From Phycisphaerales bacterium (GTDB lineage: Bacteria > Planctomycetota > Phycisphaerae > Phycisphaerales > UBA1924): a stretch of 64,000 nt of DNA. Under the pieces are notes generated by a model, which did no database searches, was not told where the DNA came from, and was given only the letters and a program-made list of their open reading frames with translations. The stretch covers positions 62,001 through 126,000 of the forward strand of contig JABWBB010000001.1 of the NCBI GenBank assembly GCA_013360675.1. The letters run 5' to 3'. This document shows, one piece after another, positions 1 through 64,000 of this stretch. The number at the start of each line of letters is the position of its first letter. Position 1 is the stretch's first letter. The position numbers and the translations under genes are program-made.

Positions 1-677
1 GCGTACTGCACGGCCTTGTCGATGACGTCTTTCGAGACTTCGAGCCCGGCGTTGCGTGCCGAGCGCAGCGCCATGATTTGGCAGATGGTCACGCTGAGAT
101 CGGCGTCGAAGGGGACCGGGTTGTACCGCCAGCCGCCTTCTTCATTCTGTGACTGTTCGATGAGGCGCACCGCGCGGACCAGGGCCTGGTGTGTGCGCGA
201 TGCCAATGCGGTGTCGGGTCCACCCTGCGTCATGCCGTAGACCTCGCCCAGGAAAAGCGTGGCGAACCCGTGCCCGTACATGGGGCTGTTGGCCGAATCG
301 GTGGCGACGAGCCCACTCTCGTTGCACTGATCAAGCACGTAGTTGAGGCCGCGCTGGACCTGCTCGGCGTAGGGCCCGCGTCCGGGCATGTTCCCGTCGG
401 CCATAAAGGCCAGGCACGCCAGCGAGGTGACGGCGACGCTCCGCCCGAACTGCCCCTCGCCAAAGGCGCCATTGGGTTGCTGGGTGCGGGCCAGCGCGGC
501 GAGCCCTCGCGTCACCGCGCGATCGAGCTGGGGCGTGATCTCGCCCTCGGCGGGGTTGTTCACCGCCGAGATGGGCTTGACGACACTCGCCTCGGGCGCA
601 GACGGTGCGGCCTCGGGCTGTGGCGCCCGCTGAGCGTGGCCGGCCAAGATCATGGCGATCGCCGCGGCATGGATCAT
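1..677 (-). CDS. Exported prenyltransferase/squalene-oxidase-repeat-like protein, 3' end outside window
   Basis: The reading frame runs from an ATG at 677 to the window edge without a stop, so about 225 residues of the N-terminal part are seen. It starts with a short hydrophobic stretch (MIHAAAIAMILAGHAQ) that looks like a signal peptide. Repeated alpha-alpha toroid motifs follow, such as GLAALARTQQPNGAFGEGQFG, GLNYVLDQCNESGLV and LIEQSQNEEGGWRYNP, the pattern of the squalene-cyclase/prenyltransferase repeat fold. Such exported repeat proteins are common in planctomycetes and usually have no known enzyme activity. Its ATG overlaps the stop of the upstream gene by four bases, so it is probably translated with the cluster that runs down from 10828. 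Function is not known. Confidence 0.8.
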   Translation of the reverse strand, partial: MIHAAAIAMILAGHAQRAPQPEAAPSAPEASVVKPISAVNNPAEGEITPQLDRAVTRGLAALARTQQPNGAFGEGQFGRSVAVTSLACLAFMADGNMPGRGPYAEQVQRGLNYVLDQCNESGLVATDSANSPMYGHGFATLFLGEVYGMTQGGPDTALASRTHQALVRAVRLIEQSQNEEGGWRYNPVPFDADLSVTICQIMALRSARNAGLEVSKDVIDKAVQY

Positions 678-1366
678 CGGGGACGCTCCGGGCCTGCCTG
701 CTGCTCGGCCAGGCGCTTGTAATACTCCTCGGTCATGCCCCGGTACACCGAGCTGAAGCGGTCGCTCCAGCCCTGCATCAGCGCATCACGCACGTGCGCG
801 GGCAGATTGCCCCACGCCGCGGATGAACCCGGGAGCGCGGGCTTGAGCGTGCCGTCGACGCGGGCGGGGCCGTCGCCACGGTTTTCGCCGGATCCCTCAC
901 CCTGGGCGGCCTGCTGCTGTTGCTGCGATTGGGCGCCTTGCTGCTGTTGTTGCCCGTCGGGCTGGCCCTGGTTCTGTTTGGAGGACGAAGACTTGGACTT
1001 GCTCTGCTGGCGGCGTGCATCGGCGATCAACTGATCGAGTTTGCGCAGCACGTCTTCCTGCACACGCTGGGTGTCGATGCCCGCGTCTTTACGTTCGAGG
1101 CGAAGAGCGGCTTCGGACATGAGCTCGACCGCCGCCTGAAAACCCGCCGCGACCTGCCCGGGCGAGAGGGCTCGATCAAGGTCGGCATCCCGGGGCGATT
1201 CACCCTCGGGCTTGGGGGTCTCGGGCTTTTTGATTCCCAGCAGTTCGTCGAGCGTGGGCTCGGGCTGTGTCGAAGGTGGCGGGGTGGGTTGGGGCGCGGG
1301 CTGCGACGCGGGCTGAATCAGCGCCGCCAAAACGCTGAGCAGGCCCAAGGTGAGGGGCGTCATCAT
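674..1366 (-). CDS. Gln/Pro-rich exported hypothetical protein
   Basis: This 230-residue protein begins with a signal-peptide-like stretch (MMTPLTLGLLSVLAALIQ) followed by a Pro/Ser/Gln linker. A helical middle part (about 60-125) precedes a Gln/Ser/Lys-rich low-complexity stretch (about 120-165), and a short conserved-looking end reads LPAHVRDALMQGWSDRFSSVYRGMTEEYYKRLAEQ. This end resembles the tail of small proteins found beside DUF4175-like genes in planctomycete clusters, but I do not recognise a named family. The start overlaps the stop of the DUF4175-like gene by four bases and its own stop overlaps the next start by four bases, so it is an internal operon member. A role with the coiled-coil protein upstream is inference. 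Confidence 0.75.
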   Translation of the reverse strand: MMTPLTLGLLSVLAALIQPASQPAPQPTPPPSTQPEPTLDELLGIKKPETPKPEGESPRDADLDRALSPGQVAAGFQAAVELMSEAALRLERKDAGIDTQRVQEDVLRKLDQLIADARRQQSKSKSSSSKQNQGQPDGQQQQQGAQSQQQQQAAQGEGSGENRGDGPARVDGTLKPALPGSSAAWGNLPAHVRDALMQGWSDRFSSVYRGMTEEYYKRLAEQQAGPERPR

Positions 1367-4300
1367 GGCGTAGGCTCCTCCATCTGGGGCTCCTCCGCCT
1401 CGGGTTCTTCTGAACCGGGGCGGGGCGCGCTCGGAGTCATCCGCTGCATCAGTTCATCCCCCCGGCGGCTGAGTTCGCGCTGCAGGTTCGCGATCTCGTC
1501 GATCTGGCTTGCGTCGGGGCGTTCGCCCAGGTCGCGCGTGCGGACGACGGCTTCCTCCTGCATCATGCGCAGTAGTTTGAGCTCGGCGAGAGGGGGGATC
1601 AGCCCGTTCCCGCTCTGTCCGCCGCCTCCCCCTTCGCCACCACCGCCCTCTTCGGCGTCGCGGAACTGATCCTTCTGCTGTTGATCCTGTCGGAGGGCCT
1701 CGAGCAGTGAACGAAGCAGCCGCGCGACGGTCTGCTGATCGCGTCCCACACTGGCGGCGGCCCGACCCTCGCGCAGCACGCCGGCGGCACGTGCCGCAGC
1801 GTGATCGAGGCGGGTATGGGCGAAATCGAACAGCCCGCTCTCGCTCAGTTCGCTGGTCTGCTCGCGCAGGCGTGTCATGCGGGCGCGAAGGTCGTCCTGG
1901 CGGTCGCCCAGCGCGCGGGCATCGGCTCGATCTTTGCGCGACAGCTCACGCTCGAGCAACGGGGCGGTCTCGCCGATGATCGCGGCCTGGAGTTCAAGGG
2001 CCTCCTGATAGGCCTTGAGCAGTTCGGCGCGTTTACGCTGCGCGTCGCGGTCCGCGGCGTCATCGTCGAGGCGTTGCGCCTCGTCGAGCGATTCGCGCAG
2101 GCGCTGCAGGCTCTGGCGTTCGCTCGCGTCGGCCTCGGGCAAGTCGGGCAGGCGGAGCGAAACGATCGCCGCCGCTTGTGAGACCCCCGCCGAATCGAGC
2201 AGCTCAGCGATGCGTGCGGCCTCGCGCGATTCCTCGCGGGCCTTGCCCGCGACGCCCAGAGTGTTCTGGTGCAGCGCGATCATCGGGCGATCAAGCGGCG
2301 GGGTTGCCTTGCCGTCGATCGCCTCGCCCAGGCGTGCCAGTTCCGACTCCTGCTCACGAATCAGCCGCCCGATGGATTCCTTCAGGTCCGCCAGCAGGCG
2401 TCGCAGCGCCTCGTCACGGCGTTGCTCGCTGCGGTCGAGTTCCGACATCATCTGCTCGAGCGATTGGGCCGCTTCTTCCTGCAGTTGCGAGGCACGCTCG
2501 GTCTGGTTCTGCTCGATCTGTCGGGCGGCGTCCTGCTGGGTGTCGGCCACGCGGTTTTCACGAGCGCGCTTTGCCGCGGCCTCCATCGCCTGGGCCTGTC
2601 CGGCATCGGCCTGCTTGAGTTGCTCGGCCCGCTGTTCGAGGGCTTCGGTGACCGCCGCGGCCCGCTGGGCCAGGTCCTGCTGGCGCGTGGACAGTCGCGA
2701 GAGATCGTCGCGCTGTTGCGGGGTGAGTTGCGAGGGCTGCTGCCCGCGGGTCTGTCCGCCGGCGGCGGAGGTCTGGGAGGCGAGTTGACGTTGCTCGGCG
2801 ATCAGACGCTCGAGTGCCCGACGCACGCCCCAACTATCCTGCCCGCGATCGAGCATAGTGGCCAGTTGGGTCAGGGCGTCCTGGGTTTGCGCCTGGGCCT
2901 TCTGAGCCGACTCTTCAGGGGCTTTTTCGCCCGTGCCCATGCGTGCGAGGGCTTCGCTTGCGCGTTGGCTGGCCTTGGCCGCATCGGCGACCGCGCCGCG
3001 GGCATCTTCCAGCAGGCCGCTGAGGGCCCGATCGGCGAGCTGATTCCGCGCCACGCGCTCTTCGAGGCGCTGCACCACCGCGTCCATCGGGGCGATACGT
3101 TCGGTCAGGGCGGCCTGGCGGCGGGCCTGATCGAGCGCGGCCTGGGCGTTGTCCACGGCTTTCGCCCGGTCGTCCGACAGCGCGGCCTGATCGCGTTCGA
3201 GTCGCTTGGCCGCCTCACGCACGCCCGAGAGTTCGGCCCGCAACTGCTCCACCAGCTCGCTGTCAGAGATCACACGCAGGCGTCGCACCGTCGACAGGGT
3301 CGGCCCGTGAGCCTTTTCAGCCTCACCCAGCAGGTCGGCGGCGAGGGCCGTCAGCCATACCTCATCGCCGGGCGAGAGAACCAATGCGCCAAGGTCGAGC
3401 GTGGCCTGTGCCCGGGCCTGCGACGCCGATTCGGCATCGGTCACCTCGATGCGTGCCAGCAAAGCCGGGGCATCCTTGGCCTCGGGCGCGGCGCCGATCG
3501 AGCCCTGGGGTGGCGTGGCAATCTGGCTTCGCAGCTCGATCCAGGCCAGAGCGACATCGTCGCGACCCTCTCCAGATGCCGGGATGATCGCCGTCGCCAG
3601 CACACTCTCATCGCTGGCGGGCTGCACGATGGCCGCGGTGGGGGGGCGGTCCTCGGCGACGTCGATGCGGAACAGGGCAGCCTCGGCCGATTCGATCGCG
3701 AACTCATCGCGGAGTTGAAGCGTCAGTCGTGCACTCAAGGCGGCGACAAACTCAACCCGCCAGCGGGTCGCTTCGAGTTGGGTCGTCAGCCCGATCTGCC
3801 CGGTCAGCCCGGCCATGTGCGCGGCGATGAACGCGGCGCGGGCTTCGCCTTCGGGCGGCAGGGGCACGGGCTTGTTCAGTTCAAGATCAAGGCGCACGCG
3901 AGAGCCGGCCAGCACCGGCCCAATCACGCCGCGTTCGTCGCGCCCCGTACCGGCGTCTTTGCGCCCGCGTGCGATGTCCGGACGCGAGCCAAGCACCGCC
4001 GCGGCATACCCGGGCGGATCGATCGTGGCCATCGCGCCGACAATGCTCGGTCGTTCAACCAGCACCGTGCGCCACGACGGGGTGGCGTCATCGCTGGTTG
4101 CGAAGCGGTATTCGAGTTCGATGCGCGACGACGCGGGATTGAGCCCGGCGAGAAACGCCGAGGGCTCGATCAGGCGCTCGTACAACTCGCCCTCGACGAC
4201 CTCGCCCCCGCCGGGTTGGCTCACGCTGATCCGTCGGCGCTGAGGCGAGAGACGGGCCCGCTGGAGAGGCGTCTCCTTGCCGTCGATTACTAAACGAAAG

Positions 4301-5034
4301 TGCACGCTGACGTCGGTCTGGCCCGGGGCCTGGTTGGTTCGGGTCACGGCGGCACGCAGCGGAAGCGCGGTGTCGACCGGGTGGGCCAACAACCGAGAGG
4401 CATCGACCACGCCCGTGCGCTTCGGCCATGAGACATCCGACCATGGCGTCAGGACGCGGGCCGTGCCGATCCGCAGCAAGGTGGGCGCGAAGAGCGCCAA
4501 CGCCACCACGGGCACCGCGATCACGAGCAACGCCCCCAGCGTGCGACGCAACTGCTGCGAGTTGAGCAGATCGAGACGGCGCGGCAGGCGAGCGAAGCGT
4601 TCCTGAAGGTCCTCAACAGCGGCGCGGCTGAAGCGTGACGTGAGATCGGCGTCGCTGGCGTGCGGCGCGAGTTCGATCGCCGACGCCAGTCGCCCCGCCA
4701 GCCCAGCCTCGCGAGCCTCGGGGAGCGACTCGACGCGCAGGGCAACTTCGGTCACGCTCGGCGCGAATCGGAGCGAGGGACGCACATGCCGCCAGAAGGC
4801 GTAAACAAGGATGACCCCGCCAATCAGAAGCAGCCCGCCCCGCAGCCAGCCGGGCAGGCGCAAGAGCCAGTCCACGCCGCCCCCGCCCAGCGCGACAGCG
4901 AAGGCCATGGCGACCAGCAGCCCCAGGCGCTGAACGAAGAGTTGAGCCCGAGCCGCCCCGCGCAGACGCGTCAGAGCCGCGACGACCCGTTTCAGGTCAG
5001 CCTCCGCGTGTTGTTGGCCGGCCGGGTCGCTCAT
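1363..5034 (-). CDS. DUF4175-like giant membrane protein with long coiled coil
   Basis: The 1223-residue product has hydrophobic segments near residues 35-75 and 165-187, which places most of the chain outside the cytoplasm. A large beta-rich middle part (about 190-580) is followed by a very long Gln/Glu/Arg/Ala-rich helical region (about 590-1160) with the look of an extended coiled coil, then a Gly/Gln run and an acidic tail. The layout matches DUF4175-type proteins that sit next to DUF58 and BatA-like genes. The start at 5034 is preceded by AGGAAAGGACC, a good ribosome site. A 171-base gap separates it from the upstream gene, the only real gap in this cluster, so a second promoter could lie there. 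Its molecular function is unknown. Confidence 0.8.
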   Translation of the reverse strand: MSDPAGQQHAEADLKRVVAALTRLRGAARAQLFVQRLGLLVAMAFAVALGGGGVDWLLRLPGWLRGGLLLIGGVILVYAFWRHVRPSLRFAPSVTEVALRVESLPEAREAGLAGRLASAIELAPHASDADLTSRFSRAAVEDLQERFARLPRRLDLLNSQQLRRTLGALLVIAVPVVALALFAPTLLRIGTARVLTPWSDVSWPKRTGVVDASRLLAHPVDTALPLRAAVTRTNQAPGQTDVSVHFRLVIDGKETPLQRARLSPQRRRISVSQPGGGEVVEGELYERLIEPSAFLAGLNPASSRIELEYRFATSDDATPSWRTVLVERPSIVGAMATIDPPGYAAAVLGSRPDIARGRKDAGTGRDERGVIGPVLAGSRVRLDLELNKPVPLPPEGEARAAFIAAHMAGLTGQIGLTTQLEATRWRVEFVAALSARLTLQLRDEFAIESAEAALFRIDVAEDRPPTAAIVQPASDESVLATAIIPASGEGRDDVALAWIELRSQIATPPQGSIGAAPEAKDAPALLARIEVTDAESASQARAQATLDLGALVLSPGDEVWLTALAADLLGEAEKAHGPTLSTVRRLRVISDSELVEQLRAELSGVREAAKRLERDQAALSDDRAKAVDNAQAALDQARRQAALTERIAPMDAVVQRLEERVARNQLADRALSGLLEDARGAVADAAKASQRASEALARMGTGEKAPEESAQKAQAQTQDALTQLATMLDRGQDSWGVRRALERLIAEQRQLASQTSAAGGQTRGQQPSQLTPQQRDDLSRLSTRQQDLAQRAAAVTEALEQRAEQLKQADAGQAQAMEAAAKRARENRVADTQQDAARQIEQNQTERASQLQEEAAQSLEQMMSELDRSEQRRDEALRRLLADLKESIGRLIREQESELARLGEAIDGKATPPLDRPMIALHQNTLGVAGKAREESREAARIAELLDSAGVSQAAAIVSLRLPDLPEADASERQSLQRLRESLDEAQRLDDDAADRDAQRKRAELLKAYQEALELQAAIIGETAPLLERELSRKDRADARALGDRQDDLRARMTRLREQTSELSESGLFDFAHTRLDHAAARAAGVLREGRAAASVGRDQQTVARLLRSLLEALRQDQQQKDQFRDAEEGGGGEGGGGGQSGNGLIPPLAELKLLRMMQEEAVVRTRDLGERPDASQIDEIANLQRELSRRGDELMQRMTPSAPRPGSEEPEAEEPQMEEPTP

Positions 5035-5205
5035 GGTCCTTTCCTGCGGCTTGGGGTAGCCTCCCGGACATGTCTATCGGCGTGTTGACGGGCCCGGTCC
5101 GACCCATCCTGACGACACCTTGAAACACCGCGGATCATGCCGATTCACTGTACGCCCCGGGTCATGCCGCGGGTCCCCCGGGGTGGGCCTTCGTATCCAT
5201 GCTCG

Positions 5206-7566
5206 TTACGAAAGTTTGATCAATCGCCGCCCCGCCCATTCGAGTGTGAGCAGCAGCATCAGCAGCACAAAGGCCAGGGGCTTGTCCCACAGTGTTTCGA
5301 TGTCGGGCGCGCCCAGCAGGCGCAGCTCGCGATTGGGCAGCGTGGCCCCCAGCGTGCCCAACTCCTCGGGCTGAAGCATCCGCCCACCCGTGGCCTGCGC
5401 GATCTGGGCCAGCGTGGCATGGTCGGTCTGGGGGATGCGCATCTCGTCGTCGGCAACGATCACCTCAAGCCGGGCGTCCAGATCAACCCCCGCGAGGATC
5501 GGGTCGGCGGAGGTGACCCTGTAGACGCCCGGTCGCGGCGCGATGAACGTGCCCGCGTAGGTCCCTGGGGCGCTCCCGTCGCCGCCCGCCTCGGCCTGCA
5601 GCACGAGCTCGAACTCGTCGCTGCCCGTGCGGTCGGCCGCGACCTCGTCGTCACGCGTGACCGTGACACGGATTGACGCTGGGCGGCGTTCGATGAGTTG
5701 CTGATCAAGCAATCGCACCACCACGCGCACCTGTTGATCGGGCGTCGCTCGCTCGGGCTGAATCTCGGCGATCGCCGCACGTCCGCTGCGTCCCAGGCTG
5801 TCGCGGGCGAGCAGACGCACGAGGGGGATCCAGAACCGCTCGGAGAGCGTTTCGCCCCGGGCGTAGCGATAGCGCCAGATTTCGTCGGTCCCCACATAGA
5901 CCACGCGCCCCGCGCCGTAGCGCATCGTGAGCACGAGCGGCGTGGGGGCGCTGGCGCTCGATCCCACCGCCAGCGCGAGGGTCTCGGCCGTGGGCTTGAG
6001 CGTGCCCGTTTCGATCCGCTGAGCCCAGCGCAGCAGCGGCCAACCGGCCTCGGGCGTCGAGAGAACGCTCGGCCATGGGTCCTGGGCGCTGTCGCCCAGT
6101 TGCATGACACCCAGACGTGCCGCGGCCGGGGCCGGTCGGATCGTCACCGGCTCGAGGTACGCATCGGGCCCCACACCCCCGCCCGAGTTGTGTGTAAGCG
6201 TGAACGGGAGCAGATCGGCCAGTGGAGTCGGGCGCCACGCCCCGGGCGTCGCCCCCGGGCCGCCGATCCACAAAATCCCCGCGCCGCGCTGGGCCACCAG
6301 GTCGCGCATCTGGCGCAGTTGGTCGTCGCTGAAGAGATCGGGGCGCAGATCGCCCAGCACGATGACGTCATTCTCGCTCCACTGCGCCGGGGTGCGGGGG
6401 AGTGAGTCGAGCGTGCGCGTGCCCTCCTGAATGTAGCGGCGCTGCGGGTGCAGCAGCAGCGAGGCCGAACTGATCGAACGCTCGCGCAGGAACAGATTCT
6501 TGAGGTAGCGATATTCCCAGCGCGGATAACCGTCGAAGTGCAGCACGCGGATCGGGCGGTCGGCTGTTTCAAAGGCGATCGCCTGCTCGTTGTTCCGCGC
6601 CGAGAGATCGGGCGTGTCGGTCATGATCCGTACGAGCCAGTTGGTCGGGCCCGCGCCCGCCGGCTTGCCCGTCAGCGTCAGGCGCTGCTCGCGAGCCTCG
6701 CCCGGCTCGACACGGCGCGAATCGATCACACGCCCCGTTCCCGAGTCAATGAGTTCCAGGCGTGCCCCCGGAGCGGGGACGCCCTCGGGCCCGAGCGTGT
6801 CGAGCCGCACATTGACCGGGACGATGTCGTCGAGGAACGCCGCCCGCGGGGCGTCGACCTCGGCCAGGCTCAGATCGGCCAGACCCTGGGCGCTCCCCAG
6901 CGCGACCCCGAAGACGGGGATCTGACGCGATTCGAGTTGGCGCAGCACGCCGCGCGGGATCGCGTCGGCGCTGCGACCATCCGAGAGCACGACCACGCCC
7001 GCCACGGGGCGAGCGGCGACGCGGCGCAGCGCCTGCTCGAGCCCGGCGCCAAGGCGAGTCCGCGTGCCCATCGCTTCGCCCAGGCTCTCTGCGTCGGGCG
7101 GCATGGCGCCGCGCAGGTCGAACGTGCCCGCATCAAAGCCGAGGTAGAGCGTGTGGCGCTCGGTTCCGAGGCCTTCCAGGCCTGCACGGGCACGATCGAA
7201 TGCGTCGATCAGTTGCTCGTTGCGGGTCGTGCCCGTCGGGGCGTCACGCACGCTCAGCGACTCCGAGCGATCGACGAGGAAGACCACCCAGTCCTTCTCG
7301 ACCCGCTCATTGGGGCGGCTGAGTTGCGGGCCCGCCAGCAGCAGCGCCACCAGCGAGAGCGTCGCCGCCCGCACGCCCGCCAGCCACGCCCGCGCGGCCC
7401 GAGGGCCCAGCAGGCGCGAGTAGCTCCACCCCGCCAGGAACGCCGCGCCCAACAGGATGAGCGCCCACGCCCAACCGGGCACCGGGCGTGCAAACTCAAA
7501 GGCGACGTCGCCCGCCTGTGTGCTCAGGTGCCGCAACGACAGGAAACGATCGAGCCATTCGCTCAT
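5206..7566 (-). CDS. Membrane protein with vWA and glutamine-amidotransferase-like domains
   Basis: The 786-residue protein has two N-terminal membrane segments (about 31-48 and 66-82) and a C-terminal one close to the end. Between them is a von Willebrand A domain with an intact metal-site motif DRSES at about 99-103, and further on a class I GATase-like fold (around VIVLGDLRPDLFSDDQ and ILWIGGPGATPG) without an obvious catalytic Cys. This combination is known from aerotolerance-type (Bat) clusters, where vWA proteins pair with DUF58 and MoxR proteins; their exact role is unsettled. The ATG overlaps the upstream stop by four bases and has GGAG nine bases before it, so translation is probably coupled. 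Confidence 0.85.
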   Translation of the reverse strand: MSEWLDRFLSLRHLSTQAGDVAFEFARPVPGWAWALILLGAAFLAGWSYSRLLGPRAARAWLAGVRAATLSLVALLLAGPQLSRPNERVEKDWVVFLVDRSESLSVRDAPTGTTRNEQLIDAFDRARAGLEGLGTERHTLYLGFDAGTFDLRGAMPPDAESLGEAMGTRTRLGAGLEQALRRVAARPVAGVVVLSDGRSADAIPRGVLRQLESRQIPVFGVALGSAQGLADLSLAEVDAPRAAFLDDIVPVNVRLDTLGPEGVPAPGARLELIDSGTGRVIDSRRVEPGEAREQRLTLTGKPAGAGPTNWLVRIMTDTPDLSARNNEQAIAFETADRPIRVLHFDGYPRWEYRYLKNLFLRERSISSASLLLHPQRRYIQEGTRTLDSLPRTPAQWSENDVIVLGDLRPDLFSDDQLRQMRDLVAQRGAGILWIGGPGATPGAWRPTPLADLLPFTLTHNSGGGVGPDAYLEPVTIRPAPAAARLGVMQLGDSAQDPWPSVLSTPEAGWPLLRWAQRIETGTLKPTAETLALAVGSSASAPTPLVLTMRYGAGRVVYVGTDEIWRYRYARGETLSERFWIPLVRLLARDSLGRSGRAAIAEIQPERATPDQQVRVVVRLLDQQLIERRPASIRVTVTRDDEVAADRTGSDEFELVLQAEAGGDGSAPGTYAGTFIAPRPGVYRVTSADPILAGVDLDARLEVIVADDEMRIPQTDHATLAQIAQATGGRMLQPEELGTLGATLPNRELRLLGAPDIETLWDKPLAFVLLMLLLTLEWAGRRLIKLS

Positions 7567-9800
7567 GGCGTCGTCTCCTTCGCGCGATCATCGGCGTGCG
7601 CGTGGCTGAAGAAGCGGGCCATCGCCAGTTCCACGCACGCCACGCCCAGCGCGAGCGCCAGCAGCAGCATGCTCCAGGGCGGCGTCGGATCGGCCGTGGC
7701 TCGGGGCGCACCGTTCACTTCGCCCGCCTGCTCGGCCTCGAGCACACCCAACGGTGAGAGCCAGGATTCGAGGCGTTCGCGCGGGAGTGCCCGCGTGGAC
7801 GAACCCGCCGGGTCGTGCGTCACGCCGATCACGCGCAGCGTGGTCCCTCGAGCATCACGGGCGGCGTAGATCCCCGCGCGTCGCACGCTGACGCCGGCAC
7901 GCCCCTCGAGCGTGAGTGCCCGTGCCTCCTCACCCAGATGCACCAGTTCGGTTGCGCCGACGGGGAGCGACATCATCGCTCCCGCGACCGATACGCTCGC
8001 CCCCAATGAGCGACCCACGCCCTGGCGCACCAGTTCCTGAGCCAGCGGCACCATCAGCGGCTTGGTCGGCAGATCGGTCCAGCGCGGGTCGATCGCCGCC
8101 CCGATGTAGATCAACGCCCCGCGTCCGCTCGTCTCGGTAAAGCCCGGCGTCGCCGCGACGACAAAGGCGCGCCCGTCGCTCAGCCCCAGCACCGTTTCGA
8201 AACGTGTCGCATCGCCCTCGGGTGCGAGCAGACGAGTGACCCGCACCGGGCGCAACAGGTCGCCCAGTTCGGGCGCGATCAGCCCCAGCAGGTCACTGCC
8301 CCGTTGGCCCGAGTCGGCGGGCACGATCGACACGCCCTCGCTGACCTCGCCGGGCGTGCGAGGCAGCGTCCACTCCAGCCCCATCGCCTCGCGCATCGCG
8401 TCGGACCATGCGTGTGTCTCGACCCCCGGCGGCGGGCTGACGATCACCAGTGCCCCCGTCTCGCACGCCCGCGCGATCAGCCGCCACACCCCCGCATCGA
8501 GCAAGTCCGGCGAGGGGACGATGATCGCATCAAGCCCGCGCAGCAGTGTCTCGCCACCGGGCCCGACGATCTGGGCCGGGTCGATGCGCTGGCAGGCCAG
8601 TTCCCCGCCACGATCGCGCGAGAGAGCGTCCACCGCCCGCGGGGCCAGGGCCAACGTCCACCAGTCGCCCGGTGAGAAGGCGTCGATTCCCGCGCCCGTG
8701 GCCCGCGGCTCGATCACGCCCACATCAAGCCGACGCCGCGAGGTGATCGGGCGCTGCCATTCGTCGTCGCGGGGCAAGTCGTCCGTGTCGATCCGTGTGT
8801 GCAGCACAAGGGCATTCATCGCCGTCCGCGGCGGCCTGACATCCAGCGACAGCGTGAGCGATGCGCTTTCCTGCCCGGGCGTCCAACGGACAATACCCGT
8901 AGCCGCGGCGATCGGAGGGGCATCCTTCTGGCCCGCGGGGCGTGCCTCGATCGTGACGCGCGTCGCCTGTGAGTCCGACGTGAGGGGCCCGAACCGGCGC
9001 AGTGAAACACGCACGGGCGTCGCGGCCGATCCCTCTTCCCCCGCCAGCACCACCGAGCGCAGCGGCTCAACCCCCGCCAGCGCGATGTTGCCCGCGTCGG
9101 TTGTTGCGTGCCCCAGCGTGAGCACGCGCACCCGACGCGTCCCCGCGTCGAGGGGCGTCAGCGCGGTCTCCAGGTCTGCGCTGCCCGCGCGCAGTTCTGA
9201 AGCCAAAGCAATCACGACTTCTCCCTCGCCGCGCCGATCGGGCGACGCGAGATCGTCGCGGATCAGCGCCAGCGCCCCCGTGAGGTCGGCCCGCGAGGCG
9301 CACGCCGGGGCCTGGCGTATGGCTTCGATCACACCGCCCAGATCCGACGAGGCGGGCAGCACTACACGATCAGCGGGCCCGGCGAGCGTGACGAGCGCCG
9401 CGGTGTCGCCGCGCCCCGCGTCGAGCGTGCGCAGCAGCGCGATGGCCCTGGCTTTGGAGTCATCGAGCGCCGTGCCCGATTCATGCGCGAGCGATGACGT
9501 GAGCGAGTTGTCGAGCAGGATGTAGACCGTGCGTGCGCCCGTGGTCCGGGCCCCCGCCGCATCGAAGATCGGCTTGCCCACCGCCAGCGCCAGCAGCGCG
9601 ACCAGCAGGCAGCGGCTGGTCAGCAGCAGGATCTGCTCGAGGTTCATCCTTCGACGCTGCTTGCGGTACGCCTCGATCAGGAAACGCATCGCCCCCCACG
9701 CGATCGGGCGACGACGCCGACGCATCAGGATGTGGATCAGGATCGGGATCGCCACGCACCCGAGCCCGACCGCCGCGAGGATGGGGTTGAGGAACGTCAT
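7563..9800 (-). CDS. BatA-like vWA membrane protein
   Basis: The protein (745 residues) opens with the aerotolerance-regulator N-terminal signature: a membrane helix, then RRRRRPIAWGAMRFLIEAYRK and a second helix (about 55-78). A vWA-like domain follows with a metal-site motif DNSLT at 97-101. The central part has beta-rich and GATase-like segments (IIVPSPDLLD, GALVIVSPPPG) and a last membrane helix lies near residue 715-735. Proteins of this build act in the inner membrane with a DUF58 protein and a MoxR ATPase; the biochemical role is not established. Both ends of the gene overlap neighbours by four bases. Confidence 0.87.
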   Translation of the reverse strand: MTFLNPILAAVGLGCVAIPILIHILMRRRRRPIAWGAMRFLIEAYRKQRRRMNLEQILLLTSRCLLVALLALAVGKPIFDAAGARTTGARTVYILLDNSLTSSLAHESGTALDDSKARAIALLRTLDAGRGDTAALVTLAGPADRVVLPASSDLGGVIEAIRQAPACASRADLTGALALIRDDLASPDRRGEGEVVIALASELRAGSADLETALTPLDAGTRRVRVLTLGHATTDAGNIALAGVEPLRSVVLAGEEGSAATPVRVSLRRFGPLTSDSQATRVTIEARPAGQKDAPPIAAATGIVRWTPGQESASLTLSLDVRPPRTAMNALVLHTRIDTDDLPRDDEWQRPITSRRRLDVGVIEPRATGAGIDAFSPGDWWTLALAPRAVDALSRDRGGELACQRIDPAQIVGPGGETLLRGLDAIIVPSPDLLDAGVWRLIARACETGALVIVSPPPGVETHAWSDAMREAMGLEWTLPRTPGEVSEGVSIVPADSGQRGSDLLGLIAPELGDLLRPVRVTRLLAPEGDATRFETVLGLSDGRAFVVAATPGFTETSGRGALIYIGAAIDPRWTDLPTKPLMVPLAQELVRQGVGRSLGASVSVAGAMMSLPVGATELVHLGEEARALTLEGRAGVSVRRAGIYAARDARGTTLRVIGVTHDPAGSSTRALPRERLESWLSPLGVLEAEQAGEVNGAPRATADPTPPWSMLLLALALGVACVELAMARFFSHAHADDRAKETTP

Positions 9801-10828
9801 CGGGCGGCCTTGCCCCGCTTGAGCCTGGCGTTGCGCCGTGCGACAAACGACGCCAGCGGCGGGCCCAGCCAGTCGTGCGTCGAGAGTTTCTGATAGTCAA
9901 ACCCAAACCCGCGGATCAACGCCAGCACCTTTTCTAAGTGTGCGTGATACGCCTCGAGATACGCCTTGCGCAGCGATCGCGGATCTACCCGCAGGGCGGG
10001 CTCCCCCTCGAGCCCCTCGAAGGGGGCCGCGTCGGTGAATGCGAACTCCTCCTCGGCCTTGTCGACCACCTGGAAGACCAGCAAGTCGTGCCCGGCGTGT
10101 CGAACCCGCGCGAGCGCCGCCCGCAGGTCTTCGGGCTCGACATAGAGATCGCTGATGAGCGCCAGCACGCAGCGCGTGGTGAGTTGGGTCAGGGCCTGGT
10201 CGATCGCCCGCGCCAGCCCGGTGGGCCGCCCCTGGTTCTGCGGGGCGACGGGATGGGTCGAGAGTGCGCCCACGATCTGGCGCCAGGTGCCCTGGCTGCC
10301 GCTGCGGCGCACCATCGCCCGGATCTCGTCGGCGAAGACGACCAGCCCCACGCGGTCGCTCTGGCGAAGCGTGATGTAGGCCAGCGCCGCCGCCAGGGCC
10401 GTGGCGTGGTCGAACTTGCTCCAGTGAGCGCGCCCATCGGGGCTGGTGGTGCGGCCCATGCCCGAAGCATCTTCGAACGTGCGGCTGCCATACCCCATCG
10501 AGCCCGATGCATCGACCAGCACTACCAGGTCGAGGTTGGTCTCCTGCTGATACTGCTTGAGCTGGAGTTTGTCCGTCCGCCCGAAGACTTTCCAGTCGAG
10601 GTGGCGGATGTCATCGCCGGGCGAATAGGGGCGGTGCTGGGCGAACTCGACGCTGAACCCCTGGTAGGGCGAGCGGTGCATGCCGCTCGACAGGCCCTCG
10701 ACGATCAGCTTCGCGCGCAGCTCAAAGCTCGACAGGCGGGCCAGCGTCTGCGGGTGCAGGTACAACTGCGCGTCGGCTTCGGGCATGGCCCGGGGTGTCG
10801 GGTTATCGGGACGCTCGGACGTGGGCAC
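9797..10828 (-). CDS. DUF58 domain protein
   Basis: The 343-residue protein carries the family signature RPYSPGDDIRHLDWKVFGRT (about 67-86) followed by a vWA-like metal-site motif DASGS at 106-110. DUF58 proteins are usually encoded right after a MoxR AAA+ ATPase and before BatA-type vWA proteins. Here the downstream partners are present but the next gene upstream is a divergent carbonic anhydrase, so no MoxR is linked. The annotated GTG start has no clear ribosome site; an ATG at 10786 (MPEADAQLY) is an alternative. The stop overlaps the next gene start in ATGA. Confidence 0.9.
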   Translation of the reverse strand: MPTSERPDNPTPRAMPEADAQLYLHPQTLARLSSFELRAKLIVEGLSSGMHRSPYQGFSVEFAQHRPYSPGDDIRHLDWKVFGRTDKLQLKQYQQETNLDLVVLVDASGSMGYGSRTFEDASGMGRTTSPDGRAHWSKFDHATALAAALAYITLRQSDRVGLVVFADEIRAMVRRSGSQGTWRQIVGALSTHPVAPQNQGRPTGLARAIDQALTQLTTRCVLALISDLYVEPEDLRAALARVRHAGHDLLVFQVVDKAEEEFAFTDAAPFEGLEGEPALRVDPRSLRKAYLEAYHAHLEKVLALIRGFGFDYQKLSTHDWLGPPLASFVARRNARLKRGKAAR

Positions 10829-11001
10829 GACACATGCTATCGGAGCGCACGCGCACGTGACTTGTCCCCGCGTAACCAGCGACCTTGACTCCTTCCAACC
10901 CCGCGCGGATTGAACTGGAGCATCCCCGGGCGTGGCCCGATACGGAAGTGGCCCGGCTCAGCGCGCACCCGCGTGGGCCGGTTCGACACGGAGTCATCCA
11001 G

Positions 11002-12051
11002 ATGCGTGGCATTCTCAAGTACCTTCCGCTGGCGCTGATCTTCGCTGGTGCATCGCTTCTGGGCGCGGGCCCCGAGAAGGACCCTCACGCCGCACCCAAG
11101 GCCACGCCCCCCTCGCATCCCGCGACACCCCCGGCCCCGCCCGCGGCCAAACCCGCGCTCAAGCCCGCGCCCGGCGTTCCCACGCCCGCGCCAGAGGTTC
11201 CCGCGCCCGACGCACACAACGTTCACGCCGAGCCAGCCAGCGTCAAAACCGCCGAGCCTGCCAAGGAACCGCCGGCCGCCACGCCCAATACCACAACGCC
11301 TGTCGCCATCATCGAGGCAACCACGCCCCCGGCTCCGGTGCTGCCGCCCATCGATGCGATCGACGGCACTCTCACCGCCGACCAGGCCCTCGCCGCCCTG
11401 AGCGAGGGCAACGCCCGCTGGGTCAGCGGCATGCCCGCCAACCCCGCGTCAGACGCCGCCCGTCGCCAGGCCACCAGCACGGGGCAGAAGCCCTTTGTCA
11501 CGGTGCTGACGTGCGCCGATTCGCGACTGCCCGTCGAGCGGCTGTTCGACCGGGGCGTGGGCGAGGTCTTTGTCCTCCGCGTCGCGGGGAATATCGCCGG
11601 CGCCCACGAGGCCGGGACGATCGAATACGGCGTGGGGCACCTCAACACCCCGCTGCTGGTGGTGATGGGGCACAGCAAGTGCGGTGCGGTCGCCGCCGCC
11701 GCCTCGGGGGCCCAGGTCCACGGCAACGTGGGCGTGCTGCTGGCCGCGATCACGCCGGCGGTCGAGCGGGCCAAACGCAACAACCCGAACCTGAGCGGGG
11801 ATGAACTCGTCGCCGCCGCGGTGAAAGAGAATGTGTGGCAGAGCGTCTTCGACCTGCTCAAATCGAGCAGCGACCTGCGTCAATCGCTGGCGGCGGGCAA
11901 ACTGAAAGTGGTGGGGGCGGTCTGTGATATCTCGACGGGCAAGGTCGAGTTTCTGGGCGAGCACCCGTGGCAGAGCGAACTGATCGCGGCGATGAACGCG
12001 CAGCCCGCGGCGAACCCCGCCGCCCACGCCGAGGCGGGCGAGGGGCATTAG
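11002..12051 (+). CDS. Exported beta-carbonic anhydrase with Pro/Ala-rich linker
   Basis: Beta-carbonic anhydrase interconverts CO2 and bicarbonate. Residues 168-198 hold the CADSR motif (zinc ligand C171, catalytic D173/R175) and 222-228 hold the second ligand pair H224 and C227 in GHSKCG. The protein starts with a hydrophobic signal-like stretch (about 5-21), then about 95 residues of Pro/Ala-rich linker, so the enzyme domain should sit in the periplasm or on the membrane. I place the start at ATG 11002 because GGAG lies eight bases before it and the signal peptide begins there; the frame is open upstream to 10885. It stands alone, divergent from the DUF58 cluster. Confidence 0.9.
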   Translation: MRGILKYLPLALIFAGASLLGAGPEKDPHAAPKATPPSHPATPPAPPAAKPALKPAPGVPTPAPEVPAPDAHNVHAEPASVKTAEPAKEPPAATPNTTTPVAIIEATTPPAPVLPPIDAIDGTLTADQALAALSEGNARWVSGMPANPASDAARRQATSTGQKPFVTVLTCADSRLPVERLFDRGVGEVFVLRVAGNIAGAHEAGTIEYGVGHLNTPLLVVMGHSKCGAVAAAASGAQVHGNVGVLLAAITPAVERAKRNNPNLSGDELVAAAVKENVWQSVFDLLKSSSDLRQSLAAGKLKVVGAVCDISTGKVEFLGEHPWQSELIAAMNAQPAANPAAHAEAGEGH

Positions 12052-12079
12052 TCACGTTCATTAGAACTATCCTTTGTGC

Positions 12080-12108
12080 CCCGATCTGACCGTCCGCGGT
12101 CAGTCGGG
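12080..12108 (+). repeat. REP element copy 1
   Basis: Imperfect palindrome: outer arms CCCGA/TCGGG, inner arms CTGACCG/CGGTCAG and loop TCCG, with one bulged T in the left arm. It is preceded by GTGC. The 33 bases 12076-12108 are identical to those at copy 4. Confidence 0.85.
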
Positions 12109-12139
12109 ACATCCGGTCGTGTCGGGACATTCGGTCGTG
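12104..12139 (+). repeat. 18-base tandem repeat between REP copies 1 and 2
   Basis: Two adjoining 18-base units (12104-12121 and 12122-12139) differ at one position. The first unit starts inside the right arm of REP copy 1, so the spacer appears to have grown by tandem duplication of the REP edge. Confidence 0.8.
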
Positions 12140-12140
12140 C

Positions 12141-12169
12141 CCCGATCTGACCGTCTGCGGTCAGTCGGG
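12141..12169 (+). repeat. REP element copy 2
   Basis: Same palindrome and orientation as copy 1, with loop TCTG in place of TCCG. It lies 48 bases before the chosen transposase start and may also affect its expression. Confidence 0.85.
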
Positions 12170-12216
12170 TCTGCGTTTCCACACCTGATGTGTGCGAATC
12201 ACGATATCATCCAGCG

Positions 12217-12819
12217 ATGGATGCTCCGGCATTTACGCCGCCGTACCGCAAGCGGCTCCGACGCCGCGAGTCGGAGCAGCGGCCGGACTGTCGCTTCTTG
12301 ACTTTCTCGTGCTTTCGGCGCTGCCCGCTCTTTGGGGTGGTGTCATCCGATCCGGTGCAGACGATCTTCGCCGCGGCCCTCGACGCGGCGCGTCGGCGTC
12401 ACGGGTTCTCGCTCTATGCGTGGGTGGTGATGCCCGAGCACGTCCATCTGCTCGCCAGGCCGCGGGCCGGGCAGGTGTGGGCAACGTTGGCTTCCTCGAT
12501 CAAGAACATCACGGCAAAGCGGGGCCTGGCCCACCTCCGCGCAACGGGCGCTCCGATCCTTGAGGCGATTCGAACCCGCGACGGCGCGGAACGATTCTGG
12601 CAGACCGGCGGCGGGTTCGATCGGACATGCCGGGACGAAGCCGAGTTCTGCCACGCGGTCCGGTACATTCATCGCAACCCGGTCGAACGCGGCTTGGTGA
12701 CCAGGCCCGAGGATTGGCGCAGCAGCAGCGTGCGATGGTGGATGGGGGAACGAAGCAGAGAGATTGAGTGCGACGCCCCGCCGCTGAAGGGGTTGGAGCG
12801 GTGGAAGGGGTATCGATGA
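12217..12819 (+). CDS. REP-associated tyrosine transposase (RAYT, Y1/IS200-like HUH family)
   Basis: The 200-residue protein has the HUH metal-binding motif HVH at 75-77 inside VVMPEHVHLLARP and a probable catalytic tyrosine at Y150 in AVRYIHRNPVERGLV, the signature of RAYT proteins. These nick and join single-stranded DNA at REP hairpins; most are domesticated or act on the REPs around them. The flanking REP copies support this assignment strongly. The start at ATG 12217 is a choice; an in-frame ATG at 12190 adds nine residues, and neither has a strong ribosome site. The last 54 bases of the gene are duplicated, diverged, at 13114-13169. Confidence 0.92.
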   Translation: MDAPAFTPPYRKRLRRRESEQRPDCRFLTFSCFRRCPLFGVVSSDPVQTIFAAALDAARRRHGFSLYAWVVMPEHVHLLARPRAGQVWATLASSIKNITAKRGLAHLRATGAPILEAIRTRDGAERFWQTGGGFDRTCRDEAEFCHAVRYIHRNPVERGLVTRPEDWRSSSVRWWMGERSREIECDAPPLKGLERWKGYR

Positions 12820-12891
12820 TGAGCGGGCATGTGGTGAAGTCGGCACGGCGGCGATGGGGAAGGGGATGTGGCGAAGATCCGGGCGCACCAT

Positions 12892-12921
12892 CCCGACTGA
12901 CCGCAAAGCCGGTCAATCGGG
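12892..12921 (-). repeat. REP element copy 3, inverted, right end of RAYT unit
   Basis: This is the REP palindrome in opposite orientation to copies 1 and 2, with a changed loop (GCAAAGC region) and one arm position lost. The 60-odd bases before it (from 12831) match those before copy 5, so a longer conserved flank belongs to the right end. Confidence 0.8.
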
Positions 12922-13071
12922 GCACGCAGTCAGTAAGGCCACCTGCCTCAGTGGCGTCTTTGGCCATTCCGAGAAGTTGTTACAGAGATGTAGTACTACA
13001 AGCTGGTGCGCCACCCTCGGAACAATGGCCGGCGGCCCAACTCATGGACTTTGCGTTCTTATCCGGCGTGC
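12922..13071. other. Non-coding spacer between the two REP units
   Basis: No credible gene is present. The stretch is less GC-rich than its surroundings and contains a perfect 12-base palindrome TGTAGTACTACA at 12989-13000. I see no relation to the REP sequence. Confidence 0.5.
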
Positions 13072-13100
13072 CCCGATCTGACCGTCCGCGGTCAGTCGGG
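13072..13100 (+). repeat. REP element copy 4
   Basis: Identical to copy 1, including the four preceding bases GTGC; it is the left end of the miniature unit. Confidence 0.85.
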
Positions 13101-13238
13101 TCGGGATGCGGTAGAGTGAGAAGCCCCGCCGATGTGCGGTGGGGGACGTGAATGGGGTAACCACGAGGAGCGCGTACGTGGTGAAGCCGGCATGGCGGTG
13201 CTGTGGAAGGAGATGTGGTGACGATCCGTGCGCACCAT

Positions 13239-13266
13239 CCCGACTGACCGTCCGCGGTCAGTCGAG
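13239..13266 (-). repeat. REP element copy 5, inverted
   Basis: Right-type REP with inner arms CTGACCG/CGGTCAG intact and one mismatch in the outer arm (TCGAG). The preceding bases CGCACCATCCCGA are shared with copy 3. Bases 13267-13494 beyond it hold no gene, only a GC-rich inverted repeat at about 13428-13450 without a T tract. Confidence 0.8.
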
Positions 13267-13494
13267 TCTGCCAGTTTCAAAGCGATGTTTCTGCATCTCC
13301 GCCGCGTGCGGCTGCCCCCGGGCACGAGCGAGGTACGGGGCGTCCCCGGACCAGTGGGTCTGGGCCGCCCCGGTGCGGCTGGCTGTGCATGTCGAACCCC
13401 GCACAGAATGACACGGGAGTCGGTGTAGGGGCAGGCGGGCCGCCCGCCCCATAAGGGAGTGGAGTTCTCTTTGTTTTGGGGCTCTTAGGTGTGC

Positions 13495-14409
13495 CTACAC
13501 CCGCACCATCCGCACATACTCGTCGTAGCGTTCGCCGATCTGCGTGCGGGTGAGTTTGAGCAGGCGGTCGAGGCTGAAGGCCTCGATGGTGAAACTCGCG
13601 ACCACCGTGCCGTGCACCAGCGCCCGGCGCAGCGTGTCGAACTCGCCCGGGTCCTTGGCGTTGGCGCTGGCCAGGTGCCCCATCATCCCGCCGGCGAAGG
13701 TGTCCCCGGCGCCGGTGGGGTCGATGACCTGCTCGGTGGGGAAGGCGGGCAGGGCGGCGATCCCGTCGCGGTGGACGATCAGCGCCCCGTGCTCGCCCTT
13801 CTTGATGACGACAAATCGCGGGCCAAGGTCGAGGATGTGCCGCCCGGCGGTCACCGAGTTCGACTTGCCCGTGAGCAACTCGGCCTCGTCATAGTTGAGC
13901 ACCAAGCCGTCGACGCGCTTGAGCAGCGCCAGCAGGTCGTCCTTGGCGGTGTTGATCCACAGGTCCATGGTGTCGGCGACGCAGATCGCGCGCTGGGGCA
14001 ACTGCTCGAGCATCCCCATCTGAACCCCGGGGTGCGTGTTGGCCAGGAAGACAAACCGGCTGTCGCGATAGCCCTGGGGCACCGGCGGCGGGGGCTCGGC
14101 CAGCACGCCCAGTTCCGTAAAGAGCGTCTCGCGCGAGTTCATGTTCGCGTGGTACTTGCCTCCCCAGGCGAAGGTGCGGCTGCCCTTGCGGGTCTCCAGC
14201 CCGCCCAGGTCGATGCTCGGAAACTTCCCAAACAACGCCCGGTGATCGGGCGGAAAGTCTTCACCCACCGCGGCGACCAGACGGACAGGCCCATAGAACG
14301 ACGCCGCCGCGGCGAAGTACGTGCCCGACCCCCCCAGGATTTTCTCGGCATGGCCGGCCGGGGTGTAGACGGTGTCGATCCCGATGGTGCCTGTCACGAT
14401 GAGTGCCAT
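13495..14409 (-). CDS. PfkB-family carbohydrate/nucleoside kinase
   Basis: The 304-residue protein has the PfkB family layout: N-terminal GGSGTYFAAAASFYG substrate and lid region, and the C-terminal signature DPTGAGDTFAGG with the catalytic Asp and the anion hole, at about residues 226-237. It transfers phosphate from ATP to a sugar or nucleoside; adenosine-kinase-like and ribokinase-like members cannot be told apart from the sequence alone. It is transcribed away from the pilT operon and has no partner that reveals the substrate. The start MALIVTGTIGID fits the family although no strong ribosome site precedes it. Confidence 0.88.
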   Translation of the reverse strand: MALIVTGTIGIDTVYTPAGHAEKILGGSGTYFAAAASFYGPVRLVAAVGEDFPPDHRALFGKFPSIDLGGLETRKGSRTFAWGGKYHANMNSRETLFTELGVLAEPPPPVPQGYRDSRFVFLANTHPGVQMGMLEQLPQRAICVADTMDLWINTAKDDLLALLKRVDGLVLNYDEAELLTGKSNSVTAGRHILDLGPRFVVIKKGEHGALIVHRDGIAALPAFPTEQVIDPTGAGDTFAGGMMGHLASANAKDPGEFDTLRRALVHGTVVASFTIEAFSLDRLLKLTRTQIGERYDEYVRMVRV

Positions 14410-14436
14410 AGGGGGTCAGTGTAGGTTTGGATGCGC

Positions 14437-14457
14437 CCGCCCCGTCAAACGGGGCGG
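14437..14457. other. GC hairpin between divergent pfkB-like and pilT genes
   Basis: Perfect 8-base arms CCGCCCCG/CGGGGCGG with a five-base loop TCAAA lie in the shared upstream region. There is no T tract, so it is not an intrinsic terminator on either strand; its role is unknown. Confidence 0.4.
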
Positions 14458-14579
14458 CTTGATGAGGGCAAGGTCGTTGCAACCAAAGACGATCCGGAGC
14501 GAATCGAGGGAACGCCGCGTGACGGACACGCGGGCGGGTTGGGTTCTCGCTCGCCAATACGGCAGGGAGTCGGTACGCT

Positions 14580-15818
14580 ATGAGTTCGCACCAGAGCGCG
14601 GTGGCGACACCGCAGGCAGGCAAATCTACCGGGTCCAATCCCGGCACGGGGTCCGCAGGCATGTCAGTTGAATCCGAACCGGTGAGCAGCGCGTCGCATG
14701 TCGGGCACATCTCGATGGCGACCCTGAAAAAGTCAGATCCGCACGCGACGCGGTGGGGCAAGTTCCTGCAGGCGGCGATCAAATTTGAGGCGTCGGACCT
14801 CATCATGAAGGCGGGCTCGAAGCCCGCGATCCGCGTGCGAGGCGCCCTCAAGCCCCTGGACACCGAGGCGGTCTCGGCCGACGAGTTCTGGAAGATCGCC
14901 CAGCACGTGCTCTCCGCCGAGCAGATCGAGGATCTGCACAAGTTCGGCTCGGTCGACTTCGCCTACGACTATGACGACCACCATCGTTTCCGCGTGAACC
15001 TGTTCCAGGCCCGCGGCAAGCTGAGCGTCGCCGCCCGCCTCATCACCAGCAAGATCCGGCGATTCGAGGAGTTGTACCTCCCCGAGATCATGTCGGAAGT
15101 GGCGATGCAGCCCAACGGGATCGTGCTGCTGAGCGGCGTGACGGGCTCGGGCAAGTCGACGACCATCGCCGCCATGCTCGATTACGTGAACGAACGCAAG
15201 CCCGTGCACATCGTGACGATCGAAGACCCGATCGAGTACATCTTCACGGACAAGAAGGCGACGATCAACCAGCGCGAGATCGGGATCGACTGCCTCGACT
15301 TCAAGATCGCGCTTCGCGCCCTGGTCCGCGAAAACCCCGACGTGGTGCTGGTGGGTGAGATGCGCGACAACGAGACCTTCCACGCGGCCCTCCATGCCGC
15401 CGAGACGGGCCACCTGGTCTACGGCACCATCCACGCCTCGAGCACGACGCAGACCTTCAGCCGCATCTACGGCCTGTTCGAGGCCGAGGAAGTCCCGCAG
15501 GTCCGCAAGATCCTGGGCTATCAGATGCGGGCGTTCGTCTACCAGAAACTGCTCCCGACGCTGCACCCCGAGATCCACCGCATCCCGGCGATCGAGGTCC
15601 TGATCAACAACAGCGTCGTGCGCAAGCACATCCTCGAGGCCCGCGAAGGCGAGCTGCGCGAGTACATCAAGACGATCGAGGCCCGCCAGAGCGGCATGAT
15701 CGACTTCAACGAGGCCCTGGTGCAGCTCGTCGAGAAGGAATACATCCACATGCGCGTCGCCGAGGAGGCCTCTCCCAACGTCGACGAGTTCCGCATGATG
15801 ATCAAGAAGATCAAGTAA
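14580..15818 (+). CDS. pilT: PilT-type twitching/retraction ATPase
   Basis: PilT-family hexameric ATPases pull back type IV pili. All key motifs are intact: Walker A GVTGSGKS (about 186-193), the Asp box IEDPIEY, Walker B VVLVGE with MRDNET (about 255-266) and the His box YGTIHASS (H285). The N-terminal 55 residues are an extra low-complexity leader compared with usual PilT length, and internal ATGs at 14661 and 14715 could be the true start. Downstream lie a degenerate PilB-like protein and a CvpA-like protein on the same strand, without other pilus genes in the window. Retraction of a pilus encoded elsewhere is likely; a special role with its neighbours is possible. Confidence 0.9.
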   Translation: MSSHQSAVATPQAGKSTGSNPGTGSAGMSVESEPVSSASHVGHISMATLKKSDPHATRWGKFLQAAIKFEASDLIMKAGSKPAIRVRGALKPLDTEAVSADEFWKIAQHVLSAEQIEDLHKFGSVDFAYDYDDHHRFRVNLFQARGKLSVAARLITSKIRRFEELYLPEIMSEVAMQPNGIVLLSGVTGSGKSTTIAAMLDYVNERKPVHIVTIEDPIEYIFTDKKATINQREIGIDCLDFKIALRALVRENPDVVLVGEMRDNETFHAALHAAETGHLVYGTIHASSTTQTFSRIYGLFEAEEVPQVRKILGYQMRAFVYQKLLPTLHPEIHRIPAIEVLINNSVVRKHILEAREGELREYIKTIEARQSGMIDFNEALVQLVEKEYIHMRVAEEASPNVDEFRMMIKKIK

Positions 15819-15857
15819 GCCGCCCCCGGGCCTCTTCTTTTCCCCAAGGTCGTGACA

Positions 15858-15876
15858 CGCCCGCCCTCCGCGGGCG
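15858..15876. other. GC hairpin downstream of pilT
   Basis: Seven-base arms CGCCCGC/GCGGGCG with loop CCTCC, 40 bases after the pilT stop. It has no T tract, so it may slow or process the transcript rather than end it. Confidence 0.35.
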
Positions 15877-16041
15877 GTATACGGGGCATGGCCCGGGTCC
15901 CCGGGCTTCGTGGGGCGTCTCCGCGGGGGGGCGACGGGCCCACGGCGCGAAGGGATCGGATCGGATACGCTCTCTGGCCCTACGCCGCGGGAGTGCGTGC
16001 GATTCGGGGTTCGTCAGGTCGTCAGCGAGAGGAACGCGCAC

Positions 16042-17772
16042 GTGCATTATGAGATTGCCGCAACGGGCATGACGTGGACGCTGGGCGAGGCGATGATGCT
16101 CGTCTCGTGGTGGAAGCCGCTGCTGCTGCTGATCCCGTTCATGCCGTGGGCATGGCTGGTGTCGGCGGTCTTCGACAAGCACGCCGGGAAGTACCACCTG
16201 CCCAGACCCAACTGGAACCTGCTGCACCTGGGCTGTGGCCTGGTGGCCCTCGCCCTGGCGATCATTCTTCCCATCGAAGGCATCGCCGCGATTTTCGTGT
16301 CCTTGGCGGCGATCACGGCGGTGCTGGCCATCGATGTGGCCATCTTCGTCATGGTGACCAACCGCGACGAGCGCGTCCCCGAGGCCTTCCGCCTCAAGCT
16401 CGATTTCTCCTCGTTGGGCAAGGCCCGCGCGGATCGCGCCGCGGCCAAGCGCCAGGGCAAGGTCGAACTGGTCCTGCGTCGCCCCGACAAGTCCGTCGTT
16501 GCCGTCCCCTCGATCGACGCCCCCGAGTTCCCCGTGCGAGTGGCGGCCGAGTCGATCATTCTCAAGGCCATCGATAATCGGGCCGCGCAGATCGACATCG
16601 CGCCCACCGGCAAGGACAACCAGTACGCGGTGACGTATCTCGTCGATTCGCTGCGCACCCCGCCCGAGGCCATGCCCGGTGCCGACGCCATCAAGGTCAT
16701 GGACTATTGGAAAGGCGTGGCGAAGCTCGACCTCCAGGATCGGCGTCGTCGCCTGGTCAACGATGTGACCGTCGAGCGCGGCGATTCGAAGAAGAAGATC
16801 CGCATCACCTCGATGGGGTCACAGGCGGGCATGCGCCTCAGCCTTCTGATCGAGCCCGAGACCCAGGTCCGGCGCAAGCCCGCGGATCTGGGCCTGCTCG
16901 AGCCCCAGATGGACGAACTCCGCAAGCTGGTGGAAGAAGAGGCCGGCGTGGTGCTGCTGGCGGCACCGCCCGATGCCGGTCGGACCACCACTCTCTACAC
17001 CATCGTCAAGATGCACGATGCCTACACCAAGAACGTGCAGGTCGTCGAGACCGAACCCCAGGACATGCTCGAGGGAGCCAAGCAGAACAAGTGGGAGCAG
17101 CAGGCCGACGGGCCCGAGTTCTCCACCTTCGTGAGGTCGCTGCTCCGCCGCGATCCCGACGTGCTGGGCGTGGCGGATCTCGTCGACGCGAACACCGCCA
17201 AGGAAATCGCCAAGGCCGACCACGAGCGCACCCGTGTCTACGTCTCGGTCCGCGGCGAGTCAGTTCTCTCCGTGATCCAGCAGTGGCTCAAGGTGGTGGG
17301 GGATACCGAGATCGCCTCCAAGTGCCTCTACGGCGTCGTCGCCCAGAAGCTCCTGAGGAAGCTCTGCACCAACTGCAAGGTTGCCTACCAGCCCTCCCCG
17401 GACATGGTCAAGCGACTGGGCCTTCCGCCCGATCGCGTCAAGCAGCTCTTCAAGCGCGGCGGGCAGGTCCTCATCAAGAACAAGCCCGAGATCTGCCCGC
17501 TCTGCCAGGGCACCGGGTACCTCGGACTCGAGGGCATCTTCGAGATCTTCACCATCGGCCCGGCCGAGCGCACGCTCCTGGCCAAGGGCGACCTCAACGC
17601 CATCAAGCTCGAGTACAAGAAGCGCAATCTGCCCACAATCCAGCAGAGCGCGATCAAAAAGGCTATCGACGGCATCACCAGCGTCGAGGAGGTCATGCGC
17701 GTCACCGTCGAGGCACGCCCCGAGGCTCAGCCCGGGCAGGGCGGCAAGACCGAGGCGGGCGCGACGGCGTAG
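16042..17772 (+). CDS. Membrane-anchored PilB/GspE-like protein with degenerate ATPase motifs
   Basis: The C-terminal half (about 285-565) follows the type II/IV secretion ATPase fold, including the zinc-binding four cysteines C442, C445, C485 and C488 before LGLEGIFEIF. Unlike real PilB/GspE proteins, the Walker A region reads APPDAGRTT (308-316) with Arg where the catalytic Lys should be, Walker B reads VLGVAD with Asp for Glu and no Arg after it, and the His box is lost (YVSVRGES). The N-terminus has three hydrophobic segments (about 22-44, 62-80, 81-106), which is unusual for this cytoplasmic family. I chose GTG 16042 because GAGAGGA precedes it and the open frame before it is low-quality. 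It is probably a non-catalytic or altered paralogue anchored in the inner membrane, encoded between pilT and a CvpA-like gene. Confidence 0.85.
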   Translation: MHYEIAATGMTWTLGEAMMLVSWWKPLLLLIPFMPWAWLVSAVFDKHAGKYHLPRPNWNLLHLGCGLVALALAIILPIEGIAAIFVSLAAITAVLAIDVAIFVMVTNRDERVPEAFRLKLDFSSLGKARADRAAAKRQGKVELVLRRPDKSVVAVPSIDAPEFPVRVAAESIILKAIDNRAAQIDIAPTGKDNQYAVTYLVDSLRTPPEAMPGADAIKVMDYWKGVAKLDLQDRRRRLVNDVTVERGDSKKKIRITSMGSQAGMRLSLLIEPETQVRRKPADLGLLEPQMDELRKLVEEEAGVVLLAAPPDAGRTTTLYTIVKMHDAYTKNVQVVETEPQDMLEGAKQNKWEQQADGPEFSTFVRSLLRRDPDVLGVADLVDANTAKEIAKADHERTRVYVSVRGESVLSVIQQWLKVVGDTEIASKCLYGVVAQKLLRKLCTNCKVAYQPSPDMVKRLGLPPDRVKQLFKRGGQVLIKNKPEICPLCQGTGYLGLEGIFEIFTIGPAERTLLAKGDLNAIKLEYKKRNLPTIQQSAIKKAIDGITSVEEVMRVTVEARPEAQPGQGGKTEAGATA

Positions 17773-17817
17773 TTCGATCCGGGTCTTTCGGAAGGCCCAT
17801 GCGCGGGAGTCATTGAC

Positions 17818-19644
17818 ATGATCATGAGCGTCGTCGGCATCTTCATCGTTCTCGTGGCGGGCCTGCTCGTCTGGCTCTCGCGCGGGTTCTTCTCCGCGTT
17901 CCTGCACCTGCTCTGCACGCTGATCGCCGGCGCCATCGCCTTCGCCGCATGGGAGCCCCTGGCCTACATCCTGCTCGACAAGGGCGGCACGGGCTGGCTG
18001 GGCTCGGCCGCCTGGGGGCTGGCGCTGGCTCTTCCCTTCGCCGTCGCGCTCATCCTGCTGCGCGTCATCGTCGACCAGACCATCCGCGCCAACGTGCAGT
18101 TCGTGCACGCGGTCGACATGGTCGGCGGCGCGATCTGCGGCTCGGCGGCCGGTCTCATCGCCGCGGGCATCATGATGATCAGCGTCGGCTCGCTGCGTCT
18201 CCCCACCGACTTCTGGAGCGGCACGCGCCTGGCCTACGGCACCAACGGATCGATCGAGCACGATTCGAGCGTCTTCTTCCCCGCCGACAAGATCGTCTCC
18301 GCCCTCTACGGGCATCTCTCGCTGACGACCTTCAGCATCGGGACGCCCCTGGCGGTTCAGTACCCCGATCTCGCCGACGTGCCCACGTCGCTCCGCATGA
18401 GCTTCGGTGAGGGACGCGCCCGCAACACGATCCGCCCCGCCGACTTCCAGGTCCGCGGGCGTTTCACGGTTGGCGGTTCGGGGCAGACCCTCGATTCACT
18501 CCTCTCCGATCGCTGGGTCCCCGCGCCCCAGAAGGCGACCGATGTAAATGGTGAGAGGTATCCTGCCAACTCGCGCATCGAGGGATTTGTCATCACCTTT
18601 AATGCCGGCGCGAAGGAAAAGGGCGATGGCAAGGTCGCTATCGGCGGTTCGCAGATCCGCCTGGTCATCGCGAAACCCGATCCGAGCGATGCCGAGCGAT
18701 TCGAAGACCCGATGGTGGTCTACCCCATCGCCGCCTCCTGCCAGGCCGAGGCCGCCACGCCCCAGGCCGCGCGCTTCCGCTTTGACGGGCGCGATATCTT
18801 CCTGGCGGGCGTGGGCGGGGCGAGCGAGGCGACCTTCGCCTTTGAGTTCGTGGTCCCCGCCGACTACGTCCCCGTCTCGCTTTATGTGAAGAATGTTCGC
18901 CACGACGTGATCGGTGGCGCGGGTGGCGCGCCCCGCAAGATGGCGACCGCCGCCGAACGCGACATGGCGATTGCCACGGGCGCTTTGATCGGCGGGAGTT
19001 TCAGCCCCGGCGCCACGGCGGGGGGAGCGCCCGGGGGCGATCTCGACAGCAGCCAGGCCGAGCGTCTGGGCTCGGGCACCGCGTGGCGTGAAGCGCCCCC
19101 CGGCCTGGTCTTCTCCAACCTCCTTCCCTTCACCATCCAGCTGGGGACCCAGGGCGGGCTCGAGGTCGACACCGACAACGGGAACATCATCACTTACGGC
19201 GAGCACACGTTCGATCCCGAGCAGATCAAGAACACGCGCGGCATCGATCGCAAGCTCCAGGTGCAGAAACTCATGACCACCGCCGACACGTCGACGGTCT
19301 TCGTCGATGTGAGCCTCGGGCAGCGGATGAGCCTACTCGGGCAGGCCGCGGCCGCGGTCGATCAGGTCGTCCCGCCGCTGCTGCGCGATATCAACGGGCA
19401 GATCTATGAGCCCATCGGCTTCATCTACGAGGACGCGACCAAGCTCGTCGTTCGGTTCAAGCCGGGCGAGCCGATCCGGTCGCTCTCGCAGTTGGCCCAG
19501 TCCGGCGCGAGCATCACGCGCAGCCGCAGCGATCAGAAGCTCAAGCTGATCTTCCGCATCAACAAGGGCGTGCCGCTGCAGTCGTTTGGTCTTGGAAACA
19601 AGATCCTCGCCGAGTTCAACCCGCCTTACCTGCCCAACAACTGA
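17818..19644 (+). CDS. CvpA-like membrane protein with large extracytoplasmic domain
   Basis: The first 130 residues contain about four hydrophobic helices with small-residue spacing (SRGFFSAFLHLLCTLIAGAIAFAAW; AVDMVGGAICGSAAGLIAAGIMMISVGSL), the look of CvpA/colicin V production proteins. The remaining 470 residues are soluble, beta-rich and without a family I recognise; they contain a Gly-rich linker around residue 390. The gene starts 45 bases after the PilB-like gene and probably shares its transcript. CvpA-type proteins have been tied to envelope stress and secretion, but the exact job is unknown, and the large C-terminal domain is not part of the standard family. Confidence 0.75.
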   Translation: MIMSVVGIFIVLVAGLLVWLSRGFFSAFLHLLCTLIAGAIAFAAWEPLAYILLDKGGTGWLGSAAWGLALALPFAVALILLRVIVDQTIRANVQFVHAVDMVGGAICGSAAGLIAAGIMMISVGSLRLPTDFWSGTRLAYGTNGSIEHDSSVFFPADKIVSALYGHLSLTTFSIGTPLAVQYPDLADVPTSLRMSFGEGRARNTIRPADFQVRGRFTVGGSGQTLDSLLSDRWVPAPQKATDVNGERYPANSRIEGFVITFNAGAKEKGDGKVAIGGSQIRLVIAKPDPSDAERFEDPMVVYPIAASCQAEAATPQAARFRFDGRDIFLAGVGGASEATFAFEFVVPADYVPVSLYVKNVRHDVIGGAGGAPRKMATAAERDMAIATGALIGGSFSPGATAGGAPGGDLDSSQAERLGSGTAWREAPPGLVFSNLLPFTIQLGTQGGLEVDTDNGNIITYGEHTFDPEQIKNTRGIDRKLQVQKLMTTADTSTVFVDVSLGQRMSLLGQAAAAVDQVVPPLLRDINGQIYEPIGFIYEDATKLVVRFKPGEPIRSLSQLAQSGASITRSRSDQKLKLIFRINKGVPLQSFGLGNKILAEFNPPYLPNN

Positions 19645-19678
19645 CTCGGGCCATGCACTCGGCAAGGCAGGCACCCGC

Positions 19679-20473
19679 ATGAGCGTGCCGCGGGCCATCT
19701 TTCTTCTGACTCGCGACGCGGCTCGACGCCTCGATCAGCTCGCGCGCGACGAGTACGCGATGCCCTCCATCGTGCTGATGGAGAACGCCGCTCGACACGC
19801 CGTCGATGTCGCCCTGGACCTGCTCGAAGGCGTGGACGAGCCCCGCATTCTGGTGCTGGCGGGAACGGGAAACAACGGTGGGGACGGGCTGGCCATGGCC
19901 CGCCATCTGCACAACGCCGGGGCGATGGTGTGCGTCCTGTTGCTGGGCCTTGCGGGCGATTACACCGGAGATGCCGCGACCAATCTCGCCACCGCGCGTG
20001 CGATGGGGCTGGTGCTTAATCCCAGCGGCCCAAAGGCGGCGGCCAGTGACCTCGCCCGCGCTGCCGCCGAACTCCGCCCGGATCTCATCGTCGATGCGAT
20101 GTTCGGCACCGGGCTGACCCGCGAACTGTCGCCCCAGTTCCGCGCCGTGGTCGAGGGCGTGAACGCACTGAGCCAGGATGGGGTCATGGTGCTGAGCGTG
20201 GACCTTCCCTCGGGCCTCGATGCCGACAAGGGCATCGCGCTCCCCATTGCGGTCAGGGCGACGACCACGGTGACCTTCGTCGCGATCAAGCCCGGGTTGC
20301 TCACGCTCGAGGCGCAGGCCTATGTGGGCGACCTGATCGTGGCCGATATCGGCGCACCGCGTGAACTCGTCGAACGCCTGGGCACACCCGTTCTCCCGCT
20401 GCCCGGGGAGAAAACGTCGTCGCGCCCGCGCCGCCGAGCCGCCCGCTCCAGGCGACGCGGGCCGGCGGCCTGA
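19679..20473 (+). CDS. nnrE: NAD(P)H-hydrate epimerase (YjeF N-terminal domain only)
   Basis: The enzyme epimerises damaged NAD(P)HX so it can be repaired. The signature AGTGNNGGDGLAMARHL (about 58-74) and VDLPSGLDADKG (about 178-189) are the YjeF-N phosphate-binding and catalytic regions. The protein has 264 residues, so the ADP-dependent dehydratase half found fused in many bacteria is absent and no separate dehydratase is seen nearby. The C-terminus ends in an Arg/Ala-rich tail. I start at ATG 19679, since the longer frame enters the previous gene. It leads a run with the bifunctional nuclease and TruD genes. Confidence 0.88.
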   Translation: MSVPRAIFLLTRDAARRLDQLARDEYAMPSIVLMENAARHAVDVALDLLEGVDEPRILVLAGTGNNGGDGLAMARHLHNAGAMVCVLLLGLAGDYTGDAATNLATARAMGLVLNPSGPKAAASDLARAAAELRPDLIVDAMFGTGLTRELSPQFRAVVEGVNALSQDGVMVLSVDLPSGLDADKGIALPIAVRATTTVTFVAIKPGLLTLEAQAYVGDLIVADIGAPRELVERLGTPVLPLPGEKTSSRPRRRAARSRRRGPAA

Positions 20474-20542
20474 AAACCGGGTGATTCACGGATCTTGCGC
20501 GCAGGGGCGTCGGTATCATGGTCATCCGTGGGGAGCAGCGTC

Positions 20543-20977
20543 ATGGCCGTTCGGATGGAGTTGGCACGCATCCTGATCCGCGAGCTCAATGATTTCCAGA
20601 TCATCGAACTGCGCGAGGTGCTCAACGGCGAAGCCGCCGCCGGCGAACAGTCGGCGCGCTCATTCCCCATCGTGATCGGCCTTCCCGAAGCCCACGCCAT
20701 CGAGCGTCGTCTCAAGGGCATCTCCATCAAACGCCCCCAGACCCACGACCTGCTGGCCGATGTCATCACCCGGCTCGGCGGGACTTTGCAGTCCATCACC
20801 ATCAACAACCTGGCTGACCACACGTTCTTCGCTTCGCTCGATGTGCGCACGCCCGATGGCGGCCTGGTGCACATCGATTCCCGCCCGAGCGACGCGATCG
20901 CTCTGGGCATCGCCGGCGATGTCCCCATCTTCGTGGAAGAGCATGTTCTGGAGGCCGCCAGCCGCGACGATGCCTGA
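20543..20977 (+). CDS. Bifunctional nuclease family protein (DUF151/BFN)
   Basis: The 144-residue protein matches the BFN family: FPIVIGLPEAHAIERRLKGI, RPQTHDLLADVITRLGG and the end motif DSRPSDAIALGI. Plant members of this family have both RNase and DNase activity; the bacterial role is not settled. The ATG at 20543 has GGGGAG seven bases upstream, which decides the start. Its stop lies inside the truD start region, with an eight-base overlap, so the two are probably translated together. Confidence 0.9.
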   Translation: MAVRMELARILIRELNDFQIIELREVLNGEAAAGEQSARSFPIVIGLPEAHAIERRLKGISIKRPQTHDLLADVITRLGGTLQSITINNLADHTFFASLDVRTPDGGLVHIDSRPSDAIALGIAGDVPIFVEEHVLEAASRDDA

Positions 20978-22307
20978 CCCCCTCCCTAACGAGGCGCGTG
21001 CCCAGCACGCATTCCCCCCGTGCTACGTCCCGGCCCGGTATATCACCTCCGATGTGCCCGGGATCGGCGGTCGTCTCAAGGAACGTCCCGAGGACTTCCT
21101 GGTCGACGAGGTCCCGCTCTACCCCCCCTCGGGCAGCGGTGAACACATCTACCTCACCGTGCAGAAGCGGTTGCTCTCGACCTACGACATGGTCAGCATC
21201 ATCGCGTCACACTTTGGGGTCCGTCGCAAGGACATCGGCTACGCCGGCCTCAAGGACAAGCACGCCATCACGCGCCAGACGCTGTCGATCTATGCCCCGG
21301 GCCGCAAGATCGAAGATTTCAAAACCTTCGCGCACCCCTCACTCGATATCCAGGGCGCGACCTATCACAACAACAAGCTCCGCCCGGGGCACCTTCGCGG
21401 CAATCGCTTCTCGATCCGCATCCGCGGCGTCGAACCCACCCAGGTCGTCCACGCCTCGCGCGTGCTCAAGCAACTCTCCGCCAGCGGCGTTCCGAACCGC
21501 GTGGGCGAGCAGCGCTTTGGCCTGCTCGAGAACAACCACGCAATCGGCGCGGCCCTCCTTCGAGCCGATTGGCAAGGCGTGTGCGATGAACTCCTCGGGC
21601 CATGCCCCAGTTTCCCCGATATCAACCCCGAGGCCCGTGAGCACTACGCCGCAGGCCGCTACAGCGAGGCCCTCCAGTCCATGCCCATACGGGCGCGTGT
21701 CGAATCGGTGGTGCTCAACGCCCTCTCCAAGAACTTCAGCGCCAAGGGCGCGGTCAACGTCATGGACGACACGCTGATGGGCTTCTATCTCTCCGCCTTC
21801 CAGTCGGCAGTCTTCAACGCGGTGCTCGATCATCGCATCGAGGAGGGCACGCTGGGCGCGCTTCTGCCCGGTGACGTCGCCGTCAAACATGAGAACTTCG
21901 CGGCCTTCAGCGTCGACGACCAGACCGCCGCCGATCCATCGACCGCGCGCCGACTGTCGTCGTTCGAGATCAGCCCTTCAGGCCCGATGTGGGGGAGCTC
22001 GATGAAGCGAGCCGCCGACGAGCGTGACCGTCTCGAGTGTGAGGCCCTCGCCCGTGCGGGGCTGACGCCCGACGATCTCGACGCCGCCCGCGGACGACCC
22101 CAGGGGCTCATCGACGGCAAGCGCCGCCCCCTGCGCGTGCCACTGATCGACCCCGACTGCGAGGGGGGCGTGGACGAGCATGGGCCCTATGTCCGCCTCA
22201 TGTTCGAACTTCCGCGAGGGTCGTTCGCGACGGTGGTCGCCCGTGAAATCATGAAGCCCGCCAACCCGAAGATCGCGGGTCCAAGCGACGAGCCGGGCGA
22301 ATCCTGA
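20970..22307 (+). CDS. truD: tRNA pseudouridine(13) synthase
   Basis: TruD changes U13 of certain tRNAs to pseudouridine. The catalytic motif GYAGLKDKHAITRQ is at residues 90-103 with nucleophile D96, and family blocks GNRFSIRIRGV, NRVGEQRFG and LSAFQSAVFNAVL follow. Its 445 residues make it longer than the E. coli enzyme, with the extra length in the C-terminal half. The start at ATG 20970 overlaps the end of the nuclease gene; upstream frame is antisense-like noise. Confidence 0.93.
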   Translation: MPDPLPNEARAQHAFPPCYVPARYITSDVPGIGGRLKERPEDFLVDEVPLYPPSGSGEHIYLTVQKRLLSTYDMVSIIASHFGVRRKDIGYAGLKDKHAITRQTLSIYAPGRKIEDFKTFAHPSLDIQGATYHNNKLRPGHLRGNRFSIRIRGVEPTQVVHASRVLKQLSASGVPNRVGEQRFGLLENNHAIGAALLRADWQGVCDELLGPCPSFPDINPEAREHYAAGRYSEALQSMPIRARVESVVLNALSKNFSAKGAVNVMDDTLMGFYLSAFQSAVFNAVLDHRIEEGTLGALLPGDVAVKHENFAAFSVDDQTAADPSTARRLSSFEISPSGPMWGSSMKRAADERDRLECEALARAGLTPDDLDAARGRPQGLIDGKRRPLRVPLIDPDCEGGVDEHGPYVRLMFELPRGSFATVVAREIMKPANPKIAGPSDEPGES

Positions 22308-22361
22308 AATGGACGCCCCCCCGGGCTGGACCCACGCCCAAGGTGCGCCAACCCTTTTGGC

Positions 22362-23360
22362 TTGACAGACCCCGCCTTCAACCCCCGCAAACCTGTCCCC
22401 GGACGCCCGCTCCCGCCGTTGCCCCGGCCACCCTCGGCCAAGCCCAAGCGCGTCCGCGGCGGAATCAAAATCGGCGCTGATGAAAACCCGGCCCAGGGCA
22501 ACTGGGCCGCCCAGCGCTGGCTGCGCATCCCCGAACAAGCCGCCCTGGGCCCGTTTTTGGTCGAGGGGCTTGAGTACGCCCGCCTCGGGCAGACACGTCG
22601 ATTCGATTTTCGCCCGGGCCTGATCGAGGCCCTCGTTCAGGGCCGGATGGACCGTGCCTACATCACCGTTCTGCGTGTGCAGACATTTAACGAAACCCAG
22701 TGGGCCCAAGCCGTAGTTCGTCTGGCCGAGGGTGTGAGTTTCGCGGCCAAACTCCTCGCGGGGGAGATGCCCCCCAACATCGAAGAGGCCTTCGCCCCGA
22801 CGCTTCCCGCCCTTATCCCGGGGGAACTGGGTGATGTGAAAGTCTCGTGCACCTGTGCGGATTACGTCGGTGCACCCTCCGAATCCAAGGAACGGTTCTG
22901 GTGCAAGCACGCCTGCTGCGTGGCCTATCTGTTTGCGCAGCGTCTCAACGTCAACCCTCTCATCATGTTCGGGATCAGGGGCCTGCCCTCCGAAGACCTC
23001 CTCGAGCGACTGCGGGTTCGTCGGGCGTTGGCCTCATCCACTGGGGGCGCATCGCCCGTCTATCAGCAGCGTGTACCCGGGGTGTCGGATATCGCCAGCG
23101 AGCCGCTCGACGCTGGCCTGGCCCGGTTCTGGGAGGCCGGCCCGAGTCTGCGCGAACTCGACCTGCCCCTGGGGCCGCCACCCGTCTCGCACCCGCTTTT
23201 GAGGCGGCTAGGCCCCAGCCCTTTCCAGGGGGCCAAGTTCCCGCTGGTGGGTCTGCTGGCCAGCTGCTATGAGACTATCAGCGAAGCGGCCCGGACACCC
23301 GGCCCGCCGCCTCCCCCTCCCGTCCCCGAACCTGAAGTGCCCGATTCCGAGGCTGTTTGA
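22362..23360 (+). CDS. SWIM zinc-finger protein
   Basis: The 332-residue protein has a SWIM-type zinc motif, CTCAD then WCKHACC (CxC ... CxH, about residues 164-190), flanked by helical segments. SWIM fingers are thought to bind DNA or protein partners and often accompany SNF2-type helicases, none of which is seen here. N- and C-terminal ends are Pro-rich (PPPPPPVPEPEVP at the end). The only fitting start is TTG 22362, as no ATG lies near the beginning of the frame; this start is uncertain. The gene lies 54 bases after truD. Confidence 0.8.
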   Translation: MTDPAFNPRKPVPGRPLPPLPRPPSAKPKRVRGGIKIGADENPAQGNWAAQRWLRIPEQAALGPFLVEGLEYARLGQTRRFDFRPGLIEALVQGRMDRAYITVLRVQTFNETQWAQAVVRLAEGVSFAAKLLAGEMPPNIEEAFAPTLPALIPGELGDVKVSCTCADYVGAPSESKERFWCKHACCVAYLFAQRLNVNPLIMFGIRGLPSEDLLERLRVRRALASSTGGASPVYQQRVPGVSDIASEPLDAGLARFWEAGPSLRELDLPLGPPPVSHPLLRRLGPSPFQGAKFPLVGLLASCYETISEAARTPGPPPPPPVPEPEVPDSEAV

Positions 23361-23647
23361 CTCGGTGGGCTGGGGTTCTACGATCGGTGGTTGTTCGAGG
23401 AGCCGTCCGCGACGAAGTGCCCCCCAAGGGCGAAGGCGCGGCATGGGCAACGAACCCGGCGGCTTGGGTCGTTGTCTCGCTCCGAGCGTTGGTAGATCCA
23501 GCGCTCCTGGCCGCGGTTTTCCGCTTCCTGCCGGGTGCCCATCGGGCCCGTCACGCCGCGGACCGCGACTTGAGTGGTCCGTCGGCTGATCCGGGCGGCT
23601 TGGTGTCCCGGGGTGTGTGGAGCGGAGGAACGAAACGACCCGGTCTT

Positions 23648-23718
23648 TGGTCGATGGTGTAAAGGTAGCACAGCAGATTTTGGTTCTGTTAGTCCAGGTT
23701 CGAATCCTGGTCGACCAA
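23648..23718 (+). tRNA. tRNA-Gln (anticodon TTG)
   Basis: A full cloverleaf is visible: acceptor arms TGGTCGA/TCGACCA, a D arm around GTAAAGGTAGC, anticodon stem GCAGA/TCTGT with loop TTTTGGT (anticodon TTG), and T arm CCAGG-TTCGAAT-CCTGG. CCA is not encoded. Discriminator base is A at 23718. The 287 bases between the SWIM gene and this tRNA show no gene. Confidence 0.93.
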
Positions 23719-23774
23719 CTTGTCTGCGGCATGCCCTGACACGAGCCGCAACCAACAACCGGGTCGGGTGATTC

Positions 23775-24575
23775 ATGTCCCCGGCATCGAGCACATCACC
23801 CAGCGCGATCATCCTCGCCGCGGGCAAGGGCACGCGGATGAAGGGCGATCTGCCCAAGGTCTGCTTCCCGGTGGGGGGGCGGGCGATGGTGTGCGCGGTG
23901 GTCGATGCCTGCATTGCCGCGGGCTGCGCCGACATCGTGATCGTCGTCGGCTACAAGCAGGAACTGGTGCGCGAGGCCCTCAAGGGCTACAGCGTGCGCT
24001 TCGCGGTGCAGGACGAGCAGTTGGGCACCGGGCACGCCGTCGGCTGCGCCAAGCCGCTGTTCGAAGGAATGCCCGCGTCGGATGTCTTCGTGCTCTGCGG
24101 CGATGGCCCGCTGATCCGTGCGTCGACGCTGACCACCGTGCTGGCGCGTCATCGCGCAACCCACGCCGCGGCGACGCTGGCCACCAGCGTGATCGACGAC
24201 CCCGCCGGCTATGGGCGGATCGTGCGTGACGCCCAGGGGCGCTTCCTGCGGATCGTCGAGCAGAAGAATGCGACCGAGCAGCAGCGGGCGATCCGCGAGG
24301 TCAACCCCAGTTACTACTGCTTCCGCTCCGACGATCTCTTCCGCGCCCTGGCCCATGTGCGGCGCAACGAGGTGGGCGGCGAGTACTACCTGACCGACGT
24401 TCCCGAGCTCCTCGCGGGCGAGGGAAAGACCGTCGAACTGGTGGACGAAGTCGTGGCCGAGGACGTGCTCAGCATCAACACCCCGGAGGACCTGGCTCAT
24501 GTCGACGCTCTCTACCAGAAGCGGCAAGCAAGGCCCTCCACCGCGAGCCCCCAACCATGCCCGGGCGGAGGTTGA
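23775..24575 (+). CDS. Nucleotidyltransferase, GlmU N-terminal (UDP-GlcNAc pyrophosphorylase-like) domain
   Basis: The 266-residue protein has the sugar-nucleotidyltransferase signature ILAAGKGTRMKGDLPKV (about 13-29), the QLGTGHAV loop and VFVLCGDGPLI metal-site motif, all as in the uridyltransferase half of GlmU. The left-handed beta-helix acetyltransferase half is missing, so it could make UDP-GlcNAc from GlcNAc-1-P but not acetylate glucosamine-1-P. The next gene, prs, starts four bases after its stop. A related NTP transferase role cannot be excluded. Confidence 0.85.
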   Translation: MSPASSTSPSAIILAAGKGTRMKGDLPKVCFPVGGRAMVCAVVDACIAAGCADIVIVVGYKQELVREALKGYSVRFAVQDEQLGTGHAVGCAKPLFEGMPASDVFVLCGDGPLIRASTLTTVLARHRATHAAATLATSVIDDPAGYGRIVRDAQGRFLRIVEQKNATEQQRAIREVNPSYYCFRSDDLFRALAHVRRNEVGGEYYLTDVPELLAGEGKTVELVDEVVAEDVLSINTPEDLAHVDALYQKRQARPSTASPQPCPGGG

Positions 24576-24579
24576 GTAC

Positions 24580-25563
24580 ATGACCAACACCTCCAACCGC
24601 GACCTCAAGATCTTCGCCGGACGCTCGAGCGCCGGGCTTACCGAGCGCATCTGCGCACACCTGGGCATGGCGATGGGCCAGGCCCGCACGATCGCCTTCC
24701 CCGATGGGGAGGTGCTGGTCAAGCTCGACGAGGACGTGCGCGGCCGCGACTGCTACGTCGTCATCTCGACCTGCCAACCCGTCAACGACAACCTCGTCGA
24801 ACTGCTGGTCTATCTTGACTGTCTCCGCCGGGCCAGCGCGGCCCGCATCACCGTCGTGATTCCGTATTTCGGCTACGCCCGCCAGGACCGCAAGGACGAG
24901 GGTCGCGTGCCCATCACGGCGAAACTGGTGGCGAATCTGATCACCGCCGCCGGCGCTGATCGCGTCGTGGCCCTCGACCTGCACGCGGCCCAGATCCAGG
25001 GCTTCTTCGATCTCCCGGTCGATCACCTCTCGGCCACACCCGTCTTCATCGAGCACTTCCTCGCGAACAAGGCGGCGATGCCCGACCTGTGCGTGGTGAG
25101 CCCGGACGTGGGCAACGTGAAGGTCGCCGAGGGGATCGTGAACATGCTCGGTGGCGAACTGGCGATCATCCACAAGCGCCGCTTGAGCGGGTCGTCGGTG
25201 GTGGCGCAGGCGATCATCGGCTCGGTCGAGAACAAGACCGTGCTGATGTTCGACGACATCATCTCGACCGCGGGGACGATCTGCGACGCCGCCCGCCTGC
25301 TCAAGGAGAATGGTGCCCGCGAGATCATCGCCGCCGCCACGCACCCGGTGCTGGTGGGCCCCGCGATCGAGCGTCTGGCCTCGGGCGCGATCTCGCGCCT
25401 GGTGGTGACGGACACGATCCCGCTGGGGTCGAACGTCGATCCGATCCGCGACCGTCTTGTCGTTCTGTCGGTGGGCCCGCTGCTGGGCGAGGCCATCCGT
25501 CGTATCCACAACAACCAGTCGGTGTCGGCCCTGTTCAAGCAGACCGCCGGCCCCAAGCGTTAG
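24580..25563 (+). CDS. prs: Ribose-phosphate pyrophosphokinase
   Basis: Prs makes PRPP from ribose-5-phosphate and ATP for purine, pyrimidine, His, Trp and NAD synthesis. The sequence has the classic blocks FPDGEV, PYFGYARQDRK, DLHAAQIQGFF and the PRPP-binding loop DDIISTAGT. At 327 residues it has normal length. ATG 24580 has GGAGG eight bases upstream, which settles the start. Pairing with a GlmU-type gene directly upstream is a classic arrangement in many bacteria (glmU-prs-ctc-pth). Confidence 0.95.
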   Translation: MTNTSNRDLKIFAGRSSAGLTERICAHLGMAMGQARTIAFPDGEVLVKLDEDVRGRDCYVVISTCQPVNDNLVELLVYLDCLRRASAARITVVIPYFGYARQDRKDEGRVPITAKLVANLITAAGADRVVALDLHAAQIQGFFDLPVDHLSATPVFIEHFLANKAAMPDLCVVSPDVGNVKVAEGIVNMLGGELAIIHKRRLSGSSVVAQAIIGSVENKTVLMFDDIISTAGTICDAARLLKENGAREIIAAATHPVLVGPAIERLASGAISRLVVTDTIPLGSNVDPIRDRLVVLSVGPLLGEAIRRIHNNQSVSALFKQTAGPKR

Positions 25564-25626
25564 CACACCAAGGTCAGAAGCCCCCGCGAGTAAAGGGGGC
25601 GAGATGTTGAAAGGAAGCGAAGAGTC

Positions 25627-26358
25627 ATGCACGAGAAAGCACCCGTTCTTCAGGCCAGCGACCGCGAGCGGATCGGCACGCGCTATTGCAAGCGGTACCG
25701 CGACGCGGGCCAACTCCCCGCCGTGCTCTACGGGCACGGGCAGGCCCCGATCCCGATCCTTCTCGAATCGCGCGACACCCTGGCCCACATCCACAAGGGC
25801 GAGAAGGTCTTCCGCATGAACTTCGCGGGGGCCAAGGGCGGCAAGCACAAGGACGACGGGCAGACCGTGCTGCTCAAGGACCTGCAGTTTGATTACCTGG
25901 GCTCGACCATCGTGCACGCCGACTTCGCCCGCGTCGATCTGAGCGAGCGCGTCCGCACCCGCGTGCCGATCCACCTCGTGGGCGAGGCCAAGGGCCTCAA
26001 GCAGGCGGGTGCGATCCTGATGCACCCGACGGCCGAGCTCGAGATCGAGTGCATGGTGAGCGAACTGCCCGACTTCATCGAGGTCGACATCGCCGACCTC
26101 GACGTGGGCCACTCGATCGCCGCCGCCGCGGTCAAGCTCCCCAGCGACTCGATGAAGCTGATCACCGACTCGCACGCGATCTGCGCGCAGATCGTGATCC
26201 AGCTCGAGGTCGAGGTCGCCGAGGCGACCACCGCCACGGGCGAGGCCGCCGAGCCCGAGGTCATCACCGCCAAGAAGCCCGCTGAGGGCGAAGAAGGCGC
26301 CAAGGACGCCAAGGCCGGCGCGAAGGACGCCAAGCCCGCCGGCGACAAGAAGAAGTAA
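25627..26358 (+). CDS. rplY: Ribosomal protein bL25, long (CTC) form
   Basis: bL25 binds 5S rRNA. The 243-residue protein has the L25 domain (YCKRYRDAGQLPAVLYGHGQAP) and the C-terminal TL5/CTC beta domain, then about 45 residues of Ala/Lys/Asp/Glu repeats (AKDAKAG-type) at the end. A short GC inverted repeat (25580-25585 with 25595-25600) lies in the leader, and AAAGGAAG precedes the ATG. It sits between prs and pth, the usual place of ctc. Confidence 0.92.
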   Translation: MHEKAPVLQASDRERIGTRYCKRYRDAGQLPAVLYGHGQAPIPILLESRDTLAHIHKGEKVFRMNFAGAKGGKHKDDGQTVLLKDLQFDYLGSTIVHADFARVDLSERVRTRVPIHLVGEAKGLKQAGAILMHPTAELEIECMVSELPDFIEVDIADLDVGHSIAAAAVKLPSDSMKLITDSHAICAQIVIQLEVEVAEATTATGEAAEPEVITAKKPAEGEEGAKDAKAGAKDAKPAGDKKK

Positions 26359-26382
26359 CCCCCAAGACCGGCCGTTGCTCCT

Positions 26383-26410
26383 CCGCCCCGCGGCGTGATC
26401 CGCGGGGCGG
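26383..26410. other. Strong GC hairpin between rplY and pth
   Basis: Perfect 11-base arms CCGCCCCGCGG/CCGCGGGGCGG with a six-base loop CGTGAT. No T tract follows, so it may stabilise or process the rplY message, or lower read-through into pth. Confidence 0.5.
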
Positions 26411-26439
26411 GGGCGCACGCCAACGCCTGAATCGTTGTC

Positions 26440-27102
26440 ATGAAGATGATCGTCGGACTCGGCAACCCCGGATCGGAATACGCCAAGACGCGGCACAACG
26501 CCGGGTTCATGGTGGTCGATCGCCTCTGCGCCCTGCACGCCAGGGGCGAGGTTGCCAAGGGGCGCTTCGGTGCGGCGACGATCGATGCCACGATCGCCGG
26601 CGAGAAATGCCTGCTCCTCAAGCCCACAACCTATATGAACCTCTCCGGGCGGGCCGTGGCCGAGGCCGTCCGCTTCTACAAAATCGATCCCATCGCCGAC
26701 ATGCTCGTCATCGTCGACGACCTCTATCTGCCCGTGGGGCGCGTGCGGGCCCGGTCGGGCGGCAGCGCCGGGGGCCACAACGGGCTGAGCGATATCCAGC
26801 GGGCCATCGGCACCGACGCTTATCCGCGCGTGCGCGTGGGCGTGGGGCTTAGGCCCAATGGGGGCAAGCCCCCGATGATGGACCAGGCCGACTTTGTGCT
26901 GTCGCGCTTCGGCGCGGATGAAGAAGATGATCTGAACGCGTCGATCGAGACCGCCGCCAAGGCCGCGGCGACCTTTGTCCAACGCGGTATTGATGTCTGC
27001 ATGAACGAGTGCAACGCCCCGGCGAGCGAGCCCAAGCGAGCCGCCGAGGATTCCAAGACCACCAGGGAGCGACCCGTCGACGGGTCCGAGCGAAAGGATT
27101 GA
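26440..27102 (+). CDS. pth: Peptidyl-tRNA hydrolase
   Basis: Pth frees tRNA from peptidyl-tRNA dropped by the ribosome. Residues 1-20 (MKMIVGLGNPGSEYAKTRHN) carry N10 and catalytic H19; the KPTTYMNLSG and VDDLYLPVG motifs follow, with the catalytic Asp in the latter. The 220 residues include an extra Lys/Glu/Asp-rich tail after about residue 195. The stop is two bases before the rpsF start. Confidence 0.94.
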   Translation: MKMIVGLGNPGSEYAKTRHNAGFMVVDRLCALHARGEVAKGRFGAATIDATIAGEKCLLLKPTTYMNLSGRAVAEAVRFYKIDPIADMLVIVDDLYLPVGRVRARSGGSAGGHNGLSDIQRAIGTDAYPRVRVGVGLRPNGGKPPMMDQADFVLSRFGADEEDDLNASIETAAKAAATFVQRGIDVCMNECNAPASEPKRAAEDSKTTRERPVDGSERKD

Positions 27103-27104
27103 CC

Positions 27105-27557
27105 ATGTCCGAGAAGCGTGAATACGTCTACGAGTCGATGTTCCTGCTGAGCCAGGCGACGGCGGCGGACCTCCGCGGCGCGATCGACCACATCAATGAG
27201 ATCCTCAACCGCGGGCACGCCCAGGTGCTGGCCATGCGCAAGTGGGACGAGCGCCGCCTCGCCTACGAGGTGCAGGGCCAGAAGCGCGGCGTGTACATCC
27301 TCTGCTACTTCAAGGCGCCGGGCGCCGACATCGCGCACATCGAGCGCGACTGCAACCTCTCGGACAAGGTCATGCGCGTCATGATCCTGCGCTGCGATCA
27401 CATGACGCCCGATCAGATCCAGGCCGCCGACGATCGTCAGGGTCTCGACGCCGAGGCGAAGATGCGGGCCGAGCGCCCCGCCGTTCAGCCCGCGGGCGTG
27501 GCCGCCGACGACGCGCCCCAGGCCGACGAGCCGCCCGCCGACGAACTGCCCGAGTGA
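27105..27557 (+). CDS. rpsF: Ribosomal protein bS6
   Basis: bS6 is a small-subunit protein that pairs with bS18. The sequence shows YVYESMFLLSQ, RGHAQVLAMRKWDERRLAYEVQGQKRGVYILCYF and KVMRVMILR, the S6 core, then an acidic/Pro tail that makes it 150 residues. ATG 27105 follows AAAGGATTGACC. The gene starts the usual rpsF-ssb(-rpsR)-rplI block. Confidence 0.94.
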   Translation: MSEKREYVYESMFLLSQATAADLRGAIDHINEILNRGHAQVLAMRKWDERRLAYEVQGQKRGVYILCYFKAPGADIAHIERDCNLSDKVMRVMILRCDHMTPDQIQAADDRQGLDAEAKMRAERPAVQPAGVAADDAPQADEPPADELPE

Positions 27558-27616
27558 TCCGGTTCTGACCGTCTCGCACGGCCCCCCACACCCACGCACA
27601 CCACGGAGAACCCCCG

Positions 27617-28078
27617 ATGGCCGGCAGTTTTAACAAGGTGATCCTGCTCGGGAACCTCACCCGCGACGTCGAACTCAAGTCGACCCAGAGCGGCCAGAGC
27701 GTCGCGAACATCGGCCTGGCGGTGAACCGTCGCTGGCGCACGCCCGACGGCGAGCAGCGCGAGGAGACCACCTTCATCGACTGCGAGGCCTGGGGAAAGA
27801 CCGCCGAGATGATCGCGCAGTACTTCTCCAAGGGCCGCCCCGTGCTGCTCGAGGGGCGACTGCGCCTCGACACCTGGCAGGACAAGGACTCGGGCCAGAA
27901 CCGCTCGAAGCTCAAGGTTCTGGTCGAGAACTTCTCGTTCGTCGACAGCAAGCCCGGCGCTGGGGGCGGCGGCGGTGGTGGGGGCGACTCGCACGGCGGC
28001 GCATCACGCCCCGCGCGCCCGACGCGCCCGCAGACGCAGAGCGAGCCGGGCATCAGCGAGGACGACATTCCCTTCTAA
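27617..28078 (+). CDS. ssb: Single-stranded DNA-binding protein
   Basis: The 153-residue protein has an N-terminal OB fold (SFNKVILLGNLTRDVELK ... SVANIGLAVNRRW), a Gly-rich linker (about 113-125) and the acidic C-terminal tip DDIPF, which binds partner proteins of replication and repair. GGAG nine bases before the ATG sets the start. It lies in the normal slot after rpsF. Confidence 0.95.
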   Translation: MAGSFNKVILLGNLTRDVELKSTQSGQSVANIGLAVNRRWRTPDGEQREETTFIDCEAWGKTAEMIAQYFSKGRPVLLEGRLRLDTWQDKDSGQNRSKLKVLVENFSFVDSKPGAGGGGGGGGDSHGGASRPARPTRPQTQSEPGISEDDIPF

Positions 28079-28210
28079 GCTCGTGAATCAACCCGGTGTG
28101 CGCCGCGGGTGTGTTCGGCGCACGACAACGCTGGGGCGGGTGAGCGGGGCGTGTGTCCCCGGCCACCGCTCCTAACTGGATGGGCCAGCAAGGCCCCTGA
28201 AAGGACAGCC

Positions 28211-28912
28211 ATGCCAAAGAGCATGAAACTGCTTCTGACCGAGAACGTGGACAGCCTGGGCATCGTGGGCGACGTGGTGGGCGTGCGCCTGGGCTATGCC
28301 CGCAACTTCCTCCTGCCGCGCGGGCTGGCCACGGCTCCGAGCGACGAGAAGATCAAGGAACTCGCCGGCAAGCGGGCCGAGGCGCAGCGCATGCTCGCCG
28401 AACTGCGCAAGCAGCGCGAGCAGATGACGCAGAAGCTCATCGGGCTCGAGATCGACCTGGTCCGCTCGTGCAACGACCAGGGCATCCTCTACGGCGCGAT
28501 CACGCAGCAGGACATCTGCACCGCGCTGGGCGAGAAGGGCTACACCGTCAAGCCCCGCGAGGTCCGCATCGCCCACACGATGAAGCGGATCGACAACTAC
28601 GACGTGCAGGTCAAGCTCGACAGCGACCTGAACGCGATGGTCAAGATCCACGTCAAGCCCGACCGCGAACTCCCCCGCGACGAACGCCACCACGAGCCGG
28701 CCAAGGCCGACGCGGGCGAGAAGGCCGAGCAGGCCGAGGCCCACGCCGCCGACGTCAAGGCCGCCAAGGCCAAGTCCGAGGGCGCCTTCGGCGGCAAGGC
28801 CGAGACCAAGGGTTCGTTCTCCAGCGGCGCCGCCGAGCCCAAGGCCGAGGCCAAGCCCGCCAAGGGCGAAAAGAAGGGCGAGCCCAAGGGCGAGAAGAAG
28901 TCCAAGAAGTAA
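28211..28912 (+). CDS. rplI: Ribosomal protein bL9 with long charged tail
   Basis: Residues 1-45 hold the bL9 N-domain (KLLLTENVDSLGIVGDVVGVRLGYARNFLLPRG), then the connecting helix and C-domain to about residue 155. A further 80 residues of Lys/Ala/Glu-rich low complexity follow, ending in GEKKSKK; normal bL9 stops near 150. AAAGGACAGCC precedes ATG 28211. rpsR, normally just upstream, is absent: the 132-base gap after ssb has no S18-like frame. Confidence 0.92.
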   Translation: MPKSMKLLLTENVDSLGIVGDVVGVRLGYARNFLLPRGLATAPSDEKIKELAGKRAEAQRMLAELRKQREQMTQKLIGLEIDLVRSCNDQGILYGAITQQDICTALGEKGYTVKPREVRIAHTMKRIDNYDVQVKLDSDLNAMVKIHVKPDRELPRDERHHEPAKADAGEKAEQAEAHAADVKAAKAKSEGAFGGKAETKGSFSSGAAEPKAEAKPAKGEKKGEPKGEKKSKK

Positions 28913-28944
28913 GCCTTCGGAACTGGTATTTCACAGTCGAACAG

Positions 28945-28973
28945 GGCCGGTTGCGCAAGCAGCCGGCCTTTTT
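28945..28973 (+). terminator. Intrinsic terminator after rplI
   Basis: Arms GGCCGG/CCGGCC (28945-28950 and 28963-28968) with a partly self-pairing loop, followed by five Ts. It closes the prs-to-rplI block. Confidence 0.8.
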
Positions 28974-29228
28974 CATTCGATCGAACCTGCCGTCGGGGCA
29001 ACAAAGGAGATCGAGCCCGCCGAGCGATGCAAGCGGCTTGTGAACAGGGTAATACGAACATCAGTCAGTCCTGGGGACTGATCTGTCCTGTTTTATGCCG
29101 ATCGTCACGACAGGCCGCCCACGCATGCGATAAATGCACTTTCAAAGGCTCCGGAGGGCACGGTATATTGAGCAGTGTTGGCACGAGCCATTCCGCGGCT
29201 CATCGTGTCATCAATAGGAGGCATAGAC
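28974..29228. other. Intergenic region before the PAP-CTERM gene
   Basis: No gene is seen. A perfect inverted repeat TCAGTCC-TGG-GGACTGA lies at 29065-29081, followed by a T-rich stretch, so it could be a regulatory hairpin or weak terminator. AT content rises before 29200 (GGTATATTGA), as expected for a promoter, but I cannot assign -35/-10 boxes with confidence. Confidence 0.4.
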
Positions 29229-29954
29229 ATGAATCGGTTTGTCATTTCGCTGGCGATCTGCGTCCTTGCCGTTCAATCGCTGGCGGGGCCTGACTTCAAC
29301 CCACCCTCGTGGCGAGGCCTGCCCAACTCCACCACGCAGGGTTGGGACTTTCTGTCGGGGAATACACATCCCGGCGACCTGCCGGATGATCGCGTGGTCC
29401 CTCTGCGCAACCCCAATGAAGTGCCAGCACACATCGTGCCATTCAGGACGAATCCAACCAGCCCCAACATTCCATTTGTCTATCGGCAACGTGTCTCGCA
29501 GCCCCACGTGACCGATACCTTCCTGACCCTGCTCGGGGCCGTGCCCGACGATGACCCGGCTTACCTGATGATGGCTATTCCCAACTACCAAAGTAACCAA
29601 CAGTCGCTCATGCGGATCCAGTTGACCTACCGCGTGGCGTCGATCCCCATGATCTTCGTGAGCCACCTGAATGGCATGGAACATCAGATAGCCACCACGG
29701 AACTCATCGGCTTCAATGATCGGTTTGATCCCGAGCGGGGTAACTGGCGTCAGGCGACCGTCGATTTTGAATTCGGACGGACAACCGAGTGGCACTTGCT
29801 CCTGTTCATCAACCATTCGGGGCTTGAACTCGACATCGAGTCGATCGTCGTCGACACCATCGTCCCCGCCCCGGGCATCACGGGCATGATGATGGCCTTT
29901 GGCATGATCGGATTGCGTCGCCGCAGACCCCGCGAGTACGCCGCCGCCGGCTGA
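29229..29954 (+). CDS. Exported protein with PAP-type PEP-CTERM-like sorting tail
   Basis: The 241-residue protein has a signal peptide (MNRFVISLAICVLAVQSLAG) and a C-terminal tail VPAPGITGMMMAFGMIGLRRRRP: a short PAP motif, a membrane helix and an Arg cluster. That matches the PEP-CTERM-type sorting signals common in planctomycetes, which are processed by exosortase-like enzymes. The middle is beta-rich and I do not recognise its family. AGGAGG seven bases before ATG 29229 fixes the start. It is a lone gene, and no exosortase is in the window. Base composition is visibly less GC-rich than its neighbours. Confidence 0.8.
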   Translation: MNRFVISLAICVLAVQSLAGPDFNPPSWRGLPNSTTQGWDFLSGNTHPGDLPDDRVVPLRNPNEVPAHIVPFRTNPTSPNIPFVYRQRVSQPHVTDTFLTLLGAVPDDDPAYLMMAIPNYQSNQQSLMRIQLTYRVASIPMIFVSHLNGMEHQIATTELIGFNDRFDPERGNWRQATVDFEFGRTTEWHLLLFINHSGLELDIESIVVDTIVPAPGITGMMMAFGMIGLRRRRPREYAAAG

Positions 29955-30058
29955 ACGCAGCAGGCCAATTTTGTCAGGGCACCGTGTTCAATCGAGATGT
30001 AGTGACGACCCGACCCACGGGTCACGAACCCTTCATCAGAGGGCTACCGCGAGTGCTC

Positions 30059-30094
30059 AAAAAAAAAGAACGCCCGGGGTGAGGTCCCGGGCGT
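30059..30094 (-). terminator. Intrinsic terminator of the thioredoxin-like gene
   Basis: On the minus strand, arms ACGCCCGGG/CCCGGGCGT (30070-30078, 30086-30094) are followed by TTC and nine Ts. Confidence 0.88.
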
Positions 30095-30133
30095 CGCGGC
30101 TGTCAAAGTCGCCGCATCTTGAGGGGGCGGGGT

Positions 30134-31417
30134 TTACCGGGGCCCAACGCCCGCCCGCACGCGGTATTGCTCTTGCCTCGAAGAAATTTCTTCGCGAGTT
30201 GTTTCTGGAGTATCGGCCGGGAGTTGCGCCACCGCCTGGGTCGCCGCCTCGTACGCCTCCTTGAACTCGCCCCGCTCGGCGTGGACCCGGGCCAGCGTGT
30301 CGAGAATCCGCCCATCCTGATGCAGGGACAGGTCGCACGCCGTGCGGGCCAGGGAAAGGGCCAGGTCGGTGTCGCGCCGTTCCACGCCGTGGGCCGTCAC
30401 GATCGTCCATGCCATGTCGTTGAGAGCATTGGGGTTAGATGCAAGTGGCCCCGCGCTCACGCGCCGGGCGAAGGCGTAGGCCTTGTCGGTTTCGCGGGTC
30501 TGGGTGAGGAGGATCTCGAGGTTGACCGCCGCCACCTGGCCAAAGCGGGCCGCGTCGAGCGTGATCATCTCGTCGGTGAGGCGTTCGACCTCTCGAAAGT
30601 CGTGCTTCTCCATGGCCTGGGTGAACTTCTTGGCCAGGGCGTTGCCCTTGCGGGTGGTCTCTTCGCGCAGGCGCAGGGCCTCGGCCCCCTGGGCGATGTC
30701 CCACGTCTTGTCGATCACCTGTCCCAGCACCGATTCCATCTCGCCCGGGGGCTGGTGGGGGTTGCCGATCCAGGCGATGCGTCCGGCCTGGTCGACGATG
30801 AACACCGAGGGGATGCTCACGCGCCGAGCCGCGGCCATCCAGGTGCTGGCCATCTCGCCCTCGACCCCGTCATAAGCCACGGTGAAGGCCATGGCCTCGC
30901 GTCGGTCGTCGACGAACCGTCGCACGCGATCGATGAAGATGTCGTCGGGAAGGCTGAACTCGCGGGTGGTCTTCTCCCACACGCTCACGCCCACGACCGT
31001 CAGCGCGTCCTTGTAACGCTTCTGCAGGCGTACCAGCAGCGGGATCGAATCGCGGCAGGGCTCGCACCAGGTCGCCCAGAACTCCACCAGATACACCCGC
31101 CCCGGCTCGAAGGCCTCGATCGGTGCGCCATTGATCCATTTCTCTGGCGCGATGCGCGGGGCGGCGTCGCCCATTACCAGCGGCGGGAGGGTGGGGGGTG
31201 CCGCGTTGCCCGGCGTGGGTGAATCGGGCTGTGCATCGGGGGGCTGGGGCGTGGGCGTCGCGGGGACTGACTCGGGCTGAGTGTCCGGCTCGATGGTTGT
31301 GGGCTGGGGTTGGGCAGCCAGCGCGGCCGAGGCTGTGCTGGCCAGCACCAAGGCCGCGAGGAGCACCCGCCCGATGCGGTGTGAGGTTGAGACGAGCTTG
31401 GGATTGACACCGTGCAT
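30134..31417 (-). CDS. Exported thioredoxin-like (TlpA/redoxin) protein with helical C-terminal domain
   Basis: After a signal peptide (about 15-36, ending ALAAQ) and a Pro-rich linker, a thioredoxin fold carries the redox motif WCEPC in VEFWATWCEPCRDSIPLL (about 131-148) and a cis-Pro segment SIPSVFIVDQAGRI. The C-terminal 200 residues are helical with TPR-like spacing. TlpA-like proteins reduce or exchange disulfides in the periplasm. GGAG upstream of ATG 31417 supports the start. It is divergent from the TonB-like gene and ends in a clear terminator. Confidence 0.87.
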   Translation of the reverse strand: MHGVNPKLVSTSHRIGRVLLAALVLASTASAALAAQPQPTTIEPDTQPESVPATPTPQPPDAQPDSPTPGNAAPPTLPPLVMGDAAPRIAPEKWINGAPIEAFEPGRVYLVEFWATWCEPCRDSIPLLVRLQKRYKDALTVVGVSVWEKTTREFSLPDDIFIDRVRRFVDDRREAMAFTVAYDGVEGEMASTWMAAARRVSIPSVFIVDQAGRIAWIGNPHQPPGEMESVLGQVIDKTWDIAQGAEALRLREETTRKGNALAKKFTQAMEKHDFREVERLTDEMITLDAARFGQVAAVNLEILLTQTRETDKAYAFARRVSAGPLASNPNALNDMAWTIVTAHGVERRDTDLALSLARTACDLSLHQDGRILDTLARVHAERGEFKEAYEAATQAVAQLPADTPETTREEISSRQEQYRVRAGVGPR

Positions 31418-31714
31418 CCGGGGTGGCTCCGTGGTGGGTGGGAAATGGAGGGTGATCGTGAAGGACTGTGGGGTTAGGGGTGGGGGGGTGGAATGTCCGA
31501 GAAAGGCCCCGTCATGATTGTTCGCGTGAGCGGGGCTGTGTGTGCGGCTGAAATCGGGTGAGAATCACCCAGAACCCCAGCCGATGTTCGCGGAAAAGGA
31601 AGAGTGGATAGGGCTCCAGGACAGGGAATGCGGATAGTGAAGGCTGATTGAGTGTTCGGGTCACGAAAACGAGGTAACAGCCCGGGCCCGGCAGGATGCC
31701 AAGGATTGAAGGAC

Positions 31715-33070
31715 GTGATCCCGATCGAGACACAACCCGAGCGACGCACGCTGCCGGTTTTGGCGGGCCTGGCGGTGAGCGGGCTGGTGCACTTGGCGGC
31801 GATGGCCGGGCTGGCGATGTCACCCGGGATCGAGGCGGGTTCGATCGGCGAACGCAAGGTGGGTGTGCTGATCCTGCCCCCGGCTGAGCGGACGCCAGAC
31901 GCCGCGGCGACTACCCCCGAACCTAAGGCCGAAGCCGCGCCAGAGCCCAAGCCTGAACAAGAGCCCGAGGCGATCCGCGCGGGGATCGAGGATTCCAACG
32001 CGGTGTCGCCCAACTGGCAGGGGTTCAACGAGCGCGAGGCGACGGAGCACGCGGCGGCGAAATCGTCGGTCGAGCAAGCCGCCCTGGCGCTCAACCCGGG
32101 ATCGCCCGCGCCGGCTGCCCCGGCAGAGGTGCCCCGGAACGAGCCGCCAACAGAGCCGCAAGCGACACCGGAAGCGGCGGGCGAGCCGCATGTCCCACAG
32201 GAGGCCGCAAAGAGCACCGAGGTGACGCCGCCGGTGGTGCCTCAGCCTCCTTCCTCATCAACGCCTCCGGTGTTGCAAGCGCCGCCCGCAATCGCACCAC
32301 CCGCGGCTCAACAGCCCGAGTCGCGCCCCGCGACGGTCCCTGTGGGCGAGCCGCCTTCGCCCGCAACACCCGTCACGCCCGAGTTGGAGGCGGGCGAGAT
32401 CGTCGAAGCATCGTCTGATGCGGCGCATGATGCGATGTTGGAAAAGGCAAACGTGGAGGCCGCCGCAGCGAGTGATACGGCGAATGACACGGCGAGTGAC
32501 ACCGTTGGCGACGCTGGAGAACGAGTCGAAAAAGATTCTTCGTCCGATCTCAAGGCGCTGTGGGCGTTGTTTGCGCCGCCGCCCAATGCCACCTCTCCGT
32601 TGTCACCGCCGCCACCTATCGCGCCATCCGCAAACACCCCCGCCGCGCCGACAACGCCGCAAGCGTCGCTCGCGACAGCGCAGCCGGGCGGCGACCCCGG
32701 TCAGATCGGCCTGGCCTCGGACGCCGAATCGGACGCGAGTTCGATCAAAGAGGCGATCGAGTATCGCCTGGGTAAACCCCTCGCCGGCAAGGGGCTCAAG
32801 ATCCGCACGATGCGCCCCAACTGGAGCGTCACGACGCGACTGACGGCCAGCCCCCGCAACCCGGTGGTCCGCGTCGTCTTTGGGCGCGACGGCCGCGTGC
32901 TCGAGGCGAAGTTCGTCGCGGGCCAGGAGACGGGCTACCCCGACGTCGACGCGCCGATCCTGCACGCGGTCTATCGCTGGACCGCCAGCGGCGAGGCCCT
33001 GACCAAGCTCCCGGCGGGCGACCCGCGGGCCGGCGTCACCATGACCTTCCGCATGATCCTCCGCGAGTAG
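31715..33070 (+). CDS. TonB-like Pro-rich protein
   Basis: One N-terminal membrane helix (about 15-33, LPVLAGLAVSGLVHLAAMAGLAM) is followed by some 300 residues rich in Pro, Glu, Ala and a C-terminal globular part (NPVVRVVFGRDGRVLEAKFVAGQETGYPDVDAPILHAVYRWTA) that resembles the TonB C-terminal domain. TonB proteins carry inner-membrane energy to outer-membrane receptors; here no exbB, exbD or receptor is linked. The start is uncertain: GTG 31715 is preferred for its short lead into the helix, but GTG 31652 is in frame and adds 21 residues. Confidence 0.75.
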   Translation: MIPIETQPERRTLPVLAGLAVSGLVHLAAMAGLAMSPGIEAGSIGERKVGVLILPPAERTPDAAATTPEPKAEAAPEPKPEQEPEAIRAGIEDSNAVSPNWQGFNEREATEHAAAKSSVEQAALALNPGSPAPAAPAEVPRNEPPTEPQATPEAAGEPHVPQEAAKSTEVTPPVVPQPPSSSTPPVLQAPPAIAPPAAQQPESRPATVPVGEPPSPATPVTPELEAGEIVEASSDAAHDAMLEKANVEAAAASDTANDTASDTVGDAGERVEKDSSSDLKALWALFAPPPNATSPLSPPPPIAPSANTPAAPTTPQASLATAQPGGDPGQIGLASDAESDASSIKEAIEYRLGKPLAGKGLKIRTMRPNWSVTTRLTASPRNPVVRVVFGRDGRVLEAKFVAGQETGYPDVDAPILHAVYRWTASGEALTKLPAGDPRAGVTMTFRMILRE

Positions 33071-33098
33071 GCGCGGGGTGTTGACCGATGGGAGACGC

Positions 33099-33731
33099 AT
33101 GAAGGGGCGGCGTGGAATCCTGGTGCGATGGACCGCCGCGTGCATCGGCGCGAGTATCGGCGCGCAGACTGGCATTGCGCAGGCGCAGGTGGGCACAAGC
33201 CCGCCGCCGCTGAGCCCGGTTGACCCGATGTTCGATGACATCTCGCCCCTGGCGCGGTCGCTGCGGGTGATGCCCACGGACCTGCGCGTGCCCATCGGGT
33301 TCGAGCGGGTGTACCGGGTGGAGGGAACGCCCCGGCTGTATGGAAACGCGCCCGCGGGCGAGGGGCTGATGGCGCGGGTGTCGGGGGCGGTGGTCGCGGT
33401 TTTTCCGAGGTCGGAATACTCGAGCCAGAGCGGCCGCCCGCTGATCCCCGCGGGGACGGTCTTTCTGCTGGGCGAGGCGTCGGAGGTGCTCGCGCCGCAC
33501 CGGGGGAAGGCGCGTGACCTGGCGTCGGTCCCGGGGCGTGTGTCGAACGCGACGCCCATGCGCGTGGGATCGCGCGTCGATCGCGGAGCAGTGTACGAGT
33601 TGCCCGGCGAGGAACGAGTCCGGCCCGCGATGATCGACGCCGCGGCGCGGTCGATGTGGACCGACGAGGGAGAGCGTCGGGCGCGGATCACGGCCCTACT
33701 CGACGTGGTCGCAATCTCGCCAACACGTTGA
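33099..33731 (+). CDS. Exported hypothetical protein
   Basis: The 210-residue protein has a signal-like N-terminus (RWTAACIGASIGAQTGIAQAQ) and then a beta-rich body with no family I recognise. It starts 28 bases after the TonB-like gene on the same strand, with GGGAG before the ATG, so the two probably form an operon. A periplasmic partner role is only inference from the position. Confidence 0.7.
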   Translation: MKGRRGILVRWTAACIGASIGAQTGIAQAQVGTSPPPLSPVDPMFDDISPLARSLRVMPTDLRVPIGFERVYRVEGTPRLYGNAPAGEGLMARVSGAVVAVFPRSEYSSQSGRPLIPAGTVFLLGEASEVLAPHRGKARDLASVPGRVSNATPMRVGSRVDRGAVYELPGEERVRPAMIDAAARSMWTDEGERRARITALLDVVAISPTR

Positions 33732-33767
33732 ACACGTCATTCTGAATGGGGCGATCGGGTGGGCTGG

Positions 33768-34859
33768 TTACCGCTGCTCGGGGTTCTCGCCCGCGATGTT
33801 CTGGCGCATCGAGGTGTCCGCCTGCAGGTTCTTGAGGCGGTAGAAGTCCATGATGCCCAGGTTCCCCGAGCGGAACGACTCGGCGATGGCCCGCGGGATC
33901 TCCGCCTCGGCCAGCACCACCTGCGCCCGGTTCTTCTGCTCGAGCGCCTTGAACTCCTGCTCCTCGGCGACGGCCAGGGCCCGGCGCTTCTCGGCCTCGG
34001 CCTGCGCCTTCTGCTTGTCGGCGTTGGCCTGGTCGAGCTGCAGTTTCGCGCCGATGTTGTCGCCCACGTCGATGTCCGCGATGTCGATCGACAAGATCTC
34101 GAAGGCCGAGCCCGCGTCGAGCCCGCTCGACATCACCTTCTTGCTGATGTGGTCGGGGTTCTCGAGCACCTGCTTGTGGTCGAGCGCCGAGCCGATCGTC
34201 GAGACGATGCCCTGGCCCACGCGTGCGATGATGGTCTCTTCCGTCGCCCCGCCCACCAGGCGCGGGATGTTCGTGCGCACCGTCACGCGGGCCTTGCAAC
34301 GCAACTGGATGCCGTCCTTGGCCACCGCGTCGATCGTGGGGCGCGGGCCGGCGACGGCGGGGCAGTCGATCACCTTGGGGTTCACGCTCGTCTGCACCGC
34401 GTCGAGGATGTCACGCCCGGCCAGGTCGATCGCCGTCGCGATCGAGAAGGGCAGGTCGATCTTGGCGCCCCGGGCGGCGATCATCGCCGAGATGACGTTG
34501 GGCACGCGACCGCCCGCGAGGTAGTGCGTCTCGAGGCCCGCCGTCGGGATGTCCATGCCCGCCTTCACGGCGCGGATGCGGCTGTAGACGATGGTGCGCA
34601 GGTCGACCTTGCGCAGACGCATGCCCACCATCTCGAGCAGCCCCACGTGCGCGTTCGAGAGGAGCGCCTGCACGTAGAGGTTCAGGAAGTTGGCGATCAG
34701 GATGACAAAGACGAGCAGAAAAAGCGCCCCGACGATGATCGCGCCGATGGTGATGGGATTGATCGCCGTTCCACCCGCGGGGCGGGCGGCGCCACCCTGG
34801 GCCAGGGCGAGGGTGGGAAGGGCGAGCGGGAGAAGAATGCCGAGTAGGCGTGTGCGCAT
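33768..34859 (-). CDS. floA: Flotillin-like protein FloA
   Basis: FloA scaffolds functional membrane microdomains. The sequence shows a membrane-inserted N-terminus (about 34-60), the SPFH domain ([36 protein letters not shown]) and a C-terminal helical region rich in Ala/Glu/Lys. Before the membrane segment there is an extra signal-like stretch ([21 protein letters not shown]), unlike the B. subtilis protein. AAGGAG precedes ATG 34859. The two NfeD-type genes just upstream on the same strand are the normal partners (yqeZ/yqfA arrangement). Confidence 0.92.
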
Positions 34860-34931
34860 GTGCGGCGCTCCTTGCGGGTTGGCGGGTGAGTGAGGCGTGG
34901 TGAGTATAGGGGTTTTCGACGCGGGCAAGGA

Positions 34932-35432
34932 TCAGGCGAGGGGGCGGACCTTGATCTGCGCACCCTCGACGCTGGTGATCTTGATCCTCGTGCCCGCGGG
35001 GAGCAGGGTCGTCTCGGAGAGGGCGTCGTAGCGCGTGCCGTCGACCTCGACCACGCCCACGGGGCGGCAGTCGGTGCGAACCACGCCCTCGCGTCCGATG
35101 AGGGCGGCGCGTTGCTGCTGTTCCTGGGCTTGCGCCAAAGCCTGGGCGTTGGCCTCTTCCTCGGTAGGGATGCCGATCATGCGTCGGCCGATGGGCGTGG
35201 AGGGGTAAATTCGCAAGGCGAAGAGGACGAGGATGGGCCCGAGGATCGCCACACCCAGCAGCGAGGTGATGCCCCACGCCGGGTCGTAGCGCCAGAGCAC
35301 GACGACACCCGCGGCCGCGGCCGCGATCGCGATGAACCCGATCGCCCCGGCCGAAGGGACGAAGACCTCGATGAAGAGGAGCACGATGGCCAGGGCCAGC
35401 AGCGCGAGCCCCCAGAAGAGCGCGTCATCCAT
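34932..35432 (-). CDS. NfeD-like membrane protein, short form
   Basis: The 166-residue protein has two to three N-terminal helices (about 5-70) and a C-terminal OB-fold-like segment (REGVVRTDCRPVGVVEVDGTRYDALSETTLLPAGTRIKITSVEGAQIKV), the NfeD domain. Its start overlaps the end of the long NfeD gene by eight bases and it is followed by floA, so all three are likely one operon. Confidence 0.88.
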   Translation of the reverse strand: MDDALFWGLALLALAIVLLFIEVFVPSAGAIGFIAIAAAAAGVVVLWRYDPAWGITSLLGVAILGPILVLFALRIYPSTPIGRRMIGIPTEEEANAQALAQAQEQQQRAALIGREGVVRTDCRPVGVVEVDGTRYDALSETTLLPAGTRIKITSVEGAQIKVRPLA

Positions 35433-37266
35433 GGGTGTCGGGTCCTGAAGCGGGCGGCTCGCTGATCAACTCCACGCCGATCCGGAAGGGCGTGGCGCTT
35501 ACCACGCGAACGCGGGAGTTCTCGGGAATGTAACCAAACTCGGCGACCGCGTCGACGACCCGCCCATCGATGATCACACGCCCGGCCGGACGCATCGGCG
35601 TCACGCACTCGCCCTCATCGCCGACGCCGATATCCTCGTCGCCCGCCATCGCCCGCAGCATCGGCTCGACGGGCTCCTCTCCCGCATCGACCAGGATCAT
35701 GCCCCGGAAGAACGGGATTGAGCGCATGTGACGGGCGATGACATAGAACCCCGCCCCGGCGGTGACCATCGCCAGCACCACCGTGACCATTCCCTGCAGC
35801 AGATTGCTCTGCGCCTCTTGCGTGGTGGGGAAGAGCCCGCCCTGCGGGATAAAGGTCGTGACCAGCCCGCCAAAGAGCAGGATCAGCCCCAGGATTCCCG
35901 GCACGCCAAACCCCGGCGTGACGAAGATCTCGATCCCGATCAGCGCGATGCCCGCCAGGATCGCCGCCACTTCCCACCACGACGCCATGCCGATGAGCAT
36001 GGGCGGGGCGATGAATGCGGCCAGCGCGATCAGCGCAATGAAGCCGGGGAGCGACACGCCCGGGTGCGTCATCTCGACGAACAGGCCGATGAGGAAGACC
36101 GCCAGGATCAAGCCGCGCACCCAGAAACTCGTCAGGAAGAGCACCAGCCCCTCGGACCAGTTCTGATCGAGGCGCTTGAGATAGGTCGACTGGAAAAAGT
36201 CGGCCACGTCCTTGTCGGTGCGGATGGGAACGACGCTTCCATCGGGCGCGACGGCGTTGACCGCCAGGCCAAAGAAGATCATGTCCTCGGCGCCCAGCAC
36301 CGCGGCGCCCGTGCCGTCGGTCGCCTTGGCCAGAACTTCCCAGCGTCCGGCGTCGGCGCTGCTCAGGACAGGGCGAGAACTGGCGAGCTGGCCCTGATCG
36401 GCGGAGAGCACGTCGGCGATGATCGCGAGCTTCGACGAGCCGGCGGGGGCGCCCTCCACCGTGGGCCCGCGCGGCCCGCTCGTGCCGGGTGCGCCCGCGA
36501 GGCGCACCGGGCCCGTGGTGGTCTGGCCCGGGAAGAGCAGCTCGAACTCGGCGCGGTCGATGCACATCCGCTCGCCCGTGTCCTTGTTCCGCACGAACCA
36601 GAGTTCCACGTCGTTGGCGATCAGCGCCTGCATCAGGTACTCGTCGCGCACATACGCCCCGAATGAGTTGTTGAATCGGCGCGCCGAATCTCGCACGTCG
36701 GCCACCAGCGGCGGGAGGAGTTTCTTGAGGATCTGCTCGTTGTCGATCGGCGACACGCCCCGGATCGGATCCGCCGCCACCGGCATCGCGTCGCCGAAGA
36801 TCACCGGGTCATTCACGATGATCTCGCGGCAGGCCAGCGCGATGATCGCGCCCCCGCTGATCGCCTGCGTGTTGATCCACGCCACCGTGTTGCGCACGGG
36901 GCACTGCTTGATCATGCTGCTGATCCGCAGCACCGCGCGAACCCCGCCGCCGGGGGTATCGATGTCGAAGACGATCGCGTCGGCGCCGCTGCGTACGGCC
37001 AGATCAAGGCGGCGTTGCACGCTCGTGGCCATGACCGAGCTGCCGTCGGAACTCTCGTCAATCTCGCCGTGGATGGTGATGATCGCCACGTTGGTGGCTT
37101 GGCGGGCCGCCACACCGGGGACCATGGGTACGGGCGTCGCAGGATTCGCCGGGCCGGACGCGGGAGGTGTGGTCTGGGCCGGGGCGAGCAGCGCCGCCAG
37201 GGCGATCAGCAGCAGCCCCATCGCCACGGGAAGACGCCAGGGGATTGTCCGGTGCGGTGTGCCCAC
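35425..37266 (-). CDS. NfeD1b-type membrane protease (ClpP-like domain plus NfeD)
   Basis: A signal-like N-terminus (RLPVAMGLLLIALAALLAPAQ) is followed by a ClpP/SppA-like serine protease domain (IITIHGEIDESS, VFDIDTPGGGV, INTQAISGGAIIALACREI with the likely nucleophile Ser), then four to five membrane helices and a C-terminal NfeD domain (GRVIIDGRVVDAVAEFGYIPENSRVRVVS). Archaeal relatives cleave stomatin-type proteins with a Ser-Lys pair; here a Lys pair in ILKKLLPPL is the candidate base, by position only. GTG 37266 gives a normal signal peptide; ATG 37221 is an alternative. It heads the NfeD1b-NfeD-FloA operon. Confidence 0.85.
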   Translation of the reverse strand: MGTPHRTIPWRLPVAMGLLLIALAALLAPAQTTPPASGPANPATPVPMVPGVAARQATNVAIITIHGEIDESSDGSSVMATSVQRRLDLAVRSGADAIVFDIDTPGGGVRAVLRISSMIKQCPVRNTVAWINTQAISGGAIIALACREIIVNDPVIFGDAMPVAADPIRGVSPIDNEQILKKLLPPLVADVRDSARRFNNSFGAYVRDEYLMQALIANDVELWFVRNKDTGERMCIDRAEFELLFPGQTTTGPVRLAGAPGTSGPRGPTVEGAPAGSSKLAIIADVLSADQGQLASSRPVLSSADAGRWEVLAKATDGTGAAVLGAEDMIFFGLAVNAVAPDGSVVPIRTDKDVADFFQSTYLKRLDQNWSEGLVLFLTSFWVRGLILAVFLIGLFVEMTHPGVSLPGFIALIALAAFIAPPMLIGMASWWEVAAILAGIALIGIEIFVTPGFGVPGILGLILLFGGLVTTFIPQGGLFPTTQEAQSNLLQGMVTVVLAMVTAGAGFYVIARHMRSIPFFRGMILVDAGEEPVEPMLRAMAGDEDIGVGDEGECVTPMRPAGRVIIDGRVVDAVAEFGYIPENSRVRVVSATPFRIGVELISEPPASGPDTHG

Positions 37267-37471
37267 GCCAGAGTATAGATTCGGCGGACACCCCCCTTTC
37301 GTTGCACCCGAGAGTGTCAGTAGCGGGAGGAGCATCGCCCCAACCTCCATGCACCCGCCCGGACGCCAACCAGCCACGGGCGGCAACATACGCCACAGGG
37401 CGGGGTGCTTCCCTACGCTTCCCCTCCAGCAAGCCCTTTCCATCAAGCCCTTCCGATCAAGGAGGTTTCGC

Positions 37472-38641
37472 GTGTCGACCCTTGCAAACAGCGCCGGCGG
37501 CCTTGCGATCAACGGCGGGACGCCTGTCTCTCCCAAGCCCGTCCCCTTCATGTCCACCGCCCTCACCCAGGCCGACATCGACGCCGCCACCGCGGTGCTC
37601 AAGTCCGGCATGCTCCGCGCCGCCAAAAAGTGCGAGGAGTTCGAGCAGCGCTGGGGCGCCATGACCCAGGCCAAGCACACCATGACCTGCGCCAACGGCA
37701 CGGTCGCCCTGCAACTCGCCTACGAGCCCCTTTTCAAGCGCGGTGACGATGTCCTCGTCCCCGCCTGGAGCTACATCGCCACGGTCTCCATGGTCGTCGC
37801 CCGCGGCGGCAACCCCATCTTCGTCGACGCCAACCCCGAGACCTTCCAGATCGATGTCGCCGACGCCGCCCGCAAGATCACACCCAAGACCACCGCCATC
37901 GCGGTGACGCATCTCTACGGCGGGGTGGCGGACATCGACGCCGTCCAGGCTCTCGCCGCCAAGCACAACCTCAAGGTCATCTACGACGCGGCCCAGGCCC
38001 ACCTCGCCACCTACAAGGGCAAGGGGCTGGGGGCGTTCGGCGATGCGGTGACCTATTCGCTCTATGCCACAAAGAACCTCGCCACCGGCGAGGGCGGCTT
38101 TGTCACCTGCAACGACGATGCGCTCGCCCGCCAGATCAAGCTGCTCCGCAGCCACGGCGAGACCGACAAGTACCTGCACGAGCAGGTCGGCTACAACTAC
38201 CGCCTCAACGACATCGCCGGCGCGATCGGCTGCTCGCGCCTCGATCGGCTCGAGGCGCAGACGGCCCAGCGCCAGAAGAATGCCGCCCGGTACGACGCGA
38301 TCCTCGCGAAGATCCCCGGTTTCCTCGCCCCCAAGGTGACGCCCAACACCACGTGTATCTGGCACCTCTACACGGTGCGCATCGCCGATGGGGCCCTGCG
38401 CTGCACGCGCGATGAGTTCTGCAAGGCGCTGATGGGCGAGGGCGTGCCGACGGCGGTGCACTACCCGCGTCCGCTCCCCAAGCAGCCGGCGCTCGCCGCG
38501 TGGGACAAGAAGAACACGCCCGTGTCGGATGATCTCTCGACGCGGGTCTTCTGCCTGCCCATGCACCACGACCTGAGCGACGAGCACTTTGGCATCATCG
38601 AGGCCGCGCTGAACAAAGTGGCCAAGGCGATGCGGGGCTGA
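37472..38641 (+). CDS. DegT/DnrJ/EryC1/StrS-family PLP aminotransferase
   Basis: These enzymes aminate keto-sugars or inosose-type compounds. The 389 residues include NGTVALQLAYEPLFKRGDDVLVPAWSY, IYDAAQAHLATY and the PLP-lysine region SLYATKNLATGEGGFVT, followed by VGYNYRLNDIAGAIG. GGAGG six bases before GTG 37472 fixes the start. No other sugar-nucleotide genes flank it, so the substrate is unknown. It is divergent from the NfeD1b gene. Confidence 0.9.
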   Translation: MSTLANSAGGLAINGGTPVSPKPVPFMSTALTQADIDAATAVLKSGMLRAAKKCEEFEQRWGAMTQAKHTMTCANGTVALQLAYEPLFKRGDDVLVPAWSYIATVSMVVARGGNPIFVDANPETFQIDVADAARKITPKTTAIAVTHLYGGVADIDAVQALAAKHNLKVIYDAAQAHLATYKGKGLGAFGDAVTYSLYATKNLATGEGGFVTCNDDALARQIKLLRSHGETDKYLHEQVGYNYRLNDIAGAIGCSRLDRLEAQTAQRQKNAARYDAILAKIPGFLAPKVTPNTTCIWHLYTVRIADGALRCTRDEFCKALMGEGVPTAVHYPRPLPKQPALAAWDKKNTPVSDDLSTRVFCLPMHHDLSDEHFGIIEAALNKVAKAMRG

Positions 38642-38670
38642 GTCGATTCAAGCCGAGACAAACGAAATAA

Positions 38671-38697
38671 AACCCGGTCGCATGGCCCGGGTTTTTT
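38671..38697. terminator. Bidirectional intrinsic terminator between degT-like gene and glmS
   Basis: Arms AACCCGG/CCGGGTT (38671-38677, 38687-38693) with T tracts on the plus side (to 38697) and A tracts on the left that serve the minus strand. It lies between two converging genes. Confidence 0.85.
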
Positions 38698-38734
38698 CAT
38701 GCGTTGTTGCTCGATGTGCCGGAAACGAGTCTGC

Positions 38735-40564
38735 TTACTCCACCGTCACGCTCTTGGCCAGGTTGCGGGGCTTGTCCACGTCGTGCCCGCGGATCACCGC
38801 CGCGTGATACGCCATCAACTGCAGCGGCACCACCGTCAGCATCGGGCTCAGCGGCTCGGCGATGTCGGGCACGTACAGCACGTCCTCGGCATACCGCTTG
38901 ATCTCGTGGTCGCCCTCGGTCGCGACGGCGATCACGTGCCCGCCGCGGGCCCGCACTTCCTGGATGTTGCTCATCACCTTGTCGTACTGGCGGCCCCGGT
39001 TGGCGATAAAGACCGCGGGCATCCCCTCGCTGATGAGGGCGATGGGCCCGTGCTTCATCTCCGCCGCGGGCATCCCCTCGGCGTGGATGTACGAGATTTC
39101 CTTGAGCTTGAGCGCCCCCTCCAGCGCGGTCGGATAGTTGTACCCGCGCCCGAGAAAGAGCCAGTTTTCGCGGTCGCAATACTTCTCGGTCACCTTGCGG
39201 ATGGCCTCGTCCTGCGTCAGCACCTGCTCGATCTTCTCGGGCAGGCTGTCCAGGGCTTTGAGCAGTTCCGAGCAGTGCTCGGTCGACATGAAGCGACGCC
39301 GCCCCAGGAAGAGCGTGATGAGCGTCAGCACGCAGACCTGCCCGACAAAGGCCTTGGTCGAAGCCACGCCGATCTCGGGCCCCACGCGCAGATAAACGCC
39401 CGCATCGGTCTCGCGCGGGATGGACGAGCCGACGGCGTTAACCACGCCCAGCGAGAGCGCGCCGCGTTCCTTGGCCTCGCGCAGGGCCGCGAGTGTGTCG
39501 GCGGTCTCACCCGACTGGCTCACCGCGATCACCGCCGTCCCGTCCTCGATGATCGGGTTGCGATAGCGGAACTCGCTGGCATATTCGGCGACGGCGGGGA
39601 GTTTGGCCAGGTCTTCGAGCAGGTATTCACCGATCATCGCCGCGTGCAGGGCCGTGCCCTGCGCGGTGAGGACGACGCGCCGGAGTTTGGTGAGCTCCTT
39701 GGCCAGGCCCGCGAGCCCGCCGAGGATGACGCGCCCTTCCTTGACGTCGATGCGCCCGCGCAGGCAGTTGCGCAGGGCCTTGGGCTGCTCGTAGATCTCC
39801 TTGCGCATGAAGTGCTGGTAGCCGCCCAGTTCGATCTCCTGGAGTTCGATCTCCAGTTGCTCGATGCGGGGCGTGACGGGGACATTGTGGATCGTGCTGG
39901 TGTGGAAGCCCTCGGGCGTGATCTTCACGACGTTGTAGTCGTCGAGGGTGAACGCCGTCGCGGTGTGCGACACGATCGCCGAGGCGTCGGAGGCCACGAA
40001 GTATTCCCCGTTGCCGATGCCCACAATCAGCGGCGAGCCCTTGCGAGCCACGACCAGCACGTTGGGCTCCTTCTCGCAGATCACGGCGATCGAATAGGCC
40101 CCGGTCACTTCGCGCAGAGCGGCCTGCACGGCCCGCTCAAGATCGCCCTCGTACAACTCGCCGATGAGCATGGCCAGCACCTCGGTGTCGGTCTGGCTCT
40201 TGAAGGTGTGCCCCTTCTCTTCGAGGTAGGTCTTGAGCGAGGCGTAGTTCTCGATGATGCCGTTGTGGATGAGGGCGATGCCGACCTTGTCGTCGATGTG
40301 CGGGTGGGCGTTGATGTCGGTGACCCCGCCGTGGGTCGCCCAGCGCGTGTGGGCCATGCCCAGATTGCCGCTGAGCCCGCCGTTCTCTTCGAGTTTGTCC
40401 TCGAGGTTCTGGACGCGTCCGATGGACTTGCAGACCCGGAGTTTGCCCTTCTCGAGCACGGCGATGCCCGCCGAGTCATACCCGCGATACTCGAGGCGCT
40501 TGAGGCCCTCGAGCAGGAGTTGCTGGCAGGGTTTGTTCCCGACGTAGGCGACGATCCCGCACAT
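38735..40564 (-). CDS. glmS: Glutamine-fructose-6-phosphate aminotransferase (isomerizing)
   Basis: GlmS makes glucosamine-6-phosphate from fructose-6-phosphate and glutamine for peptidoglycan and lipopolysaccharide. It starts MCGIVAYVGN, with Cys2 as the amidotransferase nucleophile; two SIS domains follow (VSQSGETADT; CSELLK...GRGYNYPTALEGALKLKEISY) and the end KSVTVE is the conserved catalytic tail. At 609 residues it has the usual length. I see no glmS ribozyme in the 269-base upstream gap. Confidence 0.96.
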   Translation of the reverse strand: MCGIVAYVGNKPCQQLLLEGLKRLEYRGYDSAGIAVLEKGKLRVCKSIGRVQNLEDKLEENGGLSGNLGMAHTRWATHGGVTDINAHPHIDDKVGIALIHNGIIENYASLKTYLEEKGHTFKSQTDTEVLAMLIGELYEGDLERAVQAALREVTGAYSIAVICEKEPNVLVVARKGSPLIVGIGNGEYFVASDASAIVSHTATAFTLDDYNVVKITPEGFHTSTIHNVPVTPRIEQLEIELQEIELGGYQHFMRKEIYEQPKALRNCLRGRIDVKEGRVILGGLAGLAKELTKLRRVVLTAQGTALHAAMIGEYLLEDLAKLPAVAEYASEFRYRNPIIEDGTAVIAVSQSGETADTLAALREAKERGALSLGVVNAVGSSIPRETDAGVYLRVGPEIGVASTKAFVGQVCVLTLITLFLGRRRFMSTEHCSELLKALDSLPEKIEQVLTQDEAIRKVTEKYCDRENWLFLGRGYNYPTALEGALKLKEISYIHAEGMPAAEMKHGPIALISEGMPAVFIANRGRQYDKVMSNIQEVRARGGHVIAVATEGDHEIKRYAEDVLYVPDIAEPLSPMLTVVPLQLMAYHAAVIRGHDVDKPRNLAKSVTVE

Positions 40565-40833
40565 GCTGGCACACTCCCGTCCATGCTTGCCGCCGAACGC
40601 AGGCAGTCCTGCGTGTTCCTGGGCGGTTCATTGTAGAGCCGCGTCCGGGAACTACCCGCCCTGGGCCTCGAGCCGGTGTACCTACTGATCGGCGACCCCG
40701 TGGGTTCGCTGAGCCTAAGACAGCCTGCTCGCCCCCTCTTTGTGGTCCCCCTCCGCTTTCCGGCGTGCCCCAGGACCAATAAAAGCCGATAATCTCCTTC
40801 CAACGCGGGTTCTCACGCCGGAGCGTCGCGGAC

Positions 40834-42012
40834 GTGTTTGTCTCTCAAGCTCATTCCTTTCGCCAGCAGGCCAGGCTGGCCATCACCCTGGCCTGGGTCG
40901 CCGGGTGCACCAACGCCATCGCGGTGCTGGCCTGCGGCGAGGCGGTCTCGCACGCCACCGGGCACACTACGCAACTGGGCATCGACCTGGCCCGCGCCGC
41001 GACGGAGTCATGGGATGCCTTGGTTGGGTCGTCGCTGGTCTTCCTGGTTGTGATCCTGCTGGCCTTTGGCGTGGGGGCGATGCTCGCCGGTTTCGTGATC
41101 GAACTGGGACGCAGACGCGGGTGGGAATCGATCTACGTCCTGCCCATGAGCCTTGAAGCCGCATGCCTGGCGGCGTTTGCGATCGTCATCGAGTATGCGG
41201 GAGACATGAACACCAGCCTGCTCCGAGGGCTGACCGGTCTGGCCGCCCTGGCCATGGGCATGCAGAACGCGACCATCACGCGCATTTCGAACGGGGTCGT
41301 CCGGACGACGCACGTCACGGGCGTGCTCACCGACCTGGGGGTCGAGGTCGGGCACACGCTCGTCGACGCGATGAAGCCCGGGCGCCCCACGCTCGCCGAC
41401 TTCATGCGCGTGGCGACCAGCCAGAATGCACGGCGCATCGGCGTGCTCGTCTCGATCCTGGGTTCTTTCGTACTCGGAGCCGGGCTGGGGGCGGCGTTGT
41501 TCACCGCCGCGCCGCGCGTGGCGATGTTCCCCCCCGTGCTCTTTCTGCTGTGGACCATCTATCAGGACGCGGCGCGTCCCATCGCCGAGATCGAGCCGTC
41601 GGATCTCATCCGCGGCGCGGGGCTGCCCCTCCCGGCGGGGATCGCCGTGCTCCACCTGCGCCCGGACCCCAGACGCAGCGGGGTGCAGCGTCTCCCGGGC
41701 TTCGAGACCTGGTACGAACGCCTCGACCCGGGAACGCGCGTGGTGATCCTCGATCTGGGCGACGTGCCCGGGCTCAGCGTGAACTCCATCATCGAGTTGC
41801 GCGCCGCCGCGGCCTACTTGCGTCGGCACGGGCAGCGCCTCATCCTCGCCGGGATCACCAAACCCCAGTGGGAGGGTTTTCGCGCAATCCGCGGCGGAGA
41901 AAGGCTCGAGCCCGGGGAGATTTGCCCGGACCTCGAACTGGCCATCGCGCGTGGGATCAACGAACTGGCCTCGCTGCCGCGGGAGGCTCCGCCCAGTGGC
42001 ACCCGTGCCTGA
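40834..42012 (+). CDS. DUF1275 (YoaK-like) membrane protein fused to a C-terminal STAS domain
   Basis: The first 235 residues are six-helix-like DUF1275 sequence (TLAWVAGCTNAIAVLACGEAVSHATGHTTQLG ... MGMQNATITRISNGVVRTTHVTGVLTDLG). After a linker comes a STAS-type domain (about 255-385): VVILDLGDVPGLSVNSIIELRAAAAYLRRHGQRLILAGI and CPDLELAIARGINELA. The usual phosphorylatable Asp-Ser pair of anti-sigma antagonists is replaced by SVNS, so it looks more like the STAS tail of SulP anion transporters. The fusion suggests a transporter or sensor whose activity is tuned by the STAS part. The GTG start has GGAG about ten bases upstream. Confidence 0.82.
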   Translation: MFVSQAHSFRQQARLAITLAWVAGCTNAIAVLACGEAVSHATGHTTQLGIDLARAATESWDALVGSSLVFLVVILLAFGVGAMLAGFVIELGRRRGWESIYVLPMSLEAACLAAFAIVIEYAGDMNTSLLRGLTGLAALAMGMQNATITRISNGVVRTTHVTGVLTDLGVEVGHTLVDAMKPGRPTLADFMRVATSQNARRIGVLVSILGSFVLGAGLGAALFTAAPRVAMFPPVLFLLWTIYQDAARPIAEIEPSDLIRGAGLPLPAGIAVLHLRPDPRRSGVQRLPGFETWYERLDPGTRVVILDLGDVPGLSVNSIIELRAAAAYLRRHGQRLILAGITKPQWEGFRAIRGGERLEPGEICPDLELAIARGINELASLPREAPPSGTRA

Positions 42013-42162
42013 TGTGGGGAGCCCCGCCCCGACATGCATTGAAAAACTCACGCGGGCAACGATCGGGGAAGCCGGATCGCGGCTATGCTGACGACGTTTG
42101 CGCGCGGGATCGCCCCCCGCCCCGATCGTCAACCAAACACCCTCGACGTAAGGACGACGCCG

Positions 42163-45100
42163 ATGCCACGACGCACCGACATCAAGACCATCCTCGTCCT
42201 GGGCTCAGGTCCGATCGTCATCGGCCAGGGGTGCGAGTTCGACTACTCCGGCGCCCAGGCCTGCAAGGCCCTCAAGGCCGAGGGCTACCGCATCGTCCTG
42301 GTCAACTCCAATCCCGCCACCATCATGACCGACCCGGCCCTCTCGGACCGGACCTACATCGAGCCCATCACCCCCGAGGCCGTCACCAAGGTCATCGAAC
42401 TCGAGGCCCAGCGCGGCCCGCGCATCGACGCCATCCTCCCCACGCTGGGCGGGCAGACCGCCCTCAACTGCGCCTGCGCCCTGTGGGATTCGGGAATCCT
42501 TCAGCAGAACAACGTGGCGATGATCGGCGCCAACCGCGAGGTCATCCACCGCGCCGAAGACCGCCAGGTCTTCAAGGACATCGTCAAGGGCCTGGGCCTG
42601 CAGATGCCCCTGGCCAAGGCCGTCGAATCGATCGAAGACGCCGAGGCCTTCCTCGACGAGATCGGCCTGCCCGCGATCATCCGACCCGCCTTCACCCTGG
42701 GGGGAACCGGCGGCGGGATCGCCTACAACCGCGAGGAGTTCCGCGAGATCGTCCAGCGCGGGCTCGCCGCCTCGATGATCCACCAGGTCCAGATCGACCA
42801 GAGCGTCATCGGCTGGAAGGAATACGAGCTCGAGGTCGTCCGCGACCGCAAGGATAACTGCATCATCATCTGCGGCATCGAGAACATCGACCCGATGGGC
42901 GTGCACACGGGCGACTCGATCACCGTCGCGCCGATCCTCACGCTCACCGACAAGGAATACCAGGCGATGCGCGACGCCGCCTTCGCCATCATGCGTGCGG
43001 TGGGCGTCGAGACGGGCGGCTCAAACGTGCAGTTCGCCGTCAACCCTAACCCCAAGCCCCGCCCCGACGGCACGCGCCCCTTCGAGATGGTCGTGGTCGA
43101 GATGAACCCGCGCGTCAGCCGCAGTTCCGCCCTCGCGAGCAAGGCGACGGGTTTCCCCATCGCCAAGATCGCGGCGAAACTCGCCGTGGGCTACACGCTC
43201 GACGAACTCCGCAACGACATCACCGGCACCACCAGCGCCTGCTTCGAGCCGACGATCGACTATGTGGTGACGAAGATCCCGCGCTGGACCTTCGAGAAGT
43301 TCCCCGAGGCCGACGAGACCCTCACCACGCAGATGAAGAGCGTGGGCGAGGTGATGGCCATCGGGCGCACTTTCAAGGAGAGCTTCCAGAAGGCCATCCG
43401 CTCGCTCGACGTGAAGCGTTTCGGGCTGGGGCTCGACCGCAACGACAAGTGGCTCGCCGCGATGCGATCCGCCTCGCGCGACCACGCCGTCGTCGATCAC
43501 ACCGCCTCGGCCAATGCACCAGCACCCGTGCCCAACGGGGCCACGGGCCCGCGCACGGCCGATGGCGAAGCGATCGAATGGCCCATCAGCGCCGACAAAC
43601 TCACCCGCAAACTCGCCGTCCCCAGCCAGGGCCGCCTCTACTACGTGCGCTACGCCTTCAAACTCGGCTGGACGATCGAGAAGATTCACGAACTCTCGCG
43701 CATCGACCCCTTCTTTCTCGATCAGATCAAGCAACTCGTCGAGTTCGAGGATGTGCTCTGCGGCTATCGCACGCTGCAGGACGTCCCCGCCGACGTCCTT
43801 TTTCAGGCCAAGCAACTGGGCTACAGCGACGCCCAACTCGCCCACCTCTACCTGGGCACGCTCTCCGCCGATTCCATCCTCAAGATCCGCCAGTACCGCA
43901 CGAAGTTGGGCATCGAGCCGGTGTACAAACTCGTGGACACCTGCGCGGCGGAGTTCGAAGCCGTCACCCCGTACTACTACAGCACCTACGAACGCGGCAC
44001 CCGCGCCGACTCGCCCTATCGCGGCGACGACGAGGTCCGCGTCACCAGCAAGGAAAAGGTGATCATCCTGGGCGGCGGGCCTAACCGCGTGGGCCAGGGC
44101 ATCGAGTTCGACTACTGCTGCTGCCACGCCGCCTTCGCCGCCGACGACCTGGGCTTCGAGTCGGTGATGATCAACTCAAACCCCGAGACGGTGAGCACCG
44201 ACTACGACACGAGCGACCTGCTCTTCTTCGAGCCGTTGACGCTGGAAGATGTGCTGAATGTGGTCGAACGCCTCGCGGGCCCCGACGCCGCCAAGGCGCG
44301 TTCACTGGTCAAGGGCGTCATCGTCCAGTTCGGCGGTCAAACCCCCCTCAACCTCGCGCACGGCCTGGTCGCCGGCGGCGCGCCCATCATCGGCACCAGC
44401 CTCGATTCGATCGACCTCGCCGAGGACCGCAAACGCTTCGACGCGCTGCTGTCTCGTCTCTCGCTCAAGCGCCCCAACTCGGGCATCGCCCACTCACTCG
44501 ATGAAGCCGTCGAGGTCGCCTCGCGCGTCGGCTACCCCGTGCTCATCCGCCCCAGTTACGTGCTGGGCGGGCGCGGCATGGAGATCTGCCCCGACGAAAA
44601 GGCCCTGCGCCACTTCATGACCACCGCCCTGCACACCGCGGGCCTCGACGACGCCCCCGTCCTCATCGATGCCTTCCTCGCCGCCGCCACCGAGGTCGAC
44701 GTCGACGTCGTCGCCGACTTTGTTCCGGGCACCGAAAAGACCGCCCCCGGCGCGGACCGCCGCGCCATTGTCTGCGGCATCATGGAGCAGATCGAACAAG
44801 CCGGCGTGCACTCGGGCGACTCGGCCTGCACGCTGCCGCCCGCGACCATCACCGGCCCCCTGCGCCAACGCATCGAGACCCTCGCCATCGATCTCGCCCG
44901 CGAACTCAAGGTCTGCGGCCTGATGAACATCCAACTCGCGGTCAAGGACGGCGAGATCTACATTCTCGAGGTCAACCCCCGCGCCAGCCGCACCGTGCCC
45001 TTTGTCAGCAAGGCCACGCACGTTCCCTGGCCCGCCATCGCGGCCAAGGCCATGATGGGCGCCGCCCTGCGCGATCAGGGCGTTTCACCCCGCATGCCCC

Positions 45101-45738
45101 GCGGCTATTACGCCGTCAAGGAATCGGTCTTCCCCTTCTCCAAGTTCCCCAAGGTCGACGTCGTGCTCGGGCCCGAGATGCGCTCGACGGGCGAGGTGAT
45201 GGGCATCGATCCCAACCTCTCCATCGCCTTCGCCAAGAGCCAGATGGCCGCCCTGGTTGAACTCCCCACCGACCCGGGCGAGGGGGCGGTCTTCGTCAGC
45301 GTGCGTGAATCCGACCGCGAAACAGTCCTCGAACCTGTGCGCACGCTCATCGCCATGGGCTTCACGGTCTATGCGACGGCGGGCACGGCCAAGCACCTGC
45401 AGGCCCACGGCATCGAGCCCAAGGTGCTGCAGAAAATCGCCGCCGGCGCTCGACCCAACGTCCTCGATCTCATGGCCAACAACGAGATCGCGCTGGTCAT
45501 CAACACGCCCACGCGCACCGGCTGGCAGACCGACGAGGGCCGCATCCGCGCCACCGCCGTGCGGCTCAACATCCCGATGATCACGACGGCGACAGCGGGG
45601 GTGATGGCCGTCCGCGCGATCGAGGCCATGCGCACGCAGGGGTGGGGGGTCGCCGCACTGCAGGATTATGTGTCAGAACCGGGCGAAGGGCCCGTGGTGT
45701 TCGAGCCAACACTTCGCACTCGCGGCGTATTGAAGTAG
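42163..45738 (+). CDS. carB: Carbamoyl-phosphate synthase large subunit
   Basis: CarB makes carbamoyl phosphate for arginine and pyrimidines. Both ATP-grasp halves are present ([32 protein letters not shown]), as well as the oligomerisation part and the C-terminal MGS-like regulatory domain ([16 protein letters not shown]). It has 1191 residues, over 100 more than the E. coli subunit; part of the excess is a low-complexity loop near 440-465 ([20 protein letters not shown]) after the first ATP-grasp half. TAAGGACG before ATG 42163 supports the start. carA is not in the window. Confidence 0.95.
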
Positions 45739-45742
45739 TGAA

Positions 45743-46711
45743 TCAGGCTTTATTCAGCAGTGCTGCGGTGAACAACTTCCCCGTGCTGTCGCGTTCCCAC
45801 GTGTGCGCCGGGCCGTGCTTGCTCTCGTAGTAATCCCACAACTCGAACCAGTAACTGCGAAAGGCGTGGTCGCCGAAGGGGGCGTAGTGCGTGCGCACGC
45901 GTCGCGTCACCGCCGCCGACGTGCCCTTATACCCCAGCACCAGTTTGGCGTGGCGCACCGTCTCGGTGTCGCAGGGCACGTGGGCGTAGCGCCCCATCAA
46001 CTGCATGATGTTCGCCGCGGCGTAGGGCCCGATCCCGGGCAGATCCAACAGCGTCGTGCGCACGTCCTCGTCGCTCGTGCGCGGGTCTTCGAGCCACTCC
46101 ACATCAAGCCCGCCCCGCGCGGGTGACGCGCGAAACCGCTTGGCCATCTCGACCAGGCGCTGGTCCCGGTAGCCCACGCGGCACCTGGCCCGCAGCGTCT
46201 GCGGGCGCGTCCGCGCCATCTTCGCCGCGTCGGGAAAACCCCGCGCCTCGGCCTCTTTCTCGCCTAGCACCTCGCACAGTCGCAGGTTCATCTGCACCGT
46301 GCCGGGCCAGGTGACGTTGCAACTCGTCACGGTCTTGATGACGTCCTCGAAGAGCGTGGGGGAGCGGAAGAGCCTGCCGCGCCCGCTCGCCTTCCAGCGC
46401 GGGTCGCGCGCATGAAACGCGTCGATCACGCCGGCGTCTTCATCAAGCCGCAGCATCCGCCCGATCTGGGCGCGGGCCTCTGCCTTCTCGTCCTTGGCAA
46501 GCGTGCGCGACGTGCGCACGCGCAGGGGCGTACCGGCCCCCTTGGGCTGGGCGATCTCGACGACAACGCTCGCGTCGCGCAGGCGCAGCGGGCGGGTGAG
46601 GGTCTGCTCGCGCACGCTCCAGCGGTTGGGCGCGAGCAGGAAATATCCGTACGAGCAGCAATCGCGCGCCAGGGCATAATCGTCGGGCGTGCGGAGCGAG
46701 AGCGTGGGCAT
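45743..46711 (-). CDS. HhH-GPD family DNA glycosylase (AlkA/OGG-like)
   Basis: The helix-hairpin-helix and catalytic region reads LLDLPGIGPYAAANIMQLMGRYAHVPCDTETVRH (about 228-262), with the conserved Asp of the GPD motif in PCDTE and without the lyase Lys of bifunctional OGG1, so a 3-methyladenine-type monofunctional glycosylase is likelier. It excises damaged bases in base-excision repair. The gene begins three bases after the stop of the amidotransferase gene, so they share a transcript. It converges on carB with only four bases between stops. Confidence 0.85.
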   Translation of the reverse strand: MPTLSLRTPDDYALARDCCSYGYFLLAPNRWSVREQTLTRPLRLRDASVVVEIAQPKGAGTPLRVRTSRTLAKDEKAEARAQIGRMLRLDEDAGVIDAFHARDPRWKASGRGRLFRSPTLFEDVIKTVTSCNVTWPGTVQMNLRLCEVLGEKEAEARGFPDAAKMARTRPQTLRARCRVGYRDQRLVEMAKRFRASPARGGLDVEWLEDPRTSDEDVRTTLLDLPGIGPYAAANIMQLMGRYAHVPCDTETVRHAKLVLGYKGTSAAVTRRVRTHYAPFGDHAFRSYWFELWDYYESKHGPAHTWERDSTGKLFTAALLNKA

Positions 46712-46714
46712 GGG

Positions 46715-47455
46715 CTACGCCGTGGCGCGGCGCATCACCGGAAAGCAGAGCGTGGCGAGGTTCAGGCTCAGCCGGTCCGAGAGGCGCGCATAAGTGGGGT
46801 AATGCTGATCGATGCTGGCGGCGAGGTATCCCTCGGCCACGCCCGCCCCGCTCAGCATCGATGCCGACGCCCCGATCAGCGCATCGAGCAGCGGGCGATC
46901 GCATTCGAAGTGGTACGCAAAGCCAAAGGTCCGCACGCCCGCCTTGAAGGCCTGCACCGGCGTCGCGCCCGAGCCCGCTAGCAACGTCGCCCCCGGGGGC
47001 AGTTGCTTGATCTCCTGCCCGCACGAGAAGAACTGCGGGTGCCGCCACGCGATCCCGCCCAGCACCGGCTCGACCTGCCCCGCGGGCGTGATCTGCACCT
47101 CGTCGAACCCGACCTGCGGCTTGCTCCGCGCCTCGACCTTGCCCCCCAGCGCGTGCGCGATCAACTGTGCCCCCAGGCAGATCCCCACGATGGGCAGGTT
47201 GGCCTCGTGGCAGCGCTTGATGTACGCCGCCTCCTGCTGCATCCACGGGTATTGGGCGATGTCCGTCACGTTCTGCGGCCCGCCCAGGATGATCAGCCCG
47301 TCCACCCCGTCGAGATCGCCCGGCACCCCGCGCGGCGTGTCCGCCTCGTGCTGGTCGGGTCGGCGTACGTCCAGGCGCACGCCGTGGTCACGCAGGGTCA
47401 TTCCCAGGCGGCCCGGGCCGCACGTCGCGCAATGCTGAAGCACAAGGATCGACAT
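46715..47455 (-). CDS. Class I glutamine amidotransferase (GMP-synthase-like)
   Basis: The 246-residue protein has the amidotransferase nucleophile elbow PIVGICLGAQLIAHALGG (Cys about residue 92) and the YHFECD segment with the catalytic His region. It lacks the synthetase half of GuaA, so it belongs to the free-standing group of GATase1 proteins, some of which act in glutamine-dependent or gamma-glutamyl metabolism. The true substrate is unknown. ATG 47455 begins MSILVLQHC, the family's usual start. Confidence 0.85.
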   Translation of the reverse strand: MSILVLQHCATCGPGRLGMTLRDHGVRLDVRRPDQHEADTPRGVPGDLDGVDGLIILGGPQNVTDIAQYPWMQQEAAYIKRCHEANLPIVGICLGAQLIAHALGGKVEARSKPQVGFDEVQITPAGQVEPVLGGIAWRHPQFFSCGQEIKQLPPGATLLAGSGATPVQAFKAGVRTFGFAYHFECDRPLLDALIGASASMLSGAGVAEGYLAASIDQHYPTYARLSDRLSLNLATLCFPVMRRATA

Positions 47456-47505
47456 GCCCGCATGGTACCGCACGAACGCGACCATCGCCCGGGCGATCGC
47501 GCCGC

Positions 47506-48615
47506 CTAGTTCAACAGGCGGGCCCGCGTCAACTGCGCCCGGGCCGCCCGACGCTGCTCCTGATCGAGTTCACGCCCCACGGCCAGTTGCAGGTGGGCCG
47601 GCTGCACCAGCAGCAGCAACTGGTTCACCCGGTTCTGGTCCAGCCCCGGCAGCACGCCCAGCATCACGCCCAGGCGCACCATGCTCAGGTGCTGCATCGC
47701 CTCGTCGGTGGCCAGCAATCGGGCGTTGGTCAGCAGCGCCAGCGCCCGATGTGATTGGTCCTCGATCGCGATGCGACGCTTGGTCAGCAGTTCATTGCGC
47801 GCGTGACGCTCGTAAGCGATGATCCGCGGGATGATCTCTGTCGCCAGTTCGTGCAGGATCGTCCGCTCGGCCTTGCCCAGCGTCGTCTGGTTCGAGAGTT
47901 GGAAGAGATCGCCCGCCGCCTCCGACCCCTCGCCGTAGTACCCCCGCACCGCCAGCGCCATGTCCGACGCGGCCCGCTTCACCTTTTCGAGTTCGCCCGT
48001 CAGGCGCAGCGCAGGCAGGTGCAGCATCACGCTCATCCGCAGCCCCGTGCCCAGGTTCGTCGGGCACGCCGTCAGATATCCCAGCCGCGGCGAGAATGCG
48101 TAGGGCAGCCCCGCCTCGAGCAGGTCATCCACCGCGTCGGCCTGGCTCCACGCCGCCTCGAGCGCCAGCCCCGAGTGCACGACCTGGATCCGCAGGTGGT
48201 CCTCTTCGTTCACCATCACCGCCAGCCGCTCATCGGGGATCGAAAAGGCCAGCCCGCGCGGGTCATTCCCCGCCGGCGCCCCGCCCACCGACCGCCCGCG
48301 GCTGAAGGGCTTCGAGATCAAGTGCCGCTCGACCAGCAGGTTCCGCTCGGTCGCGTTGCGCTCGTGCACATCCAGCCACACCACCCGCGGGGCGATGCCC
48401 GACTGCAGCAGGCGGCTGCGGCAGACATCCAGCGTGCTCAGCCGATCCGCCCGCGTCGCTTTCAGCCCGAACGGGCTTGTCGCCAGGTTGCGTGCCAGCC
48501 GCACCCGCGATGAGAGCACGACGTCCGCGGCTTCGCCCTCAGCGCGCAGCCATTCGGTCGTCGCTTCAAATCGCAGCGGCTCACTCCGCGGGTCGCGTGA
48601 CCCTTCGCCTCTCAT
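47506..48615 (-). CDS. mcsB: Protein-arginine kinase McsB
   Basis: McsB phosphorylates arginines and marks proteins for ClpCP. The phosphagen-kinase family blocks are clear: VVLSSRVRLARNLATSPFG near the start, CPTNLGTGLRMSVMLHLPAL in the middle and NQTTLGKAERTILHELATEIIPRII. At 369 residues the length is normal. Its ATG overlaps the mcsA stop by four bases, so the two are coupled. No clpC or ctsR is beside it. Confidence 0.94.
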   Translation of the reverse strand: MRGEGSRDPRSEPLRFEATTEWLRAEGEAADVVLSSRVRLARNLATSPFGLKATRADRLSTLDVCRSRLLQSGIAPRVVWLDVHERNATERNLLVERHLISKPFSRGRSVGGAPAGNDPRGLAFSIPDERLAVMVNEEDHLRIQVVHSGLALEAAWSQADAVDDLLEAGLPYAFSPRLGYLTACPTNLGTGLRMSVMLHLPALRLTGELEKVKRAASDMALAVRGYYGEGSEAAGDLFQLSNQTTLGKAERTILHELATEIIPRIIAYERHARNELLTKRRIAIEDQSHRALALLTNARLLATDEAMQHLSMVRLGVMLGVLPGLDQNRVNQLLLLVQPAHLQLAVGRELDQEQRRAARAQLTRARLLN

Positions 48616-49160
48616 GATTCACCCACCGCCGGCCCACCCCGATGCGCAGGCTCCACCAGCCGACGCAGCTCGTCGCGGAGTTTCGCCGCCAACTCGTACT
48701 GCTCGGCGGCGACGGCGGCCTCGAGCTCACGCTGCAGCACCTGCATCCGGTCCAGACGCTCCTGCGTGCTCAGCCCCGCGCCCCGCACATCGAGCGTCTG
48801 GCGCGGGATCTTGCCCACGTGCTTCTCGCCCCCCTCGTGCGCACGCTCGATCAGCGGCAGCAGTTGCGATTCAAACGCGACGTAGCAATCCGCGCACCCC
48901 AGGTGCCCATGCTGCTTGAACTCGGCGAAGGTCATCAGGCAGCGCGGGCATGCCGTCACCGGCCTGGCCCCGCCCTGGATCACCAGCCCCGCGCCCGCCT
49001 GCAGGACAAAGCCGGTGATCTGGCCTTGGGTGGCGGGCTGGGGCACCCCAAGCCCGGTCTTACTCGCGCACGCCTCGCACAGGTGCCGCTCGACGCTGGC
49101 CCCCTTGACGATGGTCGTCTCGTGCACGGTGGCCTCGTTGTCGCAGTGTTCGCACTTCAT
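48612..49160 (-). CDS. mcsA: McsA-like zinc protein with UvrB/UvrC motif
   Basis: The 182-residue protein has four CxxC pairs (CEHC, CEAC, CPRC, CADC) and a C-terminal UvrB/UvrC motif (RLDRMQVLQRELEAAVAAEQYELAAKLRDELRRL). That is the layout of McsA, the activator of McsB. ATG 49160 starts the first zinc motif MKCEHC. The overlap with mcsB confirms the pairing. Confidence 0.92.
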   Translation of the reverse strand: MKCEHCDNEATVHETTIVKGASVERHLCEACASKTGLGVPQPATQGQITGFVLQAGAGLVIQGGARPVTACPRCLMTFAEFKQHGHLGCADCYVAFESQLLPLIERAHEGGEKHVGKIPRQTLDVRGAGLSTQERLDRMQVLQRELEAAVAAEQYELAAKLRDELRRLVEPAHRGGPAVGES

Positions 49161-49279
49161 GGGCCTGCATGAACGATAGCGTTCCGAAGGCACGCGGGAA
49201 CGCGACAGCACCGTCGCTCGTGGCGAACGGGGTGACTGGGTCAAGAAGGGTCAGTGCCGTGCGACGCGTCGCGAAGGGC

Positions 49280-49564
49280 TTAGTGCGCCTTGGCGGCGGC
49301 GGCCTTCTGCTGACGCGTGTACCCGTACTTGCGCTTGAGGGGCTTCACGACCAGGCCTTGCTTGATGGCCTTGGCCGACACCAGGATCTGCGTGGGCACG
49401 CCCTCGACGATCGCCCGGACCTTCTGCAGGTTGGGCTTGAAGGTGCGGGGGGTGATCCCGGTGGGCTTCAGGCCGAAGCCGCCCTTGGAGATCGCCTGGC
49501 CGCGCCATGCACGCCGCTTGCCGAAACTCGTCTTCTTACCCGTGAAAAAGCAAACGGCGCTCAT
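49280..49564 (-). CDS. rpmB: Ribosomal protein bL28
   Basis: The 94-residue protein starts MSAVCFFTGKKTSFGKRRAWRGQ and has the L28 core RTFKPNLQKVRAIVEGVPTQILVSAKAIK. CTGGAGG precedes ATG 49564. The first Cys of the classic CxxxG element is kept, but the paired zinc Cys motif of some L28 proteins is absent. Confidence 0.93.
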   Translation of the reverse strand: MSAVCFFTGKKTSFGKRRAWRGQAISKGGFGLKPTGITPRTFKPNLQKVRAIVEGVPTQILVSAKAIKQGLVVKPLKRKYGYTRQQKAAAAKAH

Positions 49565-49641
49565 CGGTACAACCTCCAGAACTAGGGCCCCAAGTCTAGG
49601 CGCGAGCCCCGCCCCGGCAAGTCCGCGTTCTGTTCGGCCCA

Positions 49642-50847
49642 TCAGTCCCGCCGGATGTTCTCCCGCTTGAGCATCAACTCCAGCGTCTGCGCCACCAGAT
49701 CCACCTCGTTGCGGGTCAGACTGTTGTAGAACGGCAGCGCGATCGTCCTCTGGCTCACGCTCTCGGCGATCGGGAACATGCCCGCACGAAACCCGAACTG
49801 CTCCTGATAGAAGGGCTGCAGGTGGATGCACGGGAAGTAGTCCGCCGCTCCGACATCGTGCCCGCGCATCCCGCGGATGATCCGGTCGCGTTCCTCGATC
49901 GTGTACGAAGGGGCCAGGCGCACCACAAAGACGAACCACGACATGAACGCCTCGGGATCGACCGTGGGCATGATCAGATCAGAGTTAGTACCCATGCGTT
50001 CGAGGTACATACGGGCCACGCTCTGGCGTTTCTCGATGATCGAGTCCAGGCGTTGCATCTGCGCCACGCCCAGAGCGGCGTTGATCTCGCTCAGCCGATA
50101 GTTGTACCCCACGCGTTCATGGCGAAGCCACGAGCCGGCGCTCTGACCCCCCGCCGCGGATTCCATCGGAGACCCGGGCATCACAAATCCCAGCGGCCTT
50201 CCCTGGTTCCGCAGCGAGCGGCACATCTCGGCCAGGCGCAGATCATCCGTGACGATCATGCCCCCTTCGCCCGTGGTGATCTGCTTGTTGGGATAAAACC
50301 CAAAGACGCCCACGCGCCCGAAGTGCCCGCAATCGCGCCCCTTGTACCGCGTGCCCAGCGCTTCGCAGCAGTCCTCGATCAGCGGGATCTCGTACCGCGC
50401 CGCGATGCTCGCGTACTGCTGCATGTATTCGGGGTTGCCGAATGTCTCGACGGCGATGATCGCCTTGGTCCGCCGCGTGATCGCCGCCTCGACCTTGGCC
50501 GGGTCCATGTTCAGCGTCTTGGGGCAGATGTCCACGAAGACCGGCGTGCCCCCGACGAACAAGATGCAGTTGGCGCTGGCCACGAAGGAGAAGGGCGTGG
50601 TGATCACCTCATCGCCGGGCCCGATCCCCAGCGCCTGCAGCGCCAGGTGCAACCCGCTCGTGCCCGAGTTGACCGCAACGCCCGTCGTGCACCCGGCCCG
50701 GGTGGCGACGAGGGTCTCGAACTGCTCAACCATCGGGCCGATCGACAGCCGCCCCGAGCGAAGTGTCGACATCACCATCCGCTCTTCGAGTTCGGTGATG
50801 TCGGGACGAGAAAGGGGGATTTCATTGTCGGGCATGCTGGTCATCAT
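49642..50847 (-). CDS. DegT/DnrJ/EryC1/StrS-family PLP aminotransferase (second copy)
   Basis: This sugar aminotransferase-like protein shows NSGTSGLHLALQALGIGPGDEVITTPFSF, the EDCCEALG motif and the PLP-lysine block GFYPNKQITTGEGGMI. The family member likely acts on a UDP- or dTDP-keto-sugar, in cell-envelope sugar synthesis. Sequence similarity to the copy at 37472 is family-level, not a recent duplication. The start is uncertain; ATG 50847 (MMTSMPDNEIPLSRPDI) is the likeliest, as the longer frame is not conserved-looking. Confidence 0.9.
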   Translation of the reverse strand: MMTSMPDNEIPLSRPDITELEERMVMSTLRSGRLSIGPMVEQFETLVATRAGCTTGVAVNSGTSGLHLALQALGIGPGDEVITTPFSFVASANCILFVGGTPVFVDICPKTLNMDPAKVEAAITRRTKAIIAVETFGNPEYMQQYASIAARYEIPLIEDCCEALGTRYKGRDCGHFGRVGVFGFYPNKQITTGEGGMIVTDDLRLAEMCRSLRNQGRPLGFVMPGSPMESAAGGQSAGSWLRHERVGYNYRLSEINAALGVAQMQRLDSIIEKRQSVARMYLERMGTNSDLIMPTVDPEAFMSWFVFVVRLAPSYTIEERDRIIRGMRGHDVGAADYFPCIHLQPFYQEQFGFRAGMFPIAESVSQRTIALPFYNSLTRNEVDLVAQTLELMLKRENIRRD

Positions 50848-50896
50848 CGGCCCGCCCGGGGGGCGTCCATGATCGAGCACCACCCCCTGAAGAACC

Positions 50897-52315
50897 CTAG
50901 CCCGCCCGTGCCGCCGACCGGAGCACCAGCCCGGCAAGCAGGTCGGCCAGTTCGCGCAGGGACCGTCCGACAAAGGCCGGCGCGTCGTCAGGCGCGACCA
51001 CGCCCCCCTCGCTCATCTGGCGATCGAGCCGCTGCTGCGCGGTGATGACCGTCGAGTGGTTGGGGCGGCCCATCGCCCGGGCGATCTCCGGGTAACTCCG
51101 CGTGGTCAGGCGTCGGCACAGGTGCACGATCATCGCCCGCGCCAGCACGATGCGCCGGTGACGCCCCCGACCCATCAACTCGGCCTTGTCCACGCCCAGC
51201 GCGCTGCATGCCTCATCGATGATCGCCGCCGGCGGGATCGGCCGGCGCGGCGTGGACAGTGCGGCCTCGCTCACCCCCAGGGCACGCTTGACCAGCCCCG
51301 GCGTGATCTGCGGCGACTCGGTGTCGAGCCGGCGCATCGCCTCGACCTGCACCAGCAGCCCGTCGATCTCGCGGGCCGAGCCGCCCCTGGCCTCGGGCCG
51401 CCCCGCGTGATCCGCGACGATCCCCACGCACGCCGCATCCAGGGCCAGCCCGCGCGCAGCGCCCAGGTGCTCGACCAGCCGCCGGCGCAGGTCCGCGTCG
51501 GGCGGATCGATCTTGACCACCGCACCGCTCACGAAGCGAGAGACCAGGTGCTGGCTCATGCTGCGGATGTCGCGCGGATGCTCGTCGCTGGCCAGCACCA
51601 CGCGCGATCCTTCGAGCCCGATCGCATCGAACGTGTGCAGCAGTTCCGTCTGCGTGCCGTCCTTCCCGCCCAGGAAGTGCACGTCGTCGATGCAGAGCAG
51701 ATCCAGGCGTCGGCACGCCCGACGGAACGCGGGCACCTTGCCCGCCTTGACCGCCTCGACATACTCGTTCGTGAAGGCCTCGGCGGTGGTGTAGCGCACG
51801 TGCGCATCGGGGCGGCGCAGGCGCACATGGGCGGCGATGCCCAGCAGCAGGTGCGTCTTGCCCAGCCCACACCCGCCGTGGATGAACAGCGAGGTGATCC
51901 CCGCGTCCCCTTCGGCCAGGCGCATCGCCGCGGCGTGCGCCAGGCGGTTTGAATCGCCCACGACAAAGGTCTCGAGACGACGCTTGCATTCCTCTTTGTG
52001 AGAAACCGGGCGACGCGCCGGTGCGGCTCGCCGGGGGGTCGGCTCTGGGGCCGCGGGCGCAAAGGCCGGTCGATCGTGCGTGAACTCAACCGCGCCCAGT
52101 TCCGCACGAAGCGATTCGCCGAAGCGACGCTCGAACATGCTGGCGAGATACGCCGCGATGGCCACGACGCGCACACCGCCTTTGGTCGCTTCGATCCGCG
52201 ACTGCCCTCGGAAGTACCGGGCGAAGGCCTCGGCGCCGATGATCTGCTCAACCCGGGCGGCGGCCTGGCCGTCCTCACCCAGAATCGCATCGTTGATTGT
52301 CAATCCGGTGGGCAT
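50897..52315 (-). CDS. dnaA: Chromosomal replication initiator protein DnaA
   Basis: DnaA opens oriC. The 472-residue protein has a short domain I, a Pro/Ala linker, an AAA+ domain with Walker A GGCGLGKTHLL and Walker B LLCIDDVHFLGG, and the domain IV signature RSYPEIARAMGRPNHSTVITAQQRLD. Domains I and II are short, and the chain runs past domain IV by some 45 residues. It is not linked to dnaN, recF or gyrB; its neighbours are a DegT enzyme and a GNAT protein. ATG 52315 follows GGAGCAGGAC. Confidence 0.93.
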   Translation of the reverse strand: MPTGLTINDAILGEDGQAAARVEQIIGAEAFARYFRGQSRIEATKGGVRVVAIAAYLASMFERRFGESLRAELGAVEFTHDRPAFAPAAPEPTPRRAAPARRPVSHKEECKRRLETFVVGDSNRLAHAAAMRLAEGDAGITSLFIHGGCGLGKTHLLLGIAAHVRLRRPDAHVRYTTAEAFTNEYVEAVKAGKVPAFRRACRRLDLLCIDDVHFLGGKDGTQTELLHTFDAIGLEGSRVVLASDEHPRDIRSMSQHLVSRFVSGAVVKIDPPDADLRRRLVEHLGAARGLALDAACVGIVADHAGRPEARGGSAREIDGLLVQVEAMRRLDTESPQITPGLVKRALGVSEAALSTPRRPIPPAAIIDEACSALGVDKAELMGRGRHRRIVLARAMIVHLCRRLTTRSYPEIARAMGRPNHSTVITAQQRLDRQMSEGGVVAPDDAPAFVGRSLRELADLLAGLVLRSAARAG

Positions 52316-52774
52316 GTCCTGCTCCGCAGGAAGAGTGCGCCGTCATGACCGTGGTCGTGCGTTGCCAGCGGCGCGGCAAGACCCCGTCGCCGGCGCGGAC
52401 TGACCGCGCCGACGCCCCTACGAAAAACCGACTGCGACTCCTTCGGAGCAGAGACGGAGCGATACCCCTCATGCCGTGATGGCACGCCTTGTCGGCGCTG
52501 GGGTCTCGTGACTCGGGGGCTCGAAGCCCGCCGTGGATCCGTCTTCCTGCCGGTCGATCCGTGACCGAAAAACTCAGCCGTGCGAACCATCGCCCGGCCG
52601 AGGCGACAAGGTACGACAACACGCGCCAAGGTTCAACGCACTTGGCGTCATTGCGACGCGCGACTCGTGCGCAACCCCATGAATTACAGCATGAATCGAG
52701 CGCGACATTTTTTTCGTCACGCCCTTTCCGCGCCGTGGGCAAAGACTGTGCAAAAGTTGTGATCTGCCCGGGCC
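52316..52774. other. Non-coding region upstream of dnaA, possible oriC
   Basis: This 459-base gap has no credible gene. Near its right end an AT-rich run (ATTTTTTTCG at about 52709-52718) and a DnaA-box-like nonamer on the minus strand (52747-52755, TTTTGCACA) occur. One box is far from enough, so this is only a candidate origin; it also must hold the dnaA promoter. Confidence 0.35.
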
Positions 52775-53788
52775 TCAGCGCGGCGTGATCGGGCGCACGA
52801 GCGCGACGCGGCTCGCAAACCGTGCAAAGCCAAGGCCCTGATACAGCCGCAGCGCGGGCGCGTTGCGTGCATCCACCGCGCACGTCACCGGCCACAGCGT
52901 CGTCCCCCGCGCCGCGTGTCCGATCGCGAATGAAAGCAGCGGACGCGCCAGCCGCCGCCCACGCAGCGCCGGGCCAAGCCCGAGGTAGACCAACTCAATC
53001 GAGCGCTGCTCGGGGCAGCGGCTCATCAACGCACACCCCTCAGGTTGCGTGCCCGAATACACCACCCACCACAGGGACGGGTCGAAAGTTCCCGTCGCCT
53101 TGTGCGAGGCCAGCACGTCGCGCACCTCGCGCAGCCCGCACAGCTCCGGGCAATCGAGCGTGTCGATGTACGTGCGCTCCAGCGCGCCGATCAGCACGGC
53201 CTCGCGATCGCCCTCAATCTGGTCCAGCCGCACAACACGAACCCCCTCGGGCCATGCAGCAACTTCGGCGCTCGCAGCGCCCGCGGGCTTGCGCAGATAC
53301 GCCAGATCGCCCACCTTCACAAAGCCGGCTTCCGTCAGAGCCTGAATGGCCCAGGCCTCGCCCGGCTCGGGCAGCGACTGGGCCAGACGCACGCGGTTGG
53401 GCCTTTCCTGACCCAGGTGCGCACACAACGCGTCGATGCACGCGATGCGCTCAGCCCGGGCGACCGAAGCGCCCCCGGGGTCACCGCCGGGCATGGGCTC
53501 CGAGAGGAAGAGCATCGCCGTGCGTCCGCTCCCGGGCACTCCCATGCAGACCTGGCGGACGAAGGGGATGCCCTTGGCGTCATGCCCGAGGGTTCCCCAG
53601 GCAAAGGTCAGGTCGATGCCATGGATCGGCGCCGAGGCGACGAGGCGACGGGCGGCTTCTTCGATCTCCTGCCCCTGTTGCTGGACGAGGCGTCGGGCTG
53701 CCGCGGGAACCAGATCGTGCGTAATCCGCACCACCTCGGGCGAGGGTTGGGGAGCGGGGGGGCGATTGGCGGGTATCGTCCGGGTCAC
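52775..53788 (-). CDS. GNAT-family N-acetyltransferase
   Basis: The 337-residue protein has a C-terminal GNAT domain with the acetyl-CoA loop YLGLGPALRGRRLARPLLSFAI and the end motif VDARNAPALRLYQGLGF. The N-terminal half (about 20-180) looks like a second, degenerate GNAT repeat, as in mycothiol-synthase-type tandem proteins. The substrate is unknown. The GTG start lacks a clear ribosome site. The gene lies upstream of dnaA on the same strand, beyond the 459-base gap. Confidence 0.8.
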   Translation of the reverse strand: MTRTIPANRPPAPQPSPEVVRITHDLVPAAARRLVQQQGQEIEEAARRLVASAPIHGIDLTFAWGTLGHDAKGIPFVRQVCMGVPGSGRTAMLFLSEPMPGGDPGGASVARAERIACIDALCAHLGQERPNRVRLAQSLPEPGEAWAIQALTEAGFVKVGDLAYLRKPAGAASAEVAAWPEGVRVVRLDQIEGDREAVLIGALERTYIDTLDCPELCGLREVRDVLASHKATGTFDPSLWWVVYSGTQPEGCALMSRCPEQRSIELVYLGLGPALRGRRLARPLLSFAIGHAARGTTLWPVTCAVDARNAPALRLYQGLGFARFASRVALVRPITPR

Positions 53789-53880
53789 GACCGCTGTAAG
53801 ATACGACGGTTTGACGCGGGGCGAAGGCTTTGTAGACTGAACCCCCGCGATTCATCGCGACTTTCCGGAGCCGTCACCCA

Positions 53881-54492
53881 ATGCGCATCCTGCACGCACT
53901 CTTGGTCGTCCTCATGGGTCTCCTCGCGATGGGGCTGGCCCCCGAGCCGGATCCGATCCCGCGCCGGTGGCAGCTGGATTTCACCCCCGGCCCGCTGCGC
54001 GTGGTCACGGTGGATGTCGATGGCGTGGGCCCGCGCCAGTACTTTTATCTGACCTACAAGGTCGTCAACGGCACCGGGCAGGACCAGCTCTTCGCCCCCG
54101 CCATAGACCTGTCGACAAGCCACTCGCTGGCCCAGCGTTCGGGGCGCAATGTCCCCGCGCAGGTGACCAAGCACATCCTCGAGATGCTCGAGAACCCCTT
54201 CCTGGTCGATCAGATCTCGATCGTCGGCCCGCTGCTGCAGGGCGAGGCCAACACCAAGGAGGGGCTGGCGGTCTGGCCCGTCCCGACCGAACGATCGGGC
54301 GAGTTGTCGGTCTACATCGCGGGGCTGAGCGGCGAGACGCGCCCCATCGAGGTCAGAGACCCCAAGACCGGCGAGATCAGCCGCGTGCTGCTCCGCAAGA
54401 CCCTGACCCTGAAATACGACATGCCCGGCGAGATCATCGATCGTGGTTCGGTCCCCTTCTCGCTGGCCGAGAAACGCTGGATCATGCGGTAA
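53881..54492 (+). CDS. Exported hypothetical protein
   Basis: A short signal peptide (MRILHALLVVLMGLLAMGLA) leads to a beta-rich 180-residue body (LDFTPGPLRVVTVDVDGVGPRQYFYLTYKVVNGTG...). It looks like a periplasmic beta-sandwich domain with no name known to me. GGAG stands about ten bases before the ATG. It is followed by rpmA on the same strand after 133 bases. Confidence 0.72.
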   Translation: MRILHALLVVLMGLLAMGLAPEPDPIPRRWQLDFTPGPLRVVTVDVDGVGPRQYFYLTYKVVNGTGQDQLFAPAIDLSTSHSLAQRSGRNVPAQVTKHILEMLENPFLVDQISIVGPLLQGEANTKEGLAVWPVPTERSGELSVYIAGLSGETRPIEVRDPKTGEISRVLLRKTLTLKYDMPGEIIDRGSVPFSLAEKRWIMR

Positions 54493-54625
54493 GGGCGGCG
54501 GTTGGGTGTCCGATGAGGGTGGTCGATGTCGGGGGTCTGCAACAGGCCGGACTGGAATCGACGCGAATTCGCGCTACGATCCGGGCCCGGCGGGGAAATG
54601 ACCCCGCGGGAAGGGAAGATTCGTC

Positions 54626-54904
54626 ATGGCACACAAAAAGGGCCAGGGTTCAACCAAGAACGGCCGCGACAGCAACCCGCAGTTCCGCGGGATCAAGTTG
54701 TACGGCGGCGAGCCCGCCAAGGCCGGTTCGATCATCGTCCGCCAGGTGGGCACGCCCTTCATGGCCGGGTTCAACGTCCGCCGCGGCAAGGACGACACCC
54801 TCTTCTCGGTCTCCGAGGGAACGGTGGTCTACGCGGGTCGCAAGGTCCACGTGGTCCCCACGGACGCCAAGGCCCCTTGCCCGGTGTGGCTCAAGGCCAA
54901 CTGA
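54626..54904 (+). CDS. rpmA: Ribosomal protein bL27
   Basis: The 92-residue protein starts [20 protein letters not shown] and has the [20 protein letters not shown] core; the flexible N-terminus reaches the peptidyl-transferase centre. No cleavable N-terminal extension of the Firmicutes type is present. rplU, its usual neighbour, is not adjacent. A clear terminator follows. Confidence 0.95.
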
Positions 54905-54930
54905 GATTCTGAACAACTATGCCTGATTCA

Positions 54931-54960
54931 GGGTGGGCTATGAGGCCCGCCCTTTTTTTT
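54931..54960 (+). terminator. Intrinsic terminator after rpmA
   Basis: Arms GGGTGGGC/GCCCGCCC (54931-54938, 54945-54952) with a six-base loop, followed by eight Ts. Confidence 0.9.
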
Positions 54961-55025
54961 CGCGCTCATGCCATGGCAAGAGCCCGTATGCGGCGCGGGG
55001 GATTCGTGGCGTGACGGGGTGTTGA

Positions 55026-55868
55026 TCAGGCCATCGCCGCGCGGAGCCTGGCCACGCTGGTAAGCAGGCCTTCGATCGAATCGAGCGGGAGCATGTTGCT
55101 CGCGTCGCTCATCGCCTTGCCCGGCTCGGGGTGGGTTTCGAGGAAGAGCGCGTGCACGCCCGCGGCGGTGGCGGCCCGGGCCAGCAGCGGCGCGCGGTCG
55201 GGACGCCCGCCGGTGGTCTCGCCCGTGCCCGGGGTCTGGGTCGAGTGGGTGACGTCGAAGCAGACGGGAGGACTTCCGCCGGGCGAATTGAGGTCCATCA
55301 TGTCGCCCAGGCCCAGGAAGTCGTTGACGAGGCGGCCGTAGCCGAAGAAGGTGCCTCGCTCGGTGATCATGACGTTGTCGCAGCCTGAATCGAGCACCTT
55401 GCGGACGGGGTTACGCATCTCGGCGGGGGAGAGGAACTGGCCCTTCTTGATGTTGACGCCCCGCCCATCAGCGGCGGCGGCCTTGCCTGCGGCGACGAGC
55501 AGGTCGGTCTGGCGGCAGAGGAAGGCGGGGATCTGCAGCAAGTCGCAGACCTTCGCCGCGGGCTGGGCCTGCGAGGCCTCATGAATGTCGGTGGTGACGG
55601 GGACGCCAAGTTCGGCGCGGATGGCCGCGATCCAGGCCAGGCCCTGTTCGAGGCCCGGGCCGCGGGGCGAATCGATGCTCGAGCGGTTGGCCTTGTCGAA
55701 CGAGGCTTTGAAGACGTAAGCGAGGCCCAGGCGTGCGCACAGGTCGTGCACCGTGCGCCCGATGGTGAGGCCCAGGTCGAGCGACTCGAGCACGCAGGGG
55801 CCGGCGATGATGGCCAGCGGAAAACCGGATCCGATGGTGACCGTTCCGACGCGGCAGACTCTGGGCAT
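55026..55868 (-). CDS. kdsA: 3-deoxy-D-manno-octulosonate 8-phosphate synthase (KDO8P synthase)
   Basis: KdsA condenses PEP with arabinose-5-phosphate for the lipopolysaccharide inner core. Motifs are SFDKANRSSIDSPRGPG, the ADIH-like TDIHEASQAQPAA, KKGQFLSPAEM and FDVTHSTQTPG. Residues 22-27 read AGPCVL, so Cys takes the place of the Asn of metal-free enzymes; this predicts the metal-dependent type. The start at ATG 55868 gives 280 residues; the long frame upstream is antisense to the protease gene. Confidence 0.93.
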   Translation of the reverse strand: MPRVCRVGTVTIGSGFPLAIIAGPCVLESLDLGLTIGRTVHDLCARLGLAYVFKASFDKANRSSIDSPRGPGLEQGLAWIAAIRAELGVPVTTDIHEASQAQPAAKVCDLLQIPAFLCRQTDLLVAAGKAAAADGRGVNIKKGQFLSPAEMRNPVRKVLDSGCDNVMITERGTFFGYGRLVNDFLGLGDMMDLNSPGGSPPVCFDVTHSTQTPGTGETTGGRPDRAPLLARAATAAGVHALFLETHPEPGKAMSDASNMLPLDSIEGLLTSVARLRAAMA

Positions 55869-55946
55869 GGGCAACAGTAGGGGTGCACGCGGCCGCTTCC
55901 CCGCGCCCGTACGATCCGGGGGTTCGAACCCCAAGGAGTCTTGCGA

Positions 55947-57845
55947 ATGAATCGTCGATTGATCCTGGTCCTGGTGGCGAGTTGCGGCATGGCGGTGACG
56001 GGCGGGCTGGCGCAGGCGCAGGACGCCCCGCCGCAGAAGGTCGCGGTGCGCAGCGCCGATGATCTGCCCCGTCACTCGTACACGATCGAGGGGAAGGCCT
56101 CGGAGTTCCTGCTGAGCGACGCGCCTTTCAAGGCCTTCATGGCGAAGGTGAAGGCCGACGTCGAGGGGGACCTGGCCAAGTACGACATCCAGGACAAGGC
56201 CACGCTGCAGCAGTATCTCGGGCTGCTCCAGTCGGTCGCGATGATCGAGGGGCGCCTCGACGACGCGGCGGCGTATGTGGAGCAGATCAAGAGCGTCGAG
56301 ACGAAGGAATCCAAGAAGCTGATGGCTGGGCACGTGCTGGCCTCGATCATCGCCGGGCGCAAGGCCGGCAAGGACCAGTTCGAGGCGACATTCAAGCGCG
56401 AACTCAACGCGCGGGTGAGCGCACTGCCCTGGACGGTCGTGCGCGAGGACGTGCTGCAGGCCCGTGGGCGTTCGCAGATCATGCGGCGTGAACTGCTGAT
56501 GGGTTCGATGGCGGCGCAGCTCGATCCGGTGGTGGCGCAGTTGAACGGGCAGATCACCAACGAGATCGCCTGGCCCCTGGTGAGCGTGCGGGCCAGCGTC
56601 GATGTGATGCTCGACCTGCAGCCGATGATCGCCGAGGTCTACACCACGATCATCGACGCCAAGGAGGCGGGGGTCGCCCCGGCCAAGGACATCTGGTCGC
56701 CCAACGAGATCGCCCTGAGCGACAAGGACGTGGTCAAACCCGTCGTGGTGGGCATCTGGGACAGCGGCGTCGACGTGCCGATCTTCAAGGGAAGGCTCTT
56801 CGTCAACGCCGCCGAGACGATGAACGGGAAGGACGACGACGCCAACGGATTCGTCGATGACGTGAACGGCATCGCGTACGACCTGCACGCCAACGCGATC
56901 CCCGAACTGCTGCACCCCACCGGCGAAATGACCAATGACCTGACACTGGTCACTCAGCACACCAAGGGCTTCCTCGACCTGCAGGCGGGCGTCGAGAGCC
57001 CCGAGGCGGGCGCGCTGCGGGCGCACATGGGCGCGATCACGCAGGAGAACGTCAAGGGCTTCCTGGAGGATCTCTCGCTCTACGGCAACTACAGCCACGG
57101 CACGCACGTGGCGGGGATCGCCGCCGAGGGGAACCCGGGCATCCGCATCCTGCCCGCGCGCATCACGTTTGACTTCCGCATGATCCCCACGGTGACGCCC
57201 AGCGTTGAGCAGGCGAAGAAGGAAGCCAAGGCGGCCCTCGACACCGTGGCCTACTTCCGCAAGGCGGGCGTGCGCGTGGTCAACATGAGCTGGGGCGGCG
57301 ACCGCAAGAGCATCGAGGTGGCCCTCGAGCAGAAGGGCGTGGGCAGCAGCCCCGAGGAGCGGGCGGCCATGTCACGCGAGATCTTCGCCATCCAGCGCGA
57401 TGCGCTCGACCAGGCCATGCGGGGCGCGCCCGAGATCCTGTTCGTGGCGGCGGCGGGCAACAGCGACAACGACAACGAGTTTGCCGAACTCATCCCCTCG
57501 GGCTTGTCGCTGCCCAACATGATGACGGTCGGCGCGATCGATCGCTCGGGCAAGCCGACGAGTTTCACCACCTTTGGCAAGAACGTCACGCTCTATGCCA
57601 ACGGGTTCGAGGTGAACAGTTACGTGCCCGGCGGGCAGAAGATGAAGTTCAGCGGGACGTCGATGGCGGCGCCCAACGCGGCGAATGTGGCGGCGAAGAT
57701 GCTCGCGGTGAACCCCGAACTGACCACCCAGCAACTCATCGACCTGATCAGCGCCGGGGCGGACCCGATGCCCGGGCAGGAGGGGCGTTTCATCATCAAT
57801 CCGCGCAAGAGCGTGGAGATGGCCCGCCAGGCGGGGAATAAGTAA
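55947..57845 (+). CDS. Exported subtilisin-like serine protease (S8)
   Basis: The 632-residue protein has a signal peptide (MNRRLILVLVASCGMAVTGGLAQAQ) and an N-terminal helical domain of about 240 residues. The S8 catalytic domain follows with Asp in VVGIWDSGVD, His in NYSHGTHVAGIAAEGN and Ser in FSGTSMAAPNAANVAAKML. A probable calcium loop, GKDDDANGFVDDVNG, sits between Asp and His as in many bacterial subtilases. AAGGAG eight bases before ATG 55947 selects this start over TTG 55941. The N-terminal domain may be a long propeptide or an adaptor. Confidence 0.9.
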   Translation: MNRRLILVLVASCGMAVTGGLAQAQDAPPQKVAVRSADDLPRHSYTIEGKASEFLLSDAPFKAFMAKVKADVEGDLAKYDIQDKATLQQYLGLLQSVAMIEGRLDDAAAYVEQIKSVETKESKKLMAGHVLASIIAGRKAGKDQFEATFKRELNARVSALPWTVVREDVLQARGRSQIMRRELLMGSMAAQLDPVVAQLNGQITNEIAWPLVSVRASVDVMLDLQPMIAEVYTTIIDAKEAGVAPAKDIWSPNEIALSDKDVVKPVVVGIWDSGVDVPIFKGRLFVNAAETMNGKDDDANGFVDDVNGIAYDLHANAIPELLHPTGEMTNDLTLVTQHTKGFLDLQAGVESPEAGALRAHMGAITQENVKGFLEDLSLYGNYSHGTHVAGIAAEGNPGIRILPARITFDFRMIPTVTPSVEQAKKEAKAALDTVAYFRKAGVRVVNMSWGGDRKSIEVALEQKGVGSSPEERAAMSREIFAIQRDALDQAMRGAPEILFVAAAGNSDNDNEFAELIPSGLSLPNMMTVGAIDRSGKPTSFTTFGKNVTLYANGFEVNSYVPGGQKMKFSGTSMAAPNAANVAAKMLAVNPELTTQQLIDLISAGADPMPGQEGRFIINPRKSVEMARQAGNK

Positions 57846-57877
57846 GCACGGTTTTTGCCCGTGATTCAGAAAACACA

Positions 57878-57905
57878 AAGGCCCCGGGATGTGTCCCGGG
57901 GCCTT
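57878..57905. terminator. Hairpin terminator between protease and aconitase genes
   Basis: Perfect 12-base arms AAGGCCCCGGGA/TCCCGGGGCCTT with loop TGTG lie between two converging genes. On the minus strand the arm is followed by TTTGTGTTTT, which suits termination of acnA; on the plus strand Ts are fewer. Confidence 0.78.
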
Positions 57906-57933
57906 GTTCATTGGTTGGATTCGGCGTCAGCGA

Positions 57934-60768
57934 TCACGCCATCGCGGGCGTGCGGCTTTCATTCAGCAGGCGGCGCAGCACCGTCTGCAGCACCCCGCCG
58001 TTGCGGTAGTAATCGGCCTCGACGGGCGTATCGATGCGGCAGCGGGCGGTGAACGTGATCTTCTTCCCGCCCGGCTGCGTCGCGGTCACGCCCACATCAC
58101 AGCGCGGCTCGACGAGCCCCTCGGCGTTCACGGGCAGGTCGATGTCGAAGGTCTCTTCGCCCGTGAGGCCCAGCGAGGCGGCGCTCTCGCCCTCGCGGAA
58201 GCACAGGGGCAGCACGCCCATGCCCACCAGGTTGCTCCGGTGGATGCGCTCGAAACTCTCGGCGATGACAGCGCGAACGCCCAGCAGCATGACGCCCTTG
58301 GCGGCCCAGTCGCGCGACGAGCCCATGCCGTAGTCCTTGCCCGCCAGGACGATCAGGGGCGTGCCCTCGTTCTTGTAGTGGACGCTGGCGTTGTAGATCC
58401 AGTCGATCTTGCCGCCCCCGGCCTTGCTCATGTCGCGCGTCCAGCCGCCCTCGCGCACCTTGCCGGTGGCGGGATCGACGGCGAGTTTGTTCTTCACGCG
58501 CACGTTGGCGTAGGTGCCGCGGGTCATGATGCGGTCGTTGCCGCGCCGGCTGCCGTAGGAGTTAAAATCGGCCTTGGAGACGCCCAGGGTCTTGAGGTAA
58601 TCGCCCGCGGGGCTGTTCTCGGCGATGTCGCCCGCGGGGGAGATGTGATCGGTGGTGACGCTATCGGCGACGCTGACGAGCACGCGAGCCCCGCGCACCT
58701 GCGCGGGCTTGCCCGAGGCTTCGCTCATGCCCTGGAAGTAGGGCGGGTGCTGGATGTAGGTGGACTTTTCGTTCCAACGGTACAACTCGCTCTTGGAGAC
58801 GGGGACGTCGTTCCACGTGGGGTTGCCGCTGAAGACGTTGGCGTATTGCTCGCGGAACTGAGCCGCGCTGACACAGGCGGCCTTGACATCCTGGATTTCC
58901 TTGAGCGTGGGCCAGATGTCCTTGAGGAAGACGTCCTTGCCGTCCTTGGTGCGCCCCAGCGGCTGCGTGGCCAGGTCGATCCCCACCGAGCCGGCGAGGG
59001 CATAGGCGACGACCAGCGGCGGGCTGGCGAGGTAGTTGGCCTTGACCTGCGGGTGGACGCGGCCCTCGAAGTTTCGATTGCCCGAGAGGACGCTGGCGAC
59101 GACGACGTCGCCCTTCTTGATGCCCGCCTCGATGGCGTCGGGGAGGGGGCCGCTGTTGCCGATGCAGGTCGTGCACCCATAGCCGACGGTGTTGAAGCCG
59201 ATCGCGTCGAGGTCGGCGCTCAGGCCGGCCTTGTCGAGGTAGGAGGTGACGACCTTCGAGCCGGGGGCGAGGCTGGTCTTGACCCAGGGCTTGCGGGTCA
59301 GGCCCAGGGCCCGGGCCTTGCGCGCGACCAGCCCGGCGGCGATGAGCACGTCGGGGTTGCTGGTGTTGGTGCAGGAGGTGATGGCGGCGATGACCACGTC
59401 GCCGTGGTGCAGTTTAAACTGCTTCCCGTCGTGCGAGATCGGGACGCCTTCGCAGCCCTTGAATGGGCCCGCGGTGGGGTTGACGGCGTGACCGGCGGTC
59501 TGGCCACCCTCGGAGGCGAAGCGACCGATGTTGACGCTCTCGGCGGGGCAGGCCTTGCCGAACGTATCCACGAGTTCCTTGTTCCACGAGGTCTTCATGT
59601 CCTTGAGCAGGACGCGGTCCTGCGGGCGCTTGGGGCCCGCGAGGCAGGGCTGGATGGTGGAGAGATCGAGCTCGATGACGTCGGTGCACTCGGGCTCGGG
59701 GGTCGCGGGCGTCCAGAAGAGGCCCTGGGCCTTGGAATAGGCCTCGACGAGGGCGACGGTCGCTTCGTCGCGCCCGGTGAAGCGGAGGTAATCGAGCGTG
59801 GCCTTGTCGACGGGGAAGAAGCCCATCGTCGCGCCGTATTCGGGGGCCATGTTGGCGATGGTGGCGCGGTCGGGGACGCTCAGGTGCGACATCCCCTCGC
59901 CGAAGAACTCGACAAACTTGTCGACGACGCCCTTCTTGCGGAGGGTCTGCGTGACGGTGAGAACGAGGTCGGTGGCGGTGGCCCCCTCGGGCAGGCGCCC
60001 CTTGAGGCGGAAGCCGATCACCTCGGGCGCGAGCATGTAGATCGGCTGGCCGAGCATGACGGCCTCGGCCTCGATGCCGCCCACGCCCCAGCCGACCACG
60101 CCCAGCCCGTTGATCATCGTGGTGTGGCTGTCGGTGCCGACGCACGAATCGGGGTAGGCGACGGTCTCGCCGCCGACGGTCTTCGTCAGCACGCCCGGAG
60201 AGAGGTATTCGAGGTTGACCTGGTGGACGATGCCGGTGGCGGGGGGGACGCAGGTGAAGTTGTTGAGCGACTGCTGGCCCCACTTGAGGAACTCGTAGCG
60301 CTCGTTGTTGCGCTGGAACTCCTTTTCGGCGTTGATGGTGAGGGCGACGCTGCTGCCAAAGGCATCGACCTGCACGCTGTGGTCGATGACCAGGTCGCAG
60401 CGCACGAGCGGGTTGATGCGCGAGGGATCGCCGCCGAGTTTCTTCATCGCGTCGCGCATGGCGGCGAGATCAACCACGCAGGGCACGCCCGTGAAGTCCT
60501 GCAGCACCACGCGCCCGGGCATGAAGGGGACCTCTTCCTTGGCGACGTTCTTCGCGTTCCACCCCGCGAGGCCCGCGACGTCATCTTGCGTCACGACAAA
60601 CCCGTCGACGTTGCGCAGCAGGCTCTCGAGCAGAACCTTGATCGAGAAGGGGAGGCGATCGACGTTGCCGATGCCGGCCTTGGCCAGGGCGCCCAGGGCG
60701 AAGTAGGTGTATTCGGCGTGGGCGGTCTTGAGGGTCGAGCGGGCGTTGAACGGATTGCGCATGGCCAT
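57934..60768 (-). CDS. acnA: Aconitate hydratase A
   Basis: Aconitase converts citrate to isocitrate in the TCA cycle. It has the 4Fe-4S ligands in [11 protein letters not shown] and [14 protein letters not shown], the SRDWAAKG substrate loop and the N-terminal [16 protein letters not shown] start. At 944 residues it is longer than the E. coli AcnA. ATG 60768 (MAMRNPF) has GGAG nine bases upstream. Confidence 0.95.
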
Positions 60769-60923
60769 GGCTTGAAACTCCGTGGGGGATTCGTGCGGGT
60801 GTTTGTGCAACTATCGACGCCCCGCGCACGTGAATCAACTATCCGCGGGCTGGGCGGGGCACAACGAGGCTGATTTTCACGCGTGGACTGGCGGCTGGGG
60901 GCGTGCGGGAGGACTATCCCGAC

Positions 60924-62210
60924 TCAGGGCACGAAGAGTTCGTAGCCCCGGTTGAGCAGCCCTGTTGGAGCCTTGTGCCAGTCAAGCAGCCGATCGAGGC
61001 TCTGGTCGATGCAGGAGGCGGTGTCGGCGAGGATGGCGTTCGCGTCGAGCGAGCCGCCCTTGTTCATGAGGAAGGCGAAGGTCCGGGCCATGCCGCAGTT
61101 GGCGATGAAGTCGGGGATGATCGCCAGGCGTTCATCGGCGACGCGCTGAACGCTGAGCATGTCGCTCACCCAGTCGGACAGGGCGGCCTTGGATTGATCC
61201 GCCGCGAACGGGTTGTTCGACCCGCACGAAACCACCTTCACACCCAGGGCACCCAGGCGATCGACCGTGGCGAGCGAGATCGAGTGGCTGGTGGCGGCGG
61301 GGACGAAGATGTCGGCCTCGTGCCGCAGCAGCCCGCTCGCATCGGGGGCGTCGGTGACGAAGGGGTGGCTCGGGCCCGGGGCGGGCAGGGAGGTTCCTTC
61401 GCGCTGCGTGATCAGGGCGTTGACATCAAGGCCGCGCGGATCGGCGGCGATGCGGATGGCCTTGCCCGCGCCGCGGCTGGATGTCGCGACGAGTTTCACG
61501 CCCTGCTTGGCGAGGTAGTAGGCGGTAAACGCGCCGACCGCGCCGAAGCCCTCGACGATGAGGCGCTTGCCCTGCAGTGATTCCTTGCGGTGTTCGTAGT
61601 AACGCTGGATGGAGCGGGCGACGCCCCAGCCGGTGCTGACGTCGGCGATCATCCACGCGCCGTCGCGCGGACCGGGCAGATCGGGGAGCACAACACGGGC
61701 TTCCACGCCGTGCTTGAGACGGTGGATCTTGGGCGCGGGGCCCTCGCCATCGGCCTGGTAGACCTCGTGCCCGCGGGCGATGCCTTCTTGCGGGTGGGTG
61801 TTGCCGACAACCTGGTGGATGTAGGCGGTGGCCTCGTTGACCTCGTCGACACCGACATCTCCCCCGGTGCCGTAGCAGCACTTGAGATAAGGCGCGACGT
61901 GCTTGTACCAGCGGAGAAGGACGCCCTTCTTGACATCAGGGCTGCAGTGCGGGTCAAAGTCGATGACGGACTTCCCGCCGCCGATGGCCGGCCCGGCGAC
62001 GCCGAACTTGACGCCCATGGTCTTGGCGAGGAAGACGGCTTCCTGGCGGTTGCCGCCGGGTCGCATGCGTGTGCCCCCGCCGGCGGCCCCGCCGCGCAGC
62101 GAATCGATGGCGAGCCAGCCGCGCGCGGGGGTCTGGTCGTCGTGCCACTCGACGACGATCGCGGGGGGGCGGGCGTAGAAGCGTTGATACTTGTCAAAGC
62201 CGGTGGACAT
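60924..62210 (-). CDS. Leucine/glutamate-type amino acid dehydrogenase
   Basis: The N-terminal domain has the amino-acid binding motifs GGGTRM (about 46-51) and AIGGGKSVIDFDPH (about 73-86) typical of Leu/Val/Phe dehydrogenases, and the C-terminal Rossmann domain carries GFGAVGAFTAYYLAKQG. The protein oxidatively deaminates an amino acid with NAD(P). At 428 residues it is larger than leucine dehydrogenase; the insert (about 125-180) is odd. The exact substrate cannot be read off. Confidence 0.85.
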   Translation of the reverse strand: MSTGFDKYQRFYARPPAIVVEWHDDQTPARGWLAIDSLRGGAAGGGTRMRPGGNRQEAVFLAKTMGVKFGVAGPAIGGGKSVIDFDPHCSPDVKKGVLLRWYKHVAPYLKCCYGTGGDVGVDEVNEATAYIHQVVGNTHPQEGIARGHEVYQADGEGPAPKIHRLKHGVEARVVLPDLPGPRDGAWMIADVSTGWGVARSIQRYYEHRKESLQGKRLIVEGFGAVGAFTAYYLAKQGVKLVATSSRGAGKAIRIAADPRGLDVNALITQREGTSLPAPGPSHPFVTDAPDASGLLRHEADIFVPAATSHSISLATVDRLGALGVKVVSCGSNNPFAADQSKAALSDWVSDMLSVQRVADERLAIIPDFIANCGMARTFAFLMNKGGSLDANAILADTASCIDQSLDRLLDWHKAPTGLLNRGYELFVP

Positions 62211-62251
62211 GGGGGGCTCGCGTCGAGTGAGTGGGCGGTGCGGGAATGAAA

Positions 62252-62277
62252 CGCCCGGCCGCGTAGGCGACCGGGCG
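62252..62277 (-). terminator. Possible terminator after the small basic protein gene
   Basis: Arms CGCCCGG/CCGGGCG with a 12-base loop, followed on the minus strand by only three Ts. Weak candidate. Confidence 0.4.
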
Positions 62278-62307
62278 CGGTGTATCACGGCACAGCGGAG
62301 GGTTCGA

Positions 62308-62469
62308 TCAGCCCTTGGGGACGAGCGTCTTGGGGATGCCCAGCGCCTTGTCCTTGGTGGGGTCAAACTTCTTGTCGGCGATCATCTTGGAGATGCGCTC
62401 GGCGCGGGTCATGACGGAACGCTTGCCGGCGTGCTTGGCGGCGACTTTAAGAGAACGATCGAGGCTCAT
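62308..62469 (-). CDS. Small basic protein of planctomycete/verrucomicrobial/chlamydial type
   Basis: The 53-residue basic protein MSLDRSLK...VMTRAERISKMIADKKFDP matches the small basic protein family (TIGR04137 type), which is confined to the Planctomycetes-Verrucomicrobia-Chlamydiae group and may be linked to the ribosome. AAGGGATTCGCG precedes ATG 62469. The frame is open upstream to 62574 but the leading part is not conserved-looking. This gene is the clearest taxonomic marker in the window. Confidence 0.85.
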   Translation of the reverse strand: MSLDRSLKVAAKHAGKRSVMTRAERISKMIADKKFDPTKDKALGIPKTLVPKG

Positions 62470-62510
62470 CGCGAATCCCTTCTGGCCCGTGGGTGTGCAC
62501 ACCCGCGGGG

Positions 62511-63302
62511 CTAGTTGAACTTTTCCCAGCCACCCCTGGAGATGTCCAGGGTTCCCTTGCGCTCGCGTCGCCACTGGTTGGCCAGGGAGGCGATCTTGCG
62601 GACGAGTTCGTCGCGCTCCTGCTGGGACCTGGCCCAGTTGGTGCCGACGAACCCGGGAAGGACAAAGACCCTTCCGAGGGCGGGCTGATTGTTCGCCGAC
62701 GAACGCTCGGGATCAACCCGGACAAAGAATGCCTGAATGCCGTTCTCGCCCAGGAAGGCGACCAGGCGCTCGGCCTCGGGGAGGTGGGTGTTGCCCAGGG
62801 CGAGGTAGTTCAGCCCGGCCTGGCGCAGGTCGCCCCCCACGGGGGCCTTGGGGATGGCGGCGGATCCGCCCGGTCCGCCCTGGGGCTTGGCCGGGTTGGT
62901 GGGGGTCGTGGAGGGTTGGCCCTTGGCATCGAGCCCCTCGGCGGGGGGCAGGTTAAGACGGAGGTAAGGCTCGAGTTCGCGCTGGGTGTCCTGCTTGCCC
63001 CATTGGAACGCCGCGATCCAGGTGATGACCACCGCGCCGATGACCAGGAACCCGGAGATGAACAACAGGTTGAGCGGGACGGCGATGGTGTGTCCGCCCA
63101 GCAGCACGCTGTACCAGCGTTCGGCGGGCTGGAGCGACTGGGTCGATGATGGAGCGGGCTTGAGCTCAACCCGAAGGACGGGCTTCTCGGCGCGGGGTGT
63201 GTGGGCGGCGTGGGGGGCGGACTCGACGGTGGGCGAGCGATCGCCGGCGCGGTTGCCGCGCAGGAGATCGAAGAGCGGGGTCGTGTGTCGGCCGCCGGGC
63301 AT
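62511..63302 (-). CDS. Single-pass membrane protein with SPOR-like C-terminal region
   Basis: The 263-residue protein has an N-terminal cytoplasmic part, one strong membrane helix (LLFISGFLVIGAVVITWIAAFQWG, about 85-108), a Pro/Gly-rich linker and a C-terminal domain (YLALGNTHLPEAERLVAFLGENGIQAFFVRV ... RDELVRKIASLANQWRR) that resembles a SPOR-like fold binding peptidoglycan. I cannot confirm the family. ATG 63302 is preferred because it lies just before the divergent nuoI gene; the longer frame is an antisense extension. Confidence 0.68.
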   Translation of the reverse strand: MPGGRHTTPLFDLLRGNRAGDRSPTVESAPHAAHTPRAEKPVLRVELKPAPSSTQSLQPAERWYSVLLGGHTIAVPLNLLFISGFLVIGAVVITWIAAFQWGKQDTQRELEPYLRLNLPPAEGLDAKGQPSTTPTNPAKPQGGPGGSAAIPKAPVGGDLRQAGLNYLALGNTHLPEAERLVAFLGENGIQAFFVRVDPERSSANNQPALGRVFVLPGFVGTNWARSQQERDELVRKIASLANQWRRERKGTLDISRGGWEKFN

Positions 63303-63351
63303 GAGGTGGAATCGTATCGGGGTTGTCGAGGCCGCGTATACTGGGCCCGAT

Positions 63352-63912
63352 ATGGCGATTCGCGAACAGGACGTGCTGTGGATCCGCCCCGCGCCGATGA
63401 CGCGCCTGGAGGCGGTGTACATCCCCGAGGTGATCAAGGGCTTCGGCACGACGCTGCGCCACTTTTTCACGAGCTTTGGGCAGAGCAAGTTCAGCCCGGT
63501 GAAGACCACCCGGGTGATGCAGTACCCCGAGGTTCGACGCGAGGATCTCCCCGTCGAAGAGGGGGGGATGGAGAAGTCGAACTTCCGCGGGATGCACCGG
63601 CTCAACCGCGACGAGAAGGGGCGGGTCAAGTGCGTCGCGTGCATGATGTGCCCGACGATCTGCCCGGCGCGGTGCATCCACATCACCGCGGGCGAATCGC
63701 CCTGGGATGACCGCGAGAAATACCCCGTCAAGTTCGAGATCGACGAGCTGCGCTGCATCTACTGCGGCATGTGCGAAGAAGCCTGCCCGGTCGACGCGAT
63801 CGAACTGACGCCCGTGTACGACGTCGTGGGGCTGTCGCGCCAGGAGATGGTCTTCGACAAGGAGAAACTCCTGAAGATGTACGACCTGACGATCGAGAAG
63901 AAGCCCATGTAG
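63352..63912 (+). CDS. nuoI: NADH-quinone oxidoreductase subunit I (4Fe-4S ferredoxin type)
   Basis: NuoI carries clusters N6a and N6b of complex I. Two ferredoxin motifs are seen: CVACMMCPTICP and CIYCGMCEEACP, in an otherwise NuoI-like frame (RGMHRLNRDEKGRVKCVACMMC). The 186-residue length is normal. It is not next to other nuo genes in the window, which is unusual for complex I. The sequence beyond 63912 shows no start of another gene before the window end. Confidence 0.9.
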   Translation: MAIREQDVLWIRPAPMTRLEAVYIPEVIKGFGTTLRHFFTSFGQSKFSPVKTTRVMQYPEVRREDLPVEEGGMEKSNFRGMHRLNRDEKGRVKCVACMMCPTICPARCIHITAGESPWDDREKYPVKFEIDELRCIYCGMCEEACPVDAIELTPVYDVVGLSRQEMVFDKEKLLKMYDLTIEKKPM

Positions 63913-64000
63913 CGTCGCGCTCCCCACCCACGGCGGTGGGGGGGAAGCCGGTGATCGCCGCCCAAGGGTGGTGATCTTGACCTCGCCGAAGGCGGGGCTA

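Follow-up and report, generated by a model that had tools for sequence, protein, structure and literature searches.

What is the role of a catalytically complete PilT, a retraction ATPase, when its neighbours are a PilB-like protein whose ATP site is broken and a protein resembling CvpA, and when pilus genes are missing from the surroundings? These three genes (which we will call the triad; Table 1) lie in a stretch of 64,000 nucleotides from a Phycisphaerales genome, to which we refer as the window. Searches for PilC, pilins (N_methyl) and PilM across the window gave no match, as the preliminary description of the locus had stated, i.e. the nearby pilin, PilC or PilM gene by which a type IV pilus locus is recognised is absent, and the closest pilin-type match on the contig is found about 65 kb downstream of the triad. 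The locus suggests a cell-envelope machine of a kind not yet described, more than a normal pilus. The protein families of the parts are known; what seems new to us is the combination of the genes and the predicted class-wide catalytic death of one of the products. Pseudo-enzymes of the PilB/GspE family retained across a whole bacterial class appear to be undescribed, and among the open-access papers searched we found none usefully joining planctomycetes, CvpA and PilT. The envelope and surface structures of planctomycetes are poorly understood, and the triad represents a gene set that occurs almost throughout the class but has no assigned role.

Table 1. Features of the triad locus, in positions of the window.
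Feature	Position	Strand	Basis
PilT of the triad clade, 412 aa	14580..15818	+	NCBIfam TIGR01420 above cut-off, alignment, tree
Gap between PilT and pseudo-ATPase, 223 bases	15819..16041	+	Without terminator or promoter match above chance
Membrane-anchored PilB/GspE-like pseudo-ATPase	16042..17772	+	T2SSE, fold, broken motifs, class-wide occurrence
N-terminal three-helix transmembrane region of the pseudo-ATPase	16111..16365	+	Model helices
Degraded Walker A region, around LLAAPPDAGRTTTLY	16949..17002	+	Alignment; Lys absent in all compared loci
Four-cysteine zinc-type module (CTNC ... CPLC), family-invariant	17365..17511	+	Alignments
CvpA-like protein, 608 aa, with four transmembrane helices and two predicted periplasmic beta domains	17818..19644	+	Colicin_V, model, adjacency

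The PilT of the window is intact, as had been claimed: it scores 379.4 bits against TIGR01420 (PilT/PilU; cut-off 319.1) and every catalytic motif is preserved in the alignment, namely Walker A (GVTGSGKST), the Asp box (IEDPIEY), Walker B (VGEMRD) and the His box (TGHLVYGTIH). The full catalytic set and the above-cut-off score are shared with ordinary PilT/PilU retraction ATPases, but the protein belongs to a separate clade, linked to the PilB-like/CvpA pair, and its AIRNLIRE-type region is altered to VVRKHILE. Across the triad PilT clade ILEGRE-like residues replace this region, and the alteration may reflect an output other than pilus retraction. In the PilT tree the window protein is grouped apart from the PilT of its own genome's pilus locus, and the triad PilTs, including the unlinked copies of family f47, separate from ordinary PilTs with modest support for the dividing branch (87/73). 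When the locus was compared with defence proteins, only PilT gave a match, a weak one to mad8 (29 bits) that reflects cross-matching between ATPases, and since there was only this match we dropped an anti-phage reading.

The gene for the PilB-like protein starts at GTG 16042 or ATG 16069 and ends at 17772. Its product matches T2SSE (PF00437) along residues 168-553 with 126 bits against a cut-off of 24.9, and with 137.5 bits stays under the cut-off of the PilB equivalog TIGR02538 (675.65). The predicted structure (mean pLDDT 88.5) contains three long N-terminal helices followed by a PilB-type core, of which residues 153-547 can be compared to Thermus PilF with Z 37.1 and rmsd 3.6 over 381 residues. 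Numbered from ATG 16069, the model helices comprise residues 15-21, 24-41, 46-66 and 72-99, the last three being the long ones. Both the PilB/GspE fold and the N-terminal membrane domain that had been proposed for this protein are thus upheld. The N2D and C-terminal ATPase fold and the four-cysteine module are common to it and to PilB, PilF and GspE, but no MshEN-type N-terminal domain was matched and three transmembrane helices are found there; unlike these proteins it also lacks the Walker A lysine and the His box, has a CvpA partner and has no pilus genes nearby.

How badly is the ATP site damaged? Aligned with nine intact PilB/GspE paralogues from the same genome, the window protein has APPDAGRTTT for the GPTGSGKTTT of Walker A, ADLVD for the GEIRD motif and ERTRV for the TGHLV of the His box, and the intact set of Walker A, Walker B, Asp and His boxes is not present; the motifs are broken, just as the preliminary description had it. 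None of the 54 PilB-like loci compared in the order has the Walker A lysine, nor has any of the 24 class-level loci examined. Loss of ATP hydrolysis, both in the window and in the class, is therefore strongly predicted from the motifs. Since the Asp-box glutamate, together with the four cysteines, is invariant in a 37-row alignment and the Walker B glutamate is retained by many close relatives, nucleotide binding by the class protein, and even weak activity, is possible.

In our sample of 120 genomes of the class, the PilB-like protein was found by profile search as a single copy in 115, belonging to 24 families. The preliminary description had allowed that the gene set might occur only in the genome of the window, or that the CvpA-like gene might never keep its neighbours elsewhere. 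Neither is the case: the set recurs across the class with its order conserved, and in all 59 genomes of the order-level sample in which the PilB-like protein was found the next gene downstream, in the same orientation, is the CvpA-like gene, and the matched regions of the two are a median of 93 bases apart. PilT is at most 1 kb upstream of the PilB-like gene in 44 of these 59; in 2 more it is farther off on that contig, and in the remaining 13 it is located elsewhere, missing or interrupted by a contig end, a pattern of gene order that the class-level loci repeat. In L147, L149 and L169 the PilB-like/CvpA pair is present while the best-matching PilT falls within the ordinary pilus clade, and a triad-type PilT is apparently absent. 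Judging by the invariable adjacency, and by a PilT that is unlinked or missing in several genomes, the invariant core is the PilB-like/CvpA pair, with PilT as a frequent third part. The pairing of a retraction motor with a pseudo-ATPase, by which the locus had originally been interpreted, is therefore not the core of the unit. One genome of the order (G060; L207, G060:C162) has lost the opposite part to L147, L149 and L169, as it contains a triad-clade PilT and gives no PilB-like or CvpA-like match.

The genome of the window contains a single match to the CvpA-like protein, and around its nine ordinary PilB/GspE loci no CvpA match was found within the stretches examined, up to 1.5 kb on each side. 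Among the congeners L103, L105, L106 and L107, simple Nei-Gojobori estimates of dN/dS are 0.07-0.18 for the PilB-like gene, 0.04-0.10 for PilT (the L003/L004 pair was left out here, no PilT having been found in its loci) and 0.08-0.19 for the CvpA-like gene. The PilB-like protein of the class is a conserved pseudo-ATPase under purifying selection. A scan of genome contigs gave matches in four Phycisphaerales/Phycisphaeraceae MAGs only.

Is the PilB-like family then a family of dead enzymes? Primarily it does not seem to be, since the same locus appears to be live outside the class. Six loci from family f47 and three from f54 encode the same N-terminal membrane region followed by complete Walker A, Asp, Walker B and His boxes, the motif set also being intact in the live orthologues listed as L137-L143, L171 and L172, and one f68 genome also has a live version with this membrane region, which is homologous between live and dead proteins. 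All three families have a CvpA-type gene next downstream, namely in the f54 loci, in the f68 locus and, for f47, in five loci out of six. PilT is near the PilB-like gene in families f54, f68, f71, f88 and f97, and in f47 it is unlinked in all but one of the six loci. In f71 the order is hisF, PilT, PilB-like, CvpA-like and the N-terminus of the PilB-like protein has diverged, while f88 and f97 have dead versions.

When the ATPase core was analysed by maximum likelihood, the dead proteins of the class formed one clade of the unrooted tree (100/98) and those of f88 and f97 another (100/99); the two are separate yet adjoining, on long branches, and are compatible with either one or two losses of catalysis. 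Ordinary PilBs group in one clade (100/100), one long FHA-fused paralogue excepted, and the live membrane-anchored versions are placed between the dead and the ordinary clades. The genome of the window itself encodes a PilB/GspE-type ATPase (L013, G000:C26:25337-26449) that appears to carry an FHA domain at its N-terminus; its motifs are intact and its branch in the tree is long. The simplest history would be that an ancestral live membrane-anchored ATPase unit lost catalysis early in the class and also in f88 and f97, the direction from live to dead being suggested by the live state common to all ordinary PilBs. By this comparison the triad is a vertically inherited planctomycete locus. Having live and dead versions of one membrane-anchored motor in related lineages means that roles of such rings beyond ATP hydrolysis can be studied.

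The third protein of the window matches Colicin_V (PF02674) with 22 bits, below the cut-off of 29.3; 26 of 27 homologues match the family (E up to 0.1), and several of the short orthologues found at the same position in other families are above the cut-off. In the model (pLDDT 88) a four-helix N-terminal domain is followed by two beta domains, in keeping with the description as a CvpA-like protein with a large unknown domain. The four-helix membrane domain is shared with CvpA/Colicin_V, from which the protein differs by about 480 additional residues, forming the two beta domains, with no close solved relative. Fold searches gave weak Ig-like matches only (YcdA, the best, with Z 6.4, YjhA with 5.5 and a Staphylococcus lipoprotein with 5.2), and a profile search among solved structures found no CvpA-like protein. 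Foldseek matched a viral DUF4352 protein (E 3.4e-4), an assignment that we dropped as Pfam gave no DUF4352 match.

Positively charged residues are found in the loops between helices 1 and 2 (R22) and between helices 3 and 4 (R82 and R90). Together with the finding that relatives also encode the C-terminal domain by itself, behind a lipobox-like leader, this suggests an N-out, C-out topology with the 480-residue tail in the periplasm, and it would follow that the core of the PilB-like protein is cytoplasmic, behind its three helices. The stand-alone copies of the C-terminal beta domain are found in L238, L239 (1644-2366) and L241 (1692-2474), the latter two with the lipobox-like leaders, and in family f4 the CvpA-like protein lacks this domain, which is encoded separately. 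Enteric CvpA is required for resistance to deoxycholate, an envelope-type phenotype (PMC6705877), and by analogy this fits an envelope role here, without proving it. CvpA is widespread but, apart from its requirement for bile-salt resistance in enteric bacteria, little understood, and the triad provides it with a constant genomic partner.

How could these parts work together? Secretion-ATPase rings work against an inner-membrane unit in type IV pili and type II secretion, and we assume a likeness of the triad to these motor complexes, from which it differs in the absence of PilC, PilM and pilins from the locus, in a self-anchored PilB-like ring and in the death of one of the two ATPases. We infer a hexamer forming a membrane ring, coupled to CvpA, with PilT as motor or gate. 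Subunits of the PilB-like protein would assemble into a PilB-type hexameric ring at the cytoplasmic face of the inner membrane, each anchored by three helices of its own, which would replace the docking to PilM/PilN or PilC of ordinary pili. A permanent coupling would join the ring to the CvpA-like protein, which would cross the membrane with its four helices and extend its beta domains into the periplasm. Where the ATPase is live, as in other families, the ring may be the motor, while in the class it may have become a dock or transmission piece without catalysis; in genomes that have the dedicated PilT, this protein could supply ATP-driven movement or gating, either by stacking on the PilB-like ring or by acting on the same membrane unit. 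The output would be force or a conformational signal delivered to the periplasm, with no pilus of its own. PilT cannot be an obligatory driver everywhere, since the triad-clade PilT is unlinked in several genomes and was not found in some few that retain both partners. We tentatively prefer this model, which combines a membrane-fixed ring with a periplasmic arm of CvpA type and lets a dedicated PilT drive or gate them, with a probability that we put clearly below even. Its more specific form, a planctomycete trans-envelope machine with a pilus-type ring welded into the membrane, a CvpA arm and no pilus, in which the ring of the class has died and PilT is left as the sole motor, seems to us somewhat unlikely.

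Could the triad serve pili encoded elsewhere? It might tune type IV pili or type II secretion, the platform, the pilins and PilM coming from other loci, with the dead ring competing with PilB or braking it and PilT acting as a second retraction motor. PilC-type (T2SSF) platforms are indeed present elsewhere in 119 of the 120 class genomes, and the genome of the window alone has 14 T2SSF matches, 46 pilin-type matches and about nine ordinary PilB/GspE homologues. PilU is an accessory, PilT-dependent motor in other bacteria, according to a study cited in PMC11656802. Among the 120 class genomes we looked for one that combines the locus with an absence of PilC-type genes and found none; T2SSF is missing from a single genome, which is 76% complete and has no pseudo-ATPase either. 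However, the constant partner is CvpA rather than a pilus gene, the PilB-like protein is predicted to be anchored in the membrane by itself and no pilus gene is near; a pilus accessory seems to us possible but rather unlikely.

Another role would be in signalling or regulation, with a nucleotide-free PilB-like ring sensing the state of the envelope or the surface and signalling via CvpA or PilT without exerting force. The envelope-type phenotype of enteric CvpA (PMC6705877) would agree with this, and there is a precedent in Myxococcus xanthus, where, according to two papers (PMC5544727; PMC11656802), PilB affects exopolysaccharide production and a Walker A mutant alters this output while abolishing motility. 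Pfam searches, however, found no signalling domain in PilT, the PilB-like or the CvpA-like protein, and the live versions in other families suggest the origin as a motor, so that we regard a purely regulatory ring as quite unlikely. That the PilB-like and CvpA-like proteins make up a static membrane scaffold with PilT as a mere historical neighbour is, in our view, very unlikely. In its favour, several relatives and all but one of the six f47 loci have PilT unlinked, and searches of a few genomes did not find it; against it, PilT is close in 44 of the 59 relatives and in families f54, f68, f71, f88 and f97, and the triad PilTs form a clade of their own.

The spacing of the genes also bears on how the locus had been described. 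The PilB-like gene does not follow PilT directly, as had been stated, since 223-250 bases, depending on the start codon, separate it from the PilT stop; promoter and terminator scans of 15819..16041 gave no match above chance. Genes are packed more tightly in related genomes than in the window, and in L051 hisF and PilT overlap. Two genes upstream of PilT, the window encodes an IS200/Y1-type transposase (12190-12819), which is barely above the Pfam cut-off. The hisF gene lies just upstream of PilT in many loci of the class and also in f54, f71, f88 and f97, both in live and in dead loci (including L205 and L206). It directly precedes the triad PilT in L051 (1979-2824), L143, L145, L146, L205 and L206 and is a useful synteny anchor. 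In L205, from f71, the PilT frame (6056-7189) is split in two by a stop codon, which represents either a sequencing error or a decaying gene.
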